In this document: positions 1-33,499 of the stretch, piece by piece
Layout of the letters: the number at the start of each line of letters is the position of its first letter
Numbering within the stretch: position 1 is the first letter of the stretch
NCBI GenBank assembly: GCA_903822545.1
Contig: CAIJPN010000094.1
Location: 1-33,499 of the forward strand
Source of the DNA: an uncultured Anaerolineae bacterium
Lineage (GTDB): Bacteria; Chloroflexota; Anaerolineae; Anaerolineales; Villigracilaceae
Reading direction: 5' to 3'
DNA: 33,499 bases
The notes under the pieces: model-generated
The model's database searches: none
What the model was told of the DNA's origin: nothing
What the model saw: the letters and a program-made list of their open reading frames with translations, nothing else
Made by a program: the position numbers and the translations under genes

Positions 1-299
1 AGTCGCAAAGGTTTTGAGAGAATTCTGCCTTGCGATTGCGCCAATTGTTTTTCCTGCCGATTTTGGGGCAAAAAAATCCAAAACTTGGCGTCTTGGCGAC
101 TTTGCGTTAGGTTCGTTGGTTTCAGATTTGGAATTGCTGCTTTTTGAGCCAAAATCAGACATCCTGAGTTACTTTTACGCCAACATTTTCGCGCAGGCTG
201 AAATGTCTTAAAAACCACATCAAAATCGTCAAAGTAAAGCTGTGCATTTTGCCGAATAATCAACAAAATGACAAAAACAATGTTTCAGGCTTAAATTAA
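1..299. other. Leading non-coding stretch, no supported gene
   Basis: A 65-codon open frame can be read at 14-211 (+), but it has no recognisable domain, no clear ribosome site and low-complexity content, so I do not call it a gene. The stretch contains an imperfect inverted repeat (59-74 with 141-156) around a G+C-richer core. Positions 212-299 are AT-rich and may hold the promoter of the following glycosyltransferase gene, but I could not pick a convincing -35/-10 pair. Confidence 0.5.
59..156. repeat. Imperfect inverted repeat, possible small mobile repeat
   Basis: The arm gattttggggcaaaaa (59-74) pairs with tttttgagccaaaatc (141-156) with two mismatches in 16. The 66 bases between contain the phrase cttggcgtcttggcgactt. 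The layout, terminal arms around a non-coding core, resembles the other palindromic elements of this window, but only one copy is seen here, so the call is weak. Confidence 0.3.
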
Positions 300-323
300 A
301 TGATCGAACCGTGCGGTACAATG

Positions 324-358
324 TGTCAAATCAGGAAATTTATGTCAAATCAGGAAAT
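324..358 (+). repeat. Tandem 16-base direct repeat at the GT61 start
   Basis: The 16-mer tgtcaaatcaggaaat occurs at 324-339 and again at 343-358. The first copy provides the AGGA that precedes the ATG at 342 by five bases, and the second copy begins inside that ATG. The repeat therefore bears on which start codon of the following gene is used. Confidence 0.7.
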
Positions 359-1367
359 CATATATCCAAGCAATATTTCCATTAGGAAATTACCAATAAA
401 CTTTTCACCAGCAGACTCAGGTATATTTGAACATGAGTTAAAAGTAGAAATTCATCCAACCTTCTTACTCCGCCTAAAAGGAATTAATATTTCTTCAGAT
501 GGGATACTTTTTCGAGGAATACATGTTCTGCCAGAAACTTTTCCTATACCTGCGCTAAAAACAAACTGGATTAATTCCACGGCTTATATAAAATTCCTTG
601 CTAAAAATTTATTATCTCATTATCGAAAATTCGAAAATGCTGTTTGGATTACAGATACCTGGAGCAATGGATACTTTCACTGGCTTACTGATGCATTACC
701 CAGATTATATGTTATGGGAGAATGGATCGAAAACGAATTGCTCCTGTTACCCCAGAGTTTCCAAGAAATAAACTATATATTGCCATCGTTAAAACCATTT
801 TCGGTTCGAAACTTGGAATTCATGAAAGGCACAGTTCACATCAAAAATCTTAAAATGCCCATGCATACAGCGCCAACAGGAAATTTCAACGAATCAATAA
901 TCCGGGAGGTAAGAGGGTTAATTACTGATTACTACAAACATACTGATTGTGAAATTATCGGTAATAAAATTTACGTCAGTCGAAGCAAAGCGCGCAAACG
1001 AAAAATTTCTAATGAAGAAGAATGTTTAGCCATCTTAGCCGAATATGGATTCAAAATTATTTATTTTGAAGACTATACTTTTGAACAACAAGTTAAGATA
1101 GCTATGAATGCAAAGTATATTATTTCCAATCATGGGGCTGGCTTAACGAACATCCTTTTTATGGAATCGGGGAGCTGTGTTCTTGAGCTACGGAAGGAAG
1201 GGGATTTCCTCGATAATTGCTATTTTTCCATGGCATCTGCTATGAATTTACACTATTTCTATCAACTTTGCATCGCAGAAAACCCTGAAGAGGATGCCCA
1301 TACGGCAAACTTGATAATAGATTGTAATTTATTACGAAAAAATATCGAGAGCATGCTAGCCCTTTAG
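342..1367 (+). CDS. Glycosyltransferase family 61 (DUF563-like) protein
   Basis: Probable glycosyltransferase of the GT61/DUF563 family, which adds sugars during surface polysaccharide assembly at the cytoplasmic side. About 341 residues from the ATG at 342, a normal length for the family. Visible family signatures are NGYFHWLTDALPRL around residues 109-122 and the C-terminal SNHGAGLTNILFM around 262-274. I prefer the ATG at 342 because AGGA lies five bases upstream. An ATG at 300 would add 14 residues of poor character and has only a distant AGG. The gene is AT-rich, like the following glycosyltransferase and methyltransferase-like genes but unlike the later core genes. The next gene begins eight bases after its stop, so the two are probably co-transcribed. 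The sugar donor and acceptor cannot be told from sequence. Family call is firm, exact reaction unknown. Confidence 0.82.
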   Translation: MSNQEIIYPSNISIRKLPINFSPADSGIFEHELKVEIHPTFLLRLKGINISSDGILFRGIHVLPETFPIPALKTNWINSTAYIKFLAKNLLSHYRKFENAVWITDTWSNGYFHWLTDALPRLYVMGEWIENELLLLPQSFQEINYILPSLKPFSVRNLEFMKGTVHIKNLKMPMHTAPTGNFNESIIREVRGLITDYYKHTDCEIIGNKIYVSRSKARKRKISNEEECLAILAEYGFKIIYFEDYTFEQQVKIAMNAKYIISNHGAGLTNILFMESGSCVLELRKEGDFLDNCYFSMASAMNLHYFYQLCIAENPEEDAHTANLIIDCNLLRKNIESMLAL

Positions 1368-1375
1368 TAAACACC

Positions 1376-2350
1376 ATGAAAACATCCCCGATTGCCATCT
1401 TTACTTATAATCGCCCGGCGCATACGCTCCGGATGCTTGAATCTTTATCAACCTGCCCCAGGTTAGATGAATGCGATATTTTTATTTTCAATGATGCTCC
1501 ACGTGTACCAGAACATTCCCAAAAAGTAGTTGAAGTTCGTTCCTTGATACATGAATGGGCCAAAGAACATCATGCCAGGGTTATAGAAAGAACTGAAAAC
1601 CTGGGGCTGTCGAGATCCATCGTAACATCAGTAACAGAGTTATGTTCCACCTATGGGCAAATCATTGTTATCGAAGATGACCTGGTGCTCCACCCTGCCT
1701 TTATTCAATATATGCTATCTGCGCTCGAGCGTTACCGGGGTGATGAGAAAGTCGGCCAGGTATCAGGGTACATATTCCCTGCCAAATTTGCAAAACTTCC
1801 CGAGGATGCTGTATTTTTACCACTGGGTTCATCCTGGGGTTGGGCTACCTGGCAGCGCTCATGGGAATTATATGATCCCAAGGATCCCAAAGCCACAGAA
1901 ATTTTGACAAATCATAAGCTGCGCTTCAAGTTTGACCTGGATGGCGCTTTTCCTTACTCAGCCATGCTGGAGCAATCTTTACAGGGTAAAAACCAGGCAT
2001 GGGACATCTGGTTATATTGGTCTTATTTTTCAAGAGGAATGCTTACTTTATTTCCCTGCCAATCCCTGGTTAATAACATTGGTTTCGATGGCACGGGGTA
2101 TCATTATAAACAGACCAGCATCACTTCAAAAAAACATTCCTTTTCTACAGACTTGGCTGATTGGTCTGCAACTCATCACTTTCGCCTTCCTAATCAAGTT
2201 GAAAGCAATAATGAATGTTTGCATACCTTTCAGGAATTTTTAAAAAACATTCACCCGCCAGTTCCCTTATATAAAAGATTTTTGCATAAGCTAAAAAAAT
2301 ATATCATCAAAATCAATCATTTGTTACCGGATAAAATCTCACATACTTAA
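1376..2350 (+). CDS. GT-A fold glycosyltransferase (GT2/GNT-I-like)
   Basis: Probable nucleotide-sugar glycosyltransferase of 324 residues. The N-terminus (IAIFTYNRPAHTLRMLESL, residues 6-24) is the usual opening of GT-A fold enzymes. The metal/nucleotide-binding acidic motif is EDD at residues 100-102 (IIVIEDDLVLHPAF), in the place seen in GNT-I-like and related bacterial sugar transferases. A Trp-rich segment, SSWGWATWQRSWE, around residues 152-164, is also typical of this group. No signal peptide or membrane span. It follows the GT61 gene by eight bases and no clear Shine-Dalgarno is visible, so translation may depend on the upstream gene. A 303-base AT-rich gap follows. The donor sugar is unknown. 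Confidence 0.82.
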   Translation: MKTSPIAIFTYNRPAHTLRMLESLSTCPRLDECDIFIFNDAPRVPEHSQKVVEVRSLIHEWAKEHHARVIERTENLGLSRSIVTSVTELCSTYGQIIVIEDDLVLHPAFIQYMLSALERYRGDEKVGQVSGYIFPAKFAKLPEDAVFLPLGSSWGWATWQRSWELYDPKDPKATEILTNHKLRFKFDLDGAFPYSAMLEQSLQGKNQAWDIWLYWSYFSRGMLTLFPCQSLVNNIGFDGTGYHYKQTSITSKKHSFSTDLADWSATHHFRLPNQVESNNECLHTFQEFLKNIHPPVPLYKRFLHKLKKYIIKINHLLPDKISHT

Positions 2351-2653
2351 AACACTTGCACAAAGGAAACACGTTATTCAAAAAAAAACGCAAAAATTTG
2401 CTAAAAGTTAATAGATTTCTCTACTGAACAAGTTTTCCTACCAATAATATTAAGGTTTGAGCTTTTATCCAGTAAGAAACATATAGGCATTACTACCGAC
2501 TGTTGTTTCTAATTATATTTTAGCGTGTTGTCACAAAGCAATGTTTTTATGTCCACCAAATATTAGGCAAAAATAACGCTAACAGATTGAATGTAAGACC
2601 AAGATATTTTCAACTACAATATCATTTTTAATTTAGACCACAAACCAGCATAT
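2351..2653. other. AT-rich intergenic gap, possible promoter
   Basis: No coding frame or RNA gene is recognisable in these 303 bases. The sequence is very AT-rich. A TACAAT at 2615-2620 could serve as a -10 box for the next gene, but no good -35 lies 16-18 bases upstream. The gap breaks the otherwise tight gene packing and may separate two transcription units. Confidence 0.4.
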
Positions 2654-3601
2654 ATGAAAACCTTATTTCATCAAATTTTAGATCGATTCAAAAAATATCT
2701 CCAACCGGTAAATGAACTTCGTAGTATGGATATAAAACTCGAACGCCTTCTTATACAGACTGTTCAAGGGCGTATTCGTGAATTTCATTCTATTCCCCCT
2801 CTGGAAAACCTTTCGGACGCCGAGTTCCAAGTTTTTTCGCAATGGGGTGAAGATGGAATCATACAGTATCTAATTGCCCGGATACCAGTAAAAAACTTAA
2901 CCTTTGTGGAGTTCGGGGTACAAGATTATCTGGAATCCAATACCCGTTTTTTGCTGATGAACAATAACTGGAGCGGGCTGGTGATCGATTCCGATCCCCA
3001 ATATATCCAAAATATTCAGGCACGGGATTATTACTGGAGACATGAGTTACAAGCAGTCTGCACATTCATTACAGTTGAAAATATCAATGAAACAATTAAA
3101 AATGCGGGGATCGAGGGTGATATAGGGTTATTGAGTATTGATATTGACGGGAACGATTATTGGATATGGGATGCCATCACTGTTATTTCTCCCCGTATCG
3201 TGGTTGTTGAATACAATGGCGTCTTTGGGAAAGATCGATTTGTAACCATTCCCTATCGCCCTGATTTTGTACGGACGAAGGCACATTACTCCAACCTGTT
3301 TTTTGGAGCTTCCCTGCGAGCTTTTTGCTTGCTGGCTGAGAAAAAAGGTTATTTCTACGCCGGTTCCAACAGCGCCGGAACAAATGCTTTTTTTGTTCGT
3401 AATGATTTAGCAACTGATGTTATCAGGCAGGAGCCTGGTCGCAATTTTATTATGAGCAAGGTACGCGAAGCCAGGGATAAGGCTGGGAATTTAGTGTTTA
3501 CATCAGGTAGCGCAAGAACGAGTTTGATATCTGATATGAAAGTAGTGGATTTGGAGAATAATTGTGAAATTATTCTGGCAGAAGTGCTGGAGAATAAGTG
3601 A
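2654..3601 (+). CDS. FkbM-like SAM-dependent methyltransferase family protein
   Basis: Protein of 315 residues with the layout of an FkbM-like class I methyltransferase. FSQWGEDGII at 61-70 precedes a motif I-like FVEFGV (84-89), then GLVIDSD (108-114, the acidic residue that would bind the SAM ribose) and LLSIDIDGNDYW (159-170), which matches the conserved acidic region of FkbM proteins. The classical Gly-rich GxGxG loop is reduced, so catalysis by SAM is inferred. In this setting it may O-methylate a sugar of the polysaccharide. Its stop overlaps the GTG start of the next gene by four bases (GTGA), indicating translational coupling with the NeuD-like acetyltransferase. Composition is AT-rich in the first two thirds. 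A family of unknown function with the same fold is the main alternative. Confidence 0.68.
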   Translation: MKTLFHQILDRFKKYLQPVNELRSMDIKLERLLIQTVQGRIREFHSIPPLENLSDAEFQVFSQWGEDGIIQYLIARIPVKNLTFVEFGVQDYLESNTRFLLMNNNWSGLVIDSDPQYIQNIQARDYYWRHELQAVCTFITVENINETIKNAGIEGDIGLLSIDIDGNDYWIWDAITVISPRIVVVEYNGVFGKDRFVTIPYRPDFVRTKAHYSNLFFGASLRAFCLLAEKKGYFYAGSNSAGTNAFFVRNDLATDVIRQEPGRNFIMSKVREARDKAGNLVFTSGSARTSLISDMKVVDLENNCEIILAEVLENK

Positions 3602-4260
3602 AATCAAAAGATTTTTCCGTAAAGCGAAAAATGGTGATCCTTGGCGCAGGTGGCATGGCCCGCGAAGCTGCCTGGATTGCAGAGGAGATCAGCCAGCGCA
3701 GCCCTTCTCTGGCCTGGCAGGTTATAGGTTTTTGGCAGGCTGATCCCCAGCTAATTGGAACAATTATCAATGGATATCCGGTATTAGACCCCACCCAGCT
3801 AGATGGGCATGGGATGTATGCGATTGCGGCCATTGGTCAACCTGCCATCAGGCAGAAAGTGGTTAAGCAGGCAATTGAAAAAGGTTTCTCTTTTGCCAGA
3901 TTGATTCACCCGGATGTGGTTTTGGATTTCAATACGACAAGTATGGGTGATGGCGTGATTATTTGCCCTGGCACAACCCTGACCACAAACATCACCATTG
4001 GCCAACACGTTATCATCAACGCTGGTTGTACTGTCTCGCACGACTGCATACTCGAAGATTATGCTACACTATCACCCGGATGTCACCTGGCCGGATTTAC
4101 CCACCTGGAAGAAATGGCTTTCATGGGGATCGGCTCGGTTACAATTGAAAACCATCACATTGGCAGGCAGTCTGTGGTCGGCGCAGGAGCGGTTGTTATT
4201 GATGATATCCCGGCAAATTCGACGGCCATTGGTATTCCGGCAAAGGTAAAGCATCAATGA
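3598..4260 (+). CDS. NeuD/PglD-family sugar N-acetyltransferase
   Basis: Acetyl-CoA-dependent transferase of the NeuD/PglD/PerB family, 220 residues, the usual length. The N-terminal Rossmann-like domain that binds the nucleotide sugar starts with VILGAGGMA (13-21). The C-terminal left-handed beta-helix (about 105-215) has hexapeptide repeats such as ITIGQHVIINAGCTVSHDC. His148 in TVSHD corresponds to the catalytic His of PglD. The end, GIPAKV, is typical. The GTG start overlaps the previous stop, and GGAG sits eight bases upstream, supporting this start rather than the internal ATG at 3631. The gene overlaps the next by ATGA. The aminotransferase two genes on would make the amino sugar it acetylates, so an N-acetylated 4-amino sugar is the likely product. 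An O-acetyl role, as for NeuD itself, is the alternative. Confidence 0.85.
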   Translation: MKSKDFSVKRKMVILGAGGMAREAAWIAEEISQRSPSLAWQVIGFWQADPQLIGTIINGYPVLDPTQLDGHGMYAIAAIGQPAIRQKVVKQAIEKGFSFARLIHPDVVLDFNTTSMGDGVIICPGTTLTTNITIGQHVIINAGCTVSHDCILEDYATLSPGCHLAGFTHLEEMAFMGIGSVTIENHHIGRQSVVGAGAVVIDDIPANSTAIGIPAKVKHQ

Positions 4261-5531
4261 GCAAAAAAATTAAGATCGCCATCAATGCAAATATTCAACC
4301 AAACGTTTCTTCTACGGGAGGAGTAGCAAGCGTATTGATGGGTCTGATCTGTGCATTGGGACAATTGGATGGCCCGGAAGAATTCCATATCCTTGGCCCG
4401 GCAGCTCACAATGAGTGGTTGATGCCTTACCTGGAGAAAAACCAGAAATTAGTGCGCCTGCCGCACACCGCTCTCTCATCATGGCTGAAAAGAGAGCTAC
4501 AGAATTTCCTGATGCGTGCGCCGGGGATTTATGCCCCATCAGAACCGGCGCTGCGCATCTCACAGGGCTTTTACGAATCCCTGGGTTGCAGCGTGATCCA
4601 CTTCCCTTACCAGGAATTTGTGTTATGCGCTTTGCCAACAGTGTACACCCCACACGATTTACAATATCGTCATTATCCACAATTTTTTACCGCCACGGGC
4701 ATTGCCGAACGTGACCGGATGATCCACAATGGATGCCATTACGCTCAAGCCATCACAGCAGGCTCAGAGTGGATCAAGCAAGATATCATTCGCCAATATC
4801 AAATCCCACCAGGTAAAATCCACGTTATTCCCTGGGCAGCGCCAACAACGGTTTCGGCCAGCCCGGCACAAGAAATGTTGGCAGCCACCAGGGAAAAATA
4901 TCACCTGCCAGGGTCATTCTGCATTTACCCTGCGGTCACCTGGCCGCACAAAAACCATCTACGCCTGTTACAAGCGCTTACTTTCCTGCGGGATCATCAT
5001 AATGTCCGTGTAAACCTGGTATGCACAGGTGGCAAGGTAGAGCCAAGCTGGTCAGAGATACAGGCATATATCTCTGAAAATGCGTTGAGCGACCAGGTAA
5101 TTTTTTTAGGATACATTCCACAGCAAGACTTACGCGCTTTATACAAATTGGCCGATTTCGCTGTGATTCCCACTTTGTTTGAGGCGGCCAGCGGCCCAAT
5201 TTTCGAGTCCTGGCAGGATGCTATTGCTGTAGCCTGCTCAAATGTAACCTCGCTTCCAGAACAAGTGCAAACTGCCGGGCTAATATTCGACCCATATTCG
5301 GTAGAAAGCATCGCCAATACCATCCAAATACTGGCAACTGACAGGCAAACCCGAATGGAACTGGCAGCCCGTGGGCAAAACCGCCTGGCTGATTTTAGCT
5401 GGGAACGCACCGCCAAGGCCTATCGCGCGCAATATCGCCGGCTGGCAGGAGTAACACTCAGCCAGGAAGACCAGGAATTAATTGGCTGGGATTGGATGCG
5501 CTTCCCTAATAAATCCAAATCGAAGGAATGA
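4257..5531 (+). CDS. GT4-type glycosyltransferase (GT-B fold)
   Basis: Retaining glycosyltransferase of the GT4 group, 424 residues, acting on the lipid-linked oligosaccharide at the inner face of the membrane. The opening IKIAINANIQPNVSSTGGVAS has the Gly-rich acceptor loop. IYPAVTWPHKNH around 223-234 marks the second Rossmann domain and resembles mannosyltransferases of O-antigen clusters. FEAASGPIFESW (308-319) holds the E-x7-E donor motif. No membrane span. It overlaps both the NeuD-like gene upstream and the aminotransferase gene downstream by ATGA junctions, so the three form a tightly coupled unit. The link with perosamine-type genes suggests it may transfer the amino sugar made by its neighbours, but this is inference. 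Confidence 0.87.
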   Translation: MSKKIKIAINANIQPNVSSTGGVASVLMGLICALGQLDGPEEFHILGPAAHNEWLMPYLEKNQKLVRLPHTALSSWLKRELQNFLMRAPGIYAPSEPALRISQGFYESLGCSVIHFPYQEFVLCALPTVYTPHDLQYRHYPQFFTATGIAERDRMIHNGCHYAQAITAGSEWIKQDIIRQYQIPPGKIHVIPWAAPTTVSASPAQEMLAATREKYHLPGSFCIYPAVTWPHKNHLRLLQALTFLRDHHNVRVNLVCTGGKVEPSWSEIQAYISENALSDQVIFLGYIPQQDLRALYKLADFAVIPTLFEAASGPIFESWQDAIAVACSNVTSLPEQVQTAGLIFDPYSVESIANTIQILATDRQTRMELAARGQNRLADFSWERTAKAYRAQYRRLAGVTLSQEDQELIGWDWMRFPNKSKSKE

Positions 5532-5533
5532 TC

Positions 5534-6640
5534 ATGCAAAAAAGTATCCCCGTATCAGAACCTGCTTTATCAGGGAACGAAAAGCAATATGTTTTAGATT
5601 GCCTGGAAAGCAATTGGATCTCTTCCAACGGGAAGTATATCGGCGCTTTCGAGAAAGGTTTTGCCGATTTTTGTGGCGTCAGGCATGCGCTTTCGTGCGC
5701 AAACGGAACGGTAGCCCTGCACCTGGCCTTGCTGGGGCTGGGGATCAAGCCCGGCGATGAGGTGATCGTACCCACCCTGACCTATGTAGCCACCGCCAAT
5801 GCGGTAGTTTATTGCGGCGCGAAACCGGTTTTTGTGGATAGCGACCCGCTGACCTGGAATATGGCCCCGGCTGAAGTAGAAAGAGCTATTACACCCCAGA
5901 CCCGGGCGATCATCATCGTGCACATCTATGGCTGTCCGGCTGAAATGGATGCGCTGCTGGGAATTGCCCGCAGGCATGGTTTATATGTTATCGAGGATGC
6001 CGCTGAAGCGCATGGGGCAGAATATGACCAAAAGCGGGTAGGCAGTTTTGGGGATGTTTCAACCTTCAGCTTTTACGGTAACAAAATCATCACCACCGGC
6101 GAAGGTGGCATGGTTACTACCAACGACAGCACCCTGGCTGCCAGGATGCTCCAGATCAAGGGGCAGGGCATGGATCCCCAGCGGCGTTACTGGTTCCCGA
6201 TCATTGGCTACAATTACCGTATGACCAACATCGAGGCCGCCATCGGGCTGGCACAATTGGAAAAAATTGACTGGCATATCCAACGCCGTATCGAGATCGC
6301 CAGGCGCTACCAGGCCAACCTGGCCGGTGAAAAAGTCAGCTTCCAGCCAGAACCAGCCAAAGGGCGCAATGTTTACTGGATGACCAGCCTGGTACTGGAT
6401 GAAGGAATTGGGATTTCACGCGATGAGTTGCGGGAAAAACTGGCGGCCAGCGGCATTGAAACCCGCCCATTCTTCTATCCACTGCACACCCTGCCCATGT
6501 ATGCCGTTGATTCCACCGGAAAATCCTTCCCGGTTGCCAGCCGCCTTTCGGCACAGGGCATCAACCTGCCATCTTATTCCTCTCTGGAAGATAGTGACAT
6601 CGATTTTGTTTGCACTGCCATTCAAGCTACCCTGCGCTGA
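5534..6640 (+). CDS. DegT/DnrJ/EryC1 aminotransferase, GDP-perosamine synthase-like
   Basis: PLP-dependent sugar aminotransferase, 368 residues from the ATG at 5534. It would convert a nucleotide-linked 4-keto-6-deoxy sugar to the 4-amino sugar. The segment STFSFYGNKIITTGEGGM carries the PLP lysine (Lys184), and EDAAEAHGA the cofactor-binding Asp155. The start IPVSEPALSGNEKQYVLDCL and the pattern NWISSNGKYI closely recall GDP-perosamine synthases (PerA/RfbE), although PglC/PglE-type enzymes are also related. An ATG at 5528 overlaps the previous stop (ATGA), but the GGA of the ribosome site abuts it, so the ATG at 5534, six bases on, is better placed. With the NeuD/PglD-like protein it forms a plausible PerA/PerB-type pair. 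The needed dehydratase is not in the window. Confidence 0.87.
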   Translation: MQKSIPVSEPALSGNEKQYVLDCLESNWISSNGKYIGAFEKGFADFCGVRHALSCANGTVALHLALLGLGIKPGDEVIVPTLTYVATANAVVYCGAKPVFVDSDPLTWNMAPAEVERAITPQTRAIIIVHIYGCPAEMDALLGIARRHGLYVIEDAAEAHGAEYDQKRVGSFGDVSTFSFYGNKIITTGEGGMVTTNDSTLAARMLQIKGQGMDPQRRYWFPIIGYNYRMTNIEAAIGLAQLEKIDWHIQRRIEIARRYQANLAGEKVSFQPEPAKGRNVYWMTSLVLDEGIGISRDELREKLAASGIETRPFFYPLHTLPMYAVDSTGKSFPVASRLSAQGINLPSYSSLEDSDIDFVCTAIQATLR

Positions 6641-6654
6641 ACCGCAATATCCTT

Positions 6655-7587
6655 ATGTCATCCCCGCGCGTTTCCATCATCACCCCATCTTATAACCAGG
6701 CCCAATACCTGGAACAGTGCATCGTATCGGTGCTGGAGCAGGATTATCCCAACATCGAATATATCATCATGGATGGCGGCTCAAGCGATGGCAGCGTGGA
6801 GATCATCAAGAAATACGCGCATCGCCTGGCTTACTGGGTCAGCCAGCCTGATGGCGGGCAGTCCGCCGCCATCAATGCCGGGCTGCGCCGCTCTACCGGG
6901 GAAATATGGGCCTGGATGAATGCTGACGATGCCTACCTGCCAGGAGCAGTTAGCAAAGCAGCAGCCTGGCTGTTCGAACACCCAGAGCACGATATTATTT
7001 ATGGCGATTGCATAGAAATAGATGCAAATGGGGCTAATTTGCATTACCGGCAGTCAAAAAAAATAGAGCCTTCCAAAATGATGACTGATGGAATCCATAT
7101 CCCATCTGGCTCCACATTCATTCGAAGGAGAGTAAGAGAACATATTGGTAATCTTAACGAATCTCTTCATTACGTTATGGATATAGAGTATTGGCTGAGA
7201 GCTTTCCTAAAAGTGTCTTTTGGTTACGTTCCTGAAACACTTTCCCAATATAGAATCCACGCAAAAGCCAAAACTTTCGATAGTGACCAAAGCAGAGTGC
7301 GTGGAGAAGAAATGCTTAATACATATCTTGCCTTTTGGAATCGAGCTGATATTCCACCGCATCTCAAACCAATTCGCACCCGCTCTCTTGCAGGTATTTG
7401 CCTTTTCGCTGCCGATTTGGCCTGTAGTGTTGGGGACCGCCCGCTTTGTTTGCAGTATATTCAAAAAGCTTTCAATCTGGATGGGATAACTGCTATCCAA
7501 CCTCGATTGATACGCTTATTAATTCACATGTTCTTTTCAGAACGCGCAGTACGTTATATAAGAAATTTTTGGAAAACTGCGGCATAA
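6655..7587 (+). CDS. Family 2 glycosyltransferase (mosaic composition)
   Basis: GT2 glycosyltransferase of 310 residues from the ATG at 6655. An in-frame ATG at 6610 lies inside the previous gene and adds residues that do not fit the family. The N-terminal SIITPSYNQAQYLEQCI (7-23), MDGGSSDGS (39-47) and WMNADDAYLPG (87-97, acidic metal-binding residues 91-92) are classical GT2 motifs. The C-terminal third contains VMDIEYWLRA, typical of GT2 enzymes of this subgroup. The start lies 14 bases after the aminotransferase stop. The odd feature is composition. In the first third, 6841-6900 has 44 of 60 bases G or C. In the rest, 7141-7200 has 20 of 60. The frame is intact, so if this is a recombination joint it is functional. 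Confidence 0.86.
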   Translation: MSSPRVSIITPSYNQAQYLEQCIVSVLEQDYPNIEYIIMDGGSSDGSVEIIKKYAHRLAYWVSQPDGGQSAAINAGLRRSTGEIWAWMNADDAYLPGAVSKAAAWLFEHPEHDIIYGDCIEIDANGANLHYRQSKKIEPSKMMTDGIHIPSGSTFIRRRVREHIGNLNESLHYVMDIEYWLRAFLKVSFGYVPETLSQYRIHAKAKTFDSDQSRVRGEEMLNTYLAFWNRADIPPHLKPIRTRSLAGICLFAADLACSVGDRPLCLQYIQKAFNLDGITAIQPRLIRLLIHMFFSERAVRYIRNFWKTAA

Positions 7588-7621
7588 ACCAATCTGATTC
7601 GAAATAATCACAGGATTATCC

Positions 7622-8410
7622 ATGAACACTAAAAACGAAATGCTTAACACATTTATCGCAAATTCTTTATATTCTGCGACAGTAGACAAAAAAAAACTGG
7701 CGTTCATTTTCTCTGCGATCATAGATTATGCAAACAAGACCGGAAAAAGTATTAAATCCTTGCATATTTTAGAAGTAGGTTGTGGATCAGGAGGAATAAC
7801 CATTCCATTGACAACCCTTGGCTGCCAAATTCGCGCTTTTGACCTTGACCGTGATGCCATAGGAAGAATCCAATCGATTGCATTACAAAATAATCTTCAG
7901 AATCTGGTGGTTAGCGTAGATGATGGTCAAAACTTTTTTGATGACCAACATTATGATATTGTGATTGCTTCTGAAGTTTTTGAACATGTAATGATGCCAG
8001 AATTGCTGGCAGAGAGCATCGTAAAAAGGATGCTGGATGGTGGATATTTAATTGTTACCACCCCTAACGGGTTTGGGCCTTGGGAATTATTCAACCGCAT
8101 TAACATCACTATTTACTTGAAAAAATGGAATTTTATACGACGTATTTTTCGGAAACCGCTTTACAAAAAAGGCAGTGGGGTAGATCACTGCCAATTTTAT
8201 ACACAATCCCGACTAGTAAGATTATTTACTGCACATCAATTAAAGCTAGTGAAGTCTGCCAACTCTGACTTTATATTGTCGATTTTCGGACGACTACTTA
8301 AGAAAAATCCGTTTTTAGGCAAACTTGATACAAAAGTAGCAGATGTACTTCCAGCATGGGCTGTAAGCGGCTGGTATTTCGTATTCATATTAGCTCCTGA
8401 CCATAAATAA
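7622..8410 (+). CDS. Class I SAM-dependent methyltransferase
   Basis: Methyltransferase of 262 residues. Motif I is LEVGCGSGG (50-58), followed by FDLD (73-76, ribose-binding acid) and DIVIASEVFEHV (112-123), the typical motif IV region of Methyltransf_11/Ubie-like enzymes. GYLIVTTPNGFG (131-142) is post-motif. AGGA five bases upstream of the ATG supports the start. It probably methylates a sugar or a sugar end group of the polysaccharide; methylation of a quinone precursor is possible for this fold but not supported by position. The gene is AT-rich, like its neighbours to about 11.7 kb. The following 306 bases contain what looks like a decayed gene. Confidence 0.82.
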   Translation: MNTKNEMLNTFIANSLYSATVDKKKLAFIFSAIIDYANKTGKSIKSLHILEVGCGSGGITIPLTTLGCQIRAFDLDRDAIGRIQSIALQNNLQNLVVSVDDGQNFFDDQHYDIVIASEVFEHVMMPELLAESIVKRMLDGGYLIVTTPNGFGPWELFNRINITIYLKKWNFIRRIFRKPLYKKGSGVDHCQFYTQSRLVRLFTAHQLKLVKSANSDFILSIFGRLLKKNPFLGKLDTKVADVLPAWAVSGWYFVFILAPDHK

Positions 8411-8426
8411 GTAGACTTAACCTGAG

Positions 8427-8703
8427 ATGTTGCTAACCATCATTCATTCCGGCTCCGGTCTTACAGATTACACCCTGCATCTTCACAATGCCCAGAAATG
8501 AACTGCTGGCGAGGCTAGCTGGTTTTGGCTGTAAATACGGTTATAGCATGGCCAAAAGGGCAGTTATATTCGATGTGGAAAAATTTGTTCCCAGGAACGA
8601 TTGCTCAAACCGGGAATATACCTGGAATTTCCAGGTTTTACTTTCACCCATCAGCGCTATGATCCGTTTTTCGCTATGGCTTGCAAATCAACAAATCGTA
8701 AAT
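8427..8703 (+). pseudogene. Possible decayed glycosyltransferase fragment
   Basis: From the ATG at 8427 a 24-codon frame reads MLLTIIHSGSGLTDYTLHL, which resembles the opening of GT4 glycosyltransferases (a Gly-rich acceptor loop after a short strand). It meets a stop at 8499. The same frame then has two further stops before a readable stretch around 8610-8700 (GIYLEFPGFTFTHQRYD). No intact frame with a domain is present. A 95-codon frame from 8488 overlaps the next gene and resembles nothing known. I read the region as a gene remnant left by turnover of the variable block, but the match is short and the call is tentative. Confidence 0.33.
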
Positions 8704-8716
8704 AGGATTTCATTCA

Positions 8717-9892
8717 ATGCGCATTGTCTATTACTCCTTGCCCAGTTTTTTAGATCTGGACTCCCATCAAGTTAAGGTTCTGAGCTCAAAAGTTGAATTA
8801 CACATTGTCATTGAAGTTTCCCCTTTCGCCTGGAAATACAACATTTTAGGATTGCCATTGCCTCCTTGGGGGCCAGGCTTTTATGATGCCCGGGATTTCC
8901 TAAGAGAAAATCTTCCAAAAGCAGCCATGAAATACTATGAAGGTGCCAGTGGTATTTATTTTTCTGTTTATCCATCCGGTTTCAAACTTTCAAGCTTGAA
9001 AACCTTGTGGTTAACCCAAAAGAAAATCGCAGATATCAATCCCGATATTTTACATTTTGATGGTGAGTCCATACGAGCAGCAAGCTGGAGCAGTCTTGTG
9101 AATATACCGTTGGTTTTGAATGTTCATGAGCCCAAAACCACCGCAGGTGTTTGGCAACAAGGATTAGGACTTGCCAAATCAATCTTAATCCCGAAGGCAA
9201 AGGTGATTATCACCCATAGTGATGAATGTATGCAAGATTTAATTAAATACTGGCATATTCCACCTGCAAGGATAAAAAAAATCCCGCTTGGGCCATTTGA
9301 TATTCTTAAAGCATGGGCTCAAAGTTTACCCGTTGAAGTCAGCAAAAAACGAAAAATGGTTTTTATGTGGGGCTGGCTCAACCAACGCAAAGGGGTTGAT
9401 ATCCTGGTTGATGCTGCCCCACTGATCGCCCAAGAAATTGCCGATGTGGATATTGTCATCGCAGGAAAACCATCCGGCGGGTACAATCCACCTGCGCCGA
9501 CACAATTGCCCAATAATGGATTTATGAACATAATAACCGGACACTTGAAATACAATGATCTGGCCAGGTTACTTTCTGATGCCACTATAACGACCATGCC
9601 ATATCGCCATGCCCGGCAAAGTGGTGTGATTCTCACTGCTTATGGTCTTAAAAAGCCAGTGGTAGCATCTGATATTAAAGCCCTGCGCGAACAAGTGAGG
9701 GATAACTATACTGGCCTCCTGGTGAAGCCAGAAGATCCAGTAGCACTAGCAAACGGAATAATTAGTTTACTGAAAAACGATCAACTTATCGCTGAAATGA
9801 GCAAAAATATAAACACATTTTGTGAAGAAAACATATCATGGGACGCATTCGGCGCTCAAGTTAATGATGTTTATACCAGTATGTTACGTTAA
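8717..9892 (+). CDS. GT4-type glycosyltransferase
   Basis: GT-B fold glycosyltransferase, 391 residues. The C-terminal Rossmann domain starts with FMWGWLNQRKGVDIL (216-230). The donor-binding area reads MPYRHARQSGVILTAYGLKKPVVAS (about 294-318), where the usual first Glu of the E-x7-E motif is not obvious, so donor binding differs from standard GT4 enzymes. The N-terminal domain has ILHFDGES and LVLNVHEPK, typical for the acceptor side. AGGA nine bases upstream supports the ATG at 8717. No signal peptide. The next gene begins within a dozen bases, so both are probably one operon. Substrates unknown. Confidence 0.83.
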   Translation: MRIVYYSLPSFLDLDSHQVKVLSSKVELHIVIEVSPFAWKYNILGLPLPPWGPGFYDARDFLRENLPKAAMKYYEGASGIYFSVYPSGFKLSSLKTLWLTQKKIADINPDILHFDGESIRAASWSSLVNIPLVLNVHEPKTTAGVWQQGLGLAKSILIPKAKVIITHSDECMQDLIKYWHIPPARIKKIPLGPFDILKAWAQSLPVEVSKKRKMVFMWGWLNQRKGVDILVDAAPLIAQEIADVDIVIAGKPSGGYNPPAPTQLPNNGFMNIITGHLKYNDLARLLSDATITTMPYRHARQSGVILTAYGLKKPVVASDIKALREQVRDNYTGLLVKPEDPVALANGIISLLKNDQLIAEMSKNINTFCEENISWDAFGAQVNDVYTSMLR

Positions 9893-9903
9893 GGATGCCA
9901 AGT

Positions 9904-11049
9904 ATGCTTAGATTGGCTATGATCCGCACCGCATCCAACCCCGTAAATCGGGATTACTATAATTCGCAAGAAATAGGCCTGGCCAAGGCCTTGGCGACCA
10001 AAGGTGTGCAGACACATATTTTTACTGCGGCATTAGGGGTAAATGTTCCAAAACAATATGCTTTACCCCATTACGAGAACTATATCACCATCACAGAGTG
10101 GCCCGTCTGGAAAAATATTTATCATAATCAATGTCTGTTACAACCAATCGAGAATGAATTACGCAAAAACCATTATGATTTAATCCAGCTTCATGACAGC
10201 CAGTCAGTTGGAACGGTGCAGGTAGCCAATTACATAAAACACCTAAAAACCCCGAGCATCCTATACCAGGGAGTATATTTTCACCCGAACAGGGTAAAAA
10301 AAATCGGACAAATCCTGTTTGAGCAAATCGGGAAAACCAGAATCCAGCAAGTTATTCGATCTTGTATTGCAAAAACAAAACAAGCGGGGGAGTATCTACA
10401 TTTTTTTGGTTACCCTAACATCGAGATTTTACCTGTAGGGCTGGAAATAGACACCATTGATTCGAATGAAAAAGTAATTGATATTCGTAGCAAATACCAG
10501 CTTGACAGAGAAAGCATTTTACTGCTTTATATTGGTAGAGTGGAGAAAAGGCGCAATCCCAAATTTATACTGGATATATGCTTCGCATTAAAAAATGCAG
10601 GGACCAAATGTTCGTTAGTCATGGTGGGAGAAGGCCCATTAACAACTGCTGTTAAATCCTATGCGAGCTACTTGGGACTTAACGAAAATATTATCTTTGT
10701 AAATAAGGTTCATCAAAAAGAAATAGCATCTTACTATTTATCTGCTGACATATTAATCCATCCCAGCGAGCATGAAATTTTTGGGATGGTTTTTTTAGAA
10801 GCTTTTCATTTTGGCCTGCCGATTATAGCCTTACGCAGCCCGGGGGCAGAAACAATTATCGACCACAACATAAACGGCTTTTTGATGGATAATCTGAACA
10901 CACAATTATGGATTGATGTTATTAGTAAAATAAATACCGGCGGACTGTTAAAAAATATGAAAACGAATTGTCAAAAAAAAGCCAGTGATTTTGAATGGGC
11001 GAATTTAAAAGAAAAATATTTAGCACATTATCAAAGGGCTCTAGCTTAG
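9904..11049 (+). CDS. GT4-type glycosyltransferase
   Basis: Retaining GT4 glycosyltransferase of about 381 residues. LLYIGRVEKRRNP opens the nucleotide-sugar domain, and EHEIFGMVFLEAFHFGLPIIA near residues 294-314 contains the complete E-x7-E donor motif. GLEID after the linker matches the usual PNG(V/I)D position. Two in-frame ATGs exist. The one at 9895 directly abuts the AAGG ribosome site, while the one at 9904 has nine bases of spacing, so I prefer 9904. The product follows the preceding GT4 gene with no real gap. AT-rich, part of the 7.0-11.7 kb low-G+C block. It presumably adds one sugar of the repeat unit. Confidence 0.86.
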   Translation: MLRLAMIRTASNPVNRDYYNSQEIGLAKALATKGVQTHIFTAALGVNVPKQYALPHYENYITITEWPVWKNIYHNQCLLQPIENELRKNHYDLIQLHDSQSVGTVQVANYIKHLKTPSILYQGVYFHPNRVKKIGQILFEQIGKTRIQQVIRSCIAKTKQAGEYLHFFGYPNIEILPVGLEIDTIDSNEKVIDIRSKYQLDRESILLLYIGRVEKRRNPKFILDICFALKNAGTKCSLVMVGEGPLTTAVKSYASYLGLNENIIFVNKVHQKEIASYYLSADILIHPSEHEIFGMVFLEAFHFGLPIIALRSPGAETIIDHNINGFLMDNLNTQLWIDVISKINTGGLLKNMKTNCQKKASDFEWANLKEKYLAHYQRALA

Positions 11050-11109
11050 GTATGACCGAGGCATCCGAACAACGCACAAACCACAAAACTGTCTTTGGAG
11101 GTAAACCCA

Positions 11110-11733
11110 ATGATTGATTACAGAAGACAATTTCAACCAACCACTCCACTATCAGCATCCATGCAGCACATTCTTAATCAAATCCCAAGTGAAAAACTAT
11201 GGCTAGATTTGGGCTGTGGCAGTGGTGGACAATTGGCACACCTGACCCGCGCAGTGGGTTTGGATGTATCCTTTAGCAATTTATCATATTGCAAACCGAT
11301 CAATCAGCCGTTAGCCTGCTCCGATATAGAAACAACCTTACCGTTCAATAAGGGATCATTTGATGTGGTTATGATTTCTCATGTATTGGAACATGTCAGG
11401 AGTCCACTTGAGTTATGTATCGAAGCATATCGCATTCTAAAAACCGGGGGAATTCTTATTATTGGGCTTCCAATAGAAATTTCTTTATTCCGGGTGATTG
11501 CCCACGATCACTATTTTTATGGACACCCAGGGCATATTTATGCTTTTTCGCCAACTGGATTAAAACGATTGGTCGAGTTGGCCGGTTTCCAGGTAGACAA
11601 GTTGGAATTTGACATTCCCCTGGCCCGGAAACCTAAATTTAACTCACTTCAAACCATTGGGAATAAGCTCGTACCAGAATGGTTGCTGGCAATGACTTGT
11701 GCGAACCAATGGATTCTAGCAAAGAAAATATGA
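11110..11733 (+). CDS. Class I SAM-dependent methyltransferase (Methyltransf_11-like)
   Basis: Small methyltransferase of 207 residues. LWLDLGCGSGGQL (30-42) is motif I, LDVS (51-54) the acidic position, and FDVVMISHVLEHV (about 82-94) motif IV. The C-terminal HDHYFYGHPGHIYAFSP is common in methyltransferases of polysaccharide clusters. The ATG at 11110 has a strong GGAGG at 11097-11101, eight bases upstream, which fixes the start; a TTG at 11095 overlaps that site and is rejected. The stop overlaps the ATG of the next gene (ATGA), so the two are translationally coupled. Likely role is methylation of a sugar during assembly or chain capping; the substrate is not visible. Confidence 0.83.
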   Translation: MIDYRRQFQPTTPLSASMQHILNQIPSEKLWLDLGCGSGGQLAHLTRAVGLDVSFSNLSYCKPINQPLACSDIETTLPFNKGSFDVVMISHVLEHVRSPLELCIEAYRILKTGGILIIGLPIEISLFRVIAHDHYFYGHPGHIYAFSPTGLKRLVELAGFQVDKLEFDIPLARKPKFNSLQTIGNKLVPEWLLAMTCANQWILAKKI

Positions 11734-12959
11734 AAATCCTTCTCGTCAACACCCGCCACTACCCTGGCGGCGGCGATAGCCACTATACCTTCAATCTGGC
11801 CGGGCTGTTGCGCAGTCACGGACACGAAGTATTTTTTTTTGCCATGCAGGGCGAAAATAACCTGCCTGACCCTAATTCGGATTTATTTGTATCGTATATT
11901 GATTATCGTGCCCTGAACCAGCGCAAAAACCCATTGACGGCCATCCAGGTGCTCACCCGCTCGGTCTATTCCAGCGAAGCGCGCCGCAAATTTGCCCAGT
12001 TGGTAGAACGAGTTAAACCCGATATCATTCACCTGCAAAGCATTCATGCCCATATTACCCCATCTGTTATCATTGAAGCAAAAAAGCGTAGTATACCGGT
12101 GGTGTGGACGTTACATGATTACAAAACAATCTGCCCTAATTCTGCCTGTTTAATTGACAAAACCGGCGAACTATGCGAAGCCTGTAAAGGGGGTCGTTTC
12201 TGGCAGGCAGCGGTGAAGCGATGCAAAAAAGATTCAGTACTGGCAAGCGGTGTAGCCAGTTTGGAAGCATATGTTCATTATTTCTTGAACATTCAATCAA
12301 AAGTGGATGCGTTTTTATCGCCTTCATTATTTCTACAAAAGCGTTTAATAGCAAACGGTTTTCCCGCTCACAAAATTCAGCACACCCCCCTCTTTTTGCC
12401 ACCCAGCATGTTTGAGCAATCAAAAGAAGATAAGGGTTATTTTTTGTTTATGAGCCGATTGGAAAAACTAAAGGGTGTTAATATTTTGGCAGAAGCTGCT
12501 AAAATAGCAAGCAACATAGAAATAGTAGTTGTAGGTAGGGGGGATGATAACATTGTGGCTCAAATCCCAACTTTGTTTCCATCTAACCTTCGTTACCTGG
12601 GTTTTCAAACCGGCCAGGAATTATCCAAACTAATCCGTGAATCCAGGGCTATTTTAGTACCATCACAATGGTATGAAAATCAACCCTTTAGCATTTTAGA
12701 GGCTTTTGCTCACGGGAAACCTGTTATTGCAACCCAGCTCGGAGGAATGACAGAATTGGTTGGAGAAGATAGAGGCTTACTCATTCCATTGGGAGATTTT
12801 TCAGCGCTAGCAGATGCTATTAAAGAGTTGGCACACAATAAGCTAAAAGCCCACCAGCTTGGTGCAAATGCTTTCGAATATGTAAAAGCCCACCACTCTC
12901 CAAATTCTCATTATGAAAAATTGGAGTATATTTACACAAGGCTAATTGCATCAACATAA
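11730..12959 (+). CDS. GT4-type glycosyltransferase with Cys motif (mosaic composition)
   Basis: GT4 glycosyltransferase, 409 residues from the ATG at 11730, which overlaps the previous stop as ATGA; an upstream in-frame start at 11679 lies within the methyltransferase and is rejected. The opening ILLVNTRHYPGGGDSHYTF has the acceptor-side Gly loop. HDYKTICPNSAC (129-140) followed by CEAC (149-152) and Cys165 is the cysteine cluster seen in a GT4 subgroup. MSRLEKLKGVNILAEA starts the donor domain, and YENQPFSILEAFAHGKPVIA gives the E-x7-E motif. The first 300 bases or so are G+C-rich (11761-11820: 38 of 60) while the donor half is AT-rich (12481-12540: 22 of 60), as in the GT2 gene at 6655. 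This suggests a recombinant joint between acceptor and donor domains. Confidence 0.86.
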   Translation: MKILLVNTRHYPGGGDSHYTFNLAGLLRSHGHEVFFFAMQGENNLPDPNSDLFVSYIDYRALNQRKNPLTAIQVLTRSVYSSEARRKFAQLVERVKPDIIHLQSIHAHITPSVIIEAKKRSIPVVWTLHDYKTICPNSACLIDKTGELCEACKGGRFWQAAVKRCKKDSVLASGVASLEAYVHYFLNIQSKVDAFLSPSLFLQKRLIANGFPAHKIQHTPLFLPPSMFEQSKEDKGYFLFMSRLEKLKGVNILAEAAKIASNIEIVVVGRGDDNIVAQIPTLFPSNLRYLGFQTGQELSKLIRESRAILVPSQWYENQPFSILEAFAHGKPVIATQLGGMTELVGEDRGLLIPLGDFSALADAIKELAHNKLKAHQLGANAFEYVKAHHSPNSHYEKLEYIYTRLIAST

Positions 12960-12979
12960 GAATGCCGGAGAATTTTTAG

Positions 12980-13693
12980 ATGTCCCAACAGTCCTTCATT
13001 CGTTCCATCACCGAAAAGCTATATCGTGTGATAAAAAGAGAAAAATACACCATCCCTGAATGGGTTCCAGGGGATGCTTTGGCATATGAATTATCCACCC
13101 GTATGTGGATGTTCCTGCGAGGATGCTTATACCGTTTTTCTTTTTCCAAGGTCAAAGGACTCTTTTTTATGGGGCATCAAGTTCGCATCCGTTCTGCAAA
13201 AAGAATTCAATTAGGGAAAAATGTATCTTTGCATGATCATGTTTACTTGGATGGGTTATGCCAGGATGGAGTTACTATTGGAGACAATTTCACATTAAGA
13301 GAAGGTTCAATTATTGAGTCTACAGGTGTTCTAAGTGCCCCAGGAATTGGCCTGATAATTGGCAACAATGTAGGCATCTCCCAGCATGCGTTTATTGGAG
13401 TGCGTGGAAAAATTAGCATAGGGGATAATGTGATTATTGGGCCGTATGTTAAAATCTATGCTGCCAACCACAATTTTGATAACCCAGACCAATTAATCCG
13501 CGAGCAAGGAGAAAGCCGACAAGGAATAACAATAGGAAATGATTGCTGGCTTGGGGCAGGATGCACAATTCTCGATGGAGTACATATTGGAGAAGGAGCA
13601 GTAATTGCAGCCGGGAGTGTGGTCACCAAAAACGTGCATCCTTACACCGTGGTTGGGGGCATACCTGCAAAGGTTTTGAAAGAAAGGAAATAG
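12980..13693 (+). CDS. Left-handed beta-helix O-acetyltransferase (WbbJ/Maa-like)
   Basis: Hexapeptide acyltransferase of 237 residues that probably acetylates a sugar of the polysaccharide using acetyl-CoA. Residues from about 70 to 230 carry hexapeptide repeats (VTIGDNFTLREGSII, IIGNNVGISQHAFIG, ISIGDNVIIGPYVKI). YAANHNFDNP holds the conserved catalytic-type His. ITIGNDCWLGAGCTILDGVHIGEGAVIAAGSVVTK and GGIPAKVLK are the usual C-terminal coil. The N-terminal 70 residues have a Trp/Phe-rich segment (MWMFLRGCLYRF) that may sit at the membrane surface but is short for a span. CGGAG ten bases upstream of the ATG supports the start. The next gene encodes a second acyltransferase, so two acetylation sites per repeat unit are possible. 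Confidence 0.84.
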   Translation: MSQQSFIRSITEKLYRVIKREKYTIPEWVPGDALAYELSTRMWMFLRGCLYRFSFSKVKGLFFMGHQVRIRSAKRIQLGKNVSLHDHVYLDGLCQDGVTIGDNFTLREGSIIESTGVLSAPGIGLIIGNNVGISQHAFIGVRGKISIGDNVIIGPYVKIYAANHNFDNPDQLIREQGESRQGITIGNDCWLGAGCTILDGVHIGEGAVIAAGSVVTKNVHPYTVVGGIPAKVLKERK

Positions 13694-13717
13694 CCATTCT
13701 ATCAAAATAATAACAAC

Positions 13718-14347
13718 ATGAACTTATTAAAAACAATTTACCTTGACTATCGTCGTTTTTGTGTGTCTGAGCAGAAAGACCCTATTCGGGTGATTTTTTT
13801 GACCCAGGGATTTTGGGCTGTTTTTTGGTATCGATTGGCTCATGCGGTATATTACAATTTTCGCTTCCCGGTCTTGCGGCAAGTATTAATGGCGTTTTTA
13901 TATGTTATGCAAAAAATGATGGAAATCCTGACGGGTGTATATTTACCTGCCAGGTGTACAGTTGGGGAAGGCCTGTTCATTGGGCATTTTGGCAATATCA
14001 TCATCAATATTGATGCTGTAATAGGGAAAAACTGCAATATTTCACAGGGAATGACAATCGGTATAACGCATGGGGGCAAGTATCCTGGTGTGCCAGTGAT
14101 TGGAGATAGGGTCTATATTGGCCCCAATGCGATTATTATTGGCGGCATTGAAGTTGGATGTGATGCAGCCATTGGAGCTGGTGCAATCGTAACCAAACCT
14201 GTACCTCCGCGCGCCATCGTAATAGGAAACCCATCAAAAATTATTTCTTATAAAGGAAGTTTTGAGTACATTCATTATGATGGAATGCAAGAGGATACTG
14301 AACGTAGTGCGTCAAAATTATTGGCAGAAACACCTAATACACAATAA
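13718..14347 (+). CDS. Serine acetyltransferase-like hexapeptide acyltransferase
   Basis: Acyltransferase of 209 residues related to CysE-type serine acetyltransferases. Helical N-terminus (1-70) with hydrophobic FWAVFWYRLAHAVYYNFRFP, then hexapeptide repeats: LFIGHFGNIIINIDAVIGKNCNISQG, TIGITHGGKYPGVPVIGD (His of THGG in the active-site position) and VYIGPNAIIIGG. Although the family name implies cysteine synthesis, copies of this shape in polysaccharide clusters are usually taken as sugar acetyltransferases, and location next to another hexapeptide enzyme favours that. No clear ribosome site is visible. This is the last AT-rich gene; composition changes sharply after its stop (14281-14340 has 24 of 60 G or C, 14401-14460 has 36 of 60). 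Confidence 0.8.
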   Translation: MNLLKTIYLDYRRFCVSEQKDPIRVIFLTQGFWAVFWYRLAHAVYYNFRFPVLRQVLMAFLYVMQKMMEILTGVYLPARCTVGEGLFIGHFGNIIINIDAVIGKNCNISQGMTIGITHGGKYPGVPVIGDRVYIGPNAIIIGGIEVGCDAAIGAGAIVTKPVPPRAIVIGNPSKIISYKGSFEYIHYDGMQEDTERSASKLLAETPNTQ

Positions 14348-14368
14348 AACAATATCGGAGTCATAATC

Positions 14369-15502
14369 ATGGATCTTACCGTTATTTCCACCTACCGCTG
14401 CAACTCGCGCTGTTCCACCTGCAATATCTGGATGCACCCCACCCGCCCGGCGGATGAAATTGGGCTGGATGTGATCGAAAAAATCCCATCGGGCATTGAT
14501 AACCTGAACATCACCGGCGGCGAACCCACCATTCGCAACGACCTGGCCGAGATTGTGGATATCCTGCACCCCAAAGCCCGCAAGCTGGAGATCAGTTCCA
14601 ACGGCATGCACCCGCAGCGGCTGGAACCCATCATCAAGAAATATCCCGATATCAAAGTGCGCTTCTCGCTGGAAGGCACCGACAAAGTCAACGATACCAT
14701 TCGCGGCGAAGAGAACGGCTTCCAGACCAAAGTCAATGGGCTGCGGCGGCTGAAAGAACTGGGCGGCTGCGACCTGGGCTTTGCCATGGTCATCCAGGAT
14801 GACAATATAAAAGATTTGCCCTTCGTTTATGAGTTAACCCAAAAAATGGGCGTGGAGCTGGCCACCTCGGCCCTGCACAACGGCTTCCAATTCCACAAAA
14901 ACGATAATTTCCCGTATGACCGGCTGAAAGTAGCGCATGGCATCGAATACCTGATCACCGAAATGCTCAAGACCAACTCGGTGAAGAACTGGTTCCGGGC
15001 CTATCTCAACCTGGGGTTAATGGAAAAGGTGCTCGGCAACGACCGCTTGATCCCGTGCACCGCCGCCACCGATTTTGTGTTTGTTGACCCGTGGAGCGAT
15101 GTCTACGCCTGCAATGTGCGCAACGATCTGTTGATCGGCAACCTGAAGCAGCAATCCTGGCAGGAAGTGTACCAGGGCGAACGCGCAGCGCAAATCCGCA
15201 GCCAGGTGGCGGCCTGCCAGCAAAACTGCTGGATGGTCGGCTCGGCGCGCACGGCCATGCGTCACCCGGTTTTCACCAAACTGCCCAAACCCAAGCCTTT
15301 CTTTTGGGTGCTGCAAAACAAAGCCCGGGTGATGCTCAGCCTGCCCATCCCGTTTGAAAAATATGTCAATTTCAGCGGTGGGGCCAAACATCCCGCCGGG
15401 AACAAACGCCAGTATCACCTGGAAAGCGCCGGGGTCAAGCGCAAGCTCCATTCCGAAGAAAAAGCGCATTATGATGCGTTTGGCGAGTTTTTCAACCGGT
15501 AA
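14369..15502 (+). CDS. Radical SAM protein with SPASM-like C-terminal cysteines
   Basis: Radical SAM enzyme of 377 residues. The 4Fe-4S cluster motif is C-x3-C-x2-C at Cys11, Cys15 and Cys18 (TYRCNSRCSTCNIW), followed by ITGGEP (48-53, SAM binding) and ISSNGM (75-80). A second group of cysteines, Cys230, Cys248, Cys283 and Cys287, is laid out like a reduced SPASM/twitch auxiliary-cluster domain. Sequence after 300 is basic and not recognised. CGGAG nine bases upstream fits the ATG at 14369. It is the first gene of the G+C-rich core part and precedes a glycosyltransferase gene. Function is unknown; radical chemistry on a sugar or a lipid-linked intermediate is a guess from context, and peptide modification is the main alternative, though I see no precursor peptide gene nearby. 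Confidence 0.8.
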   Translation: MDLTVISTYRCNSRCSTCNIWMHPTRPADEIGLDVIEKIPSGIDNLNITGGEPTIRNDLAEIVDILHPKARKLEISSNGMHPQRLEPIIKKYPDIKVRFSLEGTDKVNDTIRGEENGFQTKVNGLRRLKELGGCDLGFAMVIQDDNIKDLPFVYELTQKMGVELATSALHNGFQFHKNDNFPYDRLKVAHGIEYLITEMLKTNSVKNWFRAYLNLGLMEKVLGNDRLIPCTAATDFVFVDPWSDVYACNVRNDLLIGNLKQQSWQEVYQGERAAQIRSQVAACQQNCWMVGSARTAMRHPVFTKLPKPKPFFWVLQNKARVMLSLPIPFEKYVNFSGGAKHPAGNKRQYHLESAGVKRKLHSEEKAHYDAFGEFFNR

Positions 15503-15507
15503 ACCAG

Positions 15508-15533
15508 TAATGCAACTCTATAGCGTTGCATTA
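15508..15533. promoter_or_regulatory. Perfect 9-bp hairpin before glycosyltransferase gene
   Basis: taatgcaac (15508-15516) and gttgcatta (15525-15533) form a perfect nine-pair stem with an eight-base loop, between the radical SAM stop and the next gene's ribosome site (AAAAGG, 15535-15540). There is no T-run after the stem, so it does not look like an intrinsic terminator. It could be an operator or an mRNA structure affecting translation of the next gene. Confidence 0.5.
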
Positions 15534-15547
15534 CAAAAGGATGCAAT

Positions 15548-16636
15548 ATGAAAATCGCCATGTTTGGCATTAAAGGTGTGCCGGTTCCAGCCGGGGCAGA
15601 GAATGTGGCCGAGCAAATCGGCGCGCGGCTGGCACAGCGCGGCCACCAGGTGACGTTGTATGTGCGCCCGCACTATACCCCCGCCAGCCTGAAAGAGCAT
15701 AAAGGCATGCGGCTGGTACACCTGCCTTCCATCCCCACCAAAAACCTGGATGCCATCACTCACAGCTTGCTGGCCTGCCTGGCCGCCACGGCCTCAGATG
15801 CAGAGGTTGTCCACATCCACTCCACCGGGAATTCGGTTTTTGCCGGGCTGCCGAGGCTTTTTGGCAAAAAAACGGTTGTCCAAAGCCACGGGCTGGATTG
15901 GCAGCGCGCCAAATGGGGGTGGTTTGCCAGGCTTTACCTGCGGCTGAGCGATTACTCCACAGTGCATTTCCCAGATGCAACCACGGCCGTCAGCCAGAAA
16001 ATGACCCGTTATTACCAGGATATGAGCAAACGCCCGGTGACCTACATACCCAATGGAATTGCTCCCAGCGAACCATGCCAACCAGGCCTGATGCACCAAT
16101 TGGGGCTGCGCGGCAACGACTATATCTTCCTGGCAGCGCGCTTTGTGCCCGAAAAAGGCATCCATTACCTGATCGAGGCCTATAAACAGCTTGAGACCGA
16201 TAAAAAACTCGTCCTGGCAGGCGCTGGCAGCTATGGTGATGCGTATGCCACCCGCTTGCTGGCCCATGCCAGTGAAAAGATCATCTTCCCCGGGTTTGTG
16301 CAGGGGCAGTTGTTCGAGGAACTGATCAGCAATGCAGCCTTTTATGTGCTGCCATCGGAGATTGAGGGGCTTTCGCTGGGGCTGCTGGAGGCCATGAGCT
16401 ATGGCAATTGTGTGCTGGTAAGCGACATCGAAGAAAACCTGGAGGTAGTGGGAGACTCAGGCTGCACATTCCGCGCCGGAGATGTGGCCGACCTGCGCGA
16501 CAAACTCCAGCACCTGTTAGCCAATCCGGGCGAAGTGCAGGCCTACCGGCAGCGCGCCAAAAACCATACGCGCCAGCATTTCAACTGGGAAATGGTGACA
16601 GACCAGTTTGAATCGCTTTACCGGTCAATCAGGTAA
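15548..16636 (+). CDS. GT4-type glycosyltransferase
   Basis: GT4 glycosyltransferase of 362 residues. IAMFGIKGVPVPAGAENVAEQIG is the acceptor-side opening; the GVPxxxGG-like loop recalls the DUF1972/rhamnosyltransferase group. YIPNGI at about 166-171 is the interdomain linker, FLAARFVPEKGIHYLIEAY the donor-domain start, and LPSEIEGLSLGLLEAMSYGNCVLVS holds the E-x7-E motif. AAAAGG seven bases upstream of the ATG supports the start. It lies between the radical SAM gene and the priming transferase and shares their high G+C. It may add the second sugar after the priming step, a role often played by the conserved glycosyltransferase next to a WbaP-type gene, but this is inference. A 602-base non-coding region rich in repeats follows. 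Confidence 0.87.
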   Translation: MKIAMFGIKGVPVPAGAENVAEQIGARLAQRGHQVTLYVRPHYTPASLKEHKGMRLVHLPSIPTKNLDAITHSLLACLAATASDAEVVHIHSTGNSVFAGLPRLFGKKTVVQSHGLDWQRAKWGWFARLYLRLSDYSTVHFPDATTAVSQKMTRYYQDMSKRPVTYIPNGIAPSEPCQPGLMHQLGLRGNDYIFLAARFVPEKGIHYLIEAYKQLETDKKLVLAGAGSYGDAYATRLLAHASEKIIFPGFVQGQLFEELISNAAFYVLPSEIEGLSLGLLEAMSYGNCVLVSDIEENLEVVGDSGCTFRAGDVADLRDKLQHLLANPGEVQAYRQRAKNHTRQHFNWEMVTDQFESLYRSIR

Positions 16637-16745
16637 TTTACTCGAGAAAAACGGGGGAAAGAACCAACCCCATTGCAAGGATTTTGAAGTAGACTAAGGG
16701 TACTCCATAAGGAAGAAAACCTCGTTCCAGCAGCATCCTGTTATT

Positions 16746-16902
16746 TAACCCAAGTTGCTACCTTGATATGTCAAACTGCCTTTTTGCAAGGAGTTCCCTC
16801 ACCCCGGCCCTCTCCCAAAGGGAGAGGGGGGTAATTCCCTTCCCCCGCCGGGGGAAGGGCCAGGGATGAGGGCGATTGCGCCCAAGGTAGCAACTTGGGT
16901 TA
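16746..16902. repeat. Element with perfect 20-bp terminal inverted repeats
   Basis: taacccaagttgctaccttg at 16746-16765 is matched exactly by its reverse complement at 16883-16902. The 157-base unit encodes nothing. Its interior holds a separate palindromic repeat (16796-16872), which looks inserted because copies of that inner repeat elsewhere in the window lack these outer arms. The layout is that of a MITE-like, non-autonomous element; no target-site duplication is obvious. Confidence 0.75.
16796..16872. repeat. CCCTCACCCC palindromic repeat, intergenic copy
   Basis: A 77-base composite palindrome. The ends ccctcaccccggcc and ggccagggatgaggg are near-complementary. Inside are two hairpins: ctctccc/gggagag with an AAA loop, and cttccccc/gggggaag with a GCC loop. 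A same-type full-length copy sits inside menE (32315-32393) and a shorter one inside menH (30358-30399). Confidence 0.82.
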
Positions 16903-16997
16903 TTTATGACAAATGTCACGAACAGGATGTGATAAAAAACTCGCCAGGAGGGGCTGTTTTCGTTACAATAGGCTAAAGCCTGGACCAATAACTGCCT

Positions 16998-17158
16998 ATG
17001 GTTTTCTCAAAGTCGCTTGACAAAATAACGATGTCATTGCGAGGCAGCGGTTTTTGCTGCCGAAGCAATCTCCCAAAGTTCAGTTTTGCCGGTTTAACGG
17101 GAGACTGCTTCGGGCTAACGCCCTCGCAGCGACATTTCTCGGACTTTGAGAAAGCCAT
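16998..17158. repeat. Composite inverted-repeat element around a TGCGAG repeat
   Basis: Outer arms atggttttctcaaagtc (16998-17014) and gactttgagaaagccat (17142-17158) match with one mismatch in 17. They enclose the TGTCATTGCGAG-type repeat at 17031-17135. The second copy of the inner repeat (30617-30746) lacks the outer arms, so this looks like one element inside another, as in the neighbouring unit at 16746-16902. Confidence 0.68.
17031..17135. repeat. TGTCATTGCGAG/GAAGCAATCT palindromic repeat, copy A
   Basis: The termini atgtcattgcgagg and cctcgcagcgacat form imperfect inverted repeats. Next come gcagc/gctgc (a hairpin), gaagcaatctccc, a core aagttcagttttgccgg, gggagactgcttcg and a gggc/gccc hairpin. 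The same order of blocks is found at 30617-30746. Non-coding; similar strings are, from memory, common between genes in environmental bacterial genomes. Confidence 0.72.
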
Positions 17159-17178
17159 GTAACTGCCAGGGCTGCGCA

Positions 17179-17211
17179 TTGGGCAGCCGGTTGGGCAGTC
17201 CCTATTGGGCA
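17179..17211 (+). promoter_or_regulatory. Three TTGGGCA repeats upstream of the priming transferase
   Basis: TTGGGCA occurs at 17179-17185, 17191-17197 and 17205-17211, starts 12 and 14 bases apart, just before the priming-transferase gene at 17239. Such spacing could be regulator half-sites, but no promoter boxes were recognised and the repeat may be chance. Confidence 0.22.
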
Positions 17212-17238
17212 AAAACGAGGTTTGGCCAAAATTTTGCG

Positions 17239-18690
17239 ATGAGAATCGAATTCGACCATAATATCAACCTGCCAGTCTTGCCCTGGTACAAGCGCCATGC
17301 CCGGTTTTGGATGGGGTGTGCGCTGTTCCTGGCGGACGTGTTGGGGTTTACGATGGCTGGCCTGCTGGTCAGGTGGACCCGATATCTTTTGCAGCATAAC
17401 TGGGATACCTCTACCCTTGAAACCATCTACCTGGCTTCCCTCTTCAGTGTGATTTCATTTATACTGCGCGGCTTATACCCTGGGATTGGCATTTCCCCGG
17501 TTTCAGAGCTGCGCACACTCACGATCACCACCAGCATTGTGGCCCTGGCGCTATCGAGCACATCTTTATATATCCCCAGCCTGGCCCATTTCTCACGCAT
17601 GAGCCAGGGGCTGTTCTGGCTGTTTGGGCTGCCGATCCTGCCAATTTTCCGGATCGGTACCCGCTATCTCCTGTCACGTTCCCCGGCCTGGGGAGAGCCA
17701 GTCATCTTGCTGGGCAGTGGTGAACGCACCCAGTTTTTGTATGAGCACCTGTTTTACCGGAGAATGCTGGGCTTCGACCCGGTCTTGATCAGCATGGAAA
17801 GCGAATCGGTAAAAGATGCCATCGAAAAATCCGGTGAAAACATCCTCAAGCTGCTTGAGCACCCGCAGGTTTTTCACAAAATGGGGATCAAGACCGCCAT
17901 TGTCACATCTGGAACCATCCCTGAACCCACCCGCACCCGCCTGCTGCATATGCAGGGCAGCGTGTTCGAACGCATCATCAAAGTGCCCGACCAGCATGAT
18001 CTCGGCAGCCTGGGCGTTTCGACGCTGGATATGGATGGGGTGTTTGCCTTCGAAGTCCACCAAAACCTGGGTAGCTTCTCGCGGCGCTTTTCAAAGCGCC
18101 TGCTCGACCTGATCCTGACGATTGTTGGCGGGATACTGATTATGCCATTCATCCTGCTGATCGCCTGGGCCATTCACCAGAGTTCACCGGGGGAAATTTT
18201 CTACAAGCACACCCGCATTGGCAAGGGCGGGAAGCCCTTTAAAGCCTGGAAGTTTCGCACCATGATCAGCAATGCCGACGAGGCGCTGGAGAAAACCCTG
18301 AGCGAAAACGCCGACCTGCGCTCCGAATGGGAGATCACCCAAAAACTAAAAAACGATCCACGCATTACCCCCATCGGGCGGTTCCTGCGCAAGTTCAGCC
18401 TGGATGAACTGCCGCAATTATGGAATGTGCTGCGCGGCGAAATGAGCCTGGTGGGGCCCCGGCCGTGTGTAGAGAACCAGCTCCCATTCTATGGCAGCGA
18501 CCTGGATCTGTACCTGGCTGTGCTGCCGGGCCTGACCGGGCTGTGGCAGGTATCGGGGCGCAACAACACCTCCTATGCAGAGCGCGTCCGGCTGGATAGT
18601 TACTATGTGCGCAACTGGTCAACCTGGATGGATTTGTGGATTCTTTTCAAAACCATTTGGGTGGTGCTCAAACATGACGGGGCGTATTAA
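17239..18690 (+). CDS. Undecaprenyl-phosphate sugar-phosphate transferase (WbaP/WcaJ-like)
   Basis: Polyisoprenyl-phosphate hexose-1-phosphate transferase, 483 residues, which starts the repeat unit by linking a sugar phosphate to undecaprenyl phosphate. The N-terminal part (about 22-145) contains several hydrophobic membrane segments. A CoA-binding-like Rossmann region follows (PVILLGSGERT, 154-164). The C-terminal bacterial sugar transferase domain (about 286-483) has RLLDLILTIVGGILI (membrane re-entrant helix), KAWKFRTM, FSLDELPQLWNVL with the catalytic Asp389-Glu390 pair, EMSLVGPRP and GLTGLWQVSGR. I start at the ATG at 17239. An open frame extends upstream to 17146 but reads through the repeat arm and gives non-family residues. 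The ribosome site is weak. Length and motifs fit long PglC-superfamily enzymes closely. Confidence 0.92.
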   Translation: MRIEFDHNINLPVLPWYKRHARFWMGCALFLADVLGFTMAGLLVRWTRYLLQHNWDTSTLETIYLASLFSVISFILRGLYPGIGISPVSELRTLTITTSIVALALSSTSLYIPSLAHFSRMSQGLFWLFGLPILPIFRIGTRYLLSRSPAWGEPVILLGSGERTQFLYEHLFYRRMLGFDPVLISMESESVKDAIEKSGENILKLLEHPQVFHKMGIKTAIVTSGTIPEPTRTRLLHMQGSVFERIIKVPDQHDLGSLGVSTLDMDGVFAFEVHQNLGSFSRRFSKRLLDLILTIVGGILIMPFILLIAWAIHQSSPGEIFYKHTRIGKGGKPFKAWKFRTMISNADEALEKTLSENADLRSEWEITQKLKNDPRITPIGRFLRKFSLDELPQLWNVLRGEMSLVGPRPCVENQLPFYGSDLDLYLAVLPGLTGLWQVSGRNNTSYAERVRLDSYYVRNWSTWMDLWILFKTIWVVLKHDGAY

Positions 18691-18692
18691 AA

Positions 18693-18716
18693 AACTACGG
18701 GTATAATAGCGTAGTT
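18693..18716 (+). promoter_or_regulatory. Inverted repeat with TATAAT in its loop, possible promoter
   Basis: aactacg (18693-18699) pairs with cgtagtt (18710-18716), and the ten-base loop contains TATAAT at 18702-18707, a perfect -10 box. It lies in the 52-base gap before the Wzc-like gene. No good -35 is found 17 bases upstream. It could be an operator-covered promoter or a small mRNA hairpin. Confidence 0.35.
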
Positions 18717-18742
18717 AATCTCACAATGGGACTTTGTATTTC

Positions 18743-20662
18743 ATGGAAAAAAATAACGATACCGAAAATTTAGAATTTGACCTGATCGATACCGCGGTGA
18801 TAAAACGCTATTTTGGGCTGCTCTGGCAATGGGCCTGGGCTATTGCCCTGGCTGGCGCGCTCGGGGCGGTGGGAGCTTTCTTATATAGCAAATCGCAAAC
18901 CCCCATCTATACAACCAGCACACGTGTGATGGTAGCCCGGCCAGCCCAGGAACAAACCACCGACCTGACCCGCACCCTCAGCAACCAGCAGATCGCCGAT
19001 ACCTATGCCCAACTGGCGAAGCTCACGCCTGTGCTGCAAAAAGTTTCAGACAACCTGGGCGGCATCCCTGTCGAAAGCGGCATGATCAGCGCTTATGCAA
19101 TTACCAACACCCAGCTGGTCGAACTTACGGTGATAAATACAGACCCTCGCCAGGCGGTTGCGATTGCCAACGAGCTTGTCAATGTGACCATGGAGCAAAA
19201 CGACCAGATCCAATCGGGGCGTTATAACCAGGTGGAAGCCAACCTGAACACCCAGATTGCAGATATGGAAAAGCAGATCAACCAGGTGCAGGAAAAAATC
19301 GACCAGCGCAACCAGGAACTGCTGACAGAACAAAAGATCGAGCTGCAGACCCGGCTCCAGGGTGTCCAGGATGAAGTTACCGCAACCCAATCTGAAATCA
19401 ATCGCCTGAGCAGTATTGGCACGCCTGAAAGCCAGAATCGCGTCAGCGAACTGCGCAGCAGCCTGACCCAACTGCAATCCCTGTATAACTCTTACCAGCA
19501 GTCCTATACCCAGCTGGTTGTGCAGGGCAAACTGGTCAATACAGCCGACCCGCAGCTCACCCGGCTGGATAAAACCTACCAGCTTTACCAGCAGATTTAC
19601 GTCAACCTGATCAACAGCCGCGAGTCGGTTCGCCTGGCCAAGCTGCAATATACCACCAACGTGGTGCAGCTTGAGCCGCCAGCGCTGCCCTTGCTCCCGG
19701 TGCGTCCCAACGTGACCGGGAATACCATCGCTGGCCTGCTGGCCGGGCTGGTGCTGGCAGTTGTGGCCATCTTTGTGGTTGATTTCCTCGATGACAGCAT
19801 CAAGACCGTCAGCGATGTGCGCAACCTGCTCGGCCTGAACGTAATGGGTTTTATTGGGGAACTGGATAAAGACCCGGAAAAAGGCGTGGAAGGGTTGTTT
19901 GTAGCCGACCATCCGCGCTCACCGGTGACAGAATCGTTCCGCACGCTGCGCACCGCCCTCGAGTTTGCCGGTGTAGATAAGCCCATCCAGTCACTGCTGG
20001 TTACCAGCGCCGGGCCCGGTGAAGGCAAAACCACCATTGCCACCAACCTGGCAGGTGTGCTCGCGCAAAGCGGCAAACGCGTCCTGTTGATTGATGCGGA
20101 TATGCGCCGGCCCAATGTTCACCGCCCGTTGGGGCTGCCAAACCGCTACGGCCTGAGCGATATTTTCCGTGGCACCGCCAGGATGACCGATGTCATCCAG
20201 ACCTTCGAAGGGCCAAACAGCACAACCTTCCAGGTGATTACCACCGGGGCACTGCCGCCCAACCCGGCAGAGCTAATTGCATCGGAGAAAATGTCCGCCA
20301 TTATCAAGGAAGCCGCAACACTGGTGGATATCCTGCTGGTGGATAGCGCCCCGTTGATCGTCACCGATCCCCAGGTGCTGTCCCAACGTCTCGAAGGCAG
20401 CCTGATCGTAATCCACACCGGTGAAACCCGCGCGGATGCCACACGCTATGCGGTTGACCAGCTGCATTCCAGCGGCGGGCACCTGCTTGGAACAGTTCTA
20501 AATCGCATCCAGCGCCGCCATGCCAACTATGGCACGCACTACGCCCCCTATTATTACCAGAACAGCGATTATTTCAAAAAGCCTAAATCCCGGGGTGTGT
20601 TTGCCCGCTTCCAGGCCAGACTCCGCAAAGCCATCCCATCCACACCCTCAGATAAAAAGTAA
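18743..20662 (+). CDS. Fused Wzz/BY-kinase polysaccharide co-polymerase (Wzc-like)
   Basis: Chain-length regulator and tyrosine autokinase in one 639-residue chain. Residues 15-60 form the Wzz N-terminal domain, with a membrane helix at about 30-48 and the extracytoplasmic part to about 320, including a long coiled coil (about 150-260). The second membrane helix is at 327-349. The proline-rich PALPLLPVRP precedes it, as in Wzz proteins. The kinase domain has Walker A SAGPGEGKTT (422-431), Walker A' LLIDADMRRPN (448-458) and Walker B ILLVDSAP (530-537). The tail is tyrosine-rich (Tyr596, 600, 603-605, 610), the likely phosphorylation cluster. The ATG at 18743 is preferred; a TTG at 18734 is in frame. 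It should cooperate with a Wzy polymerase not found here, and with the LysM and DUF4012 proteins downstream. Confidence 0.92.
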   Translation: MEKNNDTENLEFDLIDTAVIKRYFGLLWQWAWAIALAGALGAVGAFLYSKSQTPIYTTSTRVMVARPAQEQTTDLTRTLSNQQIADTYAQLAKLTPVLQKVSDNLGGIPVESGMISAYAITNTQLVELTVINTDPRQAVAIANELVNVTMEQNDQIQSGRYNQVEANLNTQIADMEKQINQVQEKIDQRNQELLTEQKIELQTRLQGVQDEVTATQSEINRLSSIGTPESQNRVSELRSSLTQLQSLYNSYQQSYTQLVVQGKLVNTADPQLTRLDKTYQLYQQIYVNLINSRESVRLAKLQYTTNVVQLEPPALPLLPVRPNVTGNTIAGLLAGLVLAVVAIFVVDFLDDSIKTVSDVRNLLGLNVMGFIGELDKDPEKGVEGLFVADHPRSPVTESFRTLRTALEFAGVDKPIQSLLVTSAGPGEGKTTIATNLAGVLAQSGKRVLLIDADMRRPNVHRPLGLPNRYGLSDIFRGTARMTDVIQTFEGPNSTTFQVITTGALPPNPAELIASEKMSAIIKEAATLVDILLVDSAPLIVTDPQVLSQRLEGSLIVIHTGETRADATRYAVDQLHSSGGHLLGTVLNRIQRRHANYGTHYAPYYYQNSDYFKKPKSRGVFARFQARLRKAIPSTPSDKK

Positions 20663-20666
20663 CCGC

Positions 20667-21569
20667 ATGACAACTTTCCCTCGGCAAACAAACCAACCTG
20701 CACCCATATACTGCCCATACATTGGCTTGTCAAATGACCCCGGAAGCCTGGTGGCTTACGCATCCTCATCCAATGTATGCCATCACTGCCATCCACGCGC
20801 CATTCCAGCCGTCGGCCACCAGAGTGAATTCTGCCTGAGCAAGAACCATACTGAGTGCCCACTTTTTGAAGTGGTTGGCGATACAGTCATGCCTGAATCC
20901 ATCCGCCATACAGACAGGTCGGCTCAATCCCGGGCCTCGCAGCGTTCTGCGCGCTCAAAACAGACCCTGACCTTCTGGGTGGCGACAGCAGGGTTTTTCT
21001 TGCTGGCAATTATGCTGGGTGGGATGGTTTTCAGCGGTATCTTACCAGTCAACCCCGAGCCAACTCCCACCTTCCTGCCGCCGGCCAACCGCACGCAGGT
21101 TACCAACACGCCAAGCCCAACGGTCACAGCCACCATTACCCCAACCAGGGTGCGCCCCACGGCAACCATCGCAGTCACGCCCACCGCAACCATCCAGGCG
21201 GCGGTATTGTTGATAACAGACACTGAACTCGGCACAGAGCGCAAGTTTATCATTCACCTGATGCAGGATGGGGAAAATCTCGACCTGCTCTCCAAGCGCC
21301 ACAATACATCCCAAACCGCCATCCTGGCGATCACATACAAACTCGTTGCGCCCGTTTGGGCCGGCAAGATGATCGTCATCCCGATTGGGCAAAAAGATGT
21401 CAGTGACCTGCCTGCCCTGCAGCCTTACGAAGTAACCCAGCCGGAAGTAACCCTTTTAGACCTGGCCCAGATCCTGGGGGTCAGCATTACCGACCTGATC
21501 ACTTACAATGGCTGTGAAGATTGCCGCATCAAACAGGGTAGCTGGATTTTGGTGCCGCGCGTGCCATAA
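20667..21569 (+). CDS. Cys-rich, single-span membrane protein with LysM-type domains
   Basis: Protein of 300 residues from the ATG at 20667, four bases after the Wzc stop; an earlier in-frame start lies inside the Wzc gene and is rejected. The N-terminus has CPYIGL (16-21) with Cys38, Cys41, Cys56 and Cys64 (FCLSKNHTECPLF), a putative metal-binding module of a form I associate with Chloroflexota proteins. A membrane helix lies at about 102-126, then a Thr/Pro-rich linker (130-177) that would cross the wall. Two LysM-like units follow: FIIHLMQDGENLDLLSKRHN with GKMIVIPI, and PEVTLLDLAQILGVSITDLI with WILVPRVP. It probably anchors the polysaccharide machinery to peptidoglycan. The link between a cytoplasmic Cys module and an external LysM part suggests signalling or scaffolding, which is inference. 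Confidence 0.75.
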   Translation: MTTFPRQTNQPAPIYCPYIGLSNDPGSLVAYASSSNVCHHCHPRAIPAVGHQSEFCLSKNHTECPLFEVVGDTVMPESIRHTDRSAQSRASQRSARSKQTLTFWVATAGFFLLAIMLGGMVFSGILPVNPEPTPTFLPPANRTQVTNTPSPTVTATITPTRVRPTATIAVTPTATIQAAVLLITDTELGTERKFIIHLMQDGENLDLLSKRHNTSQTAILAITYKLVAPVWAGKMIVIPIGQKDVSDLPALQPYEVTQPEVTLLDLAQILGVSITDLITYNGCEDCRIKQGSWILVPRVP

Positions 21570-21602
21570 AGCCAGTACGCACCTTTGGATAAACGCATTT
21601 TC

Positions 21603-24128
21603 ATGGAAGATAATTCCTTTGCACCAGAATTATTAAAAACCATCTTAAATTCTTTGCGAGACCCGCGTATCCTTGATAGTCACCCCTGGCAATATACGCG
21701 CTTCGTCCAGCAATATGTGGATGAACATCCCGAAGCAACCGAGCAACCGCCAGGCACCCAGCTTGCCCTGGCGGTTGCTGATTTGTTCCGGCAGTTCATA
21801 CCCACTTCCCCACCCCGCCGTAAAAAACGCATCGACACCCGTTGGGCCGAGTTTGGCATCCTGGCGGCCAATTATTTTGCCCCTTTCTTGTTTGGCAAAC
21901 CCTACCCGCGTTCACTGCGCGATTCCTGGGATCAAATCGATGCAGCGATCCTGCTCTTCGTTTTTTCGAGCGAATCAGGGCTGGGTGACGAACAGCGCAG
22001 CACTTACCAGCTGGTAGATGGGGAGGTTGAATCCGCCGCCAACAGCACGCTCAGCGATTGGCACCGCAACGGCCTGGAGCGCTTCGCCCAGTTTGTGGGG
22101 GAGCGCGAACAAACCCTGCAGATCGCCGTCCCCGAAAAAGCCCCCGTAGAGACCCCCAAAAAGAAATTCCCGTTCGCAAAAGTCATCCTGGCGATCCTCC
22201 TTATTGCCAGCCTGGCGGCGGCATCCCTGCTCGGCTGGAAAGCCTGGCGCATCAATACGATTGCCCAGGCCCTGCTGGCAGATGCCCGGGCTGCGCAACA
22301 GATCAAAATTTCGCCCGAAACACCCGAAACCCTGCTGCAAGCCGGCCCGATCCTTGAAAGCGCGCGCACCAACCTGTATGCCCTGGATGCGGAAGTGCGC
22401 CCCTACCTGTGGGTCGCGCCCAGGCTGGCCTGGGTGCCCACTTATGGCGGCGAAATCGCCAACGCAGAAGCGCTGCTCGATTTTTCGTTAGCGCTGTTGG
22501 ATGCTGCCGACCAGCTTTATCCAACCGCCGAAAGCCTCATCCAGGCCATCAGCCAGGAAGATGGCTCCGGCCTGGATGGAATCATCAGCACCCTGGTACA
22601 GGCCAGCCCGCAGTTTACCGGCGCGCTGGCCGATCTGGAGCGCGCCCAGGCCGCCCGCCAGCGTATTGATACCGGCGCGCTGATGCCCCAGCTGCGCGAC
22701 ATCCTGGTCGAGCAATACGACCCACGCATCGCTATGGTGCGCCAGGGGCTACTGGCGGCCCAGGCTTTGCCCGATACCCTGGGCGCAGCTGGAACGTCCC
22801 GGACTTACCTGGTGATGGTTCAAAATGAAGATGAAATCCGCTCCACGGGCGGTTACCTGACGGCAGTCGGGCAGGTGGTGGCTGAAAATGGGCACATCCG
22901 CATCACAGGGTTTGAAGACGCATATGCGGTGGATGACTTGAACAAAACCTATCCCACCGCGCCCTGGCAATTGAACAGTTATATGGATGCTGAGATCCTG
23001 ATGCTGCGCGATGCCAACTGGTTCCCCGATTTTCCCAAAACCGCCGAATGGGTGGAATACCTGTACGCCTACACGCGCGCGCCCAACATCGATGGACTGA
23101 TCGCGGTAGATCAATATTCCATTGTCCAGTTCCTGGCAATCCTGGGGCCGGTTCAACTTGAAGGGGTAGACGAACCCATCTCTGCAGAGAATGTCATCGA
23201 ATTTATCCGCAAATCCAAAACACCGCCGCCGGGCGTCTCCCCAACAGAATGGGATCGCAAAGCATCCATCGAAAAACTGGCGAAGCCGCTGTTTGAAAAG
23301 GTGTTCAGCGGGCAGGGTATTAATTGGCAGGCGCTCATCAAGACCGGGCAGCAGCTTCTCGACCAGAAGCATATCCTGGTCTTCATCAAAGATCCCACCC
23401 TTGCTGAGATCATTGCCGGGCAAAAATGGGATGGGCGCATCAGCCCAACCCTGGGGGATTACCTGATGGTGATCGATTCAAATGTGGGCATCAACAAAGC
23501 CAACGCTTATGTTTCGCAGGAAATAAGCTACCAGGTTAACCTGACCGAAATTTTGAAACCCGCCAGCCGCCTGGCAATCAGCCACCATAACCTTTCCCCG
23601 CTCTTTGTTCCCTGCGAACCAGGTCTGTCTCAAGATTATACGGTTCACCCCGAGCTGGAATTCCAGAAATATTACAACAGCATGGGTTGTTACATCAACT
23701 ACCTGCGGGTCTACACGCCCAGCGGGACCAAACTGGGCGGGGCGACCCCGCACGCCGTTCCAGGGGAGTGGCTGGCAGGCGAGGAACCGGCCCCTGCCCG
23801 GGTAGATGTGCTGGATGAAAACATCAAAGGCATCCAGGCATTTGGAACACTGCTGGCTGTTCCCACCGGCGAGACGGTGCAAACGGCTTTCAAATTTTCG
23901 CTGCCCCCCAACATTATCTTGAAACGCGGGAATACGTACCTTTACAGGCTGCTCATCCAAAAACAACCCGGAACCATCGCCATTCCCCTGAACCTGTCTG
24001 TCAGCTTGCCCCCAAAAGCATCCAATATCCAGCTCCCGGCCGGCGCAGTGCTAGACGGGAACCTGGTGACAATCCAACTTAAATTGCTTGAAGATACAAC
24101 GGTGGAAATTATCTTCGACCTGCCCTGA
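21603..24128 (+). CDS. DUF4012-domain membrane protein
   Basis: Large protein of 841 residues with a DUF4012 domain. Residues 1-190 are a soluble N-terminal region I do not recognise. A membrane helix is at about 193-212 after a Lys-rich stretch (PKKKFPF). The extracytoplasmic part includes LVMVQNEDEIRSTGGYL (403-419), the signature of DUF4012, and continues to about 660, followed by a beta-rich C-terminus. The family is common in polysaccharide clusters of Chloroflexota and Actinobacteria, and a role in attaching or processing surface polysaccharide has been suggested by context only. The ATG at 21603 is preferred over an in-frame TTG at 21585. It is the last gene of the locus; its stop is two bases from the stop of the convergent sensor kinase. 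Confidence 0.85.
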   Translation: MEDNSFAPELLKTILNSLRDPRILDSHPWQYTRFVQQYVDEHPEATEQPPGTQLALAVADLFRQFIPTSPPRRKKRIDTRWAEFGILAANYFAPFLFGKPYPRSLRDSWDQIDAAILLFVFSSESGLGDEQRSTYQLVDGEVESAANSTLSDWHRNGLERFAQFVGEREQTLQIAVPEKAPVETPKKKFPFAKVILAILLIASLAAASLLGWKAWRINTIAQALLADARAAQQIKISPETPETLLQAGPILESARTNLYALDAEVRPYLWVAPRLAWVPTYGGEIANAEALLDFSLALLDAADQLYPTAESLIQAISQEDGSGLDGIISTLVQASPQFTGALADLERAQAARQRIDTGALMPQLRDILVEQYDPRIAMVRQGLLAAQALPDTLGAAGTSRTYLVMVQNEDEIRSTGGYLTAVGQVVAENGHIRITGFEDAYAVDDLNKTYPTAPWQLNSYMDAEILMLRDANWFPDFPKTAEWVEYLYAYTRAPNIDGLIAVDQYSIVQFLAILGPVQLEGVDEPISAENVIEFIRKSKTPPPGVSPTEWDRKASIEKLAKPLFEKVFSGQGINWQALIKTGQQLLDQKHILVFIKDPTLAEIIAGQKWDGRISPTLGDYLMVIDSNVGINKANAYVSQEISYQVNLTEILKPASRLAISHHNLSPLFVPCEPGLSQDYTVHPELEFQKYYNSMGCYINYLRVYTPSGTKLGGATPHAVPGEWLAGEEPAPARVDVLDENIKGIQAFGTLLAVPTGETVQTAFKFSLPPNIILKRGNTYLYRLLIQKQPGTIAIPLNLSVSLPPKASNIQLPAGAVLDGNLVTIQLKLLEDTTVEIIFDLP

Positions 24129-24130
24129 AA

Positions 24131-27100
24131 TCAGGCACTCAACAGTTTTTTGATCCGCTCGGCAAGCTGGGCAAGCGTAACCGGCTTGCTCATGTAGTCG
24201 TTTGCCCCGGCTTGCAGGCATTTTTCCCGGTCACCGGTCATTGCCAGGGCTGTAACAGCGATAATGGGTATGGAGGCAACCTGCGGGTCGCGGTGAGCGC
24301 GCAAGCGGCGCATGGCTTCCATGCCATCCATGCCCGGCATCTGGATGTCAATCAGGATAATATCAGGGCGGGCTGCAGAGACGCGCTCAAGCAGTTCAAA
24401 CCCGCTGCGGGTGGTGATGACGCGGTAGCCTTTGGCTTCCAAAAAGTCGGTCAGGGTTTCAAAGATCAGGTCATTATCATCGGTAACCATTACCAGCGGG
24501 GCAGAATTGCCAGGGTCCGACTGTTGGGCCGGGTCAGGCGCGGGTGCCACGATGGCAACCCGGGCCAGTTCGTCATGCAGCGCCTGGCGGGTAAACGGTT
24601 TCAGTACATGACCGGCGGCCCCCAGGTTCAAGGCTTCGGTGCGGCTGTTTTGCGCTGAGATGATGATGACCGGGGTGTTCCGCGTGCGCTCGTCAGCTTT
24701 GAGCAGGGCCAGGAGATCCATCCCCCGGCCATCGGGGAGGAAAAGATCAAGCAGGATGATGCCAGGGGTCAGGCTGGCAGCTTTTTCCAGCGCGCCCGCC
24801 AGGGTGGGATGAATCACACTTGTCACACCAACTTCCCGCAGGTAAAGGGAGAGGTGCGCGGCATCCACCGGGTTGTCTTCGATCACCAGGGCATGCTTCA
24901 AAGAGCCTGTGCCGCGCCTGGTTGGGAGGGGAACCGCCTGGTTGAACCTGGCAGACCAGGGTAACAGGATGGTGAAGCGGCTGCCCTCACCCGCCGCGCT
25001 TTCCACGCTGATGCTGCCGCCATGCAGGTCGGCCATCCGCTGCACGAGGGATAAGCCCAAGCCGGTGCCAGAATAATGCCGCGAAAGGCTGCTATCCAGC
25101 TGGACAAAAGGCCTGAAGAGTTTGCCCATGTCTTCGGGTTTGATGCCAATCCCTTTATCCCAAACGCTGAAGCGGATGGTTGAACTGCTCTCGTCGATGC
25201 TCACATCCAACCCCAGGCGGCCCCCTTCCGGGGTAAATTTGACAGCGTTACTGAGCAGGTTGACCAGCATTTGTTTGAGACGGCGCACATCGGCCTGCAC
25301 AACAATTGAGGCCGGATGCATGGAGAAATCGACGGTTTGCTTTTTCTGGTGCGCCATGCCTTTGACCAGCTGCAGGCTGGCCTGGCATAACTCTGAGACC
25401 GGGCATAAGTCAAATTGCAGTTCCAACCGCCCGGCTTCGATTTTAGACAGATCGAGAATATCGTTGATCAATTCGAGCAGGTGTCGCCCGCTGGATTCGA
25501 TATTCCGCAGGGCTTTGAACTGTTTTTCGTTCAGGGTGCCATAGGTTTGTAATTGCAGCGCTTCAGACAACCCCAGGATGCCGGTCAACGGGGTGCGCAA
25601 TTCGTGGCTCATGCTGGCCAGGAATTCATCTTTGAGCCGGGAGGCTTTTTCGAGGGCGGCATTGGCGATACTCAGTTTATCGCGGCTTTCACGCAGGGCT
25701 TCTTCGGCTTTTTTGCGTTCAGTGATATCACGCACCACGCTCTGCACCAGGATGATCTTGCCGGTGGCATCGCGTGCAGCCGAAAGGTTGATCTCGGTCT
25801 GGATTTTCCGGCCATCTTTGGCGATCAGGGTTCTCTCATAAAGCGGGACGTGCTCCCCGCGCAAGACCGCATCGAAGCGCGCCTGGGCATCTTCCTGCTG
25901 TTCAGGTGCGGCAACCATATTGGATTTGGTTTGATTGAGTTTCTTGTATTCTTCCCAGGTATAGCCGACCATATCCAGCGCGGGCTGGTTGGCATTTAAT
26001 TCACGGCCATCGGGTGTAAGCAGGAAAATCCCATCGTTAGAGTTTTCAAACAGGGCGCGATAAGTTGCCTCGCTCTGGCGCACTTCTTCGGTGCGCTCTT
26101 CCACTCTTCTTTCGAGGTCGCGATTCAGGGCTTTTAACTCGGCCTGGGCATTTTTCAGGTCAGTGATATCTGTCGCCACCCCGGCAGTGCGCACCAGGCT
26201 GTCAGTTTCATCAAAAATCGGGAAGCTGCGATCCCATATCCAGCGGATTGTGCCATCGGGGCGTTGAATGCGATATTCGGATTCGGTGCGCTGCCCAAGG
26301 GCCTGTTGCTCATTTGCAGCCAGCACAATCGGGCGGTCTTCTGGCAGGCAGCTTTCGAGATGCACCAGCGGATCATCGTACACGCTCTGGCAGCTGCGCC
26401 CCCAGACCGTCTCATACGCGGGGCTGATGTAAATGATTTTATGGGTGGCATGCTCATCCATCCAGAACACTTCCTGGATGTTCTCAGCCAGCTGGCGGAA
26501 GCGTTCATCGCTTTCACGCAGCTGCTCATCGGCCTGTTTGCGGGTGATGGCGGTGGCGATCTGCGATGAGACGAATTCCAGGATGCGCTGTTCACGCTCG
26601 GTGTAGGCGCGTTCATCTGAATAATGCTGCACCGCCATCACGCCAATTGTTTTTCCGTAAGCTATCAGTGGCACGCCCAACCATACCCTGGAAGGTGCGC
26701 CAATCACCTGGGCTTGCAGTGAGGCATCCACCTGGTCGAACCGGTAAAGCAATGATTCGCCGGTGCGCAAAACATGCGAGGTCAGGCCCCGGCCCGGCTT
26801 GAAAGGTTGCAGTTCGACAGTCTCTTTATTGTCAACCAGGTAGGCAAACCTCATCAGGTCGGTGGTATCGTCGTAAAGGGCGATATAAAAATTCTCAGCA
26901 TACATGACCTGCGAAATCTGGCGATGGATTAGCGGGTAAAGCTCTTGCAGCGATTCGGCGTTTTGGGCCGCATCGGCGATGCGGTAAACGGTTTCCTGGA
27001 GTATCTCGGCCTGTTTGCGGCGGGTAATGTCGCGGGTGATGCAGACCACCTGCTGTTTCCCGGCCTGGTTATAAACATAGGTGGTGACGACTTCCGTCCA

Positions 27101-29719
27101 AATCAAAGCCCCATCTTTGCGGATTTGTTCCGCATCGTTGGTATAGGTGGTGGGGCCTGCCTGGCCCGCGGCAGATGCAATCCGATCATGCAGCAGCGAC
27201 ATCATGTGCTGGCGCGAGGCTGGGGCAAAAATCATCTCCAGGGGGGTTGCCAGCATTTCTTGTGGGGTATACCCCAGCAATTGTTCCACCGATGGGCTGG
27301 CGTATACCAACTTTTGGGCCTGAACATCAAAAATCCAGATGGCGTCCCCGGTATTTTCAGAAATCAGTCGATATTCGGCCTCGCGCTGGAGCAGGGTAGC
27401 TTCGATTTGCTTGCGCTCGGTGATGTCTTTGCCAGTAGCCACAAAATGGGTAATCACGCCATCCACGCCCCGAATGGGGGTGATTGTTTTCACTTCGTGG
27501 TACAGATCACCATTCTTTTTCCGGTTGGCCACTTCATCCTGGAAGACATGCCCGTTCAGGATGGTAGCCCATAAACGCTTATAATACTCCAGGTTGTGTA
27601 TCCCAGATTTAAGTATAGCCGGGGTTTTACCCAGGACTTCGGCATAAGTGTAGCCGGTGGTCTGAGAAAAAGCCGGGTTGACATACTCGATCACCCCATG
27701 CGCATCGGTAATGACCACTGTATCGGCCATCTGCGAGACGATCCGGGAAAGCTGCCTGAACTCCCGGCCCGAACGGATCCGGTCGGTCAGGTCTACCAGG
27801 GTGATGCTGACAACTTTCTGGTAAAGGAAAGCCGAATACAACAGGTGACGCTTCTCGCCACCGGGGGTCAGGATATCCAACTCCTGGTTGGGTAACCCAC
27901 CCGAAGACTCGATGGCCTGCGAAAGCGTATCCAGGAACAGGTCGGTATTGCCGATGCAGCCTCCCAGCCCGGCGCTGATCAATTCTTGGGATGAGTTATA
28001 CCCGAACATTTGCGCCGCTGCGCCATTGGCATAAACGATCTCGCCGGAAGGTTTTAGCTTTAGGATGCCAGTCAGCGCATAATCGGACAGTGCCCGGAAC
28101 TCTGCTTCGGAATTCGCCAGCACAGTTTCAATCCGCTGGCGGTTGTACATGTGCGCCAGGAAAGCCCCGGCCAGCAGCAAGCCAATCAGCATGCTCATCC
28201 AGGGAATCCATCTACTGGCGCGTACCACATAGGCCGGGCCAACACGCGCCACCACCATCCAGGAGCGATTCGCAACGGGAATTGTGGCGGTCTGGAGATT
28301 TTCGGCTTGCAGCTGCGCCAAGGAGGGTGCACCGGCAGCGGGTAAATCCTGTGGGCCAGTTTGGGAAGGATAAAACCCGATAAATCGTGGCGCATCCGGG
28401 TTGCCGATATCATAGAGAAACAAATCAATATCGTGTGGATTGATGTTTCCAAGCGCCCGTTTCAGCAAGTCATCCACCCGGAAGACCCCCACCGCCAGTC
28501 CACGCAGGCTGGCGCGGCGTTCTTCCACCGAAGAAACAGCAGCCCCATCCTGGTAAACGGGCATCATCAACAAAATTCCTATCACTGGACGGCTGTCTTG
28601 CACCAGATAGATCGGCCCGGTAACCGCCGGTTTGCCGCTATCACGCGCGGAGATGACCGCATCCAGGCGGGTTTGCTCGGAAGCATCGTCAAAACCCAGC
28701 GCCTTCTGGTTGGCCGAGAATGGCTCAATATACGTCACAGAAAAATATTCAGGGCGCACCCCCACCGGGCGGTTATTGCCGTAAGAATCCTTCTCAAAGA
28801 TGTAGAAATCGGGAAATCCCTGTGCGCGAATGGATTGTTCATAATCCGCGCGCGCGCTTGCGGGAACGCGATCCACCCATGAATAAACGGATGTGTTGGA
28901 AAAATTTGTCAGGAATGGGGCGGTAAAATCCCGAAACTCATCGCGCGTTACCTGCGGCTGTGAACCACACAGCGCGCTAATGGCGGTAATGGCCTGCATT
29001 TCATGATTGTTAATGATGTTTTGGATCACACCACTCATCTCATCCAAATCAGCGCGCAGGCGGTTATTAATCTGCTGCTGCTGGAGGCTGGATATCAAAA
29101 AGAAAGTAAGCAGGGTCAACCCGATGATAAAACTGGAAAACAGCCATAAGAAAGGCTCGGCCACCTTCCGTTTTTTCAAAAATATGGCCCCAAGCAGCAG
29201 GGGCGGCGTGATCATGAGCACAGCAATGGCATCACCAAACCACCACAGCCTGAACAAACCAGCGTAATCGCCCCAGGCGACCTGCCCCAGCAGGCACAAA
29301 CCGGTCACGCCAACCAGCGGGTTGAGTAAAGCCGCCAGGCATGATATGCCGATCAGCCTGGGCGCTTCTACAACTTTCACAGGGGGCAGGCTGGCAGAGA
29401 ATCGTTGCATCAGCCAGGAAGCAGCCCAAATTTGCAGGGTTGAACCAGTTGCGATAACGGCAGCCAGCGGCAGGGCGGTTGGGCCAGGCTGCGTCAACCA
29501 GTGAAAGAAAAATCCGCCCAGCCAGACGCCCAACCCCATTTCCCAGCCCCCAAGCAGTACCACCGCCAGCCCAATCCCCGCCAGCGGGGAAATGACAAAC
29601 AGGCCGCCTGAGGCCTGCTGTAAAGCAAAACCAAGCCAGACTGCGAAACTACACAACCCGACAGTCAAAAGGATTTTCGTAAGCTGGGAAAGGATGCGCG
29701 GTAGCGACTTTGAATTCAT
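24131..29719 (-). CDS. Hybrid sensor histidine kinase, MASE1-CHASE-multiPAS-GAF-HK-REC-REC
   Basis: Membrane sensor of 1862 residues. MASE1-type membrane domain at about 10-210; CHASE domain about 215-495 ([29 protein letters not shown]); a closing membrane helix about 505-522. Then come PAS domains at about 540-650, 655-770 and 780-900, a GAF domain about 905-1060, PAS about 1070-1190, a coiled coil about 1190-1220, and PAS about 1220-1340. HisKA has His1372 in [10 protein letters not shown]; the ATPase has NLLSNAVKF (1487-1495), DKGIGI and GTGLGLSL. Receiver 1 has Asp1658 with Lys1707; receiver 2 has Asp1791 with Lys1845. All catalytic residues are present. No output domain or obvious partner regulator is adjacent. 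It converges on the polysaccharide locus and may sense an external ligand, but a regulatory link to the locus is only suggested by position. The start has AGGG seven bases upstream. Confidence 0.93.
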
Positions 29720-29748
29720 TTGATACCCTGGGGACGAATTTAATAACT

Positions 29749-29777
29749 ATCATATCAGCAAATCTGGCGAAAACCAA
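29749..29777 (-). promoter_or_regulatory. Candidate sigma-70-type promoter of the sensor kinase gene
   Basis: On the - strand TTGGTT (29772-29777) and TATGAT (29749-29754) are separated by exactly 17 bases. The -10 matches five of six consensus positions; the -35 is weaker. It lies about 30 bases upstream of the kinase start codon, in the 86-base gap after menH, so the kinase may be transcribed separately from the men genes. Confidence 0.45.
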
Positions 29778-29805
29778 CTTTCAAAGCACAGACAGAGGTA
29801 GTCGG

Positions 29806-30618
29806 TCATCTGCCAGAGGTGAGAAATGTATCCAGGCTGTGGATGAACGCCTGCGCCTGCTCCGCGTGGATGGTGTGACCGGCGGCTGGAACAATCTCTG
29901 CCAGCGCGCCTTTAATTCTACGCTGGAATGGTTCCAACCCTGAGGCATACTTCTCATCCAGCCTACCCGCCAGCAGGAGTACCGGCAAATTAAGTTCTCC
30001 CAACCTGCCGCCGAGATATGGGACCCGCCCCGGGCTGAGTTCCGTTATCACCTTCGCCATCCACGCTGACGAGTTCTCCCGCCGGGCGGCTTTGACCCGT
30101 TCCAGCAGCTCCGGCTGCCTGTGCAGCGAGCGGAACAGCGGGATGTTGTACCACTCCTCCACAAACGCCGAAATACCATTCGCGCGGATTACCCCCGCCC
30201 AGCGGTCATCCAGCTTGCAGCGTTCGAGCCGCGCGGGTTCCGCTTCAATGCCAGGGCTGGTGGATTCCAGAATCAGCGTTTGCACCAATTCGGGGTATTT
30301 CAGGGCAAAATACAGGGCGGTGCGTCCGCCCATCGAGTAGCCCACCAGGTTTATTTTTCGTCCATCCTCTCCCCCTGGGAGAGGGGCTGGGGGTGAGGGC
30401 AAAGTGGCGGCCAAATCATCTACAAAAACATCATAACTGAGCGGTTTTTCGAGCGGGAAACCGGTATTTTCGCCATGCCCCGGTAAATCGGGCAGGATGC
30501 AGTAAAAGCGGTCTGCGAAAGCCTGGGCAACCGGCAGCCAATCGCGCCCGCGACCGAGAAATCCGTGCAGGAAGACGAGCGGGGGATGGATGGGAGAGCC
30601 GAGGGTGAGGGGGTTCAT
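29806..30618 (-). CDS. menH: MenH-like alpha/beta hydrolase (SHCHC synthase)
   Basis: Alpha/beta hydrolase of 270 residues, most likely 2-succinyl-6-hydroxy-2,4-cyclohexadiene-1-carboxylate synthase of menaquinone synthesis. VFLHGFLG (15-22) supplies the oxyanion region; GYSMGG (93-98) carries the nucleophile Ser95; Asp221 in GRLDEKY and His248 in AGHTIHAEQ complete the triad. PDLPGHG (43-49) is typical of MenH. It is separated from menE only by the DAHP synthase gene. Residues 74-87 (PSPPAPLPGGEDGR) come from a palindromic DNA repeat inserted in frame just before the nucleophile strand, where relatives usually have a short loop. The start codon itself overlaps the end of another repeat (30617-30746). 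The extra loop is near the active-site side, so activity is likely but not proven. Another alpha/beta hydrolase function is the alternative. Confidence 0.8.
   Translation of the reverse strand: MNPLTLGSPIHPPLVFLHGFLGRGRDWLPVAQAFADRFYCILPDLPGHGENTGFPLEKPLSYDVFVDDLAATLPSPPAPLPGGEDGRKINLVGYSMGGRTALYFALKYPELVQTLILESTSPGIEAEPARLERCKLDDRWAGVIRANGISAFVEEWYNIPLFRSLHRQPELLERVKAARRENSSAWMAKVITELSPGRVPYLGGRLGELNLPVLLLAGRLDEKYASGLEPFQRRIKGALAEIVPAAGHTIHAEQAQAFIHSLDTFLTSGR
30358..30399 (-). repeat. CCCTCACCCC palindromic repeat inside menH
   Basis: On the - strand the sequence starts ccctcacccccagcccctct and continues into a hairpin (ctctcccaggggggagag-like pairing), matching the left half of the intergenic copy at 16796-16872. 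It is read in frame as menH residues 74-87. The same DNA strand and the same reading frame are used in the menE copy, so both peptides begin PSPPA. Confidence 0.78.
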
Positions 30619-30746
30619 GTCGTTGCGAGTGAGCGTTCTTCAGCGAGCGAAGCAACCTGGTAAAGGTCAGTTTATCCCGTTTAATGGGTTTTTCCAGACG
30701 ATGGGAGATTGCTTCGCCGCGATAAACATGCGGCTCGCAATGACAT
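30617..30746. repeat. TGTCATTGCGAG/GAAGCAATCT palindromic repeat, copy B
   Basis: Terminal inverted repeats atgtcgttgcgag and ctcgcaatgacat; inside are gaagcaacct, a core aaaggtcagtttatcccg, gggagattgcttcg and a ccgc/gcgg hairpin. Block order equals copy A at 17031-17135. It occupies practically the whole gap between the aroF stop (30749) and the menH start (30618), and the menH ATG overlaps its end. No promoter boxes could be recognised in it. Confidence 0.78.
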
Positions 30747-30748
30747 AC

Positions 30749-31561
30749 TTATTTGATCGTTCTCTCCATCGCCCCCGCCACCTTGCGGACGCTCTCAAAA
30801 TACCCCGGCAGCGTATCCAGCGGCAGGGATTGGTCGCCATCGGAGAGCGCCTGCGCCGGGTTGGGGTGGACTTCGACGATCAGCCCATCGGCCCCGGCGG
30901 CCAGCGCCGCGCGGGAGGCGGGCAGCACCAAATCGGCGCGGCCCGTGCTGTGGCTGGGGTCGCCAATGACCGGGAAGGGGCTGGTTTGCTTGACCAGCGC
31001 AATCGCGTTGGTATCCAGCGTGTTGCGGGTGGCCGTCTCAAAGGTGCGGATTCCGCGCTCGCACAGCATAATGCGCTGGTTGCCATATTTGACGATGTGC
31101 TCCGTCGCCAGCAGCCACTCCTTGATGGTGGACATAAAGCCGCGCTTGAGCAGCACCGGCTTGTCGGTCTCGCCGACGGCCCACAGCAGCGGGTAGTGCT
31201 GCATGTTGCGCGAGCCAATCTGGATGATGTCGGCGTACTCCATCACCAGCGGCAGCTGCTCCACGCCCAGCGCCTCGGTGATGACCAGCATCCCGAACTC
31301 ATCGGCCACGCTGCGCAGGATTTTCAGCCCCTCCAGCCCCAGCCCATGAAACGCCTCCGGCGAGGTGCGCGGCTTGAAGGCCCCGCCGCGCAGGATGCGC
31401 ACGCCATACGGTTGCAGCGCCGCCGCAACGGCGCGAGTCTGCTCGTAGCTTTCGACGGCGCACGGGCCGGCCATCATAATGATACTTTCGCCGCCGATGG
31501 TCAGGCCGGGAGCCAGGTCAAATGGCCGGGTGGCGGAGGGGGTAAGGGTGGTCAGGGTCAT
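30749..31561 (-). CDS. aroF: 3-deoxy-7-phosphoheptulonate (DAHP) synthase
   Basis: Type I DAHP synthase of 270 residues, the short form related to the AroA(Q)/KDO8P synthase group, which condenses phosphoenolpyruvate and erythrose 4-phosphate at the entry of the shikimate pathway. MMAGPCAVES (29-38), GGAFKPRTSPEAFHGLG (59-75), LLKRGF (about 137-142), and GDPSHSTG (about 200-207) are family motifs, and VEVHPNP near the end supplies metal and substrate residues. No ACT or chorismate mutase domain, so feedback control by a fused regulatory domain is absent. AAGGA six bases upstream fits the ATG at 31561. It lies between menE and menH on the same strand, plausibly raising chorismate supply for menaquinone. 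A hairpin (31582-31637) separates it from menE. Confidence 0.93.
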   Translation of the reverse strand: MTLTTLTPSATRPFDLAPGLTIGGESIIMMAGPCAVESYEQTRAVAAALQPYGVRILRGGAFKPRTSPEAFHGLGLEGLKILRSVADEFGMLVITEALGVEQLPLVMEYADIIQIGSRNMQHYPLLWAVGETDKPVLLKRGFMSTIKEWLLATEHIVKYGNQRIMLCERGIRTFETATRNTLDTNAIALVKQTSPFPVIGDPSHSTGRADLVLPASRAALAAGADGLIVEVHPNPAQALSDGDQSLPLDTLPGYFESVRKVAGAMERTIK

Positions 31562-31581
31562 TTTGTTCCTTTGAGATAACG

Positions 31582-31637
31582 AGAGAGGGGATAAAGAGAT
31601 GATGAGAAAAATCCCCTTATCTCTTTATCTCCTCTCT
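31582..31637. promoter_or_regulatory. Long hairpin overlapping the menE 3' end
   Basis: agagaggggataaagagat (31582-31600) pairs with atctctttatctcctctct (31619-31637), 18 of 19 positions, loop 18 bases. The right arm encodes the last menE residues (REEIKR and the stop). There is no T-run after the stem on the - strand, so it may be an mRNA stabiliser or attenuator between menE and aroF, or a repeat remnant, rather than a plain terminator. Confidence 0.55.
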
Positions 31638-33140
31638 AAATAGTTTTTGCACTTCACCACGCTGGATTTTGCCGGAGGCGGTCATGGGCAGGGATTCGAC
31701 GATTCGCACCTCGCGCGGGATCTTGTACCCGGCCAGTTTTTCGCGGCAAAAGGCCTGGATTTTTTCACCCGTCGCCTGTTCGCCGTTTTTGAGCGTGACC
31801 GCAGCCGCAACTTTTTGCCCCCACTGGATATCATCCACGCCGACAACGCACGCTTCCCACACGGACGGGTGCTCCAGCAGCACCCGCTCCACTTCGGCGG
31901 GATAAACATTCTCGCCGCCGGTCACGATCAAATCGGAGCGGCGGGTGACGACCCACAGATCGCCATCGGCATCGAGATAGCCCAAATCGCCGGTGTGGAG
32001 TGCCCCGTTTCGTAGGGTTTTGGCCGTGGCGTCGGGGTTTTGGTCATATTCACGCATCACCGTCGACCCGGAGACTACGATTTCGCCAATTTCGCCGGGC
32101 GGGAGCGGCTCGCCTTGCTCATTTTCGATGCGAACCGATGTAAACATCAGCGGTGAACCGGCGCAGCCGGGCTTGGCGCGAGTCTGTTCGGGGGTGCAGG
32201 TTGCCACCTGCGAGGCGGCCTCGGTCAGGCCGTAGGTCTGGGCGACGGGGAGATTCAGTTCGCGGGCTTTTTCGAGCAAGGGCAGCGGGGCGGAGGCGCC
32301 GCCGAGGAGGATCACCCTCATCCCCGGCCCTTCTCCCGGGGGGAGAAGGGAGAAAAGCCCCCTCCCCCCTCGGGGGAGGGCGGGGGGTGAGGGCTGTAGT
32401 TCCATCATCCTCTGCAACATCGTCGGCACCAGCGAAACCATTGTCACCGAATAGCTTTCAATATCATCCAGCAGCGACTCTGCGTCGAAATTGGTTTTCG
32501 ACGGCAGCACCACCGTTGTCCCGTACAGGCAGCAGCGCAGCGGAATCGCCAGCCCGCCAACGTGATACAGCGGAATGGTCAGCAGCCAGCGGTCATCGGG
32601 CAGCGTCCCCAGCCGAAAGGCGGACGCGATGGCGCTGTAAAAGTGATTGCCAAGTGTCTGGACTGCGCCTTTGGGATGCCCCGTCGTGCCGGATGTGTGG
32701 ATGATGGCGAGCGGCGCGTCCAGGTCAAAGGGGTGGGTGAGAAAACTGCCAGCGGCGGGCAATGTTTCCACAACGAGAGCACGCGCACGGGTGGAAAGTT
32801 CCGCCACCTGCGCAGATGTAGACCCATCGCCCAGTATCCACTCACAGGCGGAGCGTTCCACCTGCCAGCGCAGTTCATCCGCCTTGAGCCGCACATTGAG
32901 CGGGACAATCGTCACGCCCAACCGCATCAAGGCATGGATGAGCATCACGAAATTGGGATTGTTGGGCAAAAGCGCGGCGGCGCGCTGCCCCTCGCGTAAT
33001 CCAGCCGCCGCCAGCCGCCCGGAGAGTTCATCCACCGCCGCGTTGAGTTCGGCATACGTCCAGGTATGCTCTCGCCACACCAGCGCGGGGTGCGCCGGGG
33101 ATGAGATCGAGCGGGAGCGGAGCCAGTCAAGTTGGAGCAT
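31617..33140 (-). CDS. menE: o-Succinylbenzoate-CoA ligase (MenE) with repeat-encoded insert
   Basis: ANL-superfamily acyl-CoA ligase of 507 residues, most likely o-succinylbenzoate-CoA ligase of menaquinone synthesis in the cytoplasm. The P-loop TSGTTGHPKGAV lies at 149-160; YGLTEAASQVAT around 305-316, GDLGYLDADGDLW, and GGENVYPAEVE follow; the C-terminal catalytic Lys is in MTASGKIQRGEV. Short length without extra domains fits MenE better than fatty-acyl ligases, and aroF and menH are its neighbours. Residues 250-275, between MMELQ and VILLGGASAPL, are encoded by a 79-base palindromic repeat and have no counterpart in usual family members. The insert is in a surface stretch before the strand preceding the adenine-binding loop and keeps the frame. 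The C-terminus also overlaps a hairpin. The ribosome site is weak; the start lies eight bases after the preceding restriction-enzyme-like frame. Confidence 0.87.
   Translation of the reverse strand: MLQLDWLRSRSISSPAHPALVWREHTWTYAELNAAVDELSGRLAAAGLREGQRAAALLPNNPNFVMLIHALMRLGVTIVPLNVRLKADELRWQVERSACEWILGDGSTSAQVAELSTRARALVVETLPAAGSFLTHPFDLDAPLAIIHTSGTTGHPKGAVQTLGNHFYSAIASAFRLGTLPDDRWLLTIPLYHVGGLAIPLRCCLYGTTVVLPSKTNFDAESLLDDIESYSVTMVSLVPTMLQRMMELQPSPPALPRGGRGLFSLLPPGEGPGMRVILLGGASAPLPLLEKARELNLPVAQTYGLTEAASQVATCTPEQTRAKPGCAGSPLMFTSVRIENEQGEPLPPGEIGEIVVSGSTVMREYDQNPDATAKTLRNGALHTGDLGYLDADGDLWVVTRRSDLIVTGGENVYPAEVERVLLEHPSVWEACVVGVDDIQWGQKVAAAVTLKNGEQATGEKIQAFCREKLAGYKIPREVRIVESLPMTASGKIQRGEVQKLFREEIKR
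32315..32393 (-). repeat. CCCTCACCCC palindromic repeat inside menE
   Basis: A 79-base composite palindrome like the intergenic copy at 16796-16872: outer ends ccctca/tgaggg, with two internal hairpins (ttctccc/gggagaa and cctcccc/ggggagg). Its limits coincide with menE codons 250-275. It contains no stop in the frame used and adds 26 residues starting PSPPALPRGG. Confidence 0.85.
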
Positions 33141-33148
33141 GGCAAAAG

Positions 33149-33352
33149 TTAGGGCGCAACGCCCAAAATCAGAACTGGGATGTCAATGTCTGAAACCCCG
33201 CGTTTTTCCAAATCCCAAACGAATTGCTCAAAATACGAAACCCCCGATGACATATCTTCGGCCAACTCTTTTACCGGGACAATCTCAATACCAACATCGA
33301 TGAAACCCATGTTGTGAAAAATGGTCATTTTGGCGCAAACGTTGTAGACCAT
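33149..33352 (-). pseudogene. C-terminal fragment resembling a BglII-type restriction enzyme
   Basis: A 67-codon frame whose sequence (KMTIFHNMGFIDVGIEIVP, SSGVSYFEQFVWDLE, DIDIPVLILGV) resembles the C-terminal part of BglII-like restriction endonucleases, where a YFEQ-type helix and an IPVxLxGV strand occur. The resemblance is from memory and short. Upstream, in-frame codons continue only to a stop at 33365-33367, next to the end of the IS4-like transposase gene. The simplest reading is an endonuclease gene cut by insertion of that element, leaving the tail. No methyltransferase partner is in the window. It could instead be a small intact gene of unknown role. Confidence 0.42.
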
Positions 33353-33360
33353 GAAAGAAT

Positions 33361-33499
33361 CTATCTATTACCCACAAGTTGGGTTTTGCCGTTGACGACA
33401 ATATACCAAGTATCGGCCAAATCCTGAAGTCTTTGCCAACCGCGCCAGATCGCGGTAATACCGGGTTCGCCATCGGATTTACGGTCTAAAAAACCGCCC
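33361..33499 (-). mobile_element. IS4-like transposase, C-terminal part (runs off the window)
   Basis: The - strand frame entering from the right edge encodes 45 residues before a TAG at 33361-33363: GGFLDRKSDGEPG, then WRGWQRLQDLADTWY. The pattern of GGF.-RK-DGEPG followed by .WRG.QRL.D is the characteristic C-terminus of IS4-family transposases. The N-terminus and catalytic DDE residues would lie beyond the window, so integrity is unknown. The adjacent sequence acccaacttgtgggt at the gene end may belong to the terminal inverted repeat. Confidence 0.72.

What the first reader, a model, noticed from the sequence alone, without database searches (positions are those of the whole stretch)
32315..32393. 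Palindromic DNA repeat inserted in frame inside menE
The repeat limits match menE codons 250-275 exactly. It adds a Gly/Pro/Arg-rich peptide between two conserved parts of the ligase (MMELQ and VILLGGASAP) without a stop or frameshift. The same DNA element occurs between genes at 16796-16872. This is like the Rickettsia palindromic elements that create new peptides inside host proteins, but with an unrelated sequence.
Basis: partly seen in the sequence, partly recalled or inferred. Interest (0 to 1): 0.78.

Follow-up and report, generated by a model that had tools for sequence, protein, structure and literature searches.

The report
BoxC-type DNA repeat inside menE
A short self-folding DNA repeat, of a kind known from gaps between genes in E. 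coli, sits inside the reading frame of a vitamin K2 biosynthesis gene and of many other genes of this bacterium, and related repeats flank a family of endonuclease genes that may move them.

Summary
In detail: a 79-nt palindromic repeat (32315-32393) lies in frame in menE. It is an inverted pair of the G/C-rich triplex-type repeat known as BoxC, PIT or TM, reported as strictly intergenic in E. coli (PMC4666352). This genome has at least 103 such pairs. Of 74 outside one MITE family, 26 lie in frame in Pfam-supported genes (22 with support on both sides), including menD, alaS, uvrA, cofE and cofD. The nearest sibling of the menE copy (77 of 79 bases) is in menD. Nine MenE orthologues lack the insert, but a native loop of 11-12 residues is replaced. 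No target duplication was found, and no copy at four Y1-transposase loci. The window's other copy rides in a 153-bp MITE. Late in the work a candidate mover appeared: DUF559 endonuclease genes flanked by such repeats. Six family genomes carry repeat-DUF559-repeat in frame at one metH site; 10 of 14 DUF559 loci in named plasmid records (three phyla) have a similar hairpin within 250 nt, against 3 of 210 control tiles. This genome's only DUF559 hit has no repeat beside it. Movement is untested.

The parts
31617..33140 (-). menE, o-succinylbenzoate-CoA ligase, 507 aa, host gene
32315..32393 (.). Inverted pair of BoxC/PIT/TM-type motifs, in frame as codons 250-275 plus one base
32315..32350 (-). 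First motif: 10-nt stem CCCTTCTCCC/GGGAGAAGGG, second loop CCG, third strand GGGATGAGGG
32360..32393 (+). Second motif: 9-nt stem CCCTCCCCC/GGGGGAGGG, 4-nt second loop, third strand GGGTGAGGG (one mismatched triad)
16796..16872 (.). Related pair of motifs between genes, inside a MITE
16796..16828 (-). Exact match to the published TMECO pattern
16748..16900 (.). 153-bp MITE, terminal inverted repeats ACCCAAGTTGCTACCTTG.., flanking TATTTA at 16742-16747 and 16901-16906
29806..30618 (-). menH, host of a single half-motif
30359..30399 (.). Single half-motif in frame in menH

Best explanation
The menE insert is one non-autonomous copy of a BoxC-type element: two G/C-rich triplex-type motifs in inverted order. 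It entered a length-tolerant linker between the helix ending MMELQ and the strand VILLGG, replaced about ten native residues, and stayed because the net change kept the frame and the repeat has no stop in that frame. The 26-residue Gly/Pro/Arg-rich stretch is most likely a tolerated, near-neutral loop and MenE most likely still works. The repeat most likely spreads through a DUF559-type endonuclease acting in a homing-like way: the nuclease cuts, and repair copies the repeat into the break, with loss of target bases and no target duplication. Shown: identity, copy number, in-frame positions, absence from orthologues, intact DNA fold in genic copies, lack of target duplication, and the association of DUF559 genes with such repeats. 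Inferred: that the peptide is made and harmless, that DUF559 cuts and moves the repeat, and that this genome's copies are orphans of a nuclease now lost or absent from the assembly.
For: Copies. In-frame hosts. Orthologues without insert. Clean insertion without native loss in CofE, with loss in MenE and WecB. Genic copies keep the fold: 457 of 465 stem pairs and 430 of 463 triads, against 807 of 827 and 737 of 823 in the others. No target duplication in 74 copies. DUF559: repeat-DUF559-repeat in 6 family genomes at one metH site; 4 of 5 places picked only for a 449-458-bp spacing of two repeats held DUF559; 0 of 30 MutS2 loci and 0 of 20 AMP-ligase loci hold it; 10 of 14 DUF559 loci in named plasmid records have a perfect pyrimidine-purine hairpin within 250 nt against 3 of 210 control tiles from six of the same records; with the model, 10 of 14 score 20 bits or more, against 1 of 6 control stretches, 180 kb.
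Against: This genome has one PF04480 hit, in a long ORF without any repeat, and 0 of 73 of its repeat loci hold DUF559. Only 2 of 29 family loci taken one per genome hold it. The six metH composites share one site, so they may be a single ancestral event. L220, with the right spacing, has none. Flanking does not prove cutting or movement. That the peptide is translated is untested. Length divisible by 3 is only weakly commoner in genic copies (13 of 26 against 17 of 48).
Confidence: 0.5

Rival explanations
1. No dedicated enzyme: the hairpins stall replication and repair or template switching copies them to new places; neighbouring copies exchange by recombination.
For: No target duplication; nearest sibling of the menE copy lies in menD of the same pathway; Holder et al. 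propose replication stalling and slippage as the cause of instability at these motifs.
Against: Does not explain DUF559 flanking or near-identical pairs in other phyla.
Confidence: 0.25
2. A Y1 (RAYT or IS200-like) transposase moves the repeat in trans, as proposed for GTAG-tagged REPs.
For: The genome holds four Y1_Tnp matches; REP-like anatomy; REPs also enter genes (PMC3733652).
Against: No copy in any of the four Y1 loci; one of the four has a stop inside; ends are CCCTCA/TGAGGG, not GTAG or CGTC.
Confidence: 0.12
3. The inserts are selected as functional peptides or as regulatory RNA or DNA structures of the host genes.
For: Fold kept in genic copies; three genes of the men pathway carry motif sequence.
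Against: Hosts are unrelated, frames and peptides differ; orthologues lack the insert.
Confidence: 0.08
4. A chance low-complexity linker, not a repeat.
For: Pro/Gly linkers occur in many proteins (general knowledge).
Against: 0 of 200 shuffles fold as well; at least 103 places; published pattern 50 matches against 0 when read backwards.
Confidence: 0.01

Closest known systems
BoxC / PIT / TM (TMECO) intrastrand-triplex repeats (Holder et al. 2015, PMC4666352)
   Same: Same motif order (C-rich stem, G-rich stem, short second loop, G-rich third strand), same inverted pairing at some sites, strict pattern present 50 times in this genome.
   Different: Reported in E. coli MG1655 as always intergenic, 23 copies, 5 inverted pairs; here nearly always paired and often in frame in genes; the menE copy has a 10-nt stem and does not meet the strict pattern.
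Hairpin repeat CCCTCTCCC..GGGAGAGGG of Enterobacter sp. 638 (PMC2869309)
   Same: Same hairpin core, one hundred copies.
   Different: Described there as often at the 3' ends of genes (passages seen only).
GTAG- and CGTC-tagged REPs inside genes (Di Nocera et al. 2013, PMC3733652)
   Same: Palindromic repeats and dimers in frame in many genes, often 20-30 residues, uvrA among the hosts.
   Different: No GTAG or CGTC end tag; no linked Y1 transposase.
Rickettsia palindromic elements (RPE)
   Same: Multicopy palindromes in frame inside genes (as cited).
   Different: Different phylum and ends; direct sequence comparison not made.
MITEs
   Same: One subset travels inside a 153-bp MITE.
   Different: The pair itself has no target duplication.
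Homing-endonuclease elements
   Same: Nuclease gene in frame in a host gene, flanked by its repeats, no target duplication.
   Different: No intron or intein sought or found; nuclease is DUF559, not a classical homing family (naming from Pfam and general knowledge); cutting not shown.

Membership tests
TMECO (strict published pattern) | CCCTCNCCCN3-6GGGNGAGGGN3GGGNGAGGG | tested here: not met
   Not in the menE copy; met once in the window by the half at 16796-16828, 50 times in the genome, 0 in the reversed control; in 9 of 74 non-MITE copies and 0 of 26 genic copies
G/C-rich class II intrastrand-triplex motif (wide class: stem 6-15 nt, loops 1-6 nt, at most one mismatch) | C-rich stem, loop, G-rich stem, loop, G-rich third strand matching the stem | tested here: met
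   Both halves of the menE copy: stems 10 and 9 nt, loops 3 and 3-4 nt, 0 and 1 mismatched triads (rule as read)
G/C-rich class II intrastrand-triplex motif | Forms a triplex | not testable with these tools
   Third strand follows its own stem at triad 7 in 120 of 128 halves and 90 of 93 from other genomes, but not at triad 4; two founder modules could explain this
BoxC as described in E. coli | Intergenic position | tested here: not met
   menE copy and 25 others lie in Pfam-supported genes
GTAG/CGTC REP | GTAG or CGTC tag at one end | tested here: not met
   Ends CCCTCA/TGAGGG in the aligned copies
GTAG REP with RAYT | RAYT gene flanked by the repeat | tested here: not met
   0 of 4 Y1_Tnp loci hold a copy
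MITE (menE copy) | Target-site duplication | tested here: not met
   No excess of matching flanks for lengths 2-10 in 74 copies
MITE (16748-16900) | Terminal inverted repeats and target duplication | tested here: met
   7 copies with both ends parsed, 152-153 bp, 6-7-bp duplication perfect in 6 of 7 and one mismatch in the seventh
Rickettsia RPE | Sequence relation to RPE families | not tested
   No RPE sequence was compared
DUF559-linked repeat element | DUF559 gene flanked by the repeat | tested here: inconclusive
   Met in 6 family genomes and several other taxa; not met in this genome

The most novel reading that the evidence does not exclude
BoxC/PIT repeats are the mobile ends and orphan copies of a homing-like element whose enzyme is a DUF559 endonuclease. 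The autonomous form, repeat-DUF559-repeat, sits in frame in host genes such as metH; the repeat alone spreads by nuclease-cut and repair across phyla and, in Anaerolineales, enters core enzymes such as MenE as ready-made loops.
Probability: 0.4. Interest if true: 0.85.

Novelty: new variant of a known kind. Interest (0 to 1): 0.7.

Why it matters
Holder et al. describe BoxC/PIT repeats as known since the 1990s with no assigned function, and in E. coli only between genes. Here they sit in frame in dozens of genes of one genome, and DUF559 endonuclease genes are flanked by repeats of the same anatomy in several phyla. If DUF559 moves them, an old orphan repeat gains an enzyme, and the question of how it spreads and enters proteins becomes directly testable.

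Tried and rejected
Y1 transposase linkage: none at 4 loci. DUF559 as mover: first set aside because this genome has one PF04480 hit without a repeat, then taken up again after Pfam showed DUF559 beside the repeat in two family genes. Target duplication: none; an outward base preference (C in 78 and G in 6 of 148 ends, then G/A, then A) is unexplained. Length divisible by 3: 13 of 26 genic against 17 of 48 others, too weak to use. Frame-breaking copies: neighbouring ORFs were listed but not tested, so no rate of gene disruption is given. Phages: no match for the 77-nt copy in 50,697 records. Rfam: no match in the window. Pfam: none for the insert peptide alone. Print: ten text searches of the held open library showed no report, in the listings I saw, of BoxC/PIT repeats inside genes; none of the ten asked about DUF559, so whether its link to repeats is in print was not searched.

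Full report
What is there. The window is contig C94 of a 5.53-Mb, 237-contig genome. A held family member (G031) shows the same copy coordinates and scores as a genome reached through a record titled Anaerolineales bacterium S25.Bin185, so the organism most likely belongs to the Anaerolineales, Chloroflexota (lineage). menE lies at 31617-33140 on the - strand. The repeat at 32315-32393 has an outer stem and two inner hairpins; 0 of 200 shuffles fold as well on either strand. It spells codons 250-275 plus one base without a stop.

Copies. BLAST with the two window copies and a covariance model from 31 copies give 103 distinct places: 29 near-identical places of one MITE and 74 others. These are lower bounds, since one search scored 150 of 2358 first-look candidates. 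At least one of the 74 (C41:87480) has diverged MITE flanks. Three hairpin pairs show changes on both sides, in 11, 5 and 3 of 31 sequences.

In genes. 37 of the 74 lie in an ORF with at least 40 codons on both sides. Pfam was asked about 34 of the 37; three (L050, L127, L129) were not tested. Six had no family (L036, L037, L048, L054, L055, L109); L046 and L056 were dropped because their family lies on one side near a gene end. 26 remain: menE, menD, an ADP-forming acyl-CoA ligase-type protein, cofE, a WecB-type epimerase, a P-type ATPase, thyX, L097 and L101 (radical SAM), L100 (FAD/FeS), a BadF/BcrA-type activase, uvrA, two Eco57I-type methylases, alaS, a PPDK_N protein, a TrmA-type methyltransferase, a sulfotransferase, a FAD-linked oxidase, an MrfA-type helicase, glnE, a glycosyltransferase, a GH2 protein, an FtsJ-type methyltransferase, cofD and a GH94 protein. 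In 22 of the 26 the family spans the repeat or matches on both sides; in L038, L092, L096 and L103 it matches above its cut-off on one side only. Gene names rest on family matches and on reading the sequence, not on tests of function. The peptides differ with frame and strand.

How clean? Against solved relatives, CofE has 30 residues where the relative has 2, that is the 27-residue element and no native loss; UvrA shows gaps summing to 25 residues at the element; WecB has 41 residues against 19; MenD shows gaps of only about 9 residues, so the element stands where the relative has a linker. In MenE, 28 residues stand where 8 of 9 family orthologues have 11-12; the ninth, L075, has a longer unrelated insertion. 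A family MutS2 (L182) has the element in a hypervariable linker where congeners at 85-86% identity carry other residues.

Siblings. The copy closest to the menE copy is in menD (77 of 79 bases; next best 89%), in the same frame. menH carries a single half-motif. menD and menB lie at the end of contig C173, and menE near the end of C94; whether the contigs adjoin is unknown.

Known kind. A text search for the hairpin core led to Holder et al. 2015 (PMC4666352; I saw the abstract, passages, and sections 15, 16 and 18 with the first parts of sections 3 and 20). They study the repeat earlier called BoxC and PIT as a G/C-rich class II intrastrand-triplex motif, TMECO: 23 in E. coli MG1655, always intergenic, 5 inverted pairs, 3610 in 262 proteobacterial genomes, linked to local genome instability; triplex formation in vitro, not supported by footprinting in vivo. 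Their pattern matches this genome 50 times and 0 times read backwards; many of the 50 are the MITE copy. The menE copy fails the strict pattern but meets the wider rule. I file it in the wide class, not as TMECO. Of other papers, PMC3733652 was seen as abstract, passages and one section, PMC2869309 and PMC2267715 as passages, the rest as search listings.

Third strand. 133 of 148 halves could be parsed. At triad 7 stem and third strand agree in 120 of 128 halves with A or G on both sides (shuffle mean 77, maximum 92 of 2000). In 93 halves from other genomes they agree in 90 (mean 53, maximum 72; halves with fewer than 6 rule-conforming triads were dropped there, which favours agreement). Against a triplex reading: at triad 4 the third strand is always A while the stem is A in 69 and G in 64, and two founder modules could give the same picture. 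Genic copies keep stems and triads as well as the others.

Spread. 27 of 201 genomes across the phylum match at 1e-8. Of 6 genomes reached through loci, 4 match: the family member, a Burkholderiales MAG, a Gallionellaceae MAG and, with weaker scores, Pseudomonas resinovorans; 2 Corynebacterium do not. The Gallionellaceae copy is 88.6% identical to the menE copy. The Burkholderiales copy lies in frame between FeS and cysteine-rich domains of a FAD-oxidase-type protein. In plasmid records 335 hold a related stretch, 8 of them over 80% of the query; 4211 of 5426 E. coli genomes hold a half-length match.

A candidate mover. Two family genes with the repeat proved to be methionine-synthase-type proteins that also contain DUF559 (PF04480), with a repeat on each side, all in frame. 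Listings and 65 showed other repeat pairs 449-458 bp apart. I fetched five such places and fifteen others: four of the five held DUF559 between the repeats (L216-L219), L220 did not, and none of the fifteen did. All six composites lie at the same metH site by their flanking residues, so they may be one ancestral event. DUF559 also lies beside model matches in the Gallionellaceae MAG (L178, repeats on both sides, in an ORF that I would call ygiQ from memory) and in P. resinovorans (L175, the DUF559 ORF ends in the repeat). None of 30 MutS2 and 20 AMP-ligase control loci, none of 73 repeat loci of this genome and 2 of 29 family loci taken one per genome hold it. As an independent test I searched plasmid records by DUF559 protein only (31 records), took 14 of the 31 and looked for repeats: 10 of 14 score 20 bits or more with the model, most of them weak or lineage-specific variants; by a model-free rule 10 of 14 have a perfect pyrimidine-purine hairpin within 250 nt. 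Controls are six 30-kb stretches of six of these records: 3 of 210 tiles by the same rule and matches above 20 bits in one of six stretches. The two tests miss different loci; E. coli (L238) fails both, though a weaker model match of 18.3 bits lies about 180 nt away.

Movement. No target duplication was found, native residues are often lost, and one subset travels in a MITE with 6-7-bp duplications. Loss of target bases without duplication fits cutting and repair better than a transposase; this is inference. In this genome the only PF04480 match lies in a long ORF with no repeat, so its copies would be orphans.

Limits. No congener is held. Translation, activity, exposure of the loop and any cutting are untested. 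The DUF559 work came late: its literature was not searched, and 14 of 31 loci were chosen by me for variety.

Noticed in passing
window 16748-16900; loci L001-L029: A 153-bp MITE with 6-7-bp AT-rich target duplication carries the repeat pair as passenger; about 29 near-identical copies, many at contig ends, so it breaks the assembly.
   Followed up: partly
L134, L137, L216-L219: repeat-DUF559-repeat composite in frame at one methionine synthase site in six genera of the family.
   Followed up: partly
L236-L249: DUF559 genes of Azospirillum, Sphingomonas, Sinorhizobium, cyanobacteria and Deinococcus lie beside lineage-specific palindromic hairpins of the same anatomy.
   Followed up: partly
L203 region: G000 C203:22324 and 24740: Neighbouring cofE and cofD both carry an in-frame copy, as menE and menD do.
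   Followed up: no
ends of the 74 copies: Bases just outside the TGAGGG ends are not random: C in 78 and G in 6 of 148 at the first position, then G or A, then A.
   Followed up: no
L164, G000 C4:5090-5287: A RAYT-like Y1 gene (my reading) with one internal TAA and an insert-like stretch RVCPG..GEHAGSPQ.
   Followed up: no
L212, L213: In Enterobacter hormaechei and Leptolyngbya records the related repeat begins 1-2 bases after the end of the upstream gene.
   Followed up: no
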